Below, one piece after another: positions 1 to 64,000 of a stretch of 64,000 nt of DNA (within the stretch, counting starts at the first letter, position 1; each line of letters opens with the position of its first letter). The notes beneath the pieces were generated by a model. It worked only from the letters and a program-made list of their open reading frames with translations. It searched no databases and was not told the origin of the DNA. Position numbers and translations under genes: made by a program. Source of the stretch: Pseudorhodobacter antarcticus (GTDB taxonomy: Bacteria > Pseudomonadota > Alphaproteobacteria > Rhodobacterales > Rhodobacteraceae); the NCBI RefSeq assembly GCF_900110135.1, contig NZ_FOCO01000001.1:1-64000 (forward strand), given 5' to 3'.

Positions 1-273
1 CGAGGCATTGGCCAAAAAATCCCGTTCCACCACAAGTTGGCCAATCTTGGAATGCAGCTTGTCGAGTTCAGCCGCACTTACCTGCTCCGGGGCGGCACCT
101 CGGCGCGCAAAAGCTGTCGCCATGTTCTCTATCGCCGCGCGCTTCCAAGTGTCGATTTGTGTCGGATGAACATCGTACTTCTTCGACAGCTCCGCCAGCG
201 TCAGCTCCTCACGGATCGCTTCAAGCGTAACCTTGGCCTTGAAATCAGGCGAATGGTTCTTTCGTTTCTTCAT
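1..273 (-). mobile_element. IS3-family transposase OrfA, partial (cut by window edge)
   Basis: Reading leftward from the ATG at 271-273, 91 codons stay open to the window edge. The product begins MKKRKNHSPDFKAKV and continues with LAELSKKYDVHPTQIDTWK. This is the N-terminal helix-turn-helix of IS3-family OrfA proteins, followed by a KLHSKIGQLVVERDFL stretch that looks like the leucine zipper used to assemble with OrfB. The rest of orfA, orfB and the right end lie outside the window. IS3 elements normally make OrfAB by a -1 frameshift, which cannot be checked here. The left terminal inverted repeat should lie just upstream of the ATG (about 275-345), but I cannot place its exact end. Confidence 0.9.
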
Positions 274-538
274 TCTGGATCACTTCTCTCATCATGCGAT
301 CCAACTTAACAACTGGTCCGAAATTCCGCGACCAACTCTCTTTTTCACTTAAGACCGGAACGAAGATGCCGAAGAAGAACATGAAGGCGGCTGAAACCCA
401 CACTATGACGAAAATCGCCTTCATAGGTGCTTCGTTAAATTCAGCGACTAACTTTGCCCGTTCGTCTTTGCTTTTTATCGCGCCCCATATAGTGACCGCA
501 ACGCATCCAAACAAAAGGCAAAATGCCAAGAAACCCAT
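245..538 (-). pseudogene. small two-TM membrane protein, 3' end probably replaced by IS insertion
   Basis: The 97-residue frame starts at MGFLAFCLLFGCVAVTIW, with a GGGGAT Shine-Dalgarno-like motif 5-6 bases upstream. It has two hydrophobic helices (residues about 2-19 and 40-66) around a charged loop with KSKDERAKLVAEF. The frame stops 29 bases inside the IS3 orfA reading frame. Because an IS must carry some sequence 5' of orfA, the last residues (ending NEETKEPFA) are almost certainly IS-encoded, so the native C-terminus is lost. I do not recognise the family. A longer 122-codon version from 613 exists but lacks a good ribosome site. Confidence 0.5.
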
Positions 539-549
539 AGTATCCCCGA

Positions 550-696
550 TCAAAGTAATCTTCTTTGACAGTCGGCGGAACCTTCGAAGTTTACACGAAA
601 AAACCGCCCACAAAGGGACGGGAGTTCCTTCTTAGTGGCCTTGGGAAGATCAAAACGCTTAGGCGGGGATGCCCCAAGATCTTTTCCGTCAGCCAT
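550..696 (-). CDS. possible 48-aa hypothetical protein
   Basis: A short frame starting MADGKDLGASPPKRFDLP with a weak GTGAG ribosome-site candidate just upstream. It overlaps the 5' flank of the membrane protein gene in another frame. The composition (Lys/Pro-rich, no hydrophobic segment, two Cys) looks more like a small cytosolic protein than random shadow, but I recognise no family. It could be a real short gene or a remnant. Confidence 0.22.
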   Translation of the reverse strand: MADGKDLGASPPKRFDLPKATKKELPSLCGRFFRVNFEGSADCQRRLL

Positions 697-934
697 CTCA
701 CGCGCCGCAACCGTCCTGTTCTGGCTTGGAAAATCAATGGGTCTGATGCCTAAATGCACAACCCAAACCCACGCCGCCCCCCAGCGCGACAGGCCACCCC
801 AAACCGCAATGGAAAACCCCCAAACCGCACTGCGATTCAGGGGTTAAATTTCAGTTAACAAAAAAAACGAAAACTACTTAAAACAATTGCTTACCGAAAG
901 CATCGCGCGCGATGCACCCCGCAAATCGCGCCCC
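697..934. other. intergenic, no gene seen; AT-rich tract
   Basis: No convincing frame. Positions 840-900 are much more AT-rich than the surroundings and carry GTTAAAT and AGTTAAC motifs and an A8 run. This is compatible with a promoter for the leftward genes or simply with the 3' flank of ychF. No hairpin with a T-run was found. Confidence 0.3.
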
Positions 935-2032
935 TCAGCCGGAAAACAGAAAGTGCAAAACATCCCCATCCTTCACTAGATAGGTCTTGCCTTCCACCCG
1001 GAATTTGCCCGCTTCCTTGGCCCCGGCTTCGCCATTTCCGGCGATATAATCATCATATCCAACCGTTTCGGACCGGATAAATCCCTTTTCAAAATCGCCA
1101 TGAATAACGCCCGCCGCCTGCGGGGCCAGCGTGCCTTTCGGGATCGTCCAGGCCCGCGCCTCTTTCGGCCCCACGGTGAAATAAGTCTGCAAGCCCAGCA
1201 GCGCATATCCCGCGCGGATCAGGCGGTCCAACCCCGCTTCCTCCAGCCCCATTTCGCCCAAAAACATCTCTGCCTCATCCGCTGCAAGCTGACTGATTTC
1301 TTCCTCAATCCGGGCGGAAATTACCACCATGCCGGCCCCCTGTTTGGCCGCCATTTCCGCCACGCGGGCCGATTGGGAATTGCCCTGAGATGCCGAAGCC
1401 TCCTCCACATTGCAGACAAAAAGCACAGGTTTCGATGTCAAAAGCTGCAACAGCCGCCAGTTCCGCACATCATCCTCCGCCACCGCAATCGACCGCGCCG
1501 GGCGGCCTTCTTCCAGCACCTTTTGGGCCATTTGAAGCAGCCGCACCTGATCGCCCGCATCCTTGTCGCCGCCCTTGATCTTGCGCGCCAAATTCGCCAG
1601 CCGCCGCTCAATAGACTCCAAATCAGACAGCATCAGCTCCGTCTCGATCGTCTCGGCATCCGCGATGGGGTCGATTTTGCCCTCAACATGGGTGATATCA
1701 TCATCTTCAAAACAGCGCAGCACATGGGCCACCGCATCACATTCGCGGATGTTGGCCAAAAATTGGTTGCCCAACCCCTCGCCCTTGGACGCGCCCCGCA
1801 CCAGCCCTGCGATGTCCACAAAGGTCATCCGGGTCGGGATAATTTGCTTCGATCCCGCAATCGCCGCCAGCTTTTCCAACCGCGCGTCAGGCACCGCCAC
1901 ATCGCCCACATTCGGCTCAATCGTGCAGAACGGAAAATTCGCCGCCTGCGCCGCCGCCGTGCGGGTCAGCGCGTTGAACAAGGTGGACTTGCCCACGTTC
2001 GGCAGCCCGACAATTCCCATCCGAAAACCCAT
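935..2032 (-). CDS. ychF: redox-regulated ATPase/GTPase YchF (Obg family)
   Basis: 365 aa, the usual YchF length when started at [17 protein letters not shown]. The frame stays open 53 codons further upstream, but that part has no family similarity and runs toward trpA. Visible features are the P-loop GLPNVGKST (about residues 8-16), the switch II/G3 region [20 protein letters not shown], and a C-terminal TGS domain ending in HFLFSG. YchF/OLA1 proteins are P-loop NTPases that bind ribosomes and act in translation and stress responses; many prefer ATP. The gene is divergent from trpA with 141 bp between starts, an arrangement I recall as common in Rhodobacterales. Confidence 0.95.
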
Positions 2033-2173
2033 GCGCGTCTCTCCTTGCTTTTCCCGGCCCTCATAGGCCAAAACCACAGCAATCCGCAAGCGGGCCCCGC
2101 ATATTCGCATCAGCCATTGATTTCCGCGCCACCTTTGGGCAAACCGGGCAGCAACACGCAAAAGGACGCCGCC

Positions 2174-2965
2174 ATGACCCGGATTGACCAAAAATTTGCC
2201 AGCCTGCGGGCCAGCGGCACCAAGGCCTTCGTTTCCTACATCATGGCGGGGGACCCGGATGTGGAAACCTCGCTGGCGATTATGAAGGGGCTGCCGGGCG
2301 CGGGCGTCGATATTATTGAGATCGGGTTGCCCTTTACCGACCCGATGGCGGACGGCCCGACCATTCAGCTGGCAGGCCAGCGCGCGCTGGAAGGCGGCAT
2401 GACGCTGGACAAAACCCTTGCCATGGTCGCGGATTTTCGCACGGACGACGACACGACCCCGATTGTATTGATGGGCTATTACAACCCGATCTATTCCCGC
2501 GGCGTGGACCTGTTTTTGACCCAGGCCAAGGCCGCCGGCATCGACGCGCTGATTGTGGTGGACCTACCACCCGAGGAGGACGCAGAGCTGTGCATCCCGG
2601 CGCAAAAAGCTGGCCTCAACTTCATCCGACTGGCGACACCCACCACCGATGACCAGCGCTTGCCCGTGGTGCTGCAAAACACTTCAGGCTTTGTCTATTA
2701 CGTTTCTATCACGGGCATCACGGGCGCCGCCGCCCCGCAGGCCGCCGATGTGGCGCCTGAGGTGAGGCGCATCAAGGCGCAAACCGATTTGCCCGTGATC
2801 GTGGGCTTTGGCATCACCACACCCGAGGCGGCGCAGGCCATTGCAGGCATTGCGGATGGCTGCGTGGTAGGTTCTGCCATCATCAAAGACATTGCCGAGG
2901 GCAAGCCCGTGGCCGAGGTGTTGGCCCGTGTCGCCGCCCTGGCTGCCGGGGCGCATCGCGGCTGA
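2174..2965 (+). CDS. trpA: tryptophan synthase alpha chain
   Basis: 263 aa, full length. It cleaves indole-3-glycerol phosphate to indole and glyceraldehyde-3-phosphate and passes indole to TrpB. The family signature around [19 protein letters not shown] contains the catalytic Glu and Asp of the TIM barrel. The phosphate-binding VGFGIT and VVGSAII loops are near residues 210-240. The start [11 protein letters not shown] is preceded by GGACGCCGCC (weak ribosome site); a long upstream extension of this frame is antisense to ychF and was rejected. trpB lies about 10 kb away on the other strand, so the alpha and beta subunits are not co-transcribed here. Confidence 0.96.
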
Positions 2966-2995
2966 CCGCACAACCAGCGGGCCGAACCATAATGG

Positions 2996-3018
2996 GTAGG
3001 GTGGGTGCAACCCACCGC
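2996..3018 (+). repeat. 23-bp palindromic repeat, copy 1
   Basis: A GTAGG lead followed by the near-perfect palindrome GTGGGTGCAACCCAC and CGC. An exact reverse-complement copy sits at 26358-26380. Located 31 bp after the trpA stop and ahead of the decayed aminotransferase. As RNA it would fold into a 6-bp stem with a 3-base loop, but it has no T-run, so it is not a classical terminator. Confidence 0.8.
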
Positions 3019-3053
3019 CCCCGTCGGCACCGCCCGCAACCCAAGGGACCCGC

Positions 3054-4116
3054 ATGATCGCCGGAATTGATCCCACCCGACTGGCCACCTTTACCCAGCG
3101 CGAAATCGCCCGGTTCGCCGCCAGCCGCCCCAACACCCAAGCGGCGCTTGCCACAGGCGCAGCGGCCTATCTGGCAGGCGTGCCGATGCATTGGATGCGC
3201 GACTGGCCGATGCCGTTTCCCTTGGTCATCGAATCCGCCAAAGGCGCGCGGATTACCGATATTGACGGGTATGGCCTTGATGATTTTTGCCTTGGGGATA
3301 CGGGCAGTTTGTTTGGCCATTCCCCTACCCCCGTGGCCCGCGCAGTCGCGCAGCAAGCGCGGCGGGGCTTGACCTATATGCTGCCGTCCACCGATGCGCT
3401 GGAGGCGGGGCGGCTGTTGACCAAACGCTTTGGCAATTTTCGCTGGCAGATCGCGACCACCGCATCCGATGCCAACCGCTGCGCCATTCGCATCGCGCGG
3501 GGGGTGACGGGGCGGCCCAAGATTTTGGTGTTCAACGGCTGCTATCACGGCACGGTTGAGGATGTGATGGTCACGCTGGACGCCGGGCGCACGGTGACGC
3601 GCCCCGGCATGGTGGGCCAAGTGGCGGACCCCGCTGCGCATGCTGTGGTGGTGGAATTTAACGATTTGGCTGCCCTGCACGCGGCACTTGCGACGGGTGA
3701 CGTGGCGGCGGTGCTGGCCGAACCTGTGATGACCAATTGCGCGATGGTCCTGCCCCAGCCCGGCTTTTGGAACGCCATGCGCGCGGCCTGCGATGCGGCG
3801 GGCAACCCTGTTGATTATTGATGAGACCCACACCGTATCGAGCGGTTTGGGCGGCTGGGCGCGTGGGCATGTCGTGCGGGTTGGCGCGCGGGTGGAGTTT
3901 ATTTGCGCCCCCGGCCCTTTGCAAAACGGGGCACAGGCGATGGATGCGCATGTGCCCGCGGTGGAACGGGCGGTGCATCTGGCCCTTGTGAACCGGGGCT
4001 GTTTGATTGCACCGTTTCACAATATGATGCTGGTGTGCCCTGCCACCAAAAAGCGGCAGGTCGATGGGTTGATCGGTGCCTTTGTTGAGGTGTTGGAAGC
4101 GTTGTTTAAAAGATGA
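3054..4116 (+). pseudogene. class III (GABA/ornithine-type) aminotransferase, frameshifted and internally deleted
   Basis: The first frame (3054-3821, MIAGIDPTRLATF) carries the N-terminal two-thirds of a PLP-dependent class III transaminase, including ARITDIDGYGLDDFCLGDTG and FNGCYHGTVEDVM. One extra A near 3804-3805 shifts it to a stop. The correct continuation, TLLIIDETHT, runs in the next frame to 4116. After GLGGWARGH the sequence jumps straight to the C-terminal part (RVEFICAPGPL, LIAPFHNMMLVCPAT). By comparison with family members of about 450 aa, roughly 100-150 residues with the PLP-binding Lys are missing. Two independent lesions make this non-functional. The intact glutamine synthetase-like gene follows in the same direction, so it may once have fed the same amine or amino-acid catabolic route. 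Confidence 0.88.
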
Positions 4117-4130
4117 CCTTGATGGCGAAC

Positions 4131-4185
4131 GCCGGGGGCGCGTTGCCCCCCGGACCCCCAAAAGATATTTGAGCCAAGACGAATT
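4131..4185 (+). repeat. intergenic repeat A, copy 1 (longest copy)
   Basis: A GC-rich inverted-repeat head (GGGGGCGCGTTGCCCCC) followed by ACCCCCAAAAGATATTTGAGCCAAGACGAATT read in two adjoining parts. The tail matches the cores at 13500, 22970, 42080 and 57986. It lies between the aminotransferase pseudogene and the glutamine synthetase-like gene. Confidence 0.65.
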
Positions 4186-4215
4186 GACGTTTGAATGTGT
4201 TAAGGAATTGAGAAG

Positions 4216-5607
4216 ATGAGCGCAGAATTGAGCCCTTCAGGATCCACCGTGGCCGAAGCGGAAGCGTTTTTGGCCGCGCACCCCGAAATTGAAGCAATTG
4301 ATCTGGTGATGCATGACGCCAATGGGATTGGGCGCGGTAAGATCATTCGGCGGCACGAGTTGTTGGGGTTTTACAAATCTGGGCGACATTTGCCGATCTC
4401 CATCCTCGGCCTCGATATTTGCGGCGAGGATGTGCATGAGACAGGGTTGATTTGGGACCAAGGCGACAGCGATTTGCGGGCTTGGCCGGTGCCGGGCAGT
4501 TTGGTGCCGCTGCATGGAACGGTGCCTGCGCGCGCCGAAGTGTTCATGTGCATGTATGGATTGGACGGCACCCCGATGACTTCGGACCCGCGCCACGCGT
4601 TGCAGCGCCAAGTCGATGCATTGGCCGCTGATGGATTATACCCGGCGGGCGCGTTTGAGCTGGAGTTTTTTCTGTTGGCCAATGAGCGCGGCCCTGACGG
4701 GCGGGTCCAGCCTGCGCGCGATGTGGTGGACGGGCGTTTCAGCACCAAGACCGAAGTGTATTCGGTGGACCATTTGCATGGTATGTTGCCCCTATTTTCT
4801 GCGATTTACGCTGGGGCAGCGGCGGCGGGCATTAAGGCCGAAACGATGATTTCGGAATATGCGCCCGGGCAGTATGAATTGACGCTGCATTACCGCGAGA
4901 ACGTGATGCAGGCGGCAGATGACCTGATGCGGTTAAAGCGGATTGTGCGGGCGCAAGCGCGGGCGCAGGGGGTCACCGCCTGTTTCATGGCGAAACCGAT
5001 TGAACATTATGCCGGGTCTGGGATGCATTTTCATGTGTCGATGCTGGATAAATCTGGGCGCAATGTGTTTGTGGAGGCGGTGGAGGGGCAATGGTCGCCC
5101 AATATCTTGCACAGCATTGGCGGTTTGCGCGCGACGATGGCGGAATCGATGCTGGTGTTTGCGCCCCATGCCAATTCGTGGCGGCGGTTTGTGGGGCAAT
5201 CTTATGCGCCTATCAGCCCCTCTTGGGGGGTGAACAACCGGTCGGTGGCGCTGCGGATTCCGGCGGGCGACATTAAGGCGCGGCGCATTGAACACAGGCC
5301 AGCGGGGGTGGATGCGAACCCTTATCTGGTGGGCGCAACCGTTTTGGCGGGTATTCGCGCCGGGTTGTCGTACCGCGTCGATCCGGGGCCAGAAACGACC
5401 GGGAACGGGTATGAGGGCGCAGAGGCGGGCGAAATGCCCGTCGATTGGCGCGGCGCGATTGAAGCGGCGCGCGCATCAACCTTTTTGCGCGATGCTTTGG
5501 GCGAGGATATGCACCGCACCTTTGTTGCGATCAAGGCGGCGGAATATGCACGCGTGGCGCGGACCGTGTCCGAGGTGGATTTTGACCTGTATTTGCACTC
5601 CGTTTAG
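4216..5607 (+). CDS. glutamine synthetase family protein (gamma-glutamylpolyamine/amine synthetase-like)
   Basis: 463 aa. It belongs to the GlnA superfamily but resembles PuuA/GlnA3-type gamma-glutamyl ligases rather than assimilatory GlnA. The N-terminal beta-grasp part has DLVMHDANGIGRGKII; the catalytic barrel shows AFELEFFLL (metal-binding Glu), SEYAPGQYELTL, GSGMHFHVS and ANSWRRF; the C-terminal NNRSVALRIP is also typical. I see no adenylylation loop NLYDLPP. The start at 4216 is preceded by GGAATTGAGAAG (ribosome site). Inferred role: gamma-glutamylation of an amine or polyamine for catabolism, consistent with the adjacent, now broken, aminotransferase. The substrate cannot be read from sequence. 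Confidence 0.85.
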   Translation: MSAELSPSGSTVAEAEAFLAAHPEIEAIDLVMHDANGIGRGKIIRRHELLGFYKSGRHLPISILGLDICGEDVHETGLIWDQGDSDLRAWPVPGSLVPLHGTVPARAEVFMCMYGLDGTPMTSDPRHALQRQVDALAADGLYPAGAFELEFFLLANERGPDGRVQPARDVVDGRFSTKTEVYSVDHLHGMLPLFSAIYAGAAAAGIKAETMISEYAPGQYELTLHYRENVMQAADDLMRLKRIVRAQARAQGVTACFMAKPIEHYAGSGMHFHVSMLDKSGRNVFVEAVEGQWSPNILHSIGGLRATMAESMLVFAPHANSWRRFVGQSYAPISPSWGVNNRSVALRIPAGDIKARRIEHRPAGVDANPYLVGATVLAGIRAGLSYRVDPGPETTGNGYEGAEAGEMPVDWRGAIEAARASTFLRDALGEDMHRTFVAIKAAEYARVARTVSEVDFDLYLHSV

Positions 5608-5642
5608 GGCGGCGCAAAAGGGTTGTTTTCTGCCCGATATAT

Positions 5643-5661
5643 TGGTAAACAAATATTACCA
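5643..5661 (+). promoter_or_regulatory. candidate operator upstream of lldD
   Basis: A perfect 6-bp inverted repeat, TGGTAA-N7-TTACCA, in an AT-rich patch 18 bases before the lldD ATG and just upstream of its AGGAG ribosome site. GntR-family regulators such as LldR/PdhR often bind TGGTnnnACCA-like palindromes, so a repressor site is plausible. No regulator gene is adjacent, and the spacer is longer than in the classic site. Confidence 0.35.
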
Positions 5662-5678
5662 CTTATAGGAGCCACCCC

Positions 5679-6845
5679 ATGCCCGTCATCACCTGCATTG
5701 ACGACCTGAAGCGTTTACACAAGCGCCGCACGCCCAAGATGTTTTATGATTACGCCGAAAGCGGCAGCTATACCGAACAGACGTTCCGCGAAAACACGTC
5801 TGATTTTGCGCAGTTGCGGCTGCGCCAAAAGGTGGCCGTGGATATGTCGGGGCGCAGCACGACAAGTACCATGATTGGCGAAAAGGTCGCGATGCCTGTC
5901 GCGCTGGCCCCTGTGGGCCTTACGGGCATGCAGCATGCGGATGGCGAGATTTTGGCAGCCAAGGCAGCCGAGAAGTTTGGCGTGCCCTTTACCCTGTCCA
6001 CCATGAGCATTTGTTCGATTGAAGATGTGGCAGAGCACACCACCAAGCCGTTTTGGTTTCAGGTTTACACCCTGAAAGATGATGATTTTATGCGCCGGTT
6101 GTTTGAACGCGCGCGGGCGGCGAACTGTTCGGCGATCGTGATCACGGTCGATTTGCAGATCATGGGGCAGCGCCACAAGGATTTGAAAAATGGGCTGTCT
6201 GCACCGCCGAAACTAACCCCTGCCTCCATCGCCAATATGATGACCAAGGTGCAATGGGGCCTTGGCATGCTGCAAACCAAGCGGCGGTTTTTTGGCAATA
6301 TCGTGGGACACGCCAAGGGGGTGTCGGACCCATCCAGCCTGTCGTCTTGGACCGCCGAGGCGTTTGACGAGAGCCTGGATTGGGGCCGGATTGCCAAGTT
6401 CAAAGAAATGTGGGGCGGCAAAGTGATTTTGAAAGGCGTGATGGACGCCGAGGATGCCAAGAACGCGCTATCCGTCGGGGCCGATGCAATTGTGGTGTCG
6501 AACCACGGCGGGCGGCAATTGGACGGTGCGCTGTCGTCCATCCGCGCGCTGCCGAGCATTGTGGACGCGGTGGGCGACAAGATTGAAGTGCACATGGACA
6601 GCGGCATCCGGTCGGGCCAAGACGTGTTGAAGGCGTTGTCGCTGGGGGCCAAGGGCACTTATATTGGCCGCGCATTTGTGAACGGTTTGGGCGCGATGGG
6701 TGAGGCGGGTGTGACCAAATCGCTGGAGGTTATTCATAAGGAATTGATCACCACGATGGGGCTGGTGGGCGAGCGCCGGGTGGCGGATTTGGACCGCAGC
6801 AACCTTTTGATCCCTAAAGGGTTTGAAGGCGATTGGGTGGACTGA
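5679..6845 (+). CDS. lldD: FMN-dependent L-lactate dehydrogenase (quinone) / alpha-hydroxy-acid oxidase family
   Basis: 388 aa, the usual length. It oxidises L-lactate to pyruvate at the membrane with electrons to quinone. Family signatures are MPVALAPVGLTGMQHADGE (FMN site), LSTMSICSIEDVA, WFQVYTLKD, and the active-site SNHGGRQLDG whose His is the catalytic base. C-terminal DSGIRSGQDVLKAL and GRAFVNGLGA bind the FMN phosphate. Start is supported by AGGAG at 5667-5671. It sits 71 bp after the glutamine synthetase-like gene with its own operator-like palindrome. Related hydroxy acids (mandelate, glycolate) cannot be fully excluded. Confidence 0.85.
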   Translation: MPVITCIDDLKRLHKRRTPKMFYDYAESGSYTEQTFRENTSDFAQLRLRQKVAVDMSGRSTTSTMIGEKVAMPVALAPVGLTGMQHADGEILAAKAAEKFGVPFTLSTMSICSIEDVAEHTTKPFWFQVYTLKDDDFMRRLFERARAANCSAIVITVDLQIMGQRHKDLKNGLSAPPKLTPASIANMMTKVQWGLGMLQTKRRFFGNIVGHAKGVSDPSSLSSWTAEAFDESLDWGRIAKFKEMWGGKVILKGVMDAEDAKNALSVGADAIVVSNHGGRQLDGALSSIRALPSIVDAVGDKIEVHMDSGIRSGQDVLKALSLGAKGTYIGRAFVNGLGAMGEAGVTKSLEVIHKELITTMGLVGERRVADLDRSNLLIPKGFEGDWVD

Positions 6846-6848
6846 CCC

Positions 6849-7988
6849 CTAACGCGCCCGCCGCATCATGGGCGCAAGGACAAGCACAAACGATATGCCA
6901 ATAGCGGTGACCACAAAGGCCGCGCGCAGCCCAAAACTGCCCGCGATCAGGCCCAACAACGGCGGGCCAAAGAAGTAGCCGAAATAACCGAGCAAGGTGG
7001 CGCGGGCGACGGCACGGGCGCGTGCCTCGGGGCGTGCCCCTGCGCCGACCATCGAAAATGCGGTCGGCGCGATCACCGATGCGCCAATGCCCATGATGAT
7101 GAACCCGGCGTAGGCCATGGCGGGGCTGGTGGCCAAGGCGGCGATCAATGCGCCAATGCTGGCCACAACAGAACCCCATTGCAACAAGGTGATAGGGGCC
7201 ACGCGTTGAATGATGACTTGCCCACCCAACCGCGAGGCGGCCATGGTCAGCGCCAAAGTGGCGGGGCCAAGCGCGCCTTGGGCCGGGCTGCCGCCAAGGG
7301 TTTTTTCGATATGCAGCGCCGACCAGCTTTCCGCGGCGTTTTCGGTCATGAAGGCGACCAGCACAATCGCGCCGCCGATCAGGGGTAGGGTGCCAAGGGC
7401 GGCGGCGGCCTTGTCCGTGGGGCGGCGCAAACCGTCGATGCGGCCCGCCGCATCCCATGTGAACAGGGCCACAACCAAGGCGGCGACGGACAGGCTGCCC
7501 ATCACCAGCGCGGGGTCCGCACCCCCCGCCCGCAACGCGCCGGTGGTCAGCGCCCCCGCCGCGTATCCCAGTGAATACAGCGCGTGGCACAGGTTCATCA
7601 GGGGCCGCGCATGAGTGTTTTCAAGCGCGGCTACCCGTGCGTTCATCAACACATCGGTCAATCCCGTGGCCGCCCCGCAGGCCATCATCGCAAGGGGAAA
7701 CAGAACCATTGAGGCGGTTTGCCCCGGCAATGCGAAACTGGCCGCCATCATAATGGTCGCCAGTGGCAGGGCATAGCGCCCCAAGGCCGCGCCAAAGGCG
7801 GGCGCCACCAGCATCGCCAGAACGGCGGTAACGGGGGTGAGAAACAGCAATAGGCCCAGCTGCGCCTCATCCACGCCCAGCATGGTTTTTAGGTCCGGCA
7901 ACACGGCAGCAAAGGTGCCCCACATCATGCCCATCACGGCAAAGGCACAAAGAGGCGCGCGGGCGATGATAAGGGCGTTGGGGCGCAT
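6849..7988 (-). CDS. MFS transporter
   Basis: 379 aa with about 12 hydrophobic segments of the major facilitator fold: MGMMWGTFAAVLPDL near TM1, a GRYALP loop, and a central cytoplasmic stretch with GLRRPTDKAAAALG. The C-terminal half contains IMGIGASVIAPTAFSMVGAGARPEARARAVA. The overall look is of the FucP/YbjJ-like MFS group often annotated in Rhodobacterales. Substrate is unknown. It is convergent with lldD (3-bp gap between stops) and divergent from rplY. Confidence 0.75.
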   Translation of the reverse strand: MRPNALIIARAPLCAFAVMGMMWGTFAAVLPDLKTMLGVDEAQLGLLLFLTPVTAVLAMLVAPAFGAALGRYALPLATIMMAASFALPGQTASMVLFPLAMMACGAATGLTDVLMNARVAALENTHARPLMNLCHALYSLGYAAGALTTGALRAGGADPALVMGSLSVAALVVALFTWDAAGRIDGLRRPTDKAAAALGTLPLIGGAIVLVAFMTENAAESWSALHIEKTLGGSPAQGALGPATLALTMAASRLGGQVIIQRVAPITLLQWGSVVASIGALIAALATSPAMAYAGFIIMGIGASVIAPTAFSMVGAGARPEARARAVARATLLGYFGYFFGPPLLGLIAGSFGLRAAFVVTAIGISFVLVLAPMMRRAR

Positions 7989-8176
7989 TTTCCGGATCCA
8001 TAAGGGCGTTGATCAGCCGTAGAACGGACGCGCAGGCCACACAAGCCCGCATAATACTAAAGAAACCGCCGGAAAAGGGCGATTTCGGCTTTCCCCCCTA
8101 GTGATTCCCCGCTATGCCCCGCCTGTCGCGTCGCACACCCTTGGAGGGCGGCGGATTTAACATATGGAGAATTACA

Positions 8177-8794
8177 ATGGCAAAAGAGATCTCAGATCTT
8201 GTAGCCGAGGTACGAGTGGGGACAGGCAAGGGGGCCGCCCGCCAAGCGCGTCGTGAGCAATTGGTACCCGGTATCGTTTATGGTGGTGGGATTGACCCAC
8301 AGCCGCTGAACATCAAGTACAACTATTTGATGAAAAACCTGAAGGCAGGCCGCTTTTTGTCGCAGCTGTTCAACCTAAAGGTTGAAGGCCAAGACGATGT
8401 GCGCGTGATCTGCCGTCATGTGCAGCGCGATGTTGTGAAGGATATTCCTTTGCACGTCGACTTGATGCGTTTGCGTCGCACCAGCCGTATCAACCTGTTC
8501 ATCAACGTTGAATTTATCAACCACGACAAGGCCCCCGGCCTGAAGCGTGGTGGCACGTTGGTTGCAGTGCGCAACGAAGTGGAACTGGAAGTCACCGCTG
8601 GCGACATTCCAGAACTGATTACCGTTGATTTGACCGGCAAGACCATCGGCGATGTTATTCACATCAGCGACGTGGTTTTGCCAGCGGGTGCCAAGCCAAC
8701 TGTCGACCGTAACTTTGTGATCGCCAACATCTCGGCACCATCGGGGCTGCGGTCCAGCGGTGTTGATGAAGCGGACGACGCAGCAGAAGAATAA
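8177..8794 (+). CDS. rplY: 50S ribosomal protein L25/general stress protein Ctc
   Basis: 205 aa, the long CTC form: an N-terminal L25 5S-rRNA-binding domain ([37 protein letters not shown] read in parts) plus a C-terminal beta domain, ending in an acidic tail DEADDAAEE. The start was chosen at the ATG 6 bases after GGAGA (8166-8170); an in-frame upstream ATG at 8114 adds a 21-residue extension not seen in the family. A terminator hairpin follows, then pth; rplY-pth is a widely conserved pair. Confidence 0.95.
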
Positions 8795-8820
8795 TTCGCA
8801 CCAGATTGGGCGAATTGGAA

Positions 8821-8850
8821 ACGCGGTAGGGCAACCTGCCGCGTTTTTGC
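8821..8850 (+). terminator. rho-independent terminator after rplY
   Basis: Stem ACGCGGTAGG / CCTGCCGCGT (one G-T pair) with a 4-base GCAA loop followed by TTTTTGCGTTTT. It partly uncouples pth from rplY. Confidence 0.75.
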
Positions 8851-8906
8851 GTTTTGGTGGCGCGGTGGGGCTGGTATAGCGGTTGAAGATTAGAAAGGGA
8901 TTGGCG

Positions 8907-9611
8907 ATGAAACTGTTTGTGGGTCTGGGCAATCCGGGTGCGAAATATGCGGGAAACCGCCACAATATCGGGTTCATGGCACTGGACCGGATTGCGGCGG
9001 ACCACGGGTTTGGTCCGTGGCGGCGCGCGTTCAAAGGGTTGGTGGCCGAAGGGCGGTTGGGCGATGAAAAACTGCTGCTGTTAAAGCCCGAAACGTTCAT
9101 GAACCTGTCGGGCGAGGCGGTGCAAGCGGCGCTGGCCTTTCACAAACTGGCGCTGGCGGATGTGACCGTGTTCCATGATGAATTGGATTTGGCCCCCGGC
9201 AAGATGCGTTTGAAACAGGGCGGCGGGCATGCCGGGCACAATGGATTGCGATCCATCCACGGGCATCTGGGCGAGGCCTATGGCCGCGTGCGGTTGGGCA
9301 TTGGCCACCCGGGGCACAAGGATGCGGTGGCGCATTATGTGCTGCATGATTTTGCCAAAGCCGATCAAGATTGGCTGGACGACCTGCTGCGCGGCATCAG
9401 CGATGGGGCGGCAGCGCTTGCGGCAGGGGATGGGGCGACGTTTTCCAATCTTGTGGGCTTGCGCACAGCGCCCCAGCGGCCCTCGACTGGGCAGGAGCGG
9501 GCGTGGGCTGCAAAGCTGCCTGCTGCGCCTGAGGCCGCGCCCCTTACCGTCGATACAACAATGCCCGACACCCGCAGCACGTTGCAAAAACTTGCGGATC
9601 GGTTTCGGTGA
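8907..9611 (+). CDS. pth: peptidyl-tRNA hydrolase
   Basis: 234 aa. It hydrolyses peptidyl-tRNA released from stalled ribosomes. Motifs are [20 protein letters not shown] with the catalytic His and tRNA-sensing Asn, HDELDLAPG with the catalytic Asp, and [13 protein letters not shown]. The core ends near residue 190; about 40 further residues rich in Pro/Ala with [10 protein letters not shown] extend beyond the E. coli length, an extension I recall from other alphaproteobacteria. Start chosen at [11 protein letters not shown] with GAAAGGGA upstream. Confidence 0.95.
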
Positions 9612-9636
9612 CAATTTCGTGTTTCAGGGGGATATA

Positions 9637-10788
9637 ATGCGCCGGAGCATCAAGATTTTAGGGGCGGCGCTGCTGTTGATCGCAGCGCTGGCGGTTTGGA
9701 AGCGCGAAGAGATTGGGCGCTTGCAGGCGGTGCTGGGCCTGTTTGATGCGGACACGATTGTTGCAAACTTCAGCCATATGGACCGAGCCTTTGTTAGTCG
9801 CGATATTGCTGTATCTGGCCCGGTGATGGCGTTGCCCGCGGGCCCGGCGATGCCTGCGGTTGCAGGGCTTGCCGAATGGCAGGCCGCGCGCAGTGTGACT
9901 GCGATGGTGGTGCTGCACGACGGCGCGCTGGTTGCTGAGGATTACCGCCTTGGCACAGGCCCGATGGATCAGCGCATTTCATGGTCTGTTGCCAAAAGCT
10001 ATTTATCCGCCTTGTTTGGGATTGTTTTGGCCGAAGGTTTGATTGACGACATCAATGACCCCGTCACCAAATATGCGCCCACGCTGCTGGGGACCGCCTA
10101 TGATGGAGCCACAATCCGCGATGTGCTGACCATGCAATCAGGGGCCGCCTTTGATGAGGATTATCTAGATTTTTGGAGCGATATCAACAAAATGGGCCGC
10201 GTTATGGCGCTGGGTCAGTCGATGGACGGGTTCACGGTCGGAGTGACCGACCGCGAAAAGCCGCCGGGAACTGCGTGGCAATATGTGTCAATCGACACCC
10301 ATGTGATCGGAATGGTGATGCGGGGGGCCACGGGGCGCGCGATTGTGGACTTGATGGGCGAAAAGCTGCTGCACCCCTTGGGGATCGAAGCACGGGCCTA
10401 TTATGTAGCCGACGGGTTGGGGGAGCCGTTTGTGCTGGGCGGTTTGAACATGATCACCCGCGATTATGCCCGGTTGGGGCAGTTGTTTTTGCAGCGCGGC
10501 CAAGTGGGGGACCGCCAGATTGTGCCCGCCGCTTGGGTGGATGCATCCACAAGCCGCCAAGCCAACACAGTACCGGGAGACATTGGTTATGGCTATCAAT
10601 GGTGGGTGCCGGAAGGGGCTGCACCCGGCGAGTTTTTGGCGCGTGGCATTTATGGCCAATACATCTATATTAATCGAAGCGCGGGTGTTGTTATTGCAGT
10701 CAATTCCGCTGATCGCGGGTTTCGCGATGTCGGATCTGCACAAAGCAACATGGCGATGTTTCGCAGCATTGCTGCCCTGTACCAATAG
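9637..10788 (+). CDS. serine hydrolase, beta-lactamase/class C family
   Basis: 383 aa with an N-terminal signal/anchor helix (IKILGAALLLIAALAVW), placing it in the periplasm or anchored to the inner membrane. The nucleophile motif SxxK is seen in WSVAKSY (Ser-Val-Ala-Lys), with a Tyr motif at WQYVSID and GYGYQWW and GIYGQYIYI toward the C-terminus. These match the 6-aminohexanoate-dimer hydrolase/esterase EstB branch rather than true beta-lactamases. The start has AGGGGG 8 bases upstream. Substrate unknown. Confidence 0.8.
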   Translation: MRRSIKILGAALLLIAALAVWKREEIGRLQAVLGLFDADTIVANFSHMDRAFVSRDIAVSGPVMALPAGPAMPAVAGLAEWQAARSVTAMVVLHDGALVAEDYRLGTGPMDQRISWSVAKSYLSALFGIVLAEGLIDDINDPVTKYAPTLLGTAYDGATIRDVLTMQSGAAFDEDYLDFWSDINKMGRVMALGQSMDGFTVGVTDREKPPGTAWQYVSIDTHVIGMVMRGATGRAIVDLMGEKLLHPLGIEARAYYVADGLGEPFVLGGLNMITRDYARLGQLFLQRGQVGDRQIVPAAWVDASTSRQANTVPGDIGYGYQWWVPEGAAPGEFLARGIYGQYIYINRSAGVVIAVNSADRGFRDVGSAQSNMAMFRSIAALYQ

Positions 10789-10806
10789 CCCACAAAGGGG
10801 ATCAGC

Positions 10807-11178
10807 ATGACCAAACTGCCATCCATAAACGTGCTGGGCACCGCCCTTGCCGCCTGTTCCACCACACCGTTGACCGGGTTTTTTCGCAATGGCTGTTGTG
10901 ACACCGGGCCGATGGACCAAGGCCAGCACACCGTTTGCGCCGTAATGACCGCCGAGTTTTTGGCGCTGTCGAAATATCTGGGCAATGATCTGTCGACCCC
11001 GCGCCCGGCATACGGGTTTGCGGGGCTGAAACCGGGCGATCAATGGTGCCTGTGCGCAGGCCGTTTTTTGCAAGCGCATGAGGAAGGGGCAGCCCCAATG
11101 GTCAAGCTGGACGCGACCCATGCCCGCGCGGTGGATGTGGTGCCGCTGGAGATTTTGCAGCTTTACGCATTGACCTAA
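10807..11178 (+). CDS. DUF2237 family protein
   Basis: 123 aa, single DUF2237 domain. Characteristic conserved strings are NVLGTALAACSTTPLTGFF, RNGCCDTG, HTVCAVMTAEFLALSK, GNDLSTPRP and GDQWCLCAGRF. Four conserved Cys positions (C in ACST, CC, CAV, CLC) could bind metal or form disulfides, but the family has no established function. It starts 18 bp after the serine hydrolase with AAAGGGGATC as ribosome site, so the two are likely co-transcribed. Confidence 0.85.
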   Translation: MTKLPSINVLGTALAACSTTPLTGFFRNGCCDTGPMDQGQHTVCAVMTAEFLALSKYLGNDLSTPRPAYGFAGLKPGDQWCLCAGRFLQAHEEGAAPMVKLDATHARAVDVVPLEILQLYALT

Positions 11179-11241
11179 GCGCATGCGCCTGCCGCAGCCT
11201 GCCCCTTGCAGTCACCGCCCGGCAGGTTTAGCCGTTTGCGC

Positions 11242-11640
11242 ATGAGCTTTGCCCGTTTTCCCATTGCACCCGAACAGATCGACACGGTTGTGGCCGCGTT
11301 TTATGCGGGCGTGCGGGCGCATCCCCGGTTGGGTCCGGTTTTTGCCGTGCATGTCACGGATTGGCCGGGGCATGAGGTCAAAATTGGCGCGTTTTGGCGC
11401 AATGCGATTTTGATGGAACGGGGGTATGACGGCAACCCGATGGCGGCGCATCGCAATGCGGGCAACGTGCGGCCGGGCATGTTTGATGATTGGCTGGCGC
11501 TGTTTGATGCCACCCTGACGGCGCATTTACCCGACGATACCGCAGAACAATGGTCGGCATTGGCGCACCGCATCGGGCGCGGGCTGCGGTACGGCGTGGT
11601 GGATGGTGTAACACAACCCAGCCAAGTGCCGCGGTTTTAG
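11242..11640 (+). CDS. group III truncated haemoglobin
   Basis: 132 aa, typical of group III (trHbP) globins. It has FYAGVRAHPRLGPVF in the A-B helix region, PGHEVKIGAFWRNAILMERGYDGNPM around the haem pocket, and a later MAAHR His as proximal ligand candidate. These haem proteins bind O2, NO or peroxide in the cytosol. ATG at 11242 is preferred; an in-frame TTG at 11206 would add 12 residues. No strong ribosome site is visible for either. It lies 64 bp downstream of the DUF2237 gene. Confidence 0.75.
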   Translation: MSFARFPIAPEQIDTVVAAFYAGVRAHPRLGPVFAVHVTDWPGHEVKIGAFWRNAILMERGYDGNPMAAHRNAGNVRPGMFDDWLALFDATLTAHLPDDTAEQWSALAHRIGRGLRYGVVDGVTQPSQVPRF

Positions 11641-11819
11641 GCCTGCAGGGCCAAGACCGCGATGCCATATTCCAACATATCGGCGGTCATATAGACCGGG
11701 CCGTCGGGCAGGACCTGTTCGATCTGTCCGGCGTCCACCATCGGGGCTGCCTGCGCCATACCGGCCATGCCAACGCTAAGCCCAAAACCGACCAGAAACC
11801 CGACTGTATTGTTGTTCAT
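11637..11819 (-). CDS. small exported protein, 60 aa, unknown
   Basis: The frame MNNNTVGFLVGFGLSVGMAGMAQAAPMVD has a clear signal peptide with AQA-A cleavage near residue 25, leaving a mature peptide of about 35 residues (APMVDAGQIEQVLPDG...). A GAGGG ribosome site lies 4-5 bases before the ATG, which supports a real gene. It overlaps the end of the globin gene tail-to-tail by 4 bp. No family recognised. Confidence 0.55.
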   Translation of the reverse strand: MNNNTVGFLVGFGLSVGMAGMAQAAPMVDAGQIEQVLPDGPVYMTADMLEYGIAVLALQA

Positions 11820-11941
11820 CGCACCCTCAATTCATCTGTGCCGCAGCGCGGCGCGTTTGGGGCGGTTTGCGGCCTGATTGTGGCGAAACTGGGGCGAATC
11901 GGGCGGATTGTTTCGCGTTTAAAAACGATAACGCGGGTGTG

Positions 11942-11972
11942 AAAAAGGCCAGTCTGTGCGGCTGGCCTTTTT
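11942..11972. terminator. bidirectional terminator at trpB 3' end
   Basis: Perfect 11-bp stem AAAAAGGCCAG / CTGGCCTTTTT with a 9-base loop. T-runs are present on both strands. It ends 7 bp before the trpB stop codon region and serves the leftward trpB transcript. Confidence 0.85.
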
Positions 11973-11979
11973 CATCGTG

Positions 11980-13218
11980 TCAGACCTTCATGTCAAAGCC
12001 GAGGTGCTTGGCGACGGTAAAGATGTCTTTGTCGCCGCGCCCGCACATGTTCATCACCATGATATGGTCGCTGGGCAGGCTGGGCGCGATTTTCATCACA
12101 TGCGCCAGCGCGTGGCTGGGTTCCAGCGCGGGAATGATGCCCTCCAACGCGCAGGACAGTTTGAACGCCTCCAGCGCCTCCATATCCGTGATGGAGACGT
12201 ATTTTGCGCGGCCCGTATCATGAAGCCACGCATGTTCGGGACCAATGCCGGGGTAATCGAGGCCCGCCGAAATGGAGAACCCTTCAAGGATTTGGCCATC
12301 ATCGTCTTGCAGCAAATAGGTGCGGTTGCCGTGCAAAACGCCGGGGCGGCCGCCTGTTAGGCTGGCGCAATGTTCCATGCGGTCATCCACGCCTTTGCCA
12401 CCTGCCTCCACGCCGATGATGTTGACGGTCGGATCATCAAGGAAGGGGTAAAACAGGCCCATCGCGTTGGACCCGCCACCAATCGCCGCGATCAGGGTGT
12501 CGGGCAGACGGCCTTTGCCCTCTTGCTCCTCCAATTGCCAGCGGGTTTCTTTGCCGATGATCGACTGGAAATCGCGGACCATGGCTGGGTACGGGGCGGG
12601 GCCTGCAACGGTGCCGATGCAATAAAAGGTGTCGCGCACGTTGGTCACCCAATCGCGCAGCGCATCGTTCATCGCGTCTTTCAGCGTCCCACGGCCAGAG
12701 GTGACGGGGATCACCTCGGCCCCCAAAAGGCGCATACGAAACACGTTGGGTGCTTGGCGTTCGACATCATGCGCGCCCATGTAGACCACACATTTCAGCC
12801 CGAACTTGGCGCAGACGGTGGCGGTGGCCACGCCGTGCTGGCCCGCGCCAGTTTCCGCGATGATGCGGGTTTTGCCCATGCGGCGGGCAAGGATGATCTG
12901 GCCCAACACGTTGTTAATTTTATGCGCGCCGGTGTGGTTCAACTCGTCGCGCTTCATATAGATTTTTGCGCCGCCAAGATGTTTGGTCAGGCGTTCTGCG
13001 TAATATAGCGGGCTGGGGCGACCAACGTAGTGTTTCCACAAATAGTCCATCTCCGCCCAGAATGTCGGGTCGGTTTTGGCAAATTCATAACGCTCCTCCA
13101 ACTCAAGGATAAGCGGCATCAGGGTTTCGGACACAAAGCGGCCCCCGAAAATGCCAAAGCGGCCCTGCTCATCCGGGCCGGTCATGTAGCTGTTCAATCC
13201 ATCCTCGGCCATCGTCAT
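11980..13218 (-). CDS. trpB: tryptophan synthase beta chain
   Basis: 412 aa. PLP enzyme condensing indole with serine. The PLP lysine is in [10 protein letters not shown], the active-site Glu in ETGAGQHG, and the phosphate-binding loop is GGGSNAMG. The start [12 protein letters not shown] was chosen because its ATG overlaps the stop of the upstream 63-aa gene (ATGA) and follows GGGGGG. A second ATG two codons later is possible. Part of the minus-strand aroA-to-trpB block; trpF is 0.8 kb upstream. Confidence 0.96.
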
Positions 13219-13406
13219 CGCCCCCCGTTTGATTTTGTTGTGCGGCGCCAGACTGTGGGCGCTGCGAAAAAGCCAATAAAGCCGCCGATCGTAAATAGCA
13301 GTGCAGCGCCCAAAGGGCCGCCGATGCCAAAGCCGATCAGGCCGGATACGCCGCCAAAAGCGGCCAGTCCGACCAACCGGATCGCCAAGCCGATGATGCG
13401 TGCCAT
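13215..13406 (-). CDS. small two-TM membrane protein coupled to trpB
   Basis: 63 aa, [19 protein letters not shown] then [23 protein letters not shown]. It forms two Gly-rich hydrophobic segments and a basic tail ([11 protein letters not shown]). The stop overlaps the trpB start as ATGA, indicating translational coupling and supporting it as real. Gly-zipper-like spacing suggests membrane packing. No function known to me. Confidence 0.6.
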
Positions 13407-13499
13407 GCTGCTGCCCTTTGCGCCGTTTCAAGTGATCTAGCGCAGCGGAACCCGGTTGAAAACCTTTTGCAGCGCTTTAAGGCCAACGATTGAGAAGTT

Positions 13500-13526
13500 A
13501 GGTATTTAAGCCAAGCCGAATTGGGG
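13500..13526 (+). repeat. intergenic repeat A, copy 2
   Basis: Core GGTATTTAAGCCAAGCCGAA followed by TTGGGG, close to the copies at 22970 and 57986. It lies downstream of the acetyltransferase gene (minus strand) and upstream of the small membrane protein gene. Confidence 0.65.
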
Positions 13527-13551
13527 ACCGCACACAAATTTTAGATAAATT

Positions 13552-14007
13552 TTAAGCAGTTTGATCGAGCGCTTTTTTGAAACCAATGTGGGACGCGGTG
13601 TAGCCTGCACGTTCATAAAACCGCTGAGCATCCTCACGGGTTTTGTTGCTGGTTAGCTGTATCAGGCTGCATCCGGCGTGTGTTGCACGCATTTCGGCGT
13701 CGCGCATCAGGGCGGTTCCCACCCCTTCGGAGCGCAGTTTGGCGGAAACGCGGACCGATTCGATCTGCGCGCGGCGGCTGGCGACAAGGGACAGGCCCGT
13801 GATAAAGGTAAGTTGATAGGTGGCGACCACGCGGCCATCCGCCTCACCCACGATCAGGGCGTTACCGTATTCATAGGTCATTGCATCAAACGCGGCAAGG
13901 TATTGGGGCAGATCGCCACTTTCGCGGACTGCGCCCATCGTATCATCGCGCAGCAGGGCCACAATGGCAGGAACGTCGGCGCGCAGCGCCTCACGCCAAC
14001 GGATCAT
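13552..14007 (-). CDS. GNAT family N-acetyltransferase
   Basis: 151 aa. It shows the GNAT fold: [10 protein letters not shown] at the N-terminus, [10 protein letters not shown] strand 4, the acetyl-CoA pyrophosphate loop [15 protein letters not shown] (R/Q-x-x-G-x-G/A type), and the C-terminal [17 protein letters not shown]. Start ATG overlaps the trpF stop (ATGA), so it is in the trpF transcript. Acceptor substrate unknown. Confidence 0.85.
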
Positions 14008-14642
14008 AATGCAGCCTCCACAAATGCGGCGATTTTGGCGGGGTCTTTGACACCCGGCGCGGATTCCACGCCCGATGACACATCAACTTGTCGCGCGCCG
14101 GTGAGGCGGATCGCATCGGCCACGTTGTCGGGCGTAAGGCCCCCGGCCAGCATCCACGGGCGCAACCATTTGCGGCCCACCAGCAAGCGCCAATCAAACG
14201 ACAGGCCGTTGCCGCCCGGCAGGTCCGCGCCTTTGGGGGGTTTGGCGTCGATCAGGATTTGGTCGGCAGCAAGGGCGTAATCGGTCAGGCCGGCAAGATC
14301 AGAGGCATCCGCCACGCCAATCGCCTTCATCACGGGCAGGCCGTAGCGCGCACGGACATAGGCCACGCGGGCGGCAGATTCGTGGCCATGCAGTTGCAGC
14401 ATATCCAACGGCACCGCGTCCATAAGCGCGTCCAGCGCGGCATCATCGGCATCGACCGTCAGCGCAACTTTGGCCAAGCCGGGCGGGGAGGCGAGGACCA
14501 AAGCGCGGGCCTGGTCCAACGTTAGATTGCGGGGGGATTTGGGGAAAAACACGAAACCCGCATAAGCGGCACGCGCAGCAACCACTGCATCCATATCAGC
14601 CAGACTGCGCAGGCCGCAGATTTTTACGCGAATATCTGCCAT
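14004..14642 (-). CDS. trpF: phosphoribosylanthranilate isomerase
   Basis: 212 aa TIM-barrel enzyme of tryptophan synthesis. The catalytic Cys is in VKICGLRS near the N-terminus, followed by [20 protein letters not shown], and [13 protein letters not shown] with the general-acid Asp; the phosphate loop is AGGLTPDNV. It begins 3 bp after the lapA-like gene stop and overlaps the acetyltransferase, so lapA-trpF-GNAT form one transcription unit. Confidence 0.95.
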
Positions 14643-14645
14643 ACA

Positions 14646-15008
14646 TCAGCCCGCTTTTGCGGGGCGGTCCAACAGGGCCAACACATCATCTTGCGGGCTG
14701 GGGGTTTCGCGGCGCAGCGCCTCAATCTCACGCTCCAACCGGGTGATTTCGCGGGCACGTTCCTTGGCCGAGGAGCGATGTTTGTGTTCGCGTAACCATT
14801 CCCACACAAAACCAATCATCAGCCCGACAACGATACTGCCAAAAATCACCAGATACAGCGGCACTGTCAGCGCAAAGTTCAAGTTGGCAAAAGCCGCCAT
14901 ATCCGCAGGCAACGCGTTCAACGTGACAGCGCCCCGATTGGCCAAAGCCACGGTCAACAAGACAATGGCCAAAGCGACGAGGAGCAAGTAGCGCGTGTAG
15001 CGGATCAT
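14646..15008 (-). CDS. lapA: LapA/YciS-like inner-membrane protein (DUF1049)
   Basis: 120 aa: one TM helix at residues 5-23, a second at about 49-70, then a charged coiled-coil-like tail (KERAREITRLEREIEALRRE). This is the LapA pattern; in E. coli LapA works with LapB to control LPS assembly via LpxC. No lapB is visible next to it. It lies between ihfB and trpF, its usual alphaproteobacterial position. Confidence 0.75.
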   Translation of the reverse strand: MIRYTRYLLLVALAIVLLTVALANRGAVTLNALPADMAAFANLNFALTVPLYLVIFGSIVVGLMIGFVWEWLREHKHRSSAKERAREITRLEREIEALRRETPSPQDDVLALLDRPAKAG

Positions 15009-15017
15009 TACTGGCCT

Positions 15018-15299
15018 TTACCTTCCGTTCAATCGGTCGCGCAGCAGTTTGCCGGTTTTAAAGAAAGGAACTTTCTTATCTTCGACCTGAACCGATTCCC
15101 CGGTGCGCGGGTTACGGCCCGTTCTGGCATCCCGCGATTTGACCGAAAATGCGCCAAATCCGCGCAACTCTACCCGGTCGCCACGCGACAACGCCTCAAT
15201 AATCTCTTCAAACACGGTGTTGACGATACGCTCCACATGGCGTTGCGTCAGATGCGGATTTTCGTCCGCAATCTTTTGGATCAATTCCGAACGGATCAT
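15018..15299 (-). CDS. ihfB: integration host factor beta subunit
   Basis: 93 aa HU/IHF-fold protein. It starts [19 protein letters not shown], has [26 protein letters not shown] with the Pro-containing intercalating arm, and ends in [12 protein letters not shown]. With IhfA (not here) it bends DNA at specific sites. Follows rpsA, as in most proteobacteria; separated by 191 bp including the rpsA terminator. Confidence 0.95.
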
Positions 15300-15430
15300 C
15301 CGCTTATCCCCCTGAGGTCATCGGCGATCTAGGTGCCACCGATTGATTTTACCCCTCTGACTATAGGGAAAAATTGAGGCGTGATAAACAGGAAAACCAA
15401 GCAATCCCGTGCAATTGCGCACATAATGCA

Positions 15431-15456
15431 AAGGCCCCGCCGTTTGGCAGGACCTT
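15431..15456 (-). terminator. terminator downstream of rpsA
   Basis: On the minus strand AAGGTCCTGCC / GGCGGGGCCTT pairs over 11 bp (two G-U) with loop AAAC, followed by a weak T tract. Confidence 0.55.
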
Positions 15457-15490
15457 CTTTGTGTGATTTCAGGCAGTAATCAGCCCAAGA

Positions 15491-17173
15491 TCAGTTTTTG
15501 TCGCCTTTCAGCGCCGCACCAAGGATATCACCCAAGGATGCGCCCGAATCGGAGGAACCGTACTGTTCCACGGCGTCTTTCTCTTCGGCGATCTCGCGTG
15601 CTTTGATCGACAGACCCATACGGCGGGTCTTTGGGTCGATGTTGGTCACGCGCACGTCGATCTTGTCACCCACGCCAAAACGCTCTGGGCGCTGGTCGGC
15701 ACGGTCACGCGACAGGTCGGAGCGGCGGATGAACGACTTTTGGCCGTTGTAATCCACTTCCACGCCGCCTTCTTCAATCGCGGTCACTTCGACCGTGATG
15801 ATGGAGCCGCGCTTTACGCCGTCAACCGCATCGGTGAAGGTGTCTTCGCCAAGGGCTTTAACCGACAGGCTGATACGCTCTTTTTCAACGTCCACTTCGG
15901 TAACAGCGGCTTGCACCGTGTCGCCTTTGCGGTAGTTGGCAATCGCGTCTTCACCGCGCTGGTCCCACGACAGGTCGGACAGGTGAACCATGCCGTCGAT
16001 GTCGTTATCAAGGCCGACGAACAGACCGAATTCGGTGATGTTTTTAACTTCACCTTCGATGTTCGTGCCAACGGGGTGGGTTTCTGCAAACACTTCCCAT
16101 GGGTTGCGCTGGGTCTGCTTGAGGCCCAAGGAAACGCGGCGCTTGGCGCTGTCGATTTCCAGAACCATAACGTCCACTTCCTGGCTCGTGGAAACGATCT
16201 TGCCGGGGTGTACGTTTTTCTTGGTCCAAGACATTTCCGAGACGTGAACCAGACCTTCAACCCCTGCTTCCAGTTCCACAAATGCGCCATAGTCGGTGAT
16301 GTTGGTGACACGGCCCTTGTGGATCGTGCCCAGTGCGTATTGCACTTCGACAGCATCCCATGGGTCGGACTGCAACTGCTTCATGCCAAGGCTGATGCGG
16401 TGCGTTTCTTTGTTGATCTTGATAACCTGAACCTTGACGGTTTCGCCGATTGTCAAAATCTCCGACGGGTGGTTGACGCGACGCCAAGCCATATCGGTGA
16501 CGTGCAGCAAGCCATCAACGCCGCCCAGATCAACGAACGCACCGTATTCAGTGATGTTCTTGACCACACCGTCAACGGTCTGGCCTTCGGTCAGGTTGCC
16601 AATGACTTCGGCGCGCTGTTCTGCACGGGATTCTTCGAGGATGGCGCGGCGCGACACAACGATGTTGCCACGGCGACGGTCCATTTTAAGAATCTGGAAC
16701 GGCTGCTTCATGCCCATCAACGGGCCAGCGTCACGCACGGGGCGCACGTCAACTTGGGAACCCGGAAGGAAGGCAACAGCGCCGCCCAGATCGACCGTAA
16801 AGCCGCCTTTGACGCGGCCAAAGATGGCGCCGTCAACACGGGTTTCATCGGCGTATGCACGCTCCAACCGATCCCACGCTTCTTCGCGCTTGGCTTTGTC
16901 GCGCGAAATCTGTGCTTCGCCGCGGGAGTTTTCCACGCGGTCCAAGAACACTTCGACTTCGTCGCCAACCTGAATTTCAGCGGTGCCGCCGATTTCAGCA
17001 AATTCTTTCAGATCAACGCGGCCTTCCATCTTGTAGCCGACGTCGATGATGGCCTGGCCCGCTTCAATCGCGATAACCCGGCCTTTGACAACAGAACCCT
17101 CTTGGGGCGTGTCAATCTCGAGGCTCTCTGCCAAGAGGGCTTCGAATTCTTCCATAGTGTTCATAGTAGCCAT
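15491..17173 (-). CDS. rpsA: 30S ribosomal protein S1
   Basis: 560 aa with six S1/OB repeats. Their conserved cores are near residues 27 (GRVIAIEAGQAIIDVGYK), 112 (GRVKGGFTVDLGGAVAFLPG), 197 (NITEYGAFVDLGGVDGLLHV), 283 (NITDYGAFVELEAGVEGLVHV, in two parts), 370 (NITEFGLFVGLDNDIDGMVHL, in two parts) and 455. It binds mRNA and helps initiation on structured leaders. The start MATMNTMEEFEALL is preceded by AAAGGAAA; the frame is open about 94 codons further upstream without family similarity. A long antisense frame exists and was rejected. Confidence 0.97.
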   Translation of the reverse strand: MATMNTMEEFEALLAESLEIDTPQEGSVVKGRVIAIEAGQAIIDVGYKMEGRVDLKEFAEIGGTAEIQVGDEVEVFLDRVENSRGEAQISRDKAKREEAWDRLERAYADETRVDGAIFGRVKGGFTVDLGGAVAFLPGSQVDVRPVRDAGPLMGMKQPFQILKMDRRRGNIVVSRRAILEESRAEQRAEVIGNLTEGQTVDGVVKNITEYGAFVDLGGVDGLLHVTDMAWRRVNHPSEILTIGETVKVQVIKINKETHRISLGMKQLQSDPWDAVEVQYALGTIHKGRVTNITDYGAFVELEAGVEGLVHVSEMSWTKKNVHPGKIVSTSQEVDVMVLEIDSAKRRVSLGLKQTQRNPWEVFAETHPVGTNIEGEVKNITEFGLFVGLDNDIDGMVHLSDLSWDQRGEDAIANYRKGDTVQAAVTEVDVEKERISLSVKALGEDTFTDAVDGVKRGSIITVEVTAIEEGGVEVDYNGQKSFIRRSDLSRDRADQRPERFGVGDKIDVRVTNIDPKTRRMGLSIKAREIAEEKDAVEQYGSSDSGASLGDILGAALKGDKN

Positions 17174-17323
17174 TAAAATCAGTTTCCTTTGCGTCGTGTT
17201 TTTCTGGCCATGCGGTTGTCTCCGCCGGTCTTTGGGTGGGGCCTTTGCGGAAAACCAAAAGCGCGCCGTAATGCGGCACGCGACAGAATCCCCCTTTAGC
17301 TTGGGTGGGGCATAGACCGATTG

Positions 17324-17384
17324 CCCCTTGCTGGCAAGGGGAATGGGCAGCGGATGCGCGGGGAATAAGCGCGTTTCCCCGCGC
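17324..17384. other. tandem perfect hairpins between nitroreductase gene and rpsA
   Basis: Two inverted repeats: CCCCTTGC-TG-GCAAGGGG at 17324-17341 (8 bp) and GCGCGGGGA-N11-TCCCCGCGC at 17356-17384 (9 bp). They sit in the 218-bp gap just after the nitroreductase stop and 150-210 bases before the rpsA start on the minus strand. No T-run follows, so they may be transcript 3'-end stabilisers, terminators of another type, or part of the rpsA leader. Confidence 0.5.
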
Positions 17385-17391
17385 GGCCTGC

Positions 17392-18021
17392 TTATTCGAC
17401 CACGGTCACAAACTTGTCCATCGCACGGCGCACTTTTTTCGCGCCATTCAACCAATCGCCGTCTTGGGCGCGGTATCCCACGGGCAAAACCGCAACCGAT
17501 TTCAGGCCACGCTGCGCCAGCCCAAGGATTTCGTCGAATTTCGCGGGGTCAAACCCTTCCATCGGGGTCGCGTCCACTTCTTCAAACGCGGCGGCGGTAA
17601 CGGCAAGGCCCAAACCGATATAGGTTTGGCGCGCGGCATGTTCAAAATTCACCTTTGCATCCCGGCCAACATAGTTTTTGCGCAGCCCGTCGAAATAGGC
17701 GCTCAGCGTCTCGGATGTTCCGCGCTGGTCCTCGTGCATTGCCACCACGCTGTCGATGCGTGCATCGGTGTAATCCGCCCAAGCGGCGAACACCAAAACG
17801 GCGGTACCATCAATGATTTGCGCTTGGCCATACGCCGCTTCACGCAGTTTTTCGCGGATTTGCGGGTTTTTTACCACAATCACTTCGAACGGCTGCAGCC
17901 CGCTGGAGGTGGGGGCAAGGCGAATCGCCTCTAAAATCTGGTCAATCTTGGCTTGGGGGACCACTTTAGACGGGTCCATTTTCTTGGTGGCATAGCGCCA
18001 GTTCAAACGTTCATTCAGCAT
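17392..18021 (-). CDS. nitroreductase family NAD(P)H-dependent oxidoreductase
   Basis: 209 aa FMN-dependent nitroreductase (NfsB-like). It shows LNWRYATKKMDPSK with the FMN-phosphate Arg, RLAPTSSGLQPFEVIVV, and a C-terminal LPVGYRAQDGDWL. These cytosolic enzymes reduce quinones and nitro compounds. ATG at 18021 with AGGA 7 bases upstream was preferred over GTG at 18027. It interrupts the cmk-rpsA neighbourhood. Confidence 0.85.
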   Translation of the reverse strand: MLNERLNWRYATKKMDPSKVVPQAKIDQILEAIRLAPTSSGLQPFEVIVVKNPQIREKLREAAYGQAQIIDGTAVLVFAAWADYTDARIDSVVAMHEDQRGTSETLSAYFDGLRKNYVGRDAKVNFEHAARQTYIGLGLAVTAAAFEEVDATPMEGFDPAKFDEILGLAQRGLKSVAVLPVGYRAQDGDWLNGAKKVRRAMDKFVTVVE

Positions 18022-18144
18022 GTTCACATCCTATGTTCAGGGCGGGGACGCCCGACACTTCCTTCCAATCACAGATAATCTGCGGCCTATGTGCGATAAA
18101 GGGCCAAAACCGCAAAGCGACTGTGCGAAAATCGCAGAAGTCGG

Positions 18145-18660
18145 TTATTGCAGCGCTGCTTTGACCGCCGCAGTGATCTGCGGCCCATCAGGTTTCACAG
18201 CCGAATCCCAAGTGCCAACAACTGCACCATTGCGGTCAATTAACACCTTGTTGAAATTCCAGCGCGGCACAAATCCTGCCTGATCGCGCAGCCAGCCGTA
18301 AACCGGATGCGCCTGCGCGCCGCGTACACGGGTGATATCGGTCATCGGCAAGGTCAGGTTGAAATTAACCTCACAAAACTCTTTCACCTCGGCGGCGCTG
18401 TTCAGTTCTTGTTTGAAATCATCCGATGGCACGGCGACAACGACCAATCCTTGGTCCTTGTACTGGTCATACAACGATTGCAGCGCATCAAACTGCGGGG
18501 TGAATCCGCATTGGGAGGCGGTGTTGACCAAAAGGATCGGCTGGCCCGCATAATCCGTCAACGACAAATCCCCCCCGTCGATAGAGGCGAAGGGGACGCT
18601 CGGGGGCGCTGCCACAGCGGTTGTTGCGGACAGTATCAAAGCCAGAATAGATGCTTTCAT
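18145..18660 (-). CDS. glutathione peroxidase, exported
   Basis: 171 aa with a cleavable signal peptide (MKASILALILSATTAVAAPP). The domain shows the Gpx motif VNTASQCGFTPQF, with Cys in place of selenocysteine, then VVAVPSDDF and WNFNKVLIDRNG with the Trp/Asn of the catalytic tetrad. A periplasmic thiol peroxidase is likely. Ribosome site GGAGATCGCG before the ATG. Lies between the nitroreductase and cmk genes. Confidence 0.88.
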   Translation of the reverse strand: MKASILALILSATTAVAAPPSVPFASIDGGDLSLTDYAGQPILLVNTASQCGFTPQFDALQSLYDQYKDQGLVVVAVPSDDFKQELNSAAEVKEFCEVNFNLTLPMTDITRVRGAQAHPVYGWLRDQAGFVPRWNFNKVLIDRNGAVVGTWDSAVKPDGPQITAAVKAALQ

Positions 18661-18705
18661 CGCGATCTCCTTTGCAACCAATACGCGCGGCGGCCCAGAT
18701 TGGTT

Positions 18706-19314
18706 TCAAAGTTTCTGGCGCATTTGTGCCATGACCGCTGCGGTTGCGCGGTCCACCGCCGTATCAATGTCCATATCCGAGGTATCGAGCATTAGCGCCC
18801 CTGCCGCAGGGCGCAGCGGTGCATCCGCGCGGTTGGTGTCGCGGGCATCGCGTTCGACCACTTGGGCCAACACATCGGCAATGGATTGGGGGGCCGCATC
18901 GCCGCCCAGTTCCAGCCAGCGGCGGTGTGCGCGAATTTCAGCGCTGGCGGTGACAAAAATTTTCATCTCCGCCTCGGGGCAAATCACGGTGCCGATGTCG
19001 CGACCGTCCAGTACCGCCCCGCCCGTGCGGCGCGCAAACTGGCGTTGAAAATCCGTCAGTGCCGCGCGCACATCAGGCAGGGCCGCAACCACGCTGGCCG
19101 CCTGGCCCGCGCCAAGCGTGCGCAGATCGCCGCGCGCAAGGTCAGCATCACACAGGCTGCGGGCGGCCTGCACCGGGTCGCCGCCTTTGATGCCAACCGC
19201 GCGATAAAGCAGCCCGGTATCCAGATGTGCAAATCCAAATTGCGCGGCGACCGCCCGGCTGATCGTACCTTTTCCAGCGGCGGCGGGGCCATCAATGGCG
19301 ACGGTAAAGATCAC
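18706..19314 (-). CDS. cmk: cytidylate kinase
   Basis: 202 aa. It phosphorylates (d)CMP. P-loop [17 protein letters not shown] near the N-terminus, [12 protein letters not shown], and the Arg-rich lid [16 protein letters not shown]. The start is taken as GTG at 19312-19314, overlapping the upstream gene stop as GTGA, because the family conventionally begins 2-4 residues before the VAIDGPA strand. Longer in-frame starts lack similarity. Confidence 0.93.
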
Positions 19315-20423
19315 TGGGTGACGTCCAGCGCAGTTTTGATCGCGCCCCACAGCGGCTCCAACGGTTCTACACCGACGGACAGGCGGATAAAGCCGGGTGC
19401 CACCGGATCCCCCCACCGCGCGCGCCGCTCCCCCGCGCTGTGTGTGCCGCCAAAGCTGGTGGTTTGTGTGACAAAGGGACAAGCGGCCAAGAAGGCCTCG
19501 GCACTTTCGGCGCTGGCAAGTTCAAACCCAATCAGAAACCCAAATCCAGACATTTGCCGTTTGGCGATGGCATGCGATGGGTCGGTGGGCAGGCCCGGAA
19601 AGCGCAGGTTGGTCACGCGCGGATGCGCCGCCAACCGTTCGGCGATGGTTTGGGCGCTTGCGCACATCCGTTCCATCCGCACTTCCAACGTCTCAATCCC
19701 GCGGTGCAACAGCCACGCCTCAAACGCGCCAGGAACTGCGCCTGACAGTTTGCGCCAATTGCGCACCCGCTCCTCAATCCCCGCATCGCGGGTGGCAACG
19801 TGGCCGAACAGAATGTCGGAATGGCCACCGGGTGCCTTGGTATCGGCGGCAACCACAATATCCGCGCCCAAATCCAAGGGGCGCTGCAACAGCGGCGTCA
19901 TGGTGGTGTTGTCGACAATCAACAAACCGCCCGCCGCCCGCACACGCGCAGCGATCAGGGCGATGTCGCAACATTCAAGGCCGGGGTTGGACGGGGTTTC
20001 CAAAAACACAACGGCCCCGCCCGATACATCGGTGGTTTCCATCTCGGCGGTCGGCACCTCGATAACCTCCACCCCATATGCCGCCAGAATTTCGGCAGAA
20101 AACACGCGGGTGACGTAATACCCATCCGCCGGGATGATCAGGCGCTTGCGATCTGTCAGCACCGCCATCAACGCCGCCGAAATCGCCGCCATGCCAGAGG
20201 GAAAGGCAACACAAGGCGCATCCTCCAATATCCCCAACTGCGCCTCAACCGCCTCCCATGTCGGCATCGACATACGGCCATAGACATGGCTAGCCCCCGC
20301 CACTTCGGGCAAATGGAATGTTGTGGCGGACACGATTGGCGGGGCCACGGGTTCGCCCTTTTGCAAGGCGGCTGCTCGGTGATGCAGCAGCTTGGCGAAC
20401 CGTTCTTTGCCTTGATTGTCCAT
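19311..20423 (-). CDS. Cys/Met-metabolism PLP enzyme (cystathionine gamma-lyase-like)
   Basis: 370 aa of the trans-sulfuration family. [12 protein letters not shown] near the N-terminus, [30 protein letters not shown], and the PLP lysine in [16 protein letters not shown] (usual S-x-T-K-Y-x-x-GHSD; here Tyr is Ala). Likely breaks C-S bonds of cystathionine or a related sulfur amino acid. The motif change means substrate is uncertain. It is wedged between aroA (3-bp gap) and cmk (4-bp overlap), so it is part of that operon. Confidence 0.8.
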
Positions 20424-20426
20424 GGC

Positions 20427-21770
20427 TTACCCCTTTGTCAGCTTTGCACCCAAACCCATCATCAACCCTTCGAACAAGGGGAATGACGTGGCAATCGGGC
20501 TGGCATCATCTACGGAAATCGGGCGCTGGCTGGCCATGCCCGCCACCAGAAACGACATTGCGATGCGGTGGTCAATATGGGTGGCACAGGTCGCCCCACC
20601 CGGCACGCCGCCGGGACCACGTCCATGCACGATCAACGTGTCCTCATCCTCCTCCACCACAACACCGCAAGCCTCCAGCCCCCGCGCCATGGCATCAATG
20701 CGATCAGATTCCTTGACGCGCAATTCCTTGACGCCGCGCATCACGGTTTTGCCCATGGCATTGGCCGCGACCACTGACAAAATTGGGTATTCATCTATCA
20801 TCGACGGCGCGCGTTCCGGTGGCACCTCGATGCCGCGTAAATCCGAAAACCGCACGCGCAGATCGGCGACAGGTTCGCCGCCTTCCTGCCGCGGGTTTTC
20901 AAAGGTGATATCCGCGCCCATTTCCACCAAAGTCAGATAAATCCCATTACGCGTCAGGTTTTGACTGACACCCGGCACAAAAATATCCGACCCCTCCACA
21001 ATCAGCGCTGCACACACCGGAAACGCGGCCGATGATGGGTCACGCGGCACGGCCACCACCTGCGGGCGCAATTCAGGCTGGCCTGTCAGGGTAATCACAT
21101 TGCCCTCCGCCGTCCGCTCCACCGTCAACTCAGCACCAAAGCCCAGCAACATGCGTTCGGAATGGTCGCGCGTGGGCTCACGTTCAATCACCACCGTTTG
21201 GCCCGGCGCGTTCAGGCCCGCCAACAGCACCGCCGATTTTACCTGCGCAGATGCCACGGGCAAAGCATAGCGCACGGGCACCGGGTTGGCCGCCCCCACC
21301 ACAGTCATCGGCAACCGCCCGCCCTTGCGCCCAAAGGCCTGCGTGCCAAACAGCGACAATGGGTCGGTCACGCGCCCCATCGGCCGCTTGCGCAAACTGG
21401 CATCGCCGGTAAACGTCGCGGTCATCGCCGTCGTCGCCATGCAGCCCATGATCAGGCGCACACCGGTGCCCGAATTGCCGCAATCAATCACCGCATCGGG
21501 TTCGCGAAAACCGCCCACCCCCACACCATGCACCGACCACGCACCGGGGCCATGCTGCACCACCACTGCACCAAAAGCCCGCATGGCGCTGGCAGTGTCC
21601 AGCACATCTTGCCCCTCCAGCAACCCGGTGATCCGCGTTTCGCCCACGGCCATTGCACCAAAAATCAACGCGCGGTGGCTGATGGATTTATCGCCCGGCA
21701 CCTCCGCTCGGCCTGTCAACGGGCCGGATTTGGTTGCGGTCATCATTTGGGCTGCGCCATGGGCCGACAT
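20427..21770 (-). CDS. aroA: 3-phosphoshikimate 1-carboxyvinyltransferase (EPSP synthase), class II-like
   Basis: 447 aa. Makes EPSP from shikimate-3-phosphate and PEP. Sequence follows the class II/CP4 pattern: [50 protein letters not shown], and [14 protein letters not shown] with the catalytic Asp. At the CP4 position Ala-100 (CP4 GNAATG) this protein has GNSGTG, i.e. Gly. Start [10 protein letters not shown] has GGAGAA four bases upstream. First gene of the leftward aroA-cmk block, divergent from the MBL-fold gene. Confidence 0.95.
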
Positions 21771-21887
21771 AACATTCTCCTGCAACGGGTTGCAGGTTTG
21801 ATAGCGCAAGCGTTCCGGGGCGTCCATGGGGGCCATCAACACCAAGCGGCAAGGGGTTGAAACCACCACTATGCGCCGCATATCCGA

Positions 21888-22958
21888 ATGATGAAGCGCA
21901 GACAGATCATCAAAGGGACCGCCGCACTTGGCGCGCTTGGCGCATGCGGGGGTGGGGCAGCCGTGGCCGTGACAAACAGCAAAAACCGCTATTATTCCGG
22001 CCCCGTGTCGGATCATTTTGACGGCGTGCAGTTTTTCAACCCCGATGGGGCCGCGCCAGCAGGCTTTGGTGATCTGTTAAAATGGCAGCTTGGCGGCGGA
22101 AAAGCCGAATGGCCCGATCTCGTGCCTGTGCCGCAAAAGGCAAAACCCGCATCATCAGTGCAAGATGTGACGATAACAATGGTCGGCCATGCCACCATGC
22201 TGATTCAAACTGCGGGTATGAACATCTTGACCGACCCCGTGTGGTCTGATCGCGCCTCACCGCTTGCATTTGCAGGGCCAAAACGCGTGACCGAACCGGG
22301 GATCGCGCTGGTCGACCTGCCGCGCATCGACGCGGTCCTTCTTAGCCACAACCACTATGACCACCTTGATATCGCGACGATGAAGGCGCTGCATGCGGCC
22401 CATCAGCCGATGGTCGTGACCCCCTTGGGCAATGACACGATCTTGCAAAACGCGATTCCCGGCATCCGCACCACAGCGGGCGATTGGGGCGACACTGCAA
22501 CCCTTGGCCTGCTTTCGGTACATTTTGAACCCTGCCACCATTGGTCCGCACGCGGCATCGGCGATCGATCTTGTGCGCTGTGGACAGCTTTTGTGATCGC
22601 AGGCCCCAACGGCAAAATTTTGCACATCGGCGACACGGGTTTTGACCAAGGCCGCCCCTACCGCGACCTTCCCGCCAAACATGGGGCCATCCGCGCGGCA
22701 ATCTTGCCCATTGGCGCTTATGAACCACGTTGGTTTATGCGCGACCAACATCAAAACCCGGATGAAGCGGTGCAGGGCTTTAAACTGTCTGGCACCGCAC
22801 ATGCCATCGGCCACCATTGGGGCACGTTCCAACTGACGGATGAAGCCCGCGATGCCCCCCTGATTGCATTGGATGCGGCCTTGCAAAAACATAAGGTCTC
22901 CAGCGACCGCTTCCGCGCCTTGGCCCCCGGACAATCTTGGGCAATCCCACCCCTCTAA
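21888..22958 (+). CDS. MBL-fold metallohydrolase, exported (NAPE-PLD/UlaG-like)
   Basis: 356 aa. The N-terminus [22 protein letters not shown] looks like a twin-arginine signal with a lipobox-like LGAC, suggesting an exported, possibly lipid-anchored protein. Metal ligands are in the SHNHYDHLD motif (HxHxDH), later [19 protein letters not shown] and a C-terminal HHWGTF. The arrangement is that of N-acylphosphatidylethanolamine phospholipase D-like lactonase enzymes. Start may be 21888 or the next ATG at 21891. Substrate unknown. Confidence 0.82.
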
Positions 22959-22969
22959 AGCCAACGCCT

Positions 22970-22997
22970 AATTTCGGCTTGGCTTAAATACCTCCTT
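22970..22997 (-). repeat. intergenic repeat A, copy 3
   Basis: Read on the minus strand: AAGGAGGTATTTAAGCCAAG then CCGAAATT. It fills the convergent gap between the MBL-fold gene and the L,D-transpeptidase gene. Confidence 0.65.
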
Positions 22998-23018
22998 AAA
23001 GCCGTTCGTCACGCGCTT

Positions 23019-23555
23019 TCACGGCAAAATTTCTACCTCTGTGCCAATCAAAACCACTGGCCAAATCTCGTGCATTACCGCGTCCGTCAGCGCCAAACAG
23101 CCCGCGGTCCAATCACCTGAAAGAACCGAACCGTCCGGCATCGCATTGGGCTGGCCATGAAAAAAGATATCGCCGCCGGGAGAATATCCCCCTTTTGCTG
23201 CCCGTGCCACATCTTCAGGCCGGGGACAATTGATCCCTAGCGACAGATGATAGGCGCTGGCTGCATTGCGCCGATCAATTTTGAACACCCCTTCGGACGT
23301 TCGACCATCCCCTTGGCGGTCCTTGGTGCCAAGGGCCGCAAACCCAAGTGCGACCCGGTATTCCCGCACCATCGCGCCATTTTGGAACAACATCATGCGC
23401 CGCGTCGCCTTTTGCACCACAATCCGGTCAATCAGCCCCAGCAGCGGTGGCAAATCCACCACCGGCGCGGGCGGGCGCATCACGATCAGCACCACCACGG
23501 CGGCACAGACCACCAACAGCACCAGCGCCGAAAATGTCCCCGCCAACCGCTTCAT
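23019..23555 (-). CDS. L,D-transpeptidase (YkuD) family protein
   Basis: 178 aa. An N-terminal TM/signal anchor (FSALVLLVVCAAVVVLIVM) precedes a YkuD domain: VVQKATRRMMLFQNGAMVREY, then the catalytic HGQP and DWTAGCLAL (His and Cys). These enzymes cross-link peptidoglycan or attach proteins to it in the periplasm. Start overlaps the stop of the upstream malY-type gene by ATGA. Confidence 0.88.
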   Translation of the reverse strand: MKRLAGTFSALVLLVVCAAVVVLIVMRPPAPVVDLPPLLGLIDRIVVQKATRRMMLFQNGAMVREYRVALGFAALGTKDRQGDGRTSEGVFKIDRRNAASAYHLSLGINCPRPEDVARAAKGGYSPGGDIFFHGQPNAMPDGSVLSGDWTAGCLALTDAVMHEIWPVVLIGTEVEILP

Positions 23556-24724
23556 TGCAAATCGGAAAATGCCACTTTCAACCGGGCCACAGCCTCTATC
23601 ATGCGCGCGCGTGGCGTGGCGATGTTAAAGCGCATCCAATCCTCACCACCTTTGCCAAAGCTTGGGCCATGATTGGCCGCAATCCGCGCGCCTTTTTGGA
23701 CACGGTCGGTGAATTCGGCGCGCGTCATGCCCGTGCCCGAAAAATCCACCCAAGCCAAATAAGTCGCCTCAAGCGGCATCGAGCGAAGCCCGGGAATGGC
23801 ATTCACGCCCTCGTCGAAAATCCGTTTATTTTCCTCCAGATACGCGATCAGCGCGTCCAGCCATTCCGCCCCCTCGGGCGAATAGGCAGCGGTGGCCATG
23901 AACAGCCCAAACGAATTTGGCGAAATACCAAGGCCGTTCATCACTGCGCCAAACCGCGCGCGTAAGGCTGCATCTGGAATAATGACATTGCCAATATGGC
24001 TGCCCGCGATGTTAAAGGTTTTGGTCGTCGCCGTCATCATCACCAAACGGTCCGCAATGTCAGGCGCTGCCAACGGCATCACGGTGTGTTTGTGCCCTGC
24101 GAACACCAGATCATGGTGAATTTCGTCTGACACCACGATCAGGTCATGGCGTTTGGCAAAATCGGCCACACCGCGCAACTCCTCCACGCTCCACACTTGG
24201 CCGCCGGGGTTGTGCGGCGAACACAGGATCAGCATCCGCTCGTCCCCCGTCATCTGCGCATCCCAAGCGTCAAAATCCATTACATGGCGGCCCGCTGTGA
24301 TTGGCATTTGACATTCCACCACGCGCCGCCCCGCTGCCTCAATCACGCGGGCAAAGGCGTGATAGACGGGCGTCATCAACACCACCCCATCGCCGGGCTG
24401 GCTGAACGCTTGCACACACAGGCCCGTGCCATTGACCAACCCATGCGTGGTGAAAATCGTAGCCGCCGCGACATCCCAACCATGGCGGGTTTTCATCCAC
24501 CATTGGATCGCCGCCAAATACGCGCTGTCATCGCCGAAATAGCCATACAGGCCATGGGCGGTCATCTCCTCCAGCGCCTTTTGAACACAAGCCGGGGGCC
24601 GGAAATCCATGTCGGCTACCCACATCGCAATCCCATCACCGGGGGCCACGCCATACAGCTTTTCCATCGCGTCCCATTTTACCGAATGTGTGCCGACGCG
24701 GTTGATGTCTTCGTCAAAATTCAT
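23552..24724 (-). CDS. MalY/PatB family pyridoxal-phosphate aminotransferase / C-S lyase
   Basis: 390 aa. Class I/II fold-type I enzyme of the MalY/PatB branch: VKWDAMEKLYG, WVADMDFRPP, HNPGGQVWS, SDEIHHDLVF, and PLP lysine in MTATTKTFNIAGSH. Usually cystathionine beta-lyase/C-S lyase activity. Two in-frame ATGs; 24724 was chosen because GGGGA sits 6 bases upstream, whereas it abuts the ATG at 24730. Coupled to the L,D-transpeptidase gene, though no functional link is obvious. Confidence 0.85.
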   Translation of the reverse strand: MNFDEDINRVGTHSVKWDAMEKLYGVAPGDGIAMWVADMDFRPPACVQKALEEMTAHGLYGYFGDDSAYLAAIQWWMKTRHGWDVAAATIFTTHGLVNGTGLCVQAFSQPGDGVVLMTPVYHAFARVIEAAGRRVVECQMPITAGRHVMDFDAWDAQMTGDERMLILCSPHNPGGQVWSVEELRGVADFAKRHDLIVVSDEIHHDLVFAGHKHTVMPLAAPDIADRLVMMTATTKTFNIAGSHIGNVIIPDAALRARFGAVMNGLGISPNSFGLFMATAAYSPEGAEWLDALIAYLEENKRIFDEGVNAIPGLRSMPLEATYLAWVDFSGTGMTRAEFTDRVQKGARIAANHGPSFGKGGEDWMRFNIATPRARMIEAVARLKVAFSDLQ

Positions 24725-24869
24725 GGCCATTCCCCGTTTGTTTTGCCCACCCTAACGGCAGGTTTTGCGCCAATCCAGCCCCGCAATGTTCGGGGTACAA
24801 TCACAAACTGCGCAAAAGCGCGCACGGGCAGCATTGCGCGACCCCGCCCTATCCCTTACATCACCGCCC

Positions 24870-25391
24870 ATGATACGCCCCATTTTGATCCATCCCGACC
24901 CCCGCCTGAAAAAAACCTGCACCCCTGTGGATGCGGTCACGCCCGAGGTTGGGCAATTGGCCGAGGATATGCTGGCCACCATGTACGCGGCCCCCGGCAT
25001 TGGGTTGGCCGCGCCGCAAGTTGGCGTGATGTCCCGCGTTTTGGTACTCGATTGCATCAAAGACCCCGCGCAATCCCCGCGCCCGTTGGTGATGATCAAC
25101 CCAGTGATCAGCTGGGCGTCTGAAGATGTGTCGATCTATGACGAAGGCTGTCTGTCCATCCCCGACCAATACGCCGAGGTGACGCGCCCGGCGATGGTGC
25201 GGGTGGAATGGCTGGGCCTGAACGGCAAAAAGCAGGAGGAGGAGTTTGACGGTCTGTGGGCCACTTGCGTGCAGCACGAAATTGACCATTTGAACGGCAA
25301 ACTGTTCATTGATTATCTGGGGCCGCTGAAACGCCAATTGATCACCCGCAAAATGGAAAAGCTGAAGCGCGAAATGGCGCGGCGCGACTGA
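24870..25391 (+). CDS. def: peptide deformylase (canonical copy)
   Basis: 173 aa. Removes the N-formyl group from nascent proteins; Fe/Zn enzyme. All three motifs are intact: GIGLAAPQVG (motif 1), EGCLSIP (motif 2, metal Cys), and QHEIDHLNG (motif 3, metal His pair and catalytic Glu). Start MIRPILIHPDPRL; the frame extends upstream 35 codons without similarity. First of three tandem def-like genes running into fmt. Confidence 0.95.
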   Translation: MIRPILIHPDPRLKKTCTPVDAVTPEVGQLAEDMLATMYAAPGIGLAAPQVGVMSRVLVLDCIKDPAQSPRPLVMINPVISWASEDVSIYDEGCLSIPDQYAEVTRPAMVRVEWLGLNGKKQEEEFDGLWATCVQHEIDHLNGKLFIDYLGPLKRQLITRKMEKLKREMARRD

Positions 25392-25867
25392 TGGCAATTC
25401 GCCCCATCCTTGAACTGCCAGACGCTCGGCTGCGGCAAGTTTGTGCTGATGTAATCGTGTTTGATGCGGACCTGCGGCAGCTCGCCGACGATATGCTGGA
25501 AACCATGTATGCCGCCCCCGGTCGCGGGCTGGCCGGGCCGCAAATCGGCGTGATGCAGCGCATTTTCGTGATGGATGTGGGTTGGAAAGACGGGCGGCCC
25601 AGCCCGCTGGTTTGCATCAATCCGGTGATCAAAGACGCCTCTGGGCTTGTTGCGAATACCGAAGGCTGTCTGTCGATCCCCGATCACCCTGTGGTGATCG
25701 AACGCCCCGCGGTGGTCCGACTGGCGTGGCTTGATGTCGTGGGCCGTGCCTGTGAAGGGTTCTTTGATGGATTTGCAGCGGTCTGCGTACAGCATGAACG
25801 CGACCATTTGGACGGTGTGTTGTGCATTGATTACCCTGACATGACCCCGGAAAAGGTGATCCATTGA
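25391..25867 (+). CDS. peptide deformylase paralog 2
   Basis: 158 aa. TGATG overlap with the first def gene. Motif 1 is altered to GRGLAGPQIG (Ala to Gly), while motif 2 EGCLSIP and motif 3 QHERDHLDG keep the Cys, two His and Glu. Metal binding and catalysis therefore remain possible. It is shorter at the C-terminus (ends MTPEKVIH) and lacks the basic C-terminal helix of copy 1. Role beside a canonical deformylase is unclear. Confidence 0.85.
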   Translation: MAIRPILELPDARLRQVCADVIVFDADLRQLADDMLETMYAAPGRGLAGPQIGVMQRIFVMDVGWKDGRPSPLVCINPVIKDASGLVANTEGCLSIPDHPVVIERPAVVRLAWLDVVGRACEGFFDGFAAVCVQHERDHLDGVLCIDYPDMTPEKVIH

Positions 25868-26358
25868 CCATCCGCCGCTGCATCCCTTGGCCCGACAAAC
25901 GCCTACAAACCATGGCCACCCCGTTGGAGGCTGTAACAGACGAGGTGCGCGGCGTTTGGACCGATATGATCGACACGATGGAGGCGATGCCGGGTTACGG
26001 GCTTGCCGCCGTGCAAATCGGGGTGATGCTGCGATTGGCGGTGGTGGATTGTTCGGCGGAACGCGGGCAAGCGGTACGCATGGCAAACCCGGTTATTCTG
26101 CACGCCTCCGCGCAGCCGCGCGACCATGAAGAGGCAAGCCCGAATTTGCCCGGCGTGTCGGCCAAAATCGCCCGCCCCCGCGCGGGAACTGTGCGGTTTT
26201 TGAACGCCGATGGCGTGGTGGAGGACCGCGATTTTGTGAACCTTTGGGCCACATCGGTGCAGCACCAAATCGACCACTTGAACGGCAAGATGTATTTTGA
26301 CCGCCTTAGCAAAATGCGGCGCAATATGCTGTTGAAAAAAGCGCTGAAACCCAGGTAG
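25864..26358 (+). CDS. peptide deformylase-like protein 3, probably inactive
   Basis: 164 aa, starting with TTG that overlaps the previous stop (TTGA). Motif 1 is near-normal (GYGLAAVQIG), but motif 2 reads EASPNLPGVSA with no Cys and motif 3 reads QHQIDHLNG with Gln for the catalytic Glu. It therefore lacks one metal ligand and the general base. The fold (LRLAVVDCSAERGQ, FVNLWATSVQHQIDHL) is otherwise kept and the frame is intact, suggesting selection for a non-catalytic role, rather than recent decay. Confidence 0.85.
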   Translation: MTIRRCIPWPDKRLQTMATPLEAVTDEVRGVWTDMIDTMEAMPGYGLAAVQIGVMLRLAVVDCSAERGQAVRMANPVILHASAQPRDHEEASPNLPGVSAKIARPRAGTVRFLNADGVVEDRDFVNLWATSVQHQIDHLNGKMYFDRLSKMRRNMLLKKALKPR

Positions 26359-26380
26359 CGGTGGGTTGCACCCACCCTAC
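26358..26380 (-). repeat. 23-bp palindromic repeat, copy 2
   Basis: Exact reverse complement of 2996-3018, immediately after the def3 stop (overlapping its last base) and about 40 bp before fmt. Confidence 0.8.
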
Positions 26381-26418
26381 GCCCCACGGTTGAAAGCTGG
26401 CACCAAAAGGATAATCCG

Positions 26419-27315
26419 ATGCGCGTGATCTTCATGGGAACCCCCGATTTTTCCGTCCCTATCCTGCAAGCGCTTGTGCAAAAACACGAGGTTGTTGCCG
26501 TTTATTCCCAACCCCCCCGCCCCGCTGGGCGCGGCAAAAAAGACCGCCCATCAGCGGTCCAAACCTGCGCCGAAGGGTCGGGATTGCCCGTTCACACCCC
26601 CGTTTCGCTGCGCAGCGAAGATGCCGCAAAAACCTTTGCCAGTCACCGCGCCGATATCGCGGTCGTGGTCGCATACGGCCTTATATTGCCGCAAAATATT
26701 CTGGATACGCCACCGAACGGCTGCCTGAACATCCATGCGTCCCTGCTGCCGCGGTGGCGTGGTGCGGCCCCTATCCACCGCGCGATTATGACGGGGGATG
26801 CAGCCAGCGGTGTGTGTATCATGCAGATGGAGGCGGGGCTGGACACTGGCCCGGTTTTGCTGCGCAGCGAAACCACGATTGAGGCAGAGGATACCACCGC
26901 CGATTTGCACGACCGACTGTCCAGCATGGGGGCCGCGCTGATTGTGCAAGCGTTGGACAACCTGCCGCGGCTTGTGCCCACACCGCAGCCAATCGATGGC
27001 GTGACCTATGCCCTAAAAATCGACAAAGTGGAATCGCGCATCAATTGGTCCCAACCCGCCGAAACTGTGGACCGGGTGATTCGCGGTCTGTCCCCGTTTC
27101 CGGGCGCGTGGTGTGATGTGGCGGGGGAACGGGTAAAACTGCTCCGATCACGGGTCACACAGGGCACAGGCGCGCCGGGGCAAGTGCTGGATGGGTTTAC
27201 AATTGCCTGTGGCACCAGGGCCATTGAGGTCTTGCAGGCCCAACGCGAGGGCAAACGCCCCGCCACCACCAACGACATTCTGCGCGGTTTCACCTTGCCG
27301 GACCGCCTGACGTAA
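26419..27315 (+). CDS. fmt: methionyl-tRNA formyltransferase
   Basis: 298 aa. Transfers formyl from 10-formyl-THF to initiator Met-tRNA. Motifs [44 protein letters not shown] with catalytic Asn/His, and [12 protein letters not shown] with Asp; a C-terminal OB-like domain follows. It starts about 60 bp after def3, keeping the usual def-fmt pairing. Confidence 0.96.
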
Positions 27316-27322
27316 AGCGGGG

Positions 27323-27673
27323 TTAATGCCGGGGCAAATACCCCACTGGGGCGTGGTCATCGCGCACAAAATCCAACGCTGCATGATCTGCCACCGGGGT
27401 GGAGCGTTTGAAATCACAAATCAGCTCACCATTTTCAGCGGTGGAGGCGACGATCAAACATTGAAAAATGTGGTTCGCACCATCATACAGATCGACCAGC
27501 CCGCGCAATTGCGGCGTCAGCGCGGCATCCAACGACAGCCCATCCCCCCACATCCGCAGCACGGGAAACACCGCATCGCCAACCTGCAGCCGCAGGCGCG
27601 ACCGCCGTTTTTGATCCCGCTTTTTCGCGGCTTCCAGACCATCCCTAATCTCTTGTGGTAGAAATTCCAGCAT
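27323..27673 (-). CDS. conserved hypothetical protein
   Basis: 116 aa starting MLEFLPQEIRDGLEAAKKRDQKR with AAAGGACG ribosome site 5-8 bases upstream. A basic N-terminal helix (KKRDQKRRSRLRLQ) precedes a mixed alpha/beta part with LRMWGDGLSLD and GLVDLYDGANHIFQCLIVAS. No TM or signal. It resembles small uncharacterised proteins I recall from Rhodobacterales, but I cannot name the family. It is convergent with fmt (7-bp gap). Confidence 0.6.
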   Translation of the reverse strand: MLEFLPQEIRDGLEAAKKRDQKRRSRLRLQVGDAVFPVLRMWGDGLSLDAALTPQLRGLVDLYDGANHIFQCLIVASTAENGELICDFKRSTPVADHAALDFVRDDHAPVGYLPRH

Positions 27674-27833
27674 GTTGCGTCCTTTCTTTACCCTTCAGTC
27701 TGCCCTTAAATGGGTTAAAATCAAGACAACGTCGTGACAGAATTTATGTAACCTCGCTGCGCGGCACAAAAGCCACGTTGCCCTTTGGCGTGAAATCGGT
27801 TTTCTGGGCGCATGTGCGAAAAGGACCGATCAA

Positions 27834-28769
27834 ATGGCGGATAAGGCAGATCACGGCGGCGGGGTGGATGCAGCGGCGGCGCGGTTTGGCGGCGCGCGCA
27901 CCGATTGGCTGGACCTGTCGACGGGCATCAATCCGCAACCCTACCCGGTCGAAGATTTGCCCGCAGCGGCATGGAACGACCTGCCAGATGAAGGCGCGTT
28001 TGCAGCGCTGGAAACCGCCGCGCGCTGTTTTTGGCGTATCCCCGATGGGGCCGCTGTTTTGGCAGCGCCGGGGGCAAGTGCGCTGATTGCGCGGATGCCC
28101 AGCATCGCCGCGGCACAGTCGATCAACATCCCAGCGCCAACTTATAACGAACATGCCCGCGCTTTTGCAGCCGCAGGATGGACGGTTGGTGACAGCGCAA
28201 CAGCGCGGGTTTTGGTGCATCCGAACAACCCAGATGGCCGATTGTGGCAGGCGCGCGATTGCGCCGATCTGACCATCATCGACGAAAGCTTTTGTGACGT
28301 GACACCCAACGACAGCCTGATGGACCAAGCCACACAGCCCGGTCGCATCATATTGAAAAGTTTTGGTAAATTCTGGGGGTTGGCGGGCCTGCGCCTTGGA
28401 TTTGCCATTGGTGACCCCGCACTGATCGCACGTTTGGCGCAAGGGATGGGGCCGTGGGCCGTATCTGGCCCCGCGTTGGCCATTGGCACCCGCGCGCTGT
28501 CTGATGATATTTGGGCAGGGGCCACCCGCGCCCGCCTTGCCCATGATGCCGCACGGCTGGATGCGCTGATGGGCCTGCCCATCGTCGGCGGCACCACCCT
28601 GTTCCGGCTGTACGACACGCCCGATGCCACGGCGTTGCAAACCCATCTGGCCCGCGCCCAGATTTGGACCCGCCGCTTTCCCTATTCCGACCGCTGGTTG
28701 CGGCTGGGCCTGCCCGGCACGCCACAAGGCTGGCACCGATTGGAAACAGCTATGGGGGCATGGACATGA
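27834..28769 (+). CDS. cobC: threonine-phosphate decarboxylase
   Basis: 311 aa PLP enzyme related to HisC that makes aminopropanol phosphate for cobalamin. LSTGINPQPYP near the N-terminus, LVHPNNPDGRLW, and PLP lysine in LKSFGKFWGLAGLRLGFAIG. Its stop overlaps the cbiB start (ATGA), so the two lower-ligand genes are coupled. It may be read as cobC (alphaproteobacterial) or cobD (enteric) nomenclature. Confidence 0.88.
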   Translation: MADKADHGGGVDAAAARFGGARTDWLDLSTGINPQPYPVEDLPAAAWNDLPDEGAFAALETAARCFWRIPDGAAVLAAPGASALIARMPSIAAAQSINIPAPTYNEHARAFAAAGWTVGDSATARVLVHPNNPDGRLWQARDCADLTIIDESFCDVTPNDSLMDQATQPGRIILKSFGKFWGLAGLRLGFAIGDPALIARLAQGMGPWAVSGPALAIGTRALSDDIWAGATRARLAHDAARLDALMGLPIVGGTTLFRLYDTPDATALQTHLARAQIWTRRFPYSDRWLRLGLPGTPQGWHRLETAMGAWT

Positions 28770-29674
28770 GCGCGGCGTTGCTAATCCCCGCCCTCTTGCT
28801 CGACGCCGCTTTGGGCGAACCGAAATGGCTGTGGGACCGCTTTCCCCACCCCGCCGTTTTGATGGGCCGCGCGGTGGCCGCGATGGACGCGCGCGTGAAC
28901 ACCGGCACCAACAAACGGCAAAAAGGCGTGCTGGCGATGTTGGTTTTGGGCCTTGGCGCTTGGGCTTTGGGCTGGTTGATCGCAGCTATTCCCGATTTCG
29001 GGCTGCTAGAGGTGATTGCAGCGGCCATTCTGCTGGCGCAACGGTCCTTGGTTGATCACGTTCGCGCCGTGGCCGACGGTCTGCGCCGGTCACTGGCCGA
29101 AGGGCGGCAAAAAGTTGCGATGATCGTGGGGCGCGATGTCGCGCAGCTTGATGAACCCGCCGTGGCCCGCGCTGCGATTGAAAGTGCCGCGGAAAACCTG
29201 TCGGATGGTATCATCGCGCCTGCGTTTTGGTTCCTGCTGCTGGGGCTGCCCGGCCTGATGCTGTACAAAGTGACCAACACCGCGGACAGCATGATCGGCC
29301 ACCGCACCCCCCGGCATGAAGAATTTGGCTGGGCCGCCGCCAGGTTTGATGATCTGCTGAACTTGATCCCCGCGCGCCTAACCGCCGCTTTGATCGCCAT
29401 CAGCCACATGCGCTTTGACCCCACGCCCATCCTGCGCGATGCGCCCCTGCACCGCTCGCCCAATGCAGGCTGGCCCGAGGCGGCAATGGCCGTGGTCTTG
29501 GATACGGCACTGTCCGGTCCACGCAGCTATCATGGGCAGATGCAGGATTTTCCGTGGGTTTGGCCGACAGGCAATCGCACCCCCGGCCCCGATCAAATCG
29601 ACGCGGCCTGTTCGGCGCTGTGGCGGGCATGGGGGTTGATGCTGTTTATCACTTTGGTGATCGCCAGCCTGTGA
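28766..29674 (+). CDS. cbiB: adenosylcobinamide-phosphate synthase (membrane)
   Basis: 302 aa. Integral membrane amide-forming enzyme joining aminopropanol phosphate to adenosylcobyric acid. The family strings LLDAALGEPKWLWDRFPHPAVLMG, ESAAENLSDGIIAPAFW, LYKVTNTADSMIGHR and RFDDLLNLIPARLTA are all present with 4-5 hydrophobic segments. Start ATG at 28766, with an alternative ATG two codons upstream (28760). No other cobalamin genes and no visible cobalamin riboswitch in the window. Confidence 0.92.
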   Translation: MSAALLIPALLLDAALGEPKWLWDRFPHPAVLMGRAVAAMDARVNTGTNKRQKGVLAMLVLGLGAWALGWLIAAIPDFGLLEVIAAAILLAQRSLVDHVRAVADGLRRSLAEGRQKVAMIVGRDVAQLDEPAVARAAIESAAENLSDGIIAPAFWFLLLGLPGLMLYKVTNTADSMIGHRTPRHEEFGWAAARFDDLLNLIPARLTAALIAISHMRFDPTPILRDAPLHRSPNAGWPEAAMAVVLDTALSGPRSYHGQMQDFPWVWPTGNRTPGPDQIDAACSALWRAWGLMLFITLVIASL

Positions 29675-29772
29675 CATGCCCCGCAAAAAAGCTGGACGCG
29701 CGCCCCAGAATGTCCACATTTCCACGTCAAAGCTACTGGTAACATTGCATTTTTCAGCCTACAGAGCCGTCC

Positions 29773-30934
29773 ATGCGTCTAACCACCCTCGCCCTTTGTG
29801 CCCTTGTTGGCAGCGCACCCGCCTTTGCCGCCCCTTCCGGCGGTGATTTCAACACTTTCATCAAAGCGATGAAAACCGAGGCTGCGGGCCTGACCGAGGC
29901 AGAGGCGAACCAGTTTTTCGACGCTCTCCCCCCCGACCCAAAGGTGCTGCAAGCCGACCGCAACCAAGGCGTGTTTCGCAAACCCTTTACAGAATTTGCA
30001 CGCAGCTTGATCAGCCAAAACCGCATTGATGCTGGCCGCGCCAATGCCGCAAAACACGCCAATATTTTTGCCCGCGCGCAGGCCGATTATGGCATCCCCC
30101 AAGGGATCCTGCTGGCGTTCTGGGCGTTTGAAACCGATTTCGGCAGCTATTAAGGTGATTTCAACACCGCCAACGCGCTGGCCACTTTGGCGCATGATTG
30201 CCACCGCCCCGAATTGTTCCAACCCCAACTGCTGGCCGCCGCAACCTTGTGGCAAAAGGGCGAATTTGACCCTGCCACGACCACGGGCGCATGGGCTGGC
30301 GAAATTGGCATGGTGCAAATGCTGCCCGCCGACATCTTGGCGCGCGGAATTGATGGCGATGGCAAAGTAACGCTGAAAACATCGGTGGCCGATGCCGTGC
30401 TATCGGGGGCGGGGGCGGGGCTGCTGCGCGATTTCGGCTGGCAAGCGGGCCAGCCGTGGCTGCAAGAGGTGACGCTGCCCCCCGATCTTCCTTGGGCCGA
30501 AACGGGCCTGCGCAGCACGCGCCCGGCATCCGAATGGGTGGCGCTGGGATTGGCCCCGCGCACAGGCACCGTGGCCGACCTGTCCGCGTCCCTTTTGCTG
30601 CCCGAGGGGCGCAAAGGCCCGGCCTTTCTGGCCTATCCCAATTATTCGGTGCTGTTTCACTGGAACCAAAGCGCTGTCTACGTCACCACCGCCGCTTATT
30701 TTGCCAATCGGCTGGGCGGTGACCCGGTGTTCATCCCCGGCACCCCTGACCCGCAATTGTCGCTGGACGAAATGAAATGCTTGCAAAAAAAAACTGCAAT
30801 CGCGCGGCTATGACGTGGGCGGGATTGATGGCATCCTTGGTACCAACACCCGCGACGCCGTGCGCCGCGAACAAATCCGCCTTGGCCTGCCTGCCGATGG
30901 TTGGCCGACACTGAATTTGCTGGAGGCGCTATGA
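29773..30934 (+). pseudogene. MltB-like lytic murein transglycosylase, nonsense plus frameshift
   Basis: Signal peptide (MRLTTLALCALVGSAPAFA), then a SLT/MltB domain with the catalytic Glu in AFWAFETDFG. A TAA at 30151-30153 interrupts FGSY-GDFNTANAL, most simply a CAA (Gln) to TAA change. The same frame continues to about 30784, where nine A's replace the eight needed (CAAAAAAAAC). The shifted frame completes a PG-binding-1 domain (RGYDVGGIDGILGTNTRDAV) ending at 30934. Two readable lesions indicate a pseudogene unless the sequence has errors. The stop overlaps the glycosyltransferase start. Confidence 0.85.
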
Positions 30935-31824
30935 CCGACTGGGGCATTTGCACGACCATAAAGGCCCCACCCGAACAGGTGCAGGCCTTTGTCGCCCACC
31001 ATCTTGGCCTTGGGGCCGCGCATATCTGGCTGCATTTTGATGATCCCGACGACCCGGCGGCAGACCTGTTTGATCACCCGCAAATCACCACCATCCGTTG
31101 CACCGATGCCTATTGGATGGATATGATGGGTAAACGCCCCGGCAAGCATCAAAACCGCCAAAGCCGCAATGTGCTGCGGGTGTACAAGGCCACATCGCTG
31201 CCATGGCTTGCGCATATCGACGTCGATGAATTCATCCTGCCGCAAACGGGTATTCCAGCGGCGCTTGATGCGATGCCAACAAATCAATCCATGCTGCGAA
31301 TGACCCCGTGGGAGGCGCTGCATGACCCCGCCTTGCCCGATGACATTTTCACAGCCACCGCCTTTCGCGCGCCCCTTTCCGGGGATCGCAATGCCGCCGC
31401 GCGGGGCCGGGTATTTGGCCAATATGCACCCCTTTTGCCCAATGGGGTTCTGTCCCATTCCGCGGGAAAATGTTTTTTTCGCACTGGCATCGCGCGGTAT
31501 GAACCCCGCCTGCACGGCGCGTTTCGGGCGGGCGAACGCGTGGCGGGCGGCCCGTTCCACCCCCAAATCCCTGTGCTGCACTTTCATGCCCAAGATCCCG
31601 GCGCATGGCGCGCCCGCCTGCAATTTCGCCTGACCAAAGGGGCGTATCAATACAATCCTGACTTGCAAAGCTGGCTGTTGGCGGCGGATGATATGGCGAT
31701 TGATGCGTTTTATCTGGAAACCCAAACCGCAACGCCCGGCACTTTGGCTAAGCTGCGCGCCGAAGGCATAATGATGCAGGCAAACCTGAATTTACGCGCA
31801 AAAATTGCCACCATGCAGGCTTAA
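30931..31824 (+). CDS. glycosyltransferase family 2-type protein
   Basis: 297 aa. GT-A-like fold without signal peptide: WGICTTIKAPPEQVQAFVAHHLGLGAAHIWLHFDDPDD, and the metal-binding motif in AHIDVDEFILP (DxD). The second half has HSAGKCFFRTGI and QFRLTKGAYQ. Resembles the glyco_tranf_2_4/GT92-like group often linked to surface sugar or lipid glycans in roseobacters. Acceptor unknown. It overlaps the transglycosylase pseudogene (ATGA) and is convergent with the KamA-type gene, overlapping 4 bp. Confidence 0.75.
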   Translation: MTDWGICTTIKAPPEQVQAFVAHHLGLGAAHIWLHFDDPDDPAADLFDHPQITTIRCTDAYWMDMMGKRPGKHQNRQSRNVLRVYKATSLPWLAHIDVDEFILPQTGIPAALDAMPTNQSMLRMTPWEALHDPALPDDIFTATAFRAPLSGDRNAAARGRVFGQYAPLLPNGVLSHSAGKCFFRTGIARYEPRLHGAFRAGERVAGGPFHPQIPVLHFHAQDPGAWRARLQFRLTKGAYQYNPDLQSWLLAADDMAIDAFYLETQTATPGTLAKLRAEGIMMQANLNLRAKIATMQA

Positions 31825-32843
31825 TCCGGGTCTGAATAGCTGTGCTGGCGCCCCTGTGGGTCGGCGACCACCCAAGCGTCATCCCCCGCTTCCACATAAC
31901 CGGGACCGATGGGCACCTTGCCAAAACCGCCCGGAATATCCAGCACATAAAGCGGTATCGCCATGCCAGACAACCGCCCGCGTAGCCCCGCCATAATCGC
32001 CTGACCCGCTGCAATCGTCGTACGAAAATGCCCCGCACCCCGCGCCAAATCGCAGTGGTGCAGATAATACGGTTTTACCCGCAACCCGATCAGCGCGCGA
32101 AACAACGCCTCCAGCACCGCCACACTGTCATTCACCCCGCGCAGCAAAACGGTTTGCGACAGCAAGGGCACACCCGCATTCACCAAGCGCGCCAATGCCG
32201 CCCCCGCCGCATCCGTCAATTCCTGCGCGTGGTTGGTGTGGATGACCACAAATACCGCCGCCCGCCCCACCATCGCGGCCACAACGCCGTCCGTTATCAA
32301 CTCCGGCGCGACCACGGGAACGCGGGTGTGCAGCCGGATCATATCGACATGTGGCACACCGTGCAGCCGTGCCATGATCGCGCCCAAACGGCGTGGCGAC
32401 AACGTGAACGGGTCGCCGCCGGTCAATATCACCTCCCGAACAGCCGGGGTTGCGGCGATATAACCCAAAGCGCCCTCTAGATCGGCATCCGGCAAAACCC
32501 CCGTCGCCCCCACTGTTTCGCGCCGAAAACAAAACCGGCAATAGACCGCACAGGTCTGCGTCACATGCAAAATCACCCGGTCAGGGTAGCGGTGGGTCAA
32601 CCCCGGCACAGGCGCGTGAACTGCGTCGCCAATCGGGTCCGTCATCTCCTCTGGTCGGGTGATCAACTCCGCCGCCGATGGCAAAAACTGCCGCGCCACA
32701 CCATCGTTTGGCGTGGCAATCGCGCCGCGCATCGTGTCGGTCAACAAAACCTGAAACGATTGCCCCACAGTTTCCAAAACCGGGGCATCGGCAGCATCCA
32801 CCAAGCCGTCACCCACCAAATCCGCAACCGATGACAGCGCCAT
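31821..32843 (-). CDS. lysine 2,3-aminomutase family radical SAM enzyme (KamA/EpmB-like)
   Basis: 340 aa. The radical SAM cluster motif CAVYCRFCFRRE (CxxxCxxC) is near residue 98-105, GGDP follows (GGDPFTL), and a PLP-binding Lys region LDIPGGFGKVPIG is near the C-terminus. The length matches EpmB (about 340 aa) more than KamA (about 415 aa). EpmB makes beta-lysine for EF-P, but no epmA or efp is in the window. Its ATG overlaps the smc stop by one base (TGATG). Confidence 0.85.
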   Translation of the reverse strand: MALSSVADLVGDGLVDAADAPVLETVGQSFQVLLTDTMRGAIATPNDGVARQFLPSAAELITRPEEMTDPIGDAVHAPVPGLTHRYPDRVILHVTQTCAVYCRFCFRRETVGATGVLPDADLEGALGYIAATPAVREVILTGGDPFTLSPRRLGAIMARLHGVPHVDMIRLHTRVPVVAPELITDGVVAAMVGRAAVFVVIHTNHAQELTDAAGAALARLVNAGVPLLSQTVLLRGVNDSVAVLEALFRALIGLRVKPYYLHHCDLARGAGHFRTTIAAGQAIMAGLRGRLSGMAIPLYVLDIPGGFGKVPIGPGYVEAGDDAWVVADPQGRQHSYSDPD

Positions 32844-35800
32844 CAGGCCACCATCGCCGCAGCGCGTTTCAGGTCCACCGACACCAACTGGCTAACGCCT
32901 TGTTCGGCCATAGTAACGCCAAACAAGCGGTCCATCCGCGCCATGGTCACGGCGTGGTGGGTGATAATCAAAAACCGTGTTTCGGTGCGGCGCGTCATTT
33001 CATCCAACAAGTCACAAAACCTCGTCACGTTGGCATCATCCAGCGGCGCGTCCACCTCATCCAACACGCAGATCGGCGCGGGGTTGGCCAAAAACACCGC
33101 GAAAATCAGCGCCATCGCGGTCAGCGTTTGTTCGCCCCCCGACAGCAGCGACAGCGTGGCCAGTTTCTTGCCCGGCGGTTGGCACATAATTTCCAAGCCC
33201 GCCTCCAGCGGGTCATCGGATTCGACCAACACCAAACGCGCCTCACCACCGCCGAACAAATGCGAAAACAGCGTGCCGAATGATGCGTTGACCTGCTCAA
33301 ACGCGGTCAACAACCGCTCGCGCCCTTCGCGGTTCAGGCCTGCAATTCCGGCACGCAGGGTCTTGATCGCATCGGCCAAATCGGTTGCCTCGGTGGCCAG
33401 CGCGTCATGTTCTTCCTGCACCGCTTTTGCATCCTCCTCGGCGCGCAGGTTCACGGCGCCCAGCGCCTCGCGTTGGCGTTTCAACCGACCCACTTCGGTT
33501 TCCAAATGGTCCACGCCGGGCATTTTCTCGGGGTCCGCGTCCAGCGTTTCCAACAAATCGGCAGGCGCACAGTCCAATTCCTCATGAATGCGCAGGGTCG
33601 CGGCCTCGCGCGCGGCAACCGCTGCCTCATTCAGGGCCTCACTGCGCGCGCGGGCCTCGCGCGCCTCACCTGCCAGCCGCTCCGCTTCGCGCTCGTGCAG
33701 CGCCGCTTCGCGCAGCGCAGTTTCGGCCAGCGCAAGCGCATCGCTTGCCGCCACGCGCCGCGCCTCGGCTGCCTCCATCGCCTCCACCAACGCCTCGCGT
33801 TGCAGCGCGATTTCTTCGGGGGCGGCGGTTGCGTCTTCCAGCTCCTCCTCGGTCATGGCTTTGCGTTCGGCCAGTTCCTGCGCGCGGGTGGATGCGGTTT
33901 CCAAGCGGTGCTTCCAGCCCGATATTTCCTTGTTCACCTCTTGGCAACGTTTCAAGCGCGCCTCGCCTTCGCGGCGCAACTCGTCATGCGCAGACCGGCG
34001 GGTCATCATGGTAATCCGCGCCGCCTCCACCGTGGTTTTCAACGCCTCCACGGTCGCACGCGCCGCGTCCAGATCGGGCAACGCCTCCACCGCGTGGCGT
34101 GCATCGCGCAAAACCACCCGCGCCTCAGTCGCCTCGGTGTCATAGCGGCTGACGGCCAGCAGCGCCGCCTCGCGCTTGCCGCCTGCGATGGATCGGTCCG
34201 CCTCGGCCCGCGCCAAGGCGCGGTTGGCATCGGTCACCCGCGCATCTGCAGCGCGCCTTGCATCGCGCGCCATTTGGTCAGCGCGGGCAAGGTCGGCCAG
34301 CCGGGTTTGCAACGCCTCATGCGCCAGCCGCGCCCCATCAGCCCGCGCGCCCACATCCTCCAGATCGCGCTTCAACTGCACCAAACGGTTCAATTGCTTT
34401 AACCGCAGCGCCGCCGCCGATGGCGCGTCATCCGCCCCCACCCGAAACCCGTCCCAGCGCCACAAATCACCCTGTTCACTGACCAATCGCTGGCCGGGGC
34501 GCAGCGCGGGCTGCAACGCTGCACCTTGGTTACGAGACACAAGCCCAATCTGCCCAATCCGGCGCTGCAAAACGGCGGGCACCTGCACCCAATTGGCCAG
34601 CGGCACAGCGCCCAAAGGCAGGGCCGCGTTTTCATCATACCCCGGCATTGCGGCCCAACCCGACACCGCATCACCCGCCACAACAGGCGCGCGCAGATCA
34701 TCGGCCAGCGCCGCCCCAAGTGCGGCCTCATACCCCGGCTCCACCACACACAGGTCCATCACCTGCGACCCAGCGGCGGATTCGCGCTCCACCAACCGCC
34801 CCAACGCGGCAACCTCGGCGCGCAATGCGTTCGCTTCGCCTTCCGCTTCGGACCGCATGGCGCGGGCGTCCGCCTCGCGCCCCTGCGCATCGCGGCGCGC
34901 CTCCTCGGCACTCGCCAGCGCCTCCTCGGTCGCTTCGGCCAGCGCGCTGGCATCCTCTTGCGCGACTTCCGCCGCCTCAAACGCCTCCATGGCGCGCGTC
35001 TCCGCCCCCGCCGCCTCTGCGGCCGTGTCGCGGGCGCGGGCGGCGTTCGCCTCGGCTTTTTCCACGGTGGTTTGGGTGTCGATCAGCAACCGCCCCGCTG
35101 ATTGATGCCGCGCGGCAAGGCGGGCGACATCCTCGGTCATCTGCGACATGCCGCCTTCGCGGTCCGTCAGCAAAACGCCCGCCTCGCGCGCCGCCTCCAG
35201 CGCCTCGCGCAGCTTGTTGTCTTGGCCATCTGCGGCGCGGGCCAATTGCTCCGCCTCCCATGTCAGGCGATCAATCGTGTCTTGGGCATCGCGGTTCAGA
35301 CCCGCCTCGCGGTCAATATCGCGGCTAAGCTGGTCAATCCGCCCGCGCAACGTGTCGATCAACTGCATCGCCCGCGCTTGGCTGTCGTTCAAGGTGCCCT
35401 GCTGCACGATTAAGCGTTGCAGAATGGCCCCCGCAATCGCTTCCTCCTCGCGCTTGGGCGGCAGCGCGGTTTCCGCCGCCGTACGCGCATCCTGCGCAGC
35501 AAGCGACAGGCTTTCGGCGCGGCCCGCCTCAATCAACCGTTCGCGCAGCTGGCTGGCGGCACTGTTCACGCCCAAATCCGCCTCGCGCCAGCGGCGAAAC
35601 AGCAGCAACCCCTCCATCCGGCGCAATTCGGTGCCAATTTCGCGATAACGTGCGGCTTGGCGCGCTTGGCGGGCCAGCGTGCCCAGTTGGGCTGCCAACG
35701 CCTCCAGCACATCAGCAACGCGGGCAAGGTTGGTTTCCGTGGCGGTCAGCCGCAGCTCCGCCTCATGACGGCGCTGGTACAGGCCGGAAATCCCCGCCGC

Positions 35801-36310
35801 CTCCTCCAATATCCGCCGCCGGGATTTCGGCTTGGCGTTGATCAGTTCCGCGATTTGCCCTTGCCGCACCAGCGCGGGCGAATGGGCGCCTGTCGATGCA
35901 TCCGCAAACAACATTTGAATGTCGCGCGCCCGCACATCGCGCGTGTTCGCCTTATATGCAGACCCAGCATCGCGCGTGATCCGCCGCGTGATCTCAATCG
36001 TGTCTGCTTCATTAAACCCGGATGGCGCAAGGCGATCTTCATTATCAATTACCAAGGCCACTTCGGCAAAGTTGCGCGATGGCCGGGTGGATGTGCCTGC
36101 GAAAATCACATCCTCCATCCCGCCGCCGCGCATCGCCGTGGGGCGGTTTTCGCCCATCACCCAGCGCAACGCCTCCAGCAAATTCGACTTGCCGCAGCCA
36201 TTTGGGCCAACCACACCTGTCAGCCCCTCATGGATAATCAAATCCGTGGGGTCCACAAAGCTTTTGAAGCCGTTCAGGCGCAGGCGGTTGAAACGCAAAG
36301 AAGGTACCAT
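32843..36310 (-). CDS. smc: chromosome segregation protein SMC
   Basis: 1155 aa. An N-terminal ABC head with Walker A GPNGCGKSNLLEALRW, two long coiled coils flanking a hinge (about residues 480-600), and a C-terminal head with signature LLSGGEQTL and Walker B VLDEVDAPLDDANVTRF. Condensin core that organises the chromosome near the origin; partners ScpA/B are not in the window. Start MVPSLRFNRLRLNGFKSF is the family-consistent ATG; an upstream in-frame ATG adds 23 unrelated residues, and no strong ribosome site is seen. Confidence 0.95.
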   Translation of the reverse strand: MVPSLRFNRLRLNGFKSFVDPTDLIIHEGLTGVVGPNGCGKSNLLEALRWVMGENRPTAMRGGGMEDVIFAGTSTRPSRNFAEVALVIDNEDRLAPSGFNEADTIEITRRITRDAGSAYKANTRDVRARDIQMLFADASTGAHSPALVRQGQIAELINAKPKSRRRILEEAAGISGLYQRRHEAELRLTATETNLARVADVLEALAAQLGTLARQARQAARYREIGTELRRMEGLLLFRRWREADLGVNSAASQLRERLIEAGRAESLSLAAQDARTAAETALPPKREEEAIAGAILQRLIVQQGTLNDSQARAMQLIDTLRGRIDQLSRDIDREAGLNRDAQDTIDRLTWEAEQLARAADGQDNKLREALEAAREAGVLLTDREGGMSQMTEDVARLAARHQSAGRLLIDTQTTVEKAEANAARARDTAAEAAGAETRAMEAFEAAEVAQEDASALAEATEEALASAEEARRDAQGREADARAMRSEAEGEANALRAEVAALGRLVERESAAGSQVMDLCVVEPGYEAALGAALADDLRAPVVAGDAVSGWAAMPGYDENAALPLGAVPLANWVQVPAVLQRRIGQIGLVSRNQGAALQPALRPGQRLVSEQGDLWRWDGFRVGADDAPSAAALRLKQLNRLVQLKRDLEDVGARADGARLAHEALQTRLADLARADQMARDARRAADARVTDANRALARAEADRSIAGGKREAALLAVSRYDTEATEARVVLRDARHAVEALPDLDAARATVEALKTTVEAARITMMTRRSAHDELRREGEARLKRCQEVNKEISGWKHRLETASTRAQELAERKAMTEEELEDATAAPEEIALQREALVEAMEAAEARRVAASDALALAETALREAALHEREAERLAGEAREARARSEALNEAAVAAREAATLRIHEELDCAPADLLETLDADPEKMPGVDHLETEVGRLKRQREALGAVNLRAEEDAKAVQEEHDALATEATDLADAIKTLRAGIAGLNREGRERLLTAFEQVNASFGTLFSHLFGGGEARLVLVESDDPLEAGLEIMCQPPGKKLATLSLLSGGEQTLTAMALIFAVFLANPAPICVLDEVDAPLDDANVTRFCDLLDEMTRRTETRFLIITHHAVTMARMDRLFGVTMAEQGVSQLVSVDLKRAAAMVA

Positions 36311-36549
36311 TGATTCTGCATGACTGCAGATGGTCGGTTTGATCACGCAATGTGTCAACCCGTTAACCTGCTGTATCATGGGGCGTCCGGGGGCTTATCC
36401 ACAACATCTTGGCATCACCCGGCAGGGCCGCGCCTCGCACCCGCTGCCCACAGCCAAACAGCCGCGCCAAAATGTCATTCGCAAACCATTAAAACCGCTT
36501 GACCGGGGGCGGACGGATGCGGAATGTCACCTCGAACATGGAATCCCGA

Positions 36550-37002
36550 ATGACCCCTTTTCGACCGCAACCCCCTTATGATTGGGACGCGCTGTTTGCG
36601 CTGATGAAACGCGCTTTTGCCAGTATGGAAGGGCGCATCGACCCGCCATCCTCCCTGCACAAAATGACGGCCCAAGATCTTGCAACCCATCAGGGTGAGG
36701 TGTGGGTGATCGGCAAACCCACCCGCGCCTGCATGGTTCTAACCCCAAAACCCCATGCGCTGCACCTTGGCCGCCTGTCCGTCGACCCACCTTGGCAGGG
36801 CAAAGGATACGCCCACATCCTTATCACCCACGCGGAATCTCGGGCCCGCGACCTTGGCCTGCCCGCGTTGGAACTGCAATCACGCATTGAATTGGTTGAA
36901 AACCACGCGATTTTCTTTGCCCTTGGGTTTGAACAATCGGGCGCCACCACCCACGAAGGCTTCGACAATCCGACATCCTTGGTCTTTACCAAACGCCTGT
37001 AA
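36550..37002 (+). CDS. GNAT family N-acetyltransferase
   Basis: 150 aa from 36550 (also possible: ATGs at 36538 or 36517, the last after GGGGGCGGACGG). The GNAT core is LHLGRLSVDPPWQGKGYAHILITHAES (acetyl-CoA loop Q-G-K-G) with ARDLGLPALELQ and NHAIFFALGFEQSG as C-terminal strands. Acceptor unknown. It is divergent from smc, with 239 bp between, and convergent with the DMT transporter. Confidence 0.8.
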   Translation: MTPFRPQPPYDWDALFALMKRAFASMEGRIDPPSSLHKMTAQDLATHQGEVWVIGKPTRACMVLTPKPHALHLGRLSVDPPWQGKGYAHILITHAESRARDLGLPALELQSRIELVENHAIFFALGFEQSGATTHEGFDNPTSLVFTKRL

Positions 37003-37096
37003 CCCGCGCTTGAAATCTGCCAGGCCGGCGCAGTGACGGGTGACAAATACAGCAGCAACTCGCAGCCAAAACAAACGTTTTAGTCGCGCAAACCGA

Positions 37097-37990
37097 TCAT
37101 CTTTGCGCCACCCTCATCGCTTTGCCTTGGTTTTTCTGGCGACCCCGTATCACGGTAAACAACCCCGCCAAAATCACGATCGCGCCGCCGATAATCACGT
37201 TCCGATGCAGCGCCTCATCAAACACCAGCATCGCAATCGCAGTCACAAAAACGATCTGCAAATAGGCGAACGGTTGCAGCGCACTCGCCTCGGCCATCGA
37301 ATAGCTGCGTATCAACAGGTAATGCCCGAACAGCGCCAAAAACGAATAAATCATCAACATCGCCACATCAAACAACGGCATCGAAACCAAAAACGGCAGG
37401 CCCACCACAGTCATCAAAACGCAGCCCAAAACGCCCGACCAAAAGAATGATACGAACACCGGTTCATCCCGCGTCGCAAGCCGTGTCAGCAAACTGTACA
37501 GCGCAAACAGCAGCGCGCTGATCAACGGCAACAGGCTGTCCAACGCGAACACACCCCCATCAGGCTGCAAAATAATGGCCACACCGATCATGCCGATGAA
37601 AATTGCCACCCAGCGCCGCCACCCCACCTTTTCACCCAAAATCGGCACGGCAAGCCCCGCGATCAACAACGGGCAAACGGCAAAAACCGCATGCGTGTTG
37701 ATCAATCCAATGCGGGTATAGGCCAAAACCATCACACAAATCTCAGTGATCAACAAAACCGTTCGCGTCAAATGCATCCACGGATGCCGGGTCCGCACGG
37801 CCGCGCGAAAATCACCCGTCAGGCCCGCTTGCACCATCACAAACGCCGCAAACACCCAGTACCTAATCATAATCAGCATCAAAACGCTGTAAATTCCGCC
37901 CAAATAGCGCGCAAACCCGTCCTGCACCGCAAAAATGAAAACAGTCAGAACCATCAACAAAATGCCAAGGCGGTTGTTTTGAATGATCAT
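37097..37990 (-). CDS. EamA/DMT superfamily transporter
   Basis: 297 aa, about ten TM helices in two EamA repeats: ILLMVLTVFIFAVQDGFARYL with a following RYWVFAAFVMV, and AFLALFGHYLLIRSYSMAEAS in the second half. Internal PILGEKVGWRRWVAIFIGMIGV is typical of the family. Substrate unknown (amino acids, metabolites or drugs). Start overlaps the mnmD stop (ATGA). Confidence 0.8.
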   Translation of the reverse strand: MIIQNNRLGILLMVLTVFIFAVQDGFARYLGGIYSVLMLIMIRYWVFAAFVMVQAGLTGDFRAAVRTRHPWMHLTRTVLLITEICVMVLAYTRIGLINTHAVFAVCPLLIAGLAVPILGEKVGWRRWVAIFIGMIGVAIILQPDGGVFALDSLLPLISALLFALYSLLTRLATRDEPVFVSFFWSGVLGCVLMTVVGLPFLVSMPLFDVAMLMIYSFLALFGHYLLIRSYSMAEASALQPFAYLQIVFVTAIAMLVFDEALHRNVIIGGAIVILAGLFTVIRGRQKNQGKAMRVAQR

Positions 37991-38661
37991 GGATGCAGGC
38001 TTCCTGTGGTCATGTGGCGCTTGGTGCCGTGGCCTTTGCGCCGCTCTACGCCAAATCCGGCGGCCTGCAAGCCCCGGCGCACAAACCCCGCCGCCGTATA
38101 GGTCGCAAATGTGCCGCCGGGTGCGGTGTGACGCGCGACCTGCGCCATCAAATCGGGCGACCACAGTTCCGGGTTTTTGGCGGGCGAAAACCCATCCAAA
38201 AACCACGCATCCGCGCGGCCACCCCATGCAGGCAAGGTGTCCCGCGCATCGCCCACAACCACTTCCACCGCGACATGGCCCAATTGAAACACGCGCTGCC
38301 CCTGTGCCCATACGTCCAAAAACGGCCCCGCCACCGCCGCCGCCTCTGGGAACGCCGCCAGCGCGCGCCGAATGTCAGGGGCCGCCATCGGATACGCCTC
38401 AAACGAGGTGAACCGGATCGGCACCTCTGCCACCAAAACAACCGCCAACAGGTTCAACCCCGTGCCAAACCCCAGTTCCGCAATATGAAACCCCGGGTGC
38501 AGCCGCACGGGCAGGTCATTGCCGTCCAAAAACACATGGCGCGTCTCTGCCAAACCATTGGCTAGACTAAAATACGGGTCATCAAACCGGGTGGAGACGG
38601 GCAAATCCCCGTTTCGCCAGTCAAGCACCGCTTGGATTTCGGGTGGGGTCTGGTTTGGCAC
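37987..38661 (-). CDS. mnmD: tRNA 5-methylaminomethyl-2-thiouridine methyltransferase domain (MnmD/MnmC1)
   Basis: 224 aa from a GTG at 38661 (AGGCG 9 bases upstream). No ATG is available before an open stretch antisense to the oxidoreductase gene. Motifs ELGFGTGLNLLA (SAM site) and AWFLDGFSPAKNPELW are those of the methyltransferase half of MnmC, which methylates nm5s2U34 of tRNA-Glu/Lys/Gln. The FAD half is encoded separately by the divergent neighbour. Confidence 0.82.
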   Translation of the reverse strand: MPNQTPPEIQAVLDWRNGDLPVSTRFDDPYFSLANGLAETRHVFLDGNDLPVRLHPGFHIAELGFGTGLNLLAVVLVAEVPIRFTSFEAYPMAAPDIRRALAAFPEAAAVAGPFLDVWAQGQRVFQLGHVAVEVVVGDARDTLPAWGGRADAWFLDGFSPAKNPELWSPDLMAQVARHTAPGGTFATYTAAGFVRRGLQAAGFGVERRKGHGTKRHMTTGSLHP

Positions 38662-38713
38662 GGGCAAATCGCCTAAAGCTGCAATGCGGCGACAATGGGC
38701 AAAGGAACGCGGA

Positions 38714-39754
38714 ATGGCAACGCCGGATCTGACGGTACATGGCGCGGGCATCTTTGGCCTGTCCATCGCTTGGGCCGCCGCAAAACGCGGCGCAAAGGTG
38801 CGGGTGATTGAAGCGGCAGCGCCGGGCGCGGGGTCATCAGGCGGCATCGTGGGTGCGCTCGCCCCGCATGTTCCCGAAAACTGGAATGACAAAAAAGCTT
38901 TTCAACTCGACAGCTTGTTGATGGCCGAAAGCTGGTGGGCCGATGTGCAAGCCACAGGCGGCATTGACCCCGAATACGCCCGCACAGGCCGGTTGCAACC
39001 CATTAATGATGCCGCAGCACTGGACCTTGCCCATGATCGGGCCGCCACTGCAGAAACACTGTGGCAAGGCCGCGCCGCATGGCAGGTCGTCCGCGCAACT
39101 GGTGCCGCTTGGGAACCGCACAGCCCCACAGGCTGGCTGATCCACGACACGCTGACCGCTCGCTTGCACCCCCGCGCCGCCATCAACGCCCTAATCGCAG
39201 CCCTAGCCGCCAAAGGCACCGACATCGTCATTGGCCCCGCCCCCGCAACCGGCCCCCAAGTCTGGGCCACCGGGTACGCGGGCCTGCTGACACTTTCCAA
39301 AGGGCGCAACCGCCCCGTTGGCAGCGGCGTCAAAGGCCAAGCCGCCTGTTTGGACTATGCCGCGCGCGACCTGCCGCAAATCTTTACCGATGGGCTGCAC
39401 ATCATCCCGCATGCCAATGGCACCGTCGCAATCGGCTCCACCTCCGAACGCAAATGGGCGCGCGATGCCACCACCGATGCGCAGCTGGACACGCTGATCG
39501 CAAAGGCCCGCGCAGCCCTGCCCTGCCTTGCAGATGCGCCCGTGGTCGACCGCTGGGCAGGCATCCGCCCCCGCGCCCACAGCCGCGCCCCAATGTTGGG
39601 CGCGTGGCCTGACCGCCCCGACCATTTCATCGCCAATGGCGGCTTCAAAATCGGCTTTGGCATGGCCCCAAAAGTGGCAGAGGTGATGGTGGAGCTAATC
39701 CTAAATGGCCACGACACCATCCCTGATGATTTCAACGTCGCGGCTAATTTCTAA
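38714..39754 (+). CDS. FAD-dependent oxidoreductase, MnmC2-like (DAO fold)
   Basis: 346 aa. D-amino-acid-oxidase fold: VHGAGIFGLSIAWAAAKRGAKVRVIE at residues 8-33 binds FAD, GSSGGIVGALAPHVPE follows, and the C-terminal RPRAHSRAPMLG and NGGFKIGFGMAP match MnmC C-terminal domains. The equivalent domain in MnmC oxidises cmnm5U to nm5U. Ribosome site AAAGGA 7 bases before ATG. Divergent from mnmD with 52 bp between the starts. A generic glycine/D-amino-acid oxidase remains possible. Confidence 0.72.
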   Translation: MATPDLTVHGAGIFGLSIAWAAAKRGAKVRVIEAAAPGAGSSGGIVGALAPHVPENWNDKKAFQLDSLLMAESWWADVQATGGIDPEYARTGRLQPINDAAALDLAHDRAATAETLWQGRAAWQVVRATGAAWEPHSPTGWLIHDTLTARLHPRAAINALIAALAAKGTDIVIGPAPATGPQVWATGYAGLLTLSKGRNRPVGSGVKGQAACLDYAARDLPQIFTDGLHIIPHANGTVAIGSTSERKWARDATTDAQLDTLIAKARAALPCLADAPVVDRWAGIRPRAHSRAPMLGAWPDRPDHFIANGGFKIGFGMAPKVAEVMVELILNGHDTIPDDFNVAANF

Positions 39755-39757
39755 CCC

Positions 39758-40309
39758 TTAGCGGGCCAGCAATTCCACCTCATCGCGCAACGCAGCCATC
39801 AAATCACCCAAGATTTTGGCAGATTGTGCGTCGCTCAAATGCCCATCCCCGTCAAACGCCGCGTGCGATGATGCAATCATCACCTCTGGGCCTTGCAACA
39901 GGCGCGGCCGAAACGGGGCCATGCACAGCCGCAACGAATATTGCGCCCGCGCGCCGCCTGCCCGCCCCGCCGCAGCCGAGACAATCGCCACAGGTTTGCC
40001 CACCCAAACGCCGCCCGGCACGCGACTGATCCAATCCAACGCGTTCTTCAACACGCCGGACAAGCCCGAATTATACTCTGGTGTTGCAATAACAATCGCG
40101 TCTGCCGCCGCAATTTGCGCGTGAACCGCTTGCACCGCAGCCGGGATTCCCGCAGCGGTTTCCAAATCGCCATCATACAGCGGCAGTCGCAAATCAGCCT
40201 CTTCATACGCCGCTGGTGCATAATGGCGCCGCGCCTCTGTCAACAGCATGCGGTTTGTCGATGCACCCCGCAAAGACCCGCAAAGGCCCAAAAGTTTATG
40301 ATCTGCCAT
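39758..40309 (-). CDS. NADPH-dependent FMN reductase family protein
   Basis: 183 aa flavodoxin-like enzyme. N-terminal LLGLCGSLRGASTNRMLL binds FMN phosphate; ATPEYNSGLSGVLKNALDW is the family signature. The cytosolic NAD(P)H-dependent reductase acts on flavins or quinones. Convergent with the FAD gene (3-bp gap). Confidence 0.85.
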   Translation of the reverse strand: MADHKLLGLCGSLRGASTNRMLLTEARRHYAPAAYEEADLRLPLYDGDLETAAGIPAAVQAVHAQIAAADAIVIATPEYNSGLSGVLKNALDWISRVPGGVWVGKPVAIVSAAAGRAGGARAQYSLRLCMAPFRPRLLQGPEVMIASSHAAFDGDGHLSDAQSAKILGDLMAALRDEVELLAR

Positions 40310-40427
40310 AACGCTCCCTTTTTTCTAATTACCCATATCTAACCCACGCCTCGGCCCTTACAACCGCCCCTTGCACCTGCCCGCGCCCTATCGCACTCTG
40401 CCTGCAACGGCGAAATGGGGGCATATC

Positions 40428-42077
40428 ATGCGGCACGGCGGGCAAATTCTGGTCGATCAACTGGCGATCCAAGGGGTCACGCGCGTGTTTTCCGTACCGG
40501 GCGAAAGCTTCCTCGCCGCACTTGATGGCCTGCATGACAGCGGCATCCAAAACATCGTGTGTCGCCAAGAAGGCGGGGCCGCCATGATGGCCGAGGCGCA
40601 TGGCAAACTGACCGGAACCCCCGGCGTTTTGTTCGTGACGCGCGGGCCCGGTGCCACCAACGCCAGCGCAGGCATCCATATTGCCAAACAAGACAGCACA
40701 CCGATGGTCGTTTTCGTCGGCCAAATCGCCCGCCACCACCGCGACCGAGAAGCATTCCAAGAGGTGGATTACCGCGCCGTGTTCGGCACCCTTGCCAAAT
40801 GGGCGACGGAAGTGGACCAAATCGAACGGCTGCCCGAATATATCAGCCACGCCTTCCATCTCGCCACCTCTGGCCGCCGCGGCCCCGTGGTTCTGGCATT
40901 ACCCGAGGATATGCTGTCGGCCATGGTCGATGTCGCGGACCTGCCCGCCCCCGCCCCGCAACCCTTTGGGGTCAGCCGCGAACAGGTGCAGGCCGTGACC
41001 GATGCACTGGCACAGGCCCAGCGCCCCTTGGTGCTAGCGGGCGGCCCAAACTGGTCGGCAGACGCCGCGCAAAACCTTGAAACATTCGCGAAAAACTGGA
41101 ACTTGCCTGTCGCCGTCTCCTTTCGCCGCCAAGACCGGATGAACAACGATCACCCCAATTTTGTCGGTGACTTGGGCGTGGGGATGAACCCGAAACTGGG
41201 CCAAATGCTCACCCAAACGGATCTTCTCTTGGTTCTCGGCGCGCGCCTTGGCGATACCACAACCAACGGGTACGAACTCCTGGACCCCACCCGCCCCGGC
41301 CCACGCATCCTACACATTCACCCCGACCCGTCCGAACTGGGCCGCGTTTTTCACCCCGCCCTCGCCATCCCCGCCCGCGCCGATCACATGCTGGAACGCC
41401 TTGCGCAAACCACAGGCACAGGCGCTTGGGCCGATTGGACCAAAACCGCCCGCGCCAATTACGACAGCTGGCAAAACCCGATTGCCACACCCGGTGCGAT
41501 AAAATTGGAACAGGTCGTGACGTGGCTGTCCGCCAACTTGCCCCATGACAGCATCCTGACCAATGGCGCGGGCAATTATGCGGCATTTTTGCACCGCTAT
41601 TACCGCTTTCGCCATTATGGCACCCAAGTTGCCCCCACATCCGGCTCCATGGGCTACGGCTTTCCGGCTGCTATTGCGGCAAGCCTGCAACACCCGGACA
41701 AAACTGTGGTCTGCATGGCAGGCGATGGTTGCTTTCAAATGACCTGTAATGAGGCGTCAACGGCCGTCCAACACGGCGCCAAACCCATCGTCATCGTCGC
41801 CAACAACGGCCGCTACGGCACCATCCGCATGCACCAAGAACGCCACTATCCCGGCCGCCCCTCGGGCACTGACCTTGCCAACCCCGATTTCGCCGCCCTC
41901 GCCCACGCCTACGGTGGCCACGGCGAAACCGTCACAGATCAGGCCGGTTTCCCCGCCGCCTTCGCGCGTGCCCAAGCGGCCAAGACGCTGGCAATCATCG
42001 AATTGAAACTGGACCCCGACATGCTAACCACAGGCCAATCTCTCAGCCAAATCAAAGCGGCCTCTAAACCCGCCTAA
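40428..42077 (+). CDS. thiamine-diphosphate enzyme, acetolactate synthase-like
   Basis: 549 aa. Catalytic Glu region GIQNIVCRQEGGAAMMAEAHGK, PTSGSMGYGFPAAIAAS, and the ThDP/Mg motif GDGCFQMTCNEASTAV...NNGRYGTI (GDG-N about 30). It belongs to the IlvB superfamily, but no ilvH regulatory subunit follows, so it may be a stand-alone ThDP lyase, decarboxylase or acetolactate synthase-like enzyme. The start MRHGGQIL was chosen by similarity to family N-termini; an upstream in-frame ATG at 40371 exists. Confidence 0.75.
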   Translation: MRHGGQILVDQLAIQGVTRVFSVPGESFLAALDGLHDSGIQNIVCRQEGGAAMMAEAHGKLTGTPGVLFVTRGPGATNASAGIHIAKQDSTPMVVFVGQIARHHRDREAFQEVDYRAVFGTLAKWATEVDQIERLPEYISHAFHLATSGRRGPVVLALPEDMLSAMVDVADLPAPAPQPFGVSREQVQAVTDALAQAQRPLVLAGGPNWSADAAQNLETFAKNWNLPVAVSFRRQDRMNNDHPNFVGDLGVGMNPKLGQMLTQTDLLLVLGARLGDTTTNGYELLDPTRPGPRILHIHPDPSELGRVFHPALAIPARADHMLERLAQTTGTGAWADWTKTARANYDSWQNPIATPGAIKLEQVVTWLSANLPHDSILTNGAGNYAAFLHRYYRFRHYGTQVAPTSGSMGYGFPAAIAASLQHPDKTVVCMAGDGCFQMTCNEASTAVQHGAKPIVIVANNGRYGTIRMHQERHYPGRPSGTDLANPDFAALAHAYGGHGETVTDQAGFPAAFARAQAAKTLAIIELKLDPDMLTTGQSLSQIKAASKPA

Positions 42078-42079
42078 CC

Positions 42080-42109
42080 TATTCATCTTGGTAAAAATAC
42101 TTCGGGGGT
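42080..42109 (-). repeat. intergenic repeat A, copy 5 (divergent variant)
   Basis: Minus strand reads GACCCCCGAAGTATTTTTAC then CAAGATGAAT. It fills the convergent gap between the ThDP enzyme gene and slt. The variant core GTATTTTTACCAAGATGAA departs from the others at a few bases. Confidence 0.5.
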
Positions 42110-42165
42110 CGCCAAGGTGCGCCATCGGTTCAAGCACCGCTGGCGACGGGGCAGCGCGCCCGCCC

Positions 42166-44121
42166 TTACCGCCCCGACAATTCCGCGCTGACGTTCACAA
42201 CCCCAACCGACCCGCGCAACATCGCGCGGTAAATCACCAGCGATTCCACCACCCGCATCACATAGGTGCGGGTTTCCGAAAACGGGATCGTCTCTACCCA
42301 ATCGACAATATCCACGCCCTCAACCCTAGGGTCGCCAAACTCGGTAATCCAGCGCCGTGGCCGCCCCGGTCCCGCATTATACCCCGACGCAATCAGCGCG
42401 ATGGAGGTGCCAAACTCCTCCACCAACTGCGCCAAATATCCCGCCCCCAGCACCACATTATACGCCGGATCACGGGTCAAATCGCTTAAAACATAAGGTT
42501 TCCCCAGCTTAGCCGCCATCAACTCTGCCGTGCCCGGCATCACCTGCATCAACCCGCGCGCGCCCGCAGGGCTAACCACCACGGGGTTAAATTCACTTTC
42601 CCGCCGCGCGATGGACAGCGCCAGCGCCCGGCTTACCGCCAAACCATCGGGCACCATATCCACCACCGGGAAATAGGCGCGCGGCAAAATCACACCTCGC
42701 CCCGCCGCCTGCTTGCCAATCAGCACCGCGATATGCGGCTGCCCCAGCGCCAGCGCCGCATCGCCCAACTGGCGCAAACTCCGCGCATCCAGCCCTTCGG
42801 CCAAATGCAGCAGGAACCGCTTGGCCAGGTCCAAATCCCCCGCTGCCAACAATTGCGTCGCCGCCTCAAACACCGTCGATGTCGCAAACGCAGCCCCGCG
42901 CCAATCGCCGCCCTGCGCTGTGGAAATCAGCGCGCTGTCCAACGGCAGCCCCAATTTCTCGGCACTCAACAACCCGTAATAGGCGGTTTGATGCTGCGCG
43001 CCCGCCTCAAACGCCGCGCGGGCAGCGGCGAAATTGCCCAAGGCTTCCTCCGCCCGCCCTTCCCAATAATGCGCCCGCGACAGGCTGATGGGCGTGCTGA
43101 CGCCTTGTTTCAAATGTTGGAAATGGGCCCGCGCTGTAGTCCCATCTTTCAGCTGGCGCAGCGCAATGAACCCCGCCAAAAACTCCAACTCGGCATAGTC
43201 TGCCCCTTCGGTCAAATGGTGCTGCGATGCCACGCGGTACGCATCGCGCGCACGCCCCGCCTTAACCAGCGCCCGCGCAATCCCCGCCCGCCTGTCCGCC
43301 CATTCGCCGGGCCGCCCAAGCGATGCCGCAGACGCCGACCGTTCAAACAGCAACTCAATCGCACCATCTTGCAAATCCGACCGCACGCGCCACAAAAACC
43401 GCTCATACGCCAGCCCCGGATCACCCGCCTGCGCCGCAGGCACCGCTGAAATCAGCGCATTCACCCCATCCGCTTTGTTGCGCAACGCAATCCGCGCGCG
43501 CGCCAGTGCTTGCCAACCAGCTGGCACCAAGGACAACATCCGCGCCGCCTCATCCTCACGCCCTTCCCACAGCAGCATGTCCAACCGCGCCACATGCGCC
43601 TCTTTCAAAACCGCACCTTGCAACGCGATCATCTGCGCTTGATCTGCGCTGGAAAACCGCAAATTGCCCCAGGCATTGCGCGCCACTTTGCCCGCCGCCT
43701 CTGTCTGCCCCAGCGCCAGATGTGCTTGCACCAAGGCCAAAGCGCCCGCAGCGGTCGATGGCCGATCCTTGGCAAAATAGGCGATCACGCGTTCGGGCTG
43801 TGATGTTCGCACCACCGCCACCTCACCCTTTTGGTGCAACAGCGCCATGCCCGGCCAATCCGACCGCCGCGTCAAAAACGCCTCGTAATCACCCAGCAAC
43901 CCGTCGCCCGCACGCAGGCGCTGCCATTCCACAATATCAAGCGCCACCCCTCGCGGGGCCAAACTGCGCGCCTTGTCCCAATCGCGCGCACTGGATGCCG
44001 CCAGCGCCGCGCGCAACCCATCGGCATGGGCGGGTGCGGCCAGCACCAATGCCAACAAAAGGGCAAAAAGCAGCGCAAAGGATACGGCGAAGCGACGGCG
44101 GGGGGCATTTTGTGTGTTCAT
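42166..44121 (-). CDS. slt: soluble lytic murein transglycosylase
   Basis: 651 aa. Signal peptide ([23 protein letters not shown]), a long alpha-superhelical U-domain of TPR-like helices, and a C-terminal SLT domain with catalytic Glu in [21 protein letters not shown], and GYNAGPGR. Cleaves peptidoglycan glycan chains to 1,6-anhydro products in the periplasm. The start [11 protein letters not shown] follows GGAGGGTGC. Divergent from dapA with 162 bp between starts. Confidence 0.95.
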
Positions 44122-44283
44122 GCACCCTCCTTTGCCAGCCCTCCCGCGCCCTTGCAACTCACATCCCCGCCAGTCGGCAAATTCTCCCCACCGCACCCCG
44201 CTTGGCAAGCTGCAAACATGACGCTAGGAAGGCAACAAGACAGGGGCGATTCAACGCCTCCACCACAAAAAAGGATCAGCACC

Positions 44284-45159
44284 ATGTTCAAAGGATCAAT
44301 GCCCGCCTTGGTCACACCGTTCAAGGACGGCAAAGTGGACATCGCAGCCCTGAAAAAACTGGTGGATTGGCATGTGACCGAGGGCAGCCACGGCCTCGTC
44401 CCCGTTGGCACCACGGGCGAAAGCCCCACACTCAGCCACGCCGAACACGCCTTGGTGATTGACGAGGTGGTCAAAGCCGCTGCTGGCCGCATCCCCGTGA
44501 TCGCAGGCGCAGGAAGCAACAACACCGCCGAAGGCATTGGGCTTATCCAACACGCCGAACGCGTTGGCGCATCGGCAGCACTGATTGTAACGCCCTATTA
44601 CAACAAACCGACCCAAGCCGGGCTGATCGCGCATTTCACCGCGCTGCATGATTGCTGCAATCTGCCGATCATCATCTACAATATCCCCGGCCGTTCCGTC
44701 GTCGATATGTCGCCCGCCACCATGGGCGAACTGGCAAAATTGCCCCGCATTATCGGGGTAAAGGATGCCACAGGCGATCTGTCGCGCGTCCCCAAACAGC
44801 GCATCACCTGCGGCAAGGGTTTCGTGCAATTGTCGGGTGAGGATGCGACCGCTTTGGGCTTTAACGCGCACGGCGGTGTGGGCTGTATCTCTGTGACCGC
44901 CAATATCGCACCGCGTCTGTGCGCCCAGTTCCAAGAGGCGACACTGGCAGGCGATTACGCCAAAGCCCTTGAAATTCAAGACCGCCTGATGCCTTTGCAC
45001 GATGCAATTTTCATCGAACCCGGCCTTGTCAGCGCCAAATACGGCCTGTCCGTTTTAGGCCTGTGCGCGCCCGATGTGCGCCTGCCTTTGGTCGGCCTAA
45101 CCGACCATGCCAAGGCGAAAATGGACGCCGCCATGCGCTTTGCAGGCCTTATCAATTGA
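44284..45159 (+). CDS. dapA: 4-hydroxy-tetrahydrodipicolinate synthase
   Basis: 291 aa TIM barrel, first committed step to lysine and diaminopimelate. [12 protein letters not shown] (Thr), [10 protein letters not shown] (Tyr relay), and the Schiff-base Lys in [11 protein letters not shown]. Start with AAAGGATCAGCACC ribosome site. smpB lies 1.7 kb downstream, a neighbour I recall for dapA in alphaproteobacteria. Confidence 0.96.
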
Positions 45160-45247
45160 TACCGTTCCCCGCCCGTCCCCTGGTCCGGCACCCGCCCGGA
45201 CGGGGACCAAAACCACCGTCTTGGTGACCGACAATAAGGACGCGACA

Positions 45248-45913
45248 ATGCACCTGAACGCCGATTTTGCCAAAGCGTGTGTCATTCGCCCCGCCGATCA
45301 CACATGGACCAAATCCCCCGCCGCAGGCGTGGAACGCATGATGCTGGACCGCATCGGCGATGAAGTTGCGCGCGCCACCTCCCTCGTGCGCTTTGCCCCC
45401 AATTCCCATTTCGCCCCCCACAACCATGACGGGGGCGAAGAGTTTTTGGTGATGGACGGCGTGTTTTCCGACGATTCCGGCGACTACCCCGCAGGCAGCT
45501 ATATCCGCAATCCCATCGGCACCCGCCATCAGCCTTTCACCCATCAAGGCTGCACGATTTTCGTCAAGCTCCACCAGTTCGACGCCGCCGATCAAACCCC
45601 GGTTCACATCAACACCAAAACCGCCGCTTTTCGTCCCGGCATGGTGGCGGGCCTGTCCGTCCTCCCCCTCCACTCCACTCTGAATGAAAACGTGGCAATG
45701 GTCCGCTGGGCCCCCGGCACCCGCTTTACCCCCCACGCCCACTGGGGCGGAGAGGAGATTTTCGTGGTCGAAGGCACGTTCCAAGACGAACACGGCGATT
45801 ATCCCGCAGGCAGTTGGCTGCGCAGCCCTCATCAATCGCGCCATCAACCTTGGTCCAATGACGGCTGCCTGATCTATGTGAAAACCGGGCACCTTTACCC
45901 ACACGCCGCGTAA
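45248..45913 (+). CDS. double-cupin protein, ChrR-like cupin domains
   Basis: 221 aa with two cupin_7-type halves. The first has HFAPHNHDGGEEFLVMDG and the second RFTPHAHWGGEEIFVVEG; both keep the HxHxxGGEE metal ligands. Each is followed by a DYPAGS turn and a HQP motif. This resembles the C-terminal domain of ChrR-type anti-sigma factors but lacks their zinc-binding N-terminal part. Ribosome site AAGGACGCGACA. Function unknown; likely a small-molecule enzyme or sensor. Confidence 0.75.
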   Translation: MHLNADFAKACVIRPADHTWTKSPAAGVERMMLDRIGDEVARATSLVRFAPNSHFAPHNHDGGEEFLVMDGVFSDDSGDYPAGSYIRNPIGTRHQPFTHQGCTIFVKLHQFDAADQTPVHINTKTAAFRPGMVAGLSVLPLHSTLNENVAMVRWAPGTRFTPHAHWGGEEIFVVEGTFQDEHGDYPAGSWLRSPHQSRHQPWSNDGCLIYVKTGHLYPHAA

Positions 45914-45957
45914 AACCCCTGCACGGCGCAAACCCATCACGGCGAAAAGGCAACCCA

Positions 45958-46824
45958 ATGACCCCCAACCTGCGCGGCAGCCTGTTGATGATCGCCGCAA
46001 TGGCAGGTTTCGCAGTCGAAGATATGTTTTTAAAGACCGCTGCGCGCGCATTGCCCGTGGGCCAAATCCTAATGATTTTCGGCAGCGCAGGCATGATTTG
46101 CTTTGTCCTGCTGGCAAAGGCGCAAGGCGCGCGCCTGATCACCCCCGCACTCCTATCCCCCGCGATTTTGCTGCGCGCAGCGTCCGAGGTGGCGGGCCGT
46201 TTGTTCTATACCCTCGCGCTCGCGCTCACACCCCTGTCCTCTGCCTCTGCCATTTTGCAAGCGACCCCTTTGGTCGTGGTCGCAGGTGCCGCCCTTATTT
46301 TCAAAGAACGCGTGGGCTGGCGGCGCTGGTCGGCGATTGGCGTCGGCTTCATCGGCGTCCTTATTATCCTACGCCCCGGCCTTGATGGGTTCACACCGCT
46401 GTCCATCCTTGCGGTCCTTGGCATGCTCGGCTTTGCAGGCCGTGACCTTGCCACCCGCGCCGCCCCCAAAACCATTTCCAACCTCACGCTCGGTGTTTAC
46501 GGCTTTGCCATGATGGTTCCCACGGGTGCTGCCCTTTTGGCATGGACCGGGGGCGCTGTTTGGCCCAGCCCCACCACCGCCGCCACATTGGCCGCCGCCA
46601 CCCTGTTCGGCGTTGCGGGCTATTACGCGCTCACCGCCGCCATGCGCGTGGGTGAGGTGTCGCTGGTCACCCCCTTCCGCTATTCCCGCCTTTTGTTCGC
46701 CCTCATCCTCGGCGCGCTGGTCTTTGCCGAACGCCCCGATGCCGCCACCCTCATCGGCAGCGCGATCATCGTCGCCTCTGGCATCTATACCCTCTTGCGC
46801 GGGCGCCGCAGCAATCCGGCCTAA
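45958..46824 (+). CDS. EamA/DMT superfamily transporter
   Basis: 288 aa, about ten TM helices: LLMIAAMAGFAVEDMFLKTA, RAASEVAGRLFYTLALALTPL, ILQATPLVVVAGAALIFKERVGWRRW. The same EamA pattern as the transporter at 37097-37990 but with a different sequence. Starts 44 bp after the cupin gene with AAAGGCAACCCA as ribosome site. Substrate unknown. Confidence 0.82.
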   Translation: MTPNLRGSLLMIAAMAGFAVEDMFLKTAARALPVGQILMIFGSAGMICFVLLAKAQGARLITPALLSPAILLRAASEVAGRLFYTLALALTPLSSASAILQATPLVVVAGAALIFKERVGWRRWSAIGVGFIGVLIILRPGLDGFTPLSILAVLGMLGFAGRDLATRAAPKTISNLTLGVYGFAMMVPTGAALLAWTGGAVWPSPTTAATLAAATLFGVAGYYALTAAMRVGEVSLVTPFRYSRLLFALILGALVFAERPDAATLIGSAIIVASGIYTLLRGRRSNPA

Positions 46825-46866
46825 CCCCATCTGGACAGTCGCCCCGCCAACCCTTATCTGGGGGGC

Positions 46867-47340
46867 ATGGTAAAAATCAGCGACCCCAATTCTAAACTCA
46901 TCGCCGAAAACCGCCGCGCGCGGTTCGATTTCGCGATCGAGGATGATATCGAGGCAGGCATCATGCTGCTGGGGTCCGAGGTGAAATCCCTGCGCAACGG
47001 CGGTTCCAACATCGCCGAAAGCTATGCGAGTGTAGAGGATGGCGGGCTGTGGCTGATCAACAGCTACATCGCCCCTTACCAGCAAGCCAAAACCTGGGGC
47101 CATGAAGAACGCCGCAAGCGCAAACTGTTGGTGTCACGCAAGGAACTCGCCCGCCTGTGGAACGCTACCGCCCGCGAAGGCATGACCATCGTACCGTTGA
47201 AAATGTATTTCAACGAACGCGGCATGGTAAAGCTGAAAATCGGCATCGCCAAAGGCAAGAAAAACGCTGACAAGCGGGAAACTTCCGCCAAACGTGACTG
47301 GGATCGCCAAAAAGCCCGGCTTTTGAAGCAAAACCGTTAA
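46867..47340 (+). CDS. smpB: SsrA-binding protein SmpB
   Basis: 157 aa. Binds tmRNA for trans-translation on stalled ribosomes. [31 protein letters not shown] and the C-terminal [17 protein letters not shown] tail (the mRNA-channel tail) are characteristic. Starts 42 bp after the DMT transporter with GGGGGC upstream. No ssrA seen here. Confidence 0.96.
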
Positions 47341-47419
47341 TTTTCCCCGTTTTTCGCGGCCCCGCAGCGCTATCCACACCCCAACGGCACAAAACGTGCC
47401 CAAACATGGGGAGAATATT

Positions 47420-47698
47420 ATGGAACTTATCATCAGCTTGATCGCAGGCGCATTGGGTGGCAACGCCGCAGGCGGCCTGTTGAAAAACCTCAGCCAAGGC
47501 CCGCTTTTGAACTCCATCCTTGGGGTCGTTGGCGGCGGTTTGGGCGGCCAAATTCTGGGCATGCTGGGCGCAGGCGGCATGGCGGCTGGCGGCGGTATGG
47601 ATGTGGCGGGCATTATTGGCGCGCTGGCATCGGGCGGCGTTGGCGGCGGCGCGTTGATCGCGCTGGTCGGCACCGTACGCAAAATGCTAGGCAAATAA
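47420..47698 (+). CDS. small glycine-rich hydrophobic protein, unknown
   Basis: 92 aa, starting MELIISLIAGALGGNAAGG with a GGGGAGA ribosome site. Nearly all Gly/Ala/Leu with repeated GG pairs, e.g. GVVGGGLGGQILGMLGAGG and GGVGGGALIALVG; ends KMLGK. A predicted membrane-inserting, Gly-zipper-like peptide. No charged catalytic residues. A terminator follows. Similar proteins are common in Rhodobacterales annotations as hypothetical. Confidence 0.65.
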   Translation: MELIISLIAGALGGNAAGGLLKNLSQGPLLNSILGVVGGGLGGQILGMLGAGGMAAGGGMDVAGIIGALASGGVGGGALIALVGTVRKMLGK

Positions 47699-47729
47699 AC
47701 GCGGGTCACACAACCCCAACCCACACACA

Positions 47730-47762
47730 AACGGCCCTTGCCCCCCGGCAGGGGCCGTTTTG
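47730..47762 (+). terminator. rho-independent terminator
   Basis: Stem ACGGCCCTTGCC / GGCAGGGGCCGT with a CCCC loop (one mismatch), then TTTTGC. It ends the Gly-rich gene unit before sseA. Confidence 0.7.
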
Positions 47763-47829
47763 CATGTTCGCGCCCTTGCCACACCGCCCCCATCCGCTAT
47801 ACCAAACCCTTGCAGATCAGGAGCCGACA

Positions 47830-48690
47830 ATGACCCCCGCACCGCATGACGATCCCAAAACGCTTGTCTCCACCGAATGGCTGGCCCAACACCTCAAAGA
47901 CCCCGATCTGCGCATTATTGATGCGTCTTGGCACATGCCCACAGCGGCCCGTGATGCGCGCGCCGAATATACCACCTGCCACATCCCCGGCGCGCGGTTT
48001 TTCGATATCGAAGACATCTCTGATCACCGCTCCGACCTGCCCCACATGGCCCCCCCGGTTGAAAAATTCATCAGCCGGATGCGCGCGATGGGTGTGGGCG
48101 ATGGGCACCAAGTGGTGGTTTATGACAGCACGGGCCTGTTTTCCGCCGCCCGCGTGTGGTGGACGCTGCGCTTGATGGGCAAAACCGATGTCGCCGTGCT
48201 GGACGGTGGCCTGCCCAAATGGCTGGCCGAGGGGCGCGAAGTCGAGGATTTGCCCCCCATGGTCCGCGACCGCCACATCACCGTGCAGCGCCAATCCGGA
48301 CTGGTCAAGGACGTGACCCAAGTGTCCGCCGCGTCCAAACTGGCGCAGGTCGAAATCATCGACGCCCGTGCGGCGGCAAGGTTCAAGGGCGAGGTGGCCG
48401 AACCACGCCCCGGTCTGCGCGCAGGCCATATCCCCAATTCAAAAAACCTGCCCTACACCGATTTGCTGGCAACTGACGGCACCCTAAAACAACCCGCGGC
48501 CCTGAAATCCGCGTTTGTGGCCGCTGGCATTGATCTGTCAAAACCCGCAATCACCACCTGCGGTTCGGGCGTCACGGCGGCCATTTTATCGCTGGGGCTG
48601 GAACGCATCGGCCACCGCGACCACGCGCTTTATGATGGCTCTTGGTCGGAATGGGGCATGTATGATGATCTGCCTATCGCCAAAGGCTGA
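47830..48690 (+). CDS. sseA: 3-mercaptopyruvate sulfurtransferase (tandem rhodanese)
   Basis: 286 aa, two rhodanese domains. N-terminal (inactive) domain has DLRIIDASWHMP and HIPGARFFDIEDISD; the C-terminal domain has the active-site Cys in TTCGSGVTAAILSLGLERIG, where CGSGVTA is the MST-type loop rather than thiosulfate sulfurtransferase. Start MTPAPHDDPK with AGGAGCCGACA upstream. Transfers sulfur from mercaptopyruvate. Confidence 0.9.
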   Translation: MTPAPHDDPKTLVSTEWLAQHLKDPDLRIIDASWHMPTAARDARAEYTTCHIPGARFFDIEDISDHRSDLPHMAPPVEKFISRMRAMGVGDGHQVVVYDSTGLFSAARVWWTLRLMGKTDVAVLDGGLPKWLAEGREVEDLPPMVRDRHITVQRQSGLVKDVTQVSAASKLAQVEIIDARAAARFKGEVAEPRPGLRAGHIPNSKNLPYTDLLATDGTLKQPAALKSAFVAAGIDLSKPAITTCGSGVTAAILSLGLERIGHRDHALYDGSWSEWGMYDDLPIAKG

Positions 48691-48712
48691 TTTAATTCAA
48701 AAAGGTTATCCC

Positions 48713-49897
48713 ATGCTGAACGCCCTGCACCCACAACCCCAAGATAAAATCCTGCAACTGATCCAGATGTTCAAGGATGATCCGCGCACGGATAAAATCG
48801 ACCTTGGGGTGGGGGTGTACAAGGATGCGACGGGCCTGACGCCCGTGATGCGCGCGGTCAAAGCCGCCGAAAAACAGCTGTGGGAAACCCAAGATACCAA
48901 AGCCTACACGGGCCTTGCGGGTGACCCCGCTTATGCCGCCGCCATGCAATCCATGCTGCTGGGCGATACCGTTCCCGCCGACCGTCTTTCCGCCATCGCC
49001 ACCCCCGGCGGTACCGGGGCCATTCGCCAAGCGTTGGAGTTGATCAAACTCGCCAGCCCACAGGCCACCGTCTGGCTGTCCAACCCCACATGGCCCAACC
49101 ACCCGTCCATCATCAAATATCTTGGTATGCCGATGGCCGAATACCGCTATTTCGACGACCAAACCCGCGGCGTCGATTTTGACGGCATGATGGCCGACTT
49201 GGCGGGCGTAAAACCGGGCGATGTGGTGCTGCTGCACGCTTGTTGCCATAACCCAACCGGGGCCAACCTAACCCTAAATCAATGGTCTGCCGTGGCAGAC
49301 AACTTGGAAAAAACCGGAGCAATCCCGTTCATCGACATCGCCTACCAAGGATTCGGTGATGGCCTTGATGCCGATGCAGCAGGCATGCGCCTTCTCGCCG
49401 CCCGCCTGCCCGAACTTCTTATCGCCGCGTCATGCTCCAAAAACTTCGGTATCTACCGCGAACGCACGGGCATCCTGATCGCCGTGTCGCCCCGCGCCGA
49501 TAAGCGCGCCGTGGTGCAGGGCAACCTCGCCTTTCTCAATCGCCAAAACTACAGCTTTCCGCCCGATCACGGCGCGCGGCTGGTCACGATGATTCTGAAT
49601 GACCCCACCCTGCGCGCCGATTGGCAGGCCGAACTCGAATCCATCCGCCTGAACATGCTGACCCTGCGCGCGTCGCTGGCTGCCGAGCTGCGCCGCCTCA
49701 CCAATTCTGATCGGTTTGATTTTCTGGGCCAGCATCGTGGCATGTTTTCGCGCCTTGGGGCCACGCCCGAACAGGTCGAAACCCTGCGCCGCGATCATGG
49801 GATTTACATGGTCAGCGACAGCCGCATGAACATCGCGGGCCTAAATGCCAAAACCGTGCCCATCCTTGCCGCTGCCATCATCGCCACGGGCATCTGA
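48713..49897 (+). CDS. aromatic amino acid / aspartate aminotransferase (class I, TyrB/AspC-type)
   Basis: 394 aa. PLP enzyme with DLGVGVYKDATGLTPVM and ACCHNPTGANLT, FIDIAYQGFGDG (Asp, Tyr), and the PLP lysine in ASCSKNFGIYRERTG. Arg386-type residue in DSRMNIAGLN. Closest to the tyrosine/phenylalanine transaminase TatA branch of Rhodobacterales. It starts 22 bp after sseA with AAAGG; possibly supplies 3-mercaptopyruvate or aromatic 2-oxo acids. Confidence 0.88.
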   Translation: MLNALHPQPQDKILQLIQMFKDDPRTDKIDLGVGVYKDATGLTPVMRAVKAAEKQLWETQDTKAYTGLAGDPAYAAAMQSMLLGDTVPADRLSAIATPGGTGAIRQALELIKLASPQATVWLSNPTWPNHPSIIKYLGMPMAEYRYFDDQTRGVDFDGMMADLAGVKPGDVVLLHACCHNPTGANLTLNQWSAVADNLEKTGAIPFIDIAYQGFGDGLDADAAGMRLLAARLPELLIAASCSKNFGIYRERTGILIAVSPRADKRAVVQGNLAFLNRQNYSFPPDHGARLVTMILNDPTLRADWQAELESIRLNMLTLRASLAAELRRLTNSDRFDFLGQHRGMFSRLGATPEQVETLRRDHGIYMVSDSRMNIAGLNAKTVPILAAAIIATGI

Positions 49898-50527
49898 ATG
49901 TTCGATGCAGTCATCTTCGACCTAGACGGCACGCTCTTGGATACCGAGGCGCTGACCCAAGCGGCGGGCATCAAGGCCTTTGCTGATTGCGGCGTCACCG
50001 TCGATCCCACCTTCCTGCACACCCTTATCGGGCGCGATGATAAAACAGGCGCGGGCATCATTCGCGCGCAGTTTCCCGATATGGATTTTGATGCATTTTC
50101 AATTGCTTGGACCTATCAAGTCACCACACATTACGCCGCAGGCATCCCCCTGAAACCCGGCACTCACGCCCTTCTCAGCGCGCTAAAACACCCCATCGCC
50201 CTCGCCACCTCCTCCAGCCGTGCGCAACTGGAATACAAGCTGTCTGTCACCGACATTGGGCCTTATTTCCAGCATTTCGTTACGGTGAACGATGTGCAAA
50301 ACGCCAAACCCGCCCCCGATCCCTTCCTGCTGGCCGCCCGCCTTTTGGGCGTCGACCCCACCCGCTGCGTCGCGTTCGAAGACAGCGAGGCGGGCGCGCA
50401 ATCGGCCCACAGCGCAGGCATGACCGTGGTGCAAATCCCCGACATCAACCCCGCCTCTGGCCGCTTTGCCCACCTTGTAGCACCCGACCTTTTAACTGGC
50501 GCACGCAAAATCGGCCTGCTGCCCTAG
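49898..50527 (+). CDS. HAD superfamily hydrolase, beta-phosphoglucomutase/GS1-like
   Basis: 209 aa. HAD motifs FDLDGTLLDTE (nucleophile Asp), LATSSSRAQLEYKL (motif II Ser), and KPAPDPFLLAARLLGVDPTRCVAFEDSEAG (motifs III/IV). An all-alpha cap follows residue 15. A small phosphate monoester or phosphosugar is the likely substrate. Starts immediately after the aminotransferase stop, so co-transcribed. Confidence 0.87.
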   Translation: MFDAVIFDLDGTLLDTEALTQAAGIKAFADCGVTVDPTFLHTLIGRDDKTGAGIIRAQFPDMDFDAFSIAWTYQVTTHYAAGIPLKPGTHALLSALKHPIALATSSSRAQLEYKLSVTDIGPYFQHFVTVNDVQNAKPAPDPFLLAARLLGVDPTRCVAFEDSEAGAQSAHSAGMTVVQIPDINPASGRFAHLVAPDLLTGARKIGLLP

Positions 50528-50562
50528 CGGCCTTGCGAATCCCCCGCACTCGTCCTATGTTA

Positions 50563-50666
50563 AGGGTGAGAGGTTGGCGCGGGCAGGTGCCTCGCCAACT
50601 TGGTCAGGTCCGGAAGGAAGCAGCCACAACGAGCCCCACTTGGGTCGATGTCCAGCCTCTCACCCC
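50563..50666 (+). ncRNA. ffs: 4.5S RNA (bacterial SRP RNA, small form)
   Basis: About 104 nt. The SRP core is clear: GGTCAGGTCCGGAAGGAAGC AGCC, containing the GGAA tetraloop and asymmetric bulge that bind Ffh. The outer helix pairs GGGTGAGAGG with CCTCTCACCC. It is not protein-coding despite an overlapping open frame. Ends at 50666 are inferred from the helix, plus or minus a few bases. Confidence 0.93.
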
Positions 50667-50700
50667 AACACGCGCGCGCGCCGCAAACGGGACGCACATC

Positions 50701-51774
50701 ATTAAAACAGACAGCCCCACACTTCTAACCCTCGGCTGGGGTGATGATTTCGCCGACCAACTGACGGTGGATGACGCAGGCCATATCCCCGCACGCGTAT
50801 CCCAAGTACACCGCGACCGCCTTGCCGTCCTCACCCCCGATGGCGCACGCGAGGTGGCGCTGCCCAACGGCCACCCTTCGGGCAGTTTTGCTGTGGGCGA
50901 TTGGGTGCTGATTTCGGCCAGCCAATCGGTGATGCAACGCCGCCTTGATCGGCGCAGCCTGCTGCAACGCCGGGTTCATTCCCGCGCGGGCAGTCGCAAT
51001 ATCGGCGAATACCGCCTCATCGGTGCCAACATCGACACGCTGTTTATCACCACATCCTGCAACGCCGATTTCAACGTGGCACGGGTGGAACGCTACCTGA
51101 CCCTCGCGCATGACGCAGGCGTTGAACCCGTGATTTTGCTCACCAAATCCGACATGGCCGACCACCCCGAAACATACCGCGATCAGGCCCAGGCGCTTGG
51201 CGCAAACCTTGCCGTGGTGCTGCTGGATGCCCACGCGCCCGATGTGCCCAACCGCCTTGCGCGGTGGACGGGCGCGGGCAAAACCGTGGCGCTGTCCGGC
51301 TCCTCTGGCGTGGGTAAAACCACGATCACCAACGCCCTAACAGGTATCGCCGCCGCCACCCAAGGGGTACGCGACGATGATCGCGGCCGCCACACCACAA
51401 CCGCCCGCCACCTTTACGCCCTGCCCACGGGCGGCTGGTTGATCGACACACCCGGCATCCGCGGCCTTGGCGTATCGGACGCAGCATCGGGCATCGACGC
51501 CACATTTGTCGAAATAACATCCCTCGCCGGCACCTGCAAATTCCGCAACTGCCTGCACGAAGGGGAACCCGGCTGCGCCGTCCAAGCCGCGATCACAGCG
51601 GGTCAGATTGACCCCGACCGCCTGTCACGCTGGCGCAAACTGACTGAGGAGGATGCGGTCAACACCGCCACATCAGGCGCCGCGATGGGCAAAGGCTATG
51701 GCATTTCCAAACGGTCCAAAACCACCGCTTTGGCGAAACAAGACAAAGCCGCGAACAAGCACAAAAAACGCTAA
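50701..51774 (+). CDS. rsgA: ribosome small-subunit biogenesis GTPase RsgA, unusual start
   Basis: About 357 aa. OB fold, then circularly permuted GTPase order: G4 LLTKSDMAD, G1 SGSSGVGKTTI, G3 DTPGIRGLG, and a C-terminal zinc motif CKFRNCLHEGEPGC. The frame is open through ffs. Between the SRP RNA and the first conserved residues (LGWGDDFADQL) there is no in-frame ATG, GTG or TTG. The only near-cognate codons are ATC (50698) and ATT (50701), about 30 bases after ffs. Start taken as ATT with low certainty. GTG at 50767 and ATG at 50932 would remove conserved sequence. Confidence 0.7.
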   Translation: MKTDSPTLLTLGWGDDFADQLTVDDAGHIPARVSQVHRDRLAVLTPDGAREVALPNGHPSGSFAVGDWVLISASQSVMQRRLDRRSLLQRRVHSRAGSRNIGEYRLIGANIDTLFITTSCNADFNVARVERYLTLAHDAGVEPVILLTKSDMADHPETYRDQAQALGANLAVVLLDAHAPDVPNRLARWTGAGKTVALSGSSGVGKTTITNALTGIAAATQGVRDDDRGRHTTTARHLYALPTGGWLIDTPGIRGLGVSDAASGIDATFVEITSLAGTCKFRNCLHEGEPGCAVQAAITAGQIDPDRLSRWRKLTEEDAVNTATSGAAMGKGYGISKRSKTTALAKQDKAANKHKKR

Positions 51775-51787
51775 CGCCTCGCCTGTC

Positions 51788-52237
51788 TTAATCTCGCGCC
51801 TGCAACGCCCAATCCATTTGCGCCTCCGTCTCCACCGCGCAGGGCCGCACGGCCCGCAACCGCGCCAGCGCATCTGCCTCCCCCGCCTCCTCCATAAACC
51901 GCAGCGCAATCATCCCGGTGCGCCCGCAGCCGCCCCGGCAATGGATCACAACCCGCCCGCCAACCTTCAAAACCGCGTGCAAATCACCCGACAGCCCTGC
52001 CCAATCGCCCACAGGCACGCCGTAATCCGCAATCTCAAACCACCGCTGCGCAATCCCGGCCGCCACCAGCGCGCCTTCCAGATCGGGCGACAGGGCAACC
52101 GCCTCTGCCTGTTCCACCAGCGTCAAAACCAAATCGGTGCGCCACGCCTGCAACGCCGCCACATCGCCCGCCTGCGGCAGCGCACACAGGCCCAACACCC
52201 CGCGCCCCATTGCAATTTCTGCCAGTTCAAACGCCAT
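51788..52237 (-). CDS. dual-specificity/tyrosine phosphatase-like protein
   Basis: 149 aa cysteine-dependent phosphatase fold. The P-loop HCRGGCGRTGM (Cx5R) carries the catalytic Cys-Arg, and ADYGVPVGDW precedes it with the general-acid Asp candidate. The first part LGLCALPQAGDVAALQAW resembles predicted protein-tyrosine phosphatases in alphaproteobacteria. Substrate unknown. It is convergent with rsgA and divergent from dnaX. Confidence 0.78.
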   Translation of the reverse strand: MAFELAEIAMGRGVLGLCALPQAGDVAALQAWRTDLVLTLVEQAEAVALSPDLEGALVAAGIAQRWFEIADYGVPVGDWAGLSGDLHAVLKVGGRVVIHCRGGCGRTGMIALRFMEEAGEADALARLRAVRPCAVETEAQMDWALQARD

Positions 52238-52330
52238 TTCACCCCCCGCTTTGCGCCAACCCTACCCCTTCGGGTGGACGCGCGGCAAGCGAACGCATAG
52301 ATTGCGGCAAGACGAATCCAAAGGAACCCT

Positions 52331-54082
52331 ATGTCCGATACGCCCGCCCCCGTTTATCAGGTCCTCGCCCGGAAATATCGGCCCGAAACCTTTGCCGATT
52401 TGGTGGGGCAAACGGCCATGGTCCGCACCTTGAAAAACGCCTTTGCGGCCGACCGTATCGCCCAAGCGTTTATCATGACCGGCATCCGGGGCACCGGCAA
52501 AACCACCACCGCGCGCATCATCGCCAAGGGGCTGAACTGCATCGGCCCCGATGGCAAAGGCGGCCCCACGACCGAACCCTGCGGCGTCTGCGACCAGTGC
52601 AAATCCATCATGGAAGGGCGCCATGTCGACGTAATGGAAATGGACGCCGCATCCCGCACCGGTGTCGATGACATCCGCGAAATCATCGCATCCGTCGCCT
52701 ACCGCGCCACATCGGCGCGCTATAAAATCTATATCATCGACGAAGTGCACATGCTGTCCAACAACGCCTTCAACGCCCTGTTGAAAACGCTGGAGGAGCC
52801 GCCGGCCCATGTGAAATTCATCTTTGCCACCACAGAAATTCGCAAGGTGCCCGTCACCGTTCTGTCGCGCTGCCAGCGTTTTGATTTGAAACGGATTGAG
52901 CCGGAGGTGATGATCGCCCTGCTGCAAAAAATCGCCGTTGGCGAAGGGGCGAGCATTTCCGACGACGCGCTGGCCCTGATCACCCGCGCCGCCGAAGGGT
53001 CCGCGCGCGATGCGACCAGTCTTTTGGACCAAGCGATCAGCCACGGCGCAGGCGAAACCACCGCCGATCAAGTGCGTGCGATGCTGGGGTTGGCCGACCG
53101 TGGCCGCGTGCTGGACCTGTTCGATATGGTCGTGCGCGGCGATGCGGCGGCGGCGCTGAATGAACTTGCGGGCCAATATGCGGATGGCGCGGACCCGATG
53201 GCTGTGCTGCGCGATCTGGCCGAGATTACGCATTGGCTGTCCGTCATCAAAATCACGCCCGAGGCAGCGGATGACCCGACCACCCCGCCGGATGAGCGTA
53301 CGCGCGGCCTTGATATGGCGGGGCGTTTGCCGATGCGGGTATTGACGCGGATGTGGCAAATGCTGCTGAAAGCTTTGGAGGAGGTGGCGCTGGCCCCCAA
53401 CGCGATCATGGCCGCCGAAATGGCCGTAATCCGCTTGACCCATGTGGCCGACCTGCCTGACCCAGAAAGCCTTATTCGCAAACTGCAAAATTCTGCGCCC
53501 ACGCCGATGCCTGTATCTGGCGGTGCCCCTGCGGGCGGTGGTGGCGGCATGGTTCATGCGACCACGCGGCTGCAAGGCCCGGCGATGGGGCCGGTGTCCG
53601 GCCCCGTGATGCAGGGCGGGCAGGCCACGGCGCTGGCGCTGGCCCCTGGCGCGTTGGAAAGCTATGTGACGTTTCAGCATGTCGTCGACCTTATCCGCGA
53701 ACGCCGCGACATGACCTTGTTGGTGGAGGTGGAAACCAACCTGCGGCTGGCGAAATATTCGCCAGGGCGGATTGAATTTGAACCCACGGACCGCGCCCCG
53801 CGCGACTTGGCGGCGCGGTTGGCGGGCAAATTGCAAGGCTGGACCGGGGCACGTTGGGCGGTGTCGGTGGTCAATACCGGTGGGGCCGCCACGATTGCCG
53901 AAGATCAGGACAAGGGCCGTGTTGCGGCTGAGGCGAAAGCGATGGAAAACCCGCTGGTGCAGGCTGTGTTTGCCGCCTTTCCGGGCGTGAAAATCAGCGC
54001 GCTGCGCCAGCCAGAGGTGGAGGCGGCGTTTGAGGCGCTGCCAGAAGTTGAAGATGAATGGGACCCGTTTGAGGAGGGCTGA
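52331..54082 (+). CDS. dnaX: DNA polymerase III subunits gamma and tau
   Basis: 583 aa. Clamp-loader AAA+ ATPase: Walker A GIRGTGKTTTARIIAKGL, zinc-binding CGVCDQCKSI, Walker B/DExx IIDEVHMLS, sensor FNALLKTLEEPP. A C-terminal tau-like domain follows a Gly/Ala-rich linker near residue 395. No obvious A-run plus pseudoknot for programmed frameshift to gamma was seen. First gene of dnaX-ybaB-recR. Start MSDTPAPVYQ with AAGGAACCCT. Confidence 0.95.
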   Translation: MSDTPAPVYQVLARKYRPETFADLVGQTAMVRTLKNAFAADRIAQAFIMTGIRGTGKTTTARIIAKGLNCIGPDGKGGPTTEPCGVCDQCKSIMEGRHVDVMEMDAASRTGVDDIREIIASVAYRATSARYKIYIIDEVHMLSNNAFNALLKTLEEPPAHVKFIFATTEIRKVPVTVLSRCQRFDLKRIEPEVMIALLQKIAVGEGASISDDALALITRAAEGSARDATSLLDQAISHGAGETTADQVRAMLGLADRGRVLDLFDMVVRGDAAAALNELAGQYADGADPMAVLRDLAEITHWLSVIKITPEAADDPTTPPDERTRGLDMAGRLPMRVLTRMWQMLLKALEEVALAPNAIMAAEMAVIRLTHVADLPDPESLIRKLQNSAPTPMPVSGGAPAGGGGGMVHATTRLQGPAMGPVSGPVMQGGQATALALAPGALESYVTFQHVVDLIRERRDMTLLVEVETNLRLAKYSPGRIEFEPTDRAPRDLAARLAGKLQGWTGARWAVSVVNTGGAATIAEDQDKGRVAAEAKAMENPLVQAVFAAFPGVKISALRQPEVEAAFEALPEVEDEWDPFEEG

Positions 54083-54084
54083 CG

Positions 54085-54429
54085 ATGCTGAAAGGTTTGG
54101 GCGGGCTGGGCGATATGGCCAAGATGATGAAAGCCGCGCAGGAAATGCAGGGCAAAATGGCCGAGATGCAAGAGGGGCTGGACCAGATCGTAGTGATCGG
54201 AGAAAGCGGTGCGGGGTTGGTGAAAGCGCGGGCCACGGCCAAGGGTGATTTGACCGGGCTGGAAATTGACCCGTCGATCTTTGTCGCGTCTGAAAAAGAG
54301 GTGGTGGAGGATTTGATCCTTGCCGCGATCAAGGATGCGCAGGGCAAGGCGCGCGACCGGGCACAATCTGAAATGAGCAAGCTGACCGAAGGTCTGGGCC
54401 TGCCGCCCGGCATGAAACTGCCGTTCTGA
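54085..54429 (+). CDS. ybaB: YbaB/EbfC family nucleoid-associated protein
   Basis: 114 aa. MLKGLGGLGDMAKMMKAAQEMQGKMAEMQEGLDQIVV begins with the amphipathic helix of the family, then the strand GKVTATAKGDLTGLEID-like region. Dimeric DNA-binding protein. Starts 2 bases after the dnaX stop (GAGGAGGGCTGACG ribosome site), in the conserved dnaX-ybaB-recR order. Confidence 0.94.
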   Translation: MLKGLGGLGDMAKMMKAAQEMQGKMAEMQEGLDQIVVIGESGAGLVKARATAKGDLTGLEIDPSIFVASEKEVVEDLILAAIKDAQGKARDRAQSEMSKLTEGLGLPPGMKLPF

Positions 54430-54432
54430 TTT

Positions 54433-55065
54433 ATGGCGGATACCCCAAGGTTTTCCAGCGCCCCCAAAGTTTCTGGCCCGCGCGACATTGAACAGTTGAT
54501 CGACCTGATGGCGCGGTTGCCGGGGCTGGGGCCACGGTCGGCGCGCCGTGCCGTGTTGATGCTGTTGAAAAAGCGGGGCGCGGTGATGGCCCCCTTGGCG
54601 CGCATCATGGCGGATGTGGCCGAAAATGCCCGCGATTGCCGCATTTGTGGCAATATCAGCGGGGCAGAGGTGTGTCAGATTTGCAGCGATGACAGGCGTG
54701 CCACTGGCGAGATTTGCGTGGTCGAGGATGTGGCCGATTTGTGGGCGATGGAACGGGGCCAAGCGTTCAAAGGGCGGTATCACATTCTGGGCGGCACCTT
54801 GTCGGCGTTGGATGCGATTGGGCCGGAGGAATTGCGGATTCCGGCGCTGGTGGCCCGCGTGGTGGATGAAGACGTGCGAGAGGTGATTTTGGCGCTGAAT
54901 GCGACCGTGGATGGGCAAACCACGGCCCATTATATCGCTGAGGTTTTGGACACCACCGGGGTTTCGGTGACCAGTCTGGCCCAAGGGGTGCCGATTGGCG
55001 GCGAGTTGGATTATTTGGATGATGGGACGATCGGGGCGGCATTGCGCGCGCGCAGGCGGTTTTGA
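54433..55065 (+). CDS. recR: recombination mediator RecR
   Basis: 210 aa. HhH region [17 protein letters not shown], the four-Cys zinc finger [16 protein letters not shown], and a Toprim domain with [13 protein letters not shown]. With RecFO, loads RecA at gaps. Starts 3 bp after ybaB. The frame ends at 55065 with the RRRF tail. Confidence 0.95.
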
Positions 55066-55434
55066 TCGCGATAAAATCGCGCGCGATGCGCAGGACAACC
55101 TATTGACCTTAATAGGTTTTTGTTTTTCTGTTTACCAAATTTTAACGAATGGATCGCGATTTGGGCGCGATGTTCGCACCCTTTTGCCCGCCTGCGCGGC
55201 GGCGCAGTTGCACCCTTACACGCATGGCACGAAAAAAGGCCCGCAAACGGTGATTTTCTGGCATGGTAATTGCGCAAACTTACACTAGGGTAAATTGCCA
55301 AAGGTCGCCGTTGCGGATGGGTGGGGAAAAGTGGACCGGTATTCGCTAACCGAGTACTGGTGACGGGCGTAAGCCCCCCGGCCCATAGTCAAATTAGCCT
55401 TTGGCGGGCCATATGACACGCGGTTTGGAATGAA
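55066..55434. other. 369-bp intergenic region with hairpin, no gene
   Basis: No convincing coding frame. It holds AT-rich patches near 55100-55150 and 55265-55300 that could be promoters for the LytTR gene, and the hairpin annotated separately at 55335-55361. Confidence 0.4.
55335..55361 (+). promoter_or_regulatory. 11-bp RNA/DNA hairpin upstream of LytTR gene
   Basis: ACCGGTATTCG / CGAGTACTGGT pairs over all 11 bases as RNA with two G-U pairs, loop CTAAC. No T-run follows (TGACGGG), so it is not a rho-independent terminator. It is 73 bases before the LytTR ATG; candidate operator or leader structure. Confidence 0.5.
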
Positions 55435-56325
55435 ATGCATATTGTTTTCTTGAACGGCAACGAATTCAAAGGCAGCTGGCAGGATTTTATGCGCGCCTTG
55501 CGCCATCCGTTGTTCGTGGCGCTGATCCTTGGGATGACGGGCATCGTGTTTTTGCTGGGCCCGTATGACCATATTTTGCCGGACGCGGTGATCGCGCGGG
55601 TGTTGATCGTGGTGAGTTCGGTCTGCGTGTACATCGCCACCGCGGTTGCATGGGTCGCGCAGTCGCGCCGATGGGCATTCATGGCATTTTCATTCCCAAC
55701 ATTGCTGACGGCGGTGATGGTGACATCGCTGTGGGGCGTCAACATGAGCGTGGCAGCCGGGGGCCAAGCGATTGACGCGATGCAATGGGTGCAACTGATC
55801 GCGTTCAACATTGTTTTTTGCGTTGTTGGCGAACTGGTGCTGGCAAGCTTTTTGATCGAACGGATTGCGGCGGAAACGGGGATGAAGGCGCGCCCGATTC
55901 TGGCCTATGGCAGCGAGGAGGCCGCGAGGTTTGTGCCGCCCGCCGCAACTGAAATCGCAGCCAAAATTGCAACCGAAATCGCAGCCGAAATCGTACCAGA
56001 ATGGGCGGATATTTTGGGCGAAAAGCTGGCGATTGACCATATTTGGCACATCAAAGCTGAGGAGCATTATGTGGCCGTTGGGCTGCGCTGCGGGCGGTCG
56101 GTGCTGCTGCGTGGGCGGCTGGCCGATGCGATTGCACAACTGCCGCCGGGCGCGGGGATGCAGGTGCATCGCAGCCATTGGGTGGCGGTGGCAGCACTGG
56201 CAAAGGTGTGGCGCGCGCGGGAAGGGTGGCGGCTGCGGTTGCAAACCGGGCATGAAGTGCCGATTGCGCGCAACCGAACGGTGCAAGCCCGCGATTGGGC
56301 AACGGCGGTTTTGCAGGGCAAATAA
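55435..56325 (+). CDS. membrane-bound LytTR-domain transcriptional regulator
   Basis: 296 aa. Four hydrophobic helices within residues 25-150 (LFVALILGMTGIVFLLGP, VLIVVSSVCVYIATAVAW, AFMAFSFPTLLTAVMVTSLW, LIAFNIVFCVVGELVLASFL), then a linker with the Ala/Ile/Glu repeat TEIAAKIATEIAAEI, and a C-terminal LytTR domain (WHIKAEEHYVAVGL, LADAIAQLP, MQVHRSHWV). LytTR binds paired 9-bp repeats. No receiver domain or histidine kinase is adjacent, so membrane sensing by the TM part is inferred. Confidence 0.85.
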   Translation: MHIVFLNGNEFKGSWQDFMRALRHPLFVALILGMTGIVFLLGPYDHILPDAVIARVLIVVSSVCVYIATAVAWVAQSRRWAFMAFSFPTLLTAVMVTSLWGVNMSVAAGGQAIDAMQWVQLIAFNIVFCVVGELVLASFLIERIAAETGMKARPILAYGSEEAARFVPPAATEIAAKIATEIAAEIVPEWADILGEKLAIDHIWHIKAEEHYVAVGLRCGRSVLLRGRLADAIAQLPPGAGMQVHRSHWVAVAALAKVWRAREGWRLRLQTGHEVPIARNRTVQARDWATAVLQGK

Positions 56326-56339
56326 CGGCGGGAAGGCGC

Positions 56340-56373
56340 AAAAAAAAGCCCCCTGCACGCGCGGTGCAAGGGG
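56340..56373 (-). terminator. rho-independent terminator of trcR
   Basis: Minus-strand stem GCCCCTTGCAC / GTGCAGGGGGC around a GCGCG loop (56347-56373), followed by a T8 run (56339-56346 complement). Confidence 0.8.
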
Positions 56374-56396
56374 CGATAAAGCGGATGCGTGCCGGG

Positions 56397-57170
56397 TTAT
56401 TTGGACCGGCGCGGGGCCTTGCCGTCGTCTTCGTCTTCATCCTCATCATCTTCGTCTGCGTCGGGCAGATTGAAGAAGCTGTCGGCATCGGAATAATCGG
56501 CTGATTTCTCCTCCGGCTCGGACAGGGTGAAGTTTTCAAGGCCTGCGATGGAAGATGGCATTTTCGGTTCATCCGGCATGGCCAGCGACTGCTCGGTGCT
56601 GACCAGCTTGCGGCGTTCATCATCCGACATCACACCGCCCGCTGCGGCCTTTTTACGCACGGCGATTTGCACGGCGGCGTCAAGTTCGGTCTGTTTGCAC
56701 AGGCCAAGGGCGACCGGATCAATCGGGGTGATGTTGTTGATGTTCCAATGCGTGCGTTCGCGAATCGCCAAAATGGTGGGTTTCGTTGTGCCAACCAGCT
56801 TGCTGACTTGACCATCGGTCAATTCCGGGTGGAATTTCACCAGCCACAAGATGGACGCAGGGCGATCTTGACGTTTGGACAAGGGCGTATAGCGCGGGCC
56901 ACGGCGTTTCTCCTCGCCCACCGCGGACGCGATGAATTTAAGGCGCAGGCGGTAGGCAGGATCGGCCTGCCCTTTTTCAATTTCGCCCGGTTCCAACTGG
57001 TTGTTGCCAACGGGATCAAAGCCTTTGACGCCGGTTGCGACGTCGCCATCCGCAATGCCCTGCACCTCCAGCTCGTGCAGACCACAAAAGTCTGCGACCT
57101 GTTTGAAGGTCAGGGTCGTGTTGTCCACCAGCCAGACGGCGGTTGCTTTGGACATCAGTGGCTTGTTCAT
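56397..57170 (-). CDS. trcR: cell-cycle transcriptional regulator TrcR (DUF1013)
   Basis: 257 aa. MNKPLMSKATAVWLVDNTTLTFKQVADFCGLHELEVQGI is a DUF1013 N-terminal HTH, then DPVGNNQLEPGEIEKG and RHASILWLVKFHPELTDGQVSKLVGTTKPTI-like second HTH. The tail is very acidic (DEDDEDEDEDDG) and ends in APRRSK. Described in Caulobacter/Rhodobacter as a cell-cycle regulator; strongly alphaproteobacterial. Ribosome site AAAGGAG. Confidence 0.88.
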   Translation of the reverse strand: MNKPLMSKATAVWLVDNTTLTFKQVADFCGLHELEVQGIADGDVATGVKGFDPVGNNQLEPGEIEKGQADPAYRLRLKFIASAVGEEKRRGPRYTPLSKRQDRPASILWLVKFHPELTDGQVSKLVGTTKPTILAIRERTHWNINNITPIDPVALGLCKQTELDAAVQIAVRKKAAAGGVMSDDERRKLVSTEQSLAMPDEPKMPSSIAGLENFTLSEPEEKSADYSDADSFFNLPDADEDDEDEDEDDGKAPRRSK

Positions 57171-57296
57171 CGCAACACTCCTTTACAAATCCCTTCCATG
57201 CCGGGAAAACGGTTGCGGGCCGAGGCACCGCGTCGTGTTCGTTTTCGGGGAAGTCACGGTGCGTATAATCGCCCCAGAGGGCAGAGGAAAGAGAAA

Positions 57297-57941
57297 ATGC
57301 GTGTATTTGCAGTGGTGATCGGGTTTGTGATGGCTTTTTCGGGGGCCGTGGCGCGGGCAGAGGGCGAAAAAGCGGGAGAATTTGACTATTATGTGATGGC
57401 GTTAAGCTGGTCATCGAACTGGTGCGCGCTGGAAGGCGATGCGCGGGGCGAGGACCAATGCCTGCCCGGCAAGGGGTTGACGTTCACGTTGCACGGGCTG
57501 TGGCCGCAATACGAATTGGGCTGGCCGGATTTTTGCCGCACCACGGCGCGGGACCCGTCGCGCGCGCAATCGGCCGGGATGGAGGATATTATGGGCAGCG
57601 CGGGGCTGGCCTGGTATCAATGGAAAAAGCATGGGCGCTGCACGGGGTTGGCGGCGGATGCGTATTTTGCAACATCGCGCAAAGCGTTTGCGAAGGTTAA
57701 GCAGCCAGAGATTTTTGCCAAGATTAGCAATACGTTGGAGGTGCCTGCGGCTGTGGTGGAGGAGGCGTTTTTGGCCGCCAATCCGGCGTTGACGCGCGAC
57801 ATGATCACGGTGACGTGCCGGGCGGGGATGATCCAAGAGGTGCGGCTGTGCCTGACCAAAGATTTGGAGCCACGGGTGTGTGGAGCCGACACGGTGCGCG
57901 ATTGTACGATGCAGGATGCGGTTTTGGGGGCTGTGCGATAA
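57297..57941 (+). CDS. ribonuclease T2 family protein, exported
   Basis: 214 aa with signal peptide (FAVVIGFVMAFSGAVARA). The two RNase T2 active-site segments are present: FTLHGLWPQ (CAS I) and WKKHGRC (CAS II), plus six or more Cys for disulfides. Periplasmic or secreted endoribonuclease producing 2',3'-cyclic phosphates. Ribosome site AGGAAAGAGAAA. Divergent from trcR (126 bp between starts). Confidence 0.92.
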   Translation: MRVFAVVIGFVMAFSGAVARAEGEKAGEFDYYVMALSWSSNWCALEGDARGEDQCLPGKGLTFTLHGLWPQYELGWPDFCRTTARDPSRAQSAGMEDIMGSAGLAWYQWKKHGRCTGLAADAYFATSRKAFAKVKQPEIFAKISNTLEVPAAVVEEAFLAANPALTRDMITVTCRAGMIQEVRLCLTKDLEPRVCGADTVRDCTMQDAVLGAVR

Positions 57942-57985
57942 GGGGCCTATCAAACTGGCCGCCCGTGTGTGACGCGGGCGGCGCA

Positions 57986-58013
57986 GAGGTATTTAAGCCA
58001 AGGCGAATTGGGG
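57986..58013 (+). repeat. intergenic repeat A, copy 4
   Basis: GAGGTATTTAAGCCAAGGCG followed by AATTGGGG. It fills the convergent gap between RNase T2 and the quinone oxidoreductase gene, ending one base before the latter's stop. Confidence 0.65.
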
Positions 58014-58014
58014 A

Positions 58015-59007
58015 TTAATCCGCGACCTTGAGGACGATCTTGCCGATATGGCCCGGGGTTTCGATCCGCCAATGGGCGGCGGGGGCCTGATCCAGCGGGT
58101 ATTCGCTGTCCATCACGGGTTTGAACGCGCCGCGGGCGATCATGGGCCAAACGTGTTGTTCGACGGCCGCTGCGATGCGCGCCTTTGCCAGATCGGATTG
58201 CGGGCGCAGGGTGGAGCCGGTGAGGGTGAGGCGGCGGATCATAATCTCGGCGAAATTCAGTTCCATTTTCGCGCCGGTGAGGAAGGCGATTTGCACAAGC
58301 CGGCCATCATCGGCAAGGCTTTGGATGTTGCGGGGCAGGTATTTGCCGCCGACCATGTCAAGGATAAGGTCGGCGCCGCCTGCGGATTTCATCATCTCCA
58401 CATAATCATCGGTGGTGTAGTCGATGGCTTGTTCGGCACCCAGTTCCTTGCAAACATTGACCTTTTTATCCGACCCGGCGGTGGCGAAAACGCGGGCGCC
58501 AAGAGCGTGGGCGATTTGGATGGCGGTGGTGCCGATGCCGGAGGTGCCGCCGTGGACAAGGAATTTCTCCCCCGCCTTGAGCCGCCCGCGCATCACGATG
58601 TTGGACCAGACGGTGAAGCAGGTTTCGGGCAAACAGGCCGCTTGGTCCATTGGCATGCCGGGGGGCACTGGCAGCGCGTGGTCGGCGGCGGTCAGGGCAT
58701 ATTCGGCGTAACCTCCGCCCGGCAGCAGCGCGCAAACCGCATCGCCCACAGCCCAGCGCGTGACGCCCGGACCCACAGCGGCGACATAGCCCGAACATTC
58801 CAGCCCCGGCAGCGGCGATGCGTTGGCGGGTGGGTTGTAACTGCCCGCGCGTTGCAGCGCGTCAGGGCGGTTCACGCCCGCATAGGCAACCCGGATGAGG
58901 ATTTGGCCATGCAGCGGCACGGGTACTGGCACCGAGCAAGGGTGCAGCACATCGGGGGGGCCGGGTTGTGTAATCTCAATCGCGAGCATGGCATCGGGTA
59001 CGGACAT
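58015..59007 (-). CDS. NAD(P)H-quinone oxidoreductase, zinc-less MDR family (QOR/Tp53I3-like)
   Basis: 330 aa medium-chain reductase. GroES-like start (RVAYAGVNRPDALQRAGSY), the Rossmann VHGGTSGIGTTAIQIAHALG with NADP-binding AGSDKKVNVCKELGAEQAIDY, and EIMIRRLTLTGSTLRP near the C-terminus. No zinc-ligand Cys cluster. Cytosolic one- or two-electron quinone reduction is likely. Start may also be the ATG at 58989 (MLAIEI). Confidence 0.85.
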   Translation of the reverse strand: MSVPDAMLAIEITQPGPPDVLHPCSVPVPVPLHGQILIRVAYAGVNRPDALQRAGSYNPPANASPLPGLECSGYVAAVGPGVTRWAVGDAVCALLPGGGYAEYALTAADHALPVPPGMPMDQAACLPETCFTVWSNIVMRGRLKAGEKFLVHGGTSGIGTTAIQIAHALGARVFATAGSDKKVNVCKELGAEQAIDYTTDDYVEMMKSAGGADLILDMVGGKYLPRNIQSLADDGRLVQIAFLTGAKMELNFAEIMIRRLTLTGSTLRPQSDLAKARIAAAVEQHVWPMIARGAFKPVMDSEYPLDQAPAAHWRIETPGHIGKIVLKVAD

Positions 59008-59031
59008 GGCGGCTTCTTTCTGTTTGGGCGG

Positions 59032-59757
59032 TTAGCGGCGGGTGCGGCCCGGCAAATCATCTGGCCGTTTTGGCATCTTTACCTTTTCCATCCAGTTAAC
59101 CACCCCTTGAATTGGCCCCGAAAGTGGGCCGTTTTGCAGGAAATTTGCCACGGGGTTATCGCGCAGGGCGGATTTGGCCTTTTCGATCTGCATCACGTTG
59201 GCGATGCGGCGGTCCAAAAACTCCCATGTGTTGCTGTGGTTTTGGCTGTCATCTCCCAGCCAGAACAGCACGGTCGCGGCGTAGACGCCCGACAGGGTGG
59301 CGCGTTTGGTGTACCAATTCACATCGGTGCTGGTGTCGCCCAACGCGCGCCAAATCGCATCGGCGGTGCCCCAAATGGCCTTTGCCCCCTCGCCCGCGTT
59401 TTGCGGCAGGGCGAACAGGGTGGTGCCCCGGCGCACCAGTTCTTTATCCCCCACCAATTCCAACCGGGTGCGAATGGCAAAGGCCACGCGGTCGGAATAA
59501 CGGTAAGTGCCGAGGTTGGCGGTGGCCAAGCGGTCGGTCATCGCATCATCGCCCGCGTGGTGAAAGGCCAGCGCAAGGTCGATGCCGCCGCGCGGGAACA
59601 GCGCGCGGGCCAGACCATCCGCCACGCCCGAATCAGTGATCGCCGCGCGAAAAGTGGTTTCGGTCCACCCATCAAAGGCGACATGCGGCAATGCTGCCTG
59701 CAAAATGGCCTGTTTTGTGGCATCGGTTCCGGTGGATTGGGTTTCATTAGTCATCAT
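59032..59757 (-). CDS. coq9: ubiquinone biosynthesis protein COQ9
   Basis: 241 aa. A TetR-like helical fold: KQAILQAALPHVAFDGWTETTFRAAI, GLARALFPRGGIDLALAFH, then the COQ9 C-terminal TWEFLDRRIANVMQIEKAK. Lipid-binding partner of COQ7-type hydroxylase in ubiquinone synthesis. ATG at 59757 or the next codon. Divergent from rpsU (105 bp). Confidence 0.9.
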   Translation of the reverse strand: MMTNETQSTGTDATKQAILQAALPHVAFDGWTETTFRAAITDSGVADGLARALFPRGGIDLALAFHHAGDDAMTDRLATANLGTYRYSDRVAFAIRTRLELVGDKELVRRGTTLFALPQNAGEGAKAIWGTADAIWRALGDTSTDVNWYTKRATLSGVYAATVLFWLGDDSQNHSNTWEFLDRRIANVMQIEKAKSALRDNPVANFLQNGPLSGPIQGVVNWMEKVKMPKRPDDLPGRTRR

Positions 59758-59862
59758 CGGTCCCCTTTGGTCGCTATGGTAGACAAGCCTACCCCCCTTT
59801 GATATAGGGCGAATTGCCTGCACATCCGTGCAAATTTAACTTAGAAAGGTGGTGAAAACCAC

Positions 59863-60069
59863 ATGCAGGTCAGCGTCCGCGACAATAACGTCGAACAAGC
59901 CCTTCGGGCCTTGAAGAAAAAGCTCCAGCGCGAAGGCGTGTTCCGCGAAATGAAACTTAAACAGCATTTCGAGAAACCGTCTGTCAAAAAAGCCCGTGAG
60001 CAAGCTGAAGCCATTCGACGTGCGCGCAAACTCGCGCGTAAGAAGCTCCAGCGCGAAGGCGGAATGTAA
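59863..60069 (+). CDS. rpsU: 30S ribosomal protein S21
   Basis: 68 aa, very basic: [39 protein letters not shown] (two parts) and [16 protein letters not shown]-like C-terminal tail. Ribosome site GAAAGGTGGTG. A terminator follows, so it is monocistronic. Confidence 0.96.
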
Positions 60070-60121
60070 ATTCCCTTTTCGACGCGTGTACACTGGGCAA
60101 GGTAACTTGCCGGTCTAAAAT

Positions 60122-60150
60122 CACCCCCTTGCGCAAGCCGGGGGGTTTTT
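60122..60150 (+). terminator. rho-independent terminator of rpsU
   Basis: CACCCCCTTGC / GCAAGCCGGGGGG hairpin followed by a TTTTT run. Confidence 0.75.
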
Positions 60151-60226
60151 CTTTGCCGCCATTGTTTTGGGGTGCTATTTGTGCAAAACCGCACGCCGAT
60201 AGTCCCAAACAAAGGCCGCCCCTGAA

Positions 60227-60925
60227 ATGTCCGCAAGCATGATGTCCACCGTGATTAAGCCCATTCATCGCGAAGGGTGGCGGTTTATTCCGATTTTTGC
60301 GGCTGTGACCGTGGTTTTGTTTATCATTTGGCAACCACTGGGCTGGATTGGGCTGGGCCTGACCATTTGGTGTTATTACTTTTTCCGCGACCCAAAGCGG
60401 GTGACGCCCACGCGCGAAGGGTTGATTATTAGCCCCGCCGATGGCGTGATTTCGTTGTTGGAACCCGCCGTGCCGCCCACCGAATTGGGACTGGGGCCAG
60501 AGCCGATGATGCGGGTATCGGTGTTTATGAACGTGTTTAACTGCCATGTGAACCGCCTGCCGATTGAAGGGCAGATCACGAAAATCGCGTATCGCCCCGG
60601 CAAGTTCCTGAACGCATCGCTGGACAAGGCAAGCGTGGACAATGAGCGCAACGCGCTGGTGGTGCGGATGAATGATGGGCGCGATTTGGCCGTGGTGCAG
60701 ATCGCAGGTTTGGTGGCGCGCCGCATTGTGTGCGAGGTGCCCGAGGGCGCGCGCCTGCAAACCGGCGAACGGTTTGGCATGATCCGCTTTGGGTCGCGGC
60801 TGGATGTGTACCTGCCCGAAGGGGTGGAGCCGTTGGTCTGTCTGGGCCAAACCATGGTCGCGGGCGAGACGGTTTTGGCCGATATTCATGCGGTTGAGAC
60901 ACCGCGCCTGGGCCGCGAGAGATGA
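60227..60925 (+). CDS. psd: phosphatidylserine decarboxylase, small form
   Basis: 232 aa. Makes phosphatidylethanolamine. TM helix [18 protein letters not shown] near the N-terminus, [26 protein letters not shown], and the pyruvoyl self-processing site [11 protein letters not shown] near residue 185-190. The short form typical of alphaproteobacteria. Coupled to pssA by an ATGA overlap. Confidence 0.93.
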
Positions 60926-61668
60926 GCGTGGAGCCGCAAAAAAAGCGTGACAGCCTGTCGTTGATCCTGATGTTGCCCAATATGGTGACGATTTTGGGGT
61001 TATGTGCGGGGCTGACATCCATCCGGTTTGTGCTGGTGGGGCGTTACGATATTGCGGCGGCGTTGATTATTTTTGCAGCCCTGATTGATGGGTTGGACGG
61101 ATTGCTGGCGCGGCGGTTGAACGCGGCCAGCGATATTGGCGGCGAGTTGGACAGCCTGTCGGATTTTCTGTGTTTTGGCGTGGCACCCGGCATTTTGGTG
61201 TTTCAATTTGCGTTAAGCCGCGATTTCACGACCGGCTGGATGTTCGTGCTGATCTATGTTTGCTGTGCCTGTTTGCGGCTGGCGCGGTTCAACGTGTCGC
61301 GCGATGACCCTGCCCCCACGGGCAAGCCGCATTTTGTGGGCGTGCCTGCGCCTGCGGGGGCGATGTTGGCGCTGTTGCCGCTGTTTTTGACCCAGCAAGG
61401 CGCGATTGATGCGCGCGATTACCCCGAGGTGTTTGGGATTTGGATTGTGATTGTGGCGTGGCTGATGGTCAGCAAAGTGCCCACAATTTCGTCCAAGGCA
61501 ATCCGGGTGCCGCGCGAATGGCAGTTGGTGGTGTTGCTGGCGGGCGCAGTCGTTGTGGGCCTGATGGTAACGCGGTTTTGGCTGCTGCTGGTGATTTTGG
61601 ATTTGGCCTATGCTGCGGTGACGGTGGTGGCCGTGGTGCGGCATTTCCGGGCGCGGCGCGCGGGTTGA
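60922..61668 (+). CDS. pssA: CDP-diacylglycerol-serine O-phosphatidyltransferase
   Basis: 248 aa, about six TM helices. The CDP-alcohol phosphatidyltransferase motif is [23 protein letters not shown] (read in two parts; DGx2AR-x8-GxxxD-xxxD). Forms phosphatidylserine, substrate of Psd encoded just upstream, so the two steps are co-transcribed. Confidence 0.95.
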
Positions 61669-61716
61669 TCAGCGGACCCCTTGCGCGGTAGGGTTTACCG
61701 AACAAGGGAGGTGTCT

Positions 61717-62835
61717 ATGATTATCGGCTGTCCAAAGGAAATCAAACCGCAAGAGTTTCGGGTGGGCCTGACGCCGGGGGCCGCCCTTGAGGCGGTAAAG
61801 CATGGCCACCAAGTGATGGTGCAAACCGGGGCCGGAATTGGTGCCGGGTTTGAGGATGCCGATTATCTGGCGGCCGGCGCACAAATTCTGGGCACCGCCG
61901 AGGAGGTTTTTGCTAACGCGGAGATGATCGTCAAGGTCAAGGAGCCCCAAGCGGCGGAGCGCGCGCGGTTGCGCAAAGGCCAAGTTTTGTTTACCTATCT
62001 GCACCTTGCGCCCGACCGTGCGCAGACCACGGATTTGCTGGCATCAGGTGTCACCGCGATTGCCTATGAAACCGTGACGGATGCGCGGGGCGGCTTGCCG
62101 TTGCTGGCGCCCATGTCCGAGGTGGCGGGCCGGTTGGCGCCGCAGGTGGGAGCGTGGACGCTGCAAAAGGCCAATGGTGGGCGGGGGATTTTGCTGGGCG
62201 GTGTGCCCGGTGTGCTGCCCGGCAATGTCGTGGTGATTGGCGGCGGCGTGGTGGGCACGGCGGCGGCACGCGTGGCGATTGGGATGGGGGCCAATGTGAC
62301 GGTGCTGGACCGCTCGCTGGCGCGCCTAAGCTGGCTGGATGATCTGTGGCAGGGGCGGTTGATCACGCAATACGCATCGGCGGCGGCCACGGCGGAGTCG
62401 ATAAAAACCGCCGATATGGTGATTGGCGCGGTGTTGGTGCCGGGGGCTGCAGCGCCCAAATTGATCAGCCGGGCGCAGTTGGCAACCATGCGGCCGGGTG
62501 CGGTGCTGGTCGATGTGGCGATTGACCAAGGCGGGTGTTTTGAGACGTCACGCGCCACCACCCACCAAGACCCGATTTATGAGGTGGAGGGCATCATGCA
62601 TTATTGCGTGGCGAATATGCCGGGGGCCGTGGCGCGCACATCGACGCTGGCCTTGGGCAATGCGACCATGCCGTTTATGCTGGCGCTGGCGAATAAGGGC
62701 TGGAAACAGGCCTGCGCCGATGATGCGCATTTGCTGGCGGGGCTGAACACGCATGCGGGCCATCTGACCTATGCGGCAGTGGGGGCGGCGTTGGATTTGC
62801 CGTCCATCACGGGCGCGCAGGCGTTGGCGCAGTAA
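61717..62835 (+). CDS. ald: alanine dehydrogenase
   Basis: 372 aa. NAD-dependent L-alanine deamination or synthesis. [37 protein letters not shown], and the NAD-binding [24 protein letters not shown] near residue 170. Catalytic His in FTYLHLA and Lys in VKVKEP. Start preceded by GGGAGGTGTCT. Confidence 0.95.
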
Positions 62836-62841
62836 CAAAAA

Positions 62842-62860
62842 GGCCCCCGGTTTGGGGGCC
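62842..62860 (-). terminator. terminator of mscL (also convergent ald)
   Basis: Stem GGCCCCC / GGGGGCC with a short TTT loop (8 bp including G-C extensions), preceded on the plus strand by AAAAA, i.e. a T-run after the hairpin on the minus strand. Confidence 0.75.
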
Positions 62861-62886
62861 AATCATCGCTTGCCCATGTGGCAGGC

Positions 62887-63315
62887 TTATTTCTTTAGCG
62901 CGGCCAAAATTTCGGCCAACAGTTCGGTTTCGGTTGGCCCGGCGGGGGTTTCGGGGGCTGCAGCCTCCTCCTTGGCGGACGCGTCTTTCAAACGGTTCAC
63001 CCCTTTGACCAACATAAACACCACAAAGGCGATGATCACAAAGTTGATGCAAGCCGTGATGAATGCCCCATAAGCAAACACCGCCGCCCCGGATTCGCGC
63101 GCGGTCTCAAGGCCAACACCTTGTACAACAGTCCCGCTGAGGACCACATACATATTGGCAAAATCAACGCCGCCCAGCACCAAACCAACAAGCGGATTGA
63201 TCAGATCGGCAACAAGTGAGCTGACGATGGCCGTAAACGCCGCCCCGATGATAATCCCCACAGCAAGGTCCATAACATTGCCCTTGGCGATGAAATCCTT
63301 GAATTCTTTGATCAT
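62887..63315 (-). CDS. mscL: large-conductance mechanosensitive channel
   Basis: 142 aa. N-terminal amphipathic helix [26 protein letters not shown]1 [22 protein letters not shown]2 [24 protein letters not shown], and a charged C-terminal helix ending [10 protein letters not shown]. Opens on membrane tension at hypo-osmotic shock. Convergent with ald; divergent from the partial GST. Confidence 0.96.
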
Positions 63316-63465
63316 TTTTGGTTCCTTTGGTTTTTTGGGATCAGTACGGCCAATGCCCAGTGTTCACATACGCACACCTTGGCGCGCATAATGCCCGAAA
63401 TCCAAGGGTTAATCAGGGGGGAAAAGCCCCCTATACTGGGCAAAATCCATAAAAGGACATCTGAC

Positions 63466-64000
63466 ATGCTTCCCTTCCAAAACCATCCTATCCAAACCCG
63501 CTGGCCCGCCAAATCGCCGCAGCTGTTGCAACTCTATTCCCTGCCCACCCCCAACGGCGTCAAAGTGTCGATCGCGCTGGAGGAGATGGGCATCGCATAC
63601 GAGCCGCATCTGGTGGATTTCGCGACCAACGATCAAATGACACCAGAATTTTTGGCCTTGAACCCCAACAACAAAATCCCCGCGATCATTGACCCGAACG
63701 GGGCAAACGGCCCGGTTGCGCTGTTTGAAAGCGGTGCGATCTTGATTTATCTGGCGGAAAAATCGGGGCAATTGCTGCCGGATGCCAACCGGTACGAGGT
63801 GCTGCAATGGCTGATGTTTCAAATGGGCGGGCTTGGTCCGATGTTCGGGCAATTGGGCTATTTCCACCATTTCGCGGGCAAAGAGATTGACGATCCCCGC
63901 CCCAAAGAACGCTACCGTGCGGAAGCCGCGCGGCTGCTGATGGTGCTGGACGGCGCATTGGCGGGGCGCGATTGGATTGCGGGCGACTATTCCATCGCCG
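63466..64000 (+). CDS. glutathione S-transferase, partial (cut by window edge)
   Basis: 178 codons open to the window end. N-terminal thioredoxin-like domain LLQLYSLPTPNGVKVSIALEEMG with LNPNNKIPAIIDPNG and ESGAILIYLAEKSG (the Glu-Ser GSH-binding pair); the C-terminal helical domain begins LQWLMFQMGGLGPMFGQLGYFHHFA. The pattern TPNGxKVSI is of the YfcG/Nu-class disulfide-reductase type. AAAAGGA ribosome site. Not complete, so start of the 3' part is unseen. Confidence 0.9.
   Translation, partial: MLPFQNHPIQTRWPAKSPQLLQLYSLPTPNGVKVSIALEEMGIAYEPHLVDFATNDQMTPEFLALNPNNKIPAIIDPNGANGPVALFESGAILIYLAEKSGQLLPDANRYEVLQWLMFQMGGLGPMFGQLGYFHHFAGKEIDDPRPKERYRAEAARLLMVLDGALAGRDWIAGDYSIA

Follow-up and report, generated by a model that had tools for sequence, protein, structure and literature searches.

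A conserved AUU codon as the probable translation start of rsgA in Pseudorhodobacter

Introduction

Conserved starts at codons other than ATG, GTG, or TTG occur in few bacterial genes besides infC. The start of infC itself is AUU in E. coli, ATC in Streptomyces, and AUA in S. aureus (PMC5472188, PMC13009471). In Streptomyces, IF3 is described as repressing sigR via a GTC start and infC via its own rare start (PMC5472188). Two S. aureus genes, cvfC1 (AUU) and ccpN (AUA), have conserved starts that gave approximately 10% of the AUG reporter output in poor medium (PMC13009471). In E. coli, pcnB combines an AUU start with a poor ribosome-binding site (PMC9764084, citing Binns and Masters 2002). 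Gene finders overlook such rare starts or shift them, a complaint voiced in PMC5472188.

Here, we analyzed the start of rsgA in a 64,000-nucleotide stretch of Pseudorhodobacter antarcticus DNA, which is referred to as “the window”, and in related genomes. The closest parallel to the start proposed here for the genus is E. coli pcnB, another gene outside infC with an AUU codon and a weak site, whose product is thought to be kept low (PMC9764084). The two genes and lineages are different, and the pcnB start was shown by experiment while that of rsgA comes from comparison. As in infC, the proposed codon belongs to the class against which IF3 discriminates, and both genes serve a 30S function (PMC5472188, PMC13009471); however, infC is autoregulated, whereas rsgA would be controlled by the product of another gene. 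Streptomyces sigR, also a gene outside infC, resembles rsgA in having a rare start that is conserved in its lineage (PMC5472188), but its codon is GTC instead of ATT and its repression by IF3 was shown in vivo. The S. aureus genes cvfC1 and ccpN likewise have conserved non-canonical starts outside infC, but these are preceded by extended Shine-Dalgarno motifs (PMC13009471) while the motif of rsgA in the genus is weak. Conserved non-canonical starts are known in these other genes, and rsgA is very probably a new case. The gene concerned encodes a 30S-maturation GTPase, which gives its start codon a natural regulatory meaning. A search confined to open-licence papers found no publication on a non-canonical rsgA start or an rsgA leader open reading frame (ORF), which is weak evidence.

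Results and discussion

The rsgA gene and its reading frame

In the window, all features described here lie on the + strand. The small bacterial SRP RNA gene, ffs, occupies positions 50567–50665 (Rfam RF00169, 53.2 bits with a gathering threshold of 40), and the proposed rsgA coding region extends from ATT to the stop codon (50701–51774). The encoded protein matched the RsgA_GTPase family (Pfam PF03193, 137.1 bits vs a cut-off of 30) and NCBIfam TIGR00157 (133.5 bits vs a cut-off of 100), and it scored under the cut-offs of the narrower families NF008931 (146.2 vs 360) and NF008932 (78.7 vs 483). The gene is intact and single-copy, with one match in the whole genome. Its translation contains, in this order, TKSD, GSSGVGKT, DTPG, and CKFRNCLHEGEPGC, which we take to be the motifs of this protein family. 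Going by these motifs, the protein has the circularly permuted GTPase order (G4, G1, G3), and a zinc-binding Cys/His cluster is present at its C-terminus. Solved RsgA chains match the protein and align over residues 105–318; the structures are uninformative on the N-terminus because their best-matching stretches start no earlier than residue 102.

The conserved N-terminal region begins with the LGW codons CTC GGC TGG (50731–50739), an anchor present in 109 of 110 loci. The proposed start codon, ATT (50701–50703), is located 10 codons 5′ of LGW, and 35 bases separate it from ffs. The initial annotation of this DNA had described the rsgA frame as open through the SRP RNA gene and as devoid of ATG, GTG, or TTG between ffs and LGW. 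Both descriptions were borne out: there is no stop from at least position 50107 through ffs to the stop codon ending at 51774, and the nearest canonical codon 5′ of LGW is a GTG at 50587, which lies inside ffs and 48 codons away. The annotation had also named ATC and ATT at 50698–50703 as the only near-cognate codons in frame. Their placement was right, but ACG at 50692, one base different from ATG, is in the rsgA frame as well.

The start codon in Pseudorhodobacter and its relatives

All nine genomes of the genus that were searched carry rsgA. Eight loci were compared (the window, L002–L007, and L023), the ninth genome (G004) being represented by L008. At the same aligned, in-frame position, the codon is ATT in seven of the eight loci and ATC in the remaining one (L004), and in the alignment of the eight junctions neither GGGA nor the first two bases of ATT/ATC vary. 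Alignment of the ffs–rsgA junction in close relatives, which the annotation had proposed as a check, thus yielded a conserved codon. An in-frame ATG in relatives, which it had regarded as a sign of sequence error, was found in only one genome (G007, locus L006), three codons 5′ of the ATT there and overlapping GGGA. Locus L005 has a TTG five codons 5′ of its ATT and another TTG three codons 5′ of LGW.

The window comes from a draft assembly of 115 contigs, and the unusual codon might be ascribed to a sequencing error or a decaying gene. This explanation is barely conceivable. The occurrence of ATT or ATC in the seven other genomes of the genus indicates that the window codon is not a sequence error, as the eight genomes were assembled separately, and the window protein passes the family cut-offs and contains no stop.

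For comparison outside the genus, a family search matched 216 of 394 genomes, and 83 further loci were taken from the top of the ranking. The set comprised 109 rsgA loci with a usable anchor: the eight genus loci and 101 others, nearly all from Rhodobacteraceae. These 101 are the better-scoring matches and not a random draw; they include L008 from G004 and L019 from another family. The remaining locus (L025) has no xG[WFYH] anchor and was left out of the start-codon counts. The nearest canonical codon within 20 codons 5′ of LGW was TTG in 52 loci, ATG in 41, and GTG in 8, and none was present in 8. The loci with none were 6 of the 8 in the genus vs 2 of the 101 others (Fisher p = 3.7e-7, relatedness ignored). 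Within the genus, only L005 and L006 have one, and the two exceptions outside the genus have an ATG somewhat farther upstream, at 27 (L019) and 25 (L189) codons before LGW. When the range was extended to 30 codons, the numbers without a canonical codon were 5/8 and 0/101.

A tree was built from 48 full-length proteins; the seven that come from the eight genus loci formed one clade (100/100), and the nearest start in the next six rows of the tree was TTG (five) or GTG (one). The single clade indicates that the codon switch was one evolutionary change that has been kept since, and the genus loci are accordingly not independent observations of it. G004 is assigned to the genus, and its rsgA starts with TTG; the protein is 55% identical to that of the window. 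This RsgA groups elsewhere in the protein tree, apart from the other genus members.

Spacing from the GGGA motif

A weak Shine-Dalgarno-like motif, GGGA (50689–50692), is located 12 nt 5′ of the ATT at 50701, counted from first base to first base. The corresponding distance to ATT or ATC is 12 nt in five and 13 nt in three of the eight genus loci. The one-base difference is present even between the close pair L002/L003, and such differences indicate that no constant reading frame is maintained 5′ of ATT. In the family, 96 loci with a canonical codon 6–20 codons before LGW were scored. GGGA was present within 22 nt 5′ of the canonical start in 24 of them, and the distance was 12–14 nt in all 24 (12 nt in 11 loci, 13 nt in 9, and 14 nt in 4); the background, taken from control windows farther upstream, was 53/1414. 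The matching spacing indicates that ATT occupies the place of the TTG, ATG, or GTG of the relatives. In all eight genus loci, the position set by the motif carries no canonical codon and is occupied by ATT or ATC 12–13 nt past GGGA.

The same spacing bears on the two neighboring near-cognate codons, the ATC at 50698–50700, which adjoins the proposed start, and the ACG at 50692. Both are in frame. ATC sits 5 nt past GGGA, an acceptable spacing, and a tandem of ATC or ATT followed by ATT is present in four loci (the window, L002, L003, and L023), while ACG aligns with the ATG of L006. However, the first base of ATC is 9 nt from that of GGGA, outside the 12–14 nt of the 24 relatives. The aligned codon also varies across the genus, being ATT, ATT, GTC, ACC, GCT, ACC, and ATC in the other seven loci, so that GTC, ACC, ACC, or GCT takes the first place of the tandem in four of them. 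The ACG shares its first base with GGGA, and in the three loci where the spacing is 13 nt, its position falls outside the rsgA frame. Initiation at either codon instead of ATT 50701 is therefore quite unlikely.

The predicted Shine-Dalgarno pairing of rsgA in the genus, calculated with an assumed sequence of the 16S tail, is −4.0 to −4.4 kcal/mol (window, −4.0 kcal/mol). This is equal to the family median (−4.0 kcal/mol over 95 loci). The infC gene of the genus differs from rsgA in this respect, since it has a strong Shine-Dalgarno sequence (−8.7 vs −4.0 kcal/mol). The weak pairing counts against the AUU start, as do the canonical codons near the ATT of L005 and L006 and the TTG of G004, although the AUU of E. 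coli pcnB is also described as having a poor site (PMC9764084). In L005, L007, and L023, UCCC directly 3′ of AUU can pair with GGGA in the predicted fold, which puts AUU in or beside a small hairpin; this pairing is absent in the window.

Starts inside ffs or downstream of LGW

The initial annotation had also considered a start within ffs, at the GTG at 50587, which would add to RsgA an extension encoded in the SRP RNA gene. In the window, the frame runs through ffs without a stop. An ATG close to the 3′ end of ffs falls in the rsgA frame of three loci (L004, L005, and L023) but not of the window. In the six loci with an adjacent ffs, the distance from ffs to LGW modulo 3 is 0, 0, 1, 1, 2, and 1, and this variation means that none of the ffs codons stays in frame across the loci. 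In two species, moreover, ffs is not adjacent to rsgA (18.6 kb away in G008 and 11.4 kb in G007) and ATT is kept in both. The rsgA frame of L006 has a stop 25 codons before LGW, and other loci of the family start 6–20 codons before LGW. A start inside ffs is thus highly improbable.

A shorter RsgA beginning at GTG 50767 or CTG 50761, the first codons of their kind after ffs, would lose the LGW motif that is conserved in 109/110 loci. The GTG at 50767, with which the annotation had linked a shorter N-terminus, is placed after LGW and is peculiar to the window, being the only canonical codon at that offset in the eight genus loci. L023 has no canonical codon in the 30 codons scanned downstream. 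A GTG about 10 codons 3′ of the 50767 position is common to six genus loci and absent in the window and L023. We see very little chance that either downstream codon is the start.

The rare initiation codon AUU, another suggestion of the annotation, is strongly supported by the conserved codon, the fixed distance from GGGA, the frame, and the absence of a conserved alternative. From these sequence comparisons, we estimate a probability of roughly 0.85 that rsgA of the genus is translated from the AUU at 50701, or from AUC in one species, at a position set by the weak GGGA motif, and that RsgA is kept scarce. This reading is also favored by the precedents in other bacteria and by the ATA start of infC in 9/9 genus genomes, a sign that such starts are tolerated in the genus. 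Initiation there would give an RsgA with the N-terminus (M)KTDSPTLLTLGW, the initiator Met being either kept or removed.

Possible output and control by IF3

By inference from known cases such as E. coli pcnB, an AUU codon with a weak binding site would mean a low level of initiation and a scarcity of RsgA. On a looser inference, because IF3 discriminates against AUU, AUC, and AUA, a shortage of IF3 relative to 30S subunits would raise the output of RsgA, and plentiful IF3 would lower it. The 30S-maturation factor RsgA would then share control by IF3 with infC, which has an AUA start in the genus. By analogy with the described systems, repression of the genus rsgA by IF3 appears plausible, since infC starts with ATA in all nine genus genomes (L144–L152), behind a strong AGAAGGAAG-type Shine-Dalgarno sequence, and RsgA and IF3 are both described as acting in the release of RbfA from 30S subunits (PMC9032327). 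The support that the ATA starts lend to an IF3-sensitive rsgA is circumstantial. If true, an IF3-sensitive rsgA codon would be a direct regulatory link from subunit maturation to initiation.

In the infC loci L144 and L148, a stop is present two codons before ATA. G005, a genome that is 84% complete, has a second infC-like copy on contig 327 (L153) with an ATA start and an ATG eight codons upstream; this copy may be foreign DNA that was binned with the genome. Rare starts might also have extended to a wider regulon of 30S factors, but this idea found no support, as rbfA starts with ATG in 9/9 genus genomes.

A leader ORF in relatives

Most relatives have a short leader ORF of about 12 codons with a strong Shine-Dalgarno sequence, located 110–170 nt 5′ of LGW (e.g., L121, L125, L126, L157, L163, L169, and L204). 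Under strict criteria (ATG, 10–14 codons, 110–170 nt before LGW, and GGAG), it was detected in 56 of 100 non-genus upstream regions, compared with a mean of 0.15 and a maximum of 1 in 40 shuffles; loose criteria gave 65 of 100 vs 6.3 in shuffles. By a separate set of criteria, none of the eight genus loci has a leader ORF. Leu-Arg-Ala is present in 37 of the leader peptides, and the Arg codon is CGG in all 37. The occurrence of the ORF in relatives suggests that rsgA was under translational control before the codon switch took place.

The pairing tests used 58 leaders, which were left after visual removal of L022, L026, L139, L156, L167, L173, L179, and L199 from 66 candidates. A segment in the ORF (segment 1) and one before the rsgA start (segment 3) both tend to be complementary to a middle segment (segment 2). 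The pairings of a locus with itself were better than locus-swapped ones for both 1:2 and 2:3 (0/20,000 permutations as good). Compared with a shuffled middle segment, the locus's own segment gave stronger 1:2 pairing in 48/58 loci (p = 1.7e-7) and stronger 2:3 pairing in 42/58 (p = 4.7e-5). Within the AGGCA subgroup, the 1:2 effect was modest (266/20,000) and the 2:3 effect was not significant (2224/20,000). Exact matches of at least 5 in both pairings, overlapping by at least 3 on the middle segment, occurred in only 17 of the 58 loci. RNAalifold on a MAFFT alignment of the 58 leaders gave essentially no consensus fold (−0.98 kcal/mol, 3 pairs), and a scan of 12 loci with E values up to 1 gave no Rfam match to the leader.

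The sequences of the clear cases (L132, L181, L204, and L212) suggest a putative translation attenuator of rsgA. In most relatives, translation of the well-initiated leader would break helix 1:2 and free segment 2 to cover the rsgA site (segment 3), and a shortage of initiating 30S subunits would open rsgA. In Pseudorhodobacter, where the leader would have been lost, an IF3-sensitive AUU start would take over the sensing. It is conceivable, although we would lean against it, that two interchangeable devices, the leader attenuator and the AUU start, couple the output of RsgA in Rhodobacteraceae to the capacity for 30S initiation. If so, both devices would be feedback loops on the supply of small subunits. 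That loss of the leader forces an AUU start as a rule is unsupported, as L008, L009, L013, and L128 have no detected leader and start with TTG or ATG.

Separation of ffs and rsgA in two species

In G007 (L215), ordinary-looking ORFs occupy the 11.4 kb between ffs and rsgA. The pattern used found no repeat of the ffs tail there, and the separation is perhaps a rearrangement. In G008 (L214), approximately 18.6 kb is inserted at the 3′ end of ffs, between ffs and rsgA, and the ATT of rsgA persists. The insert is flanked by two copies of the ffs-tail sequence and begins with a tyrosine integrase; ffs seems to have been used as an integration site in this genome. The insert also carries type I restriction-modification genes and a RhuM-family gene.
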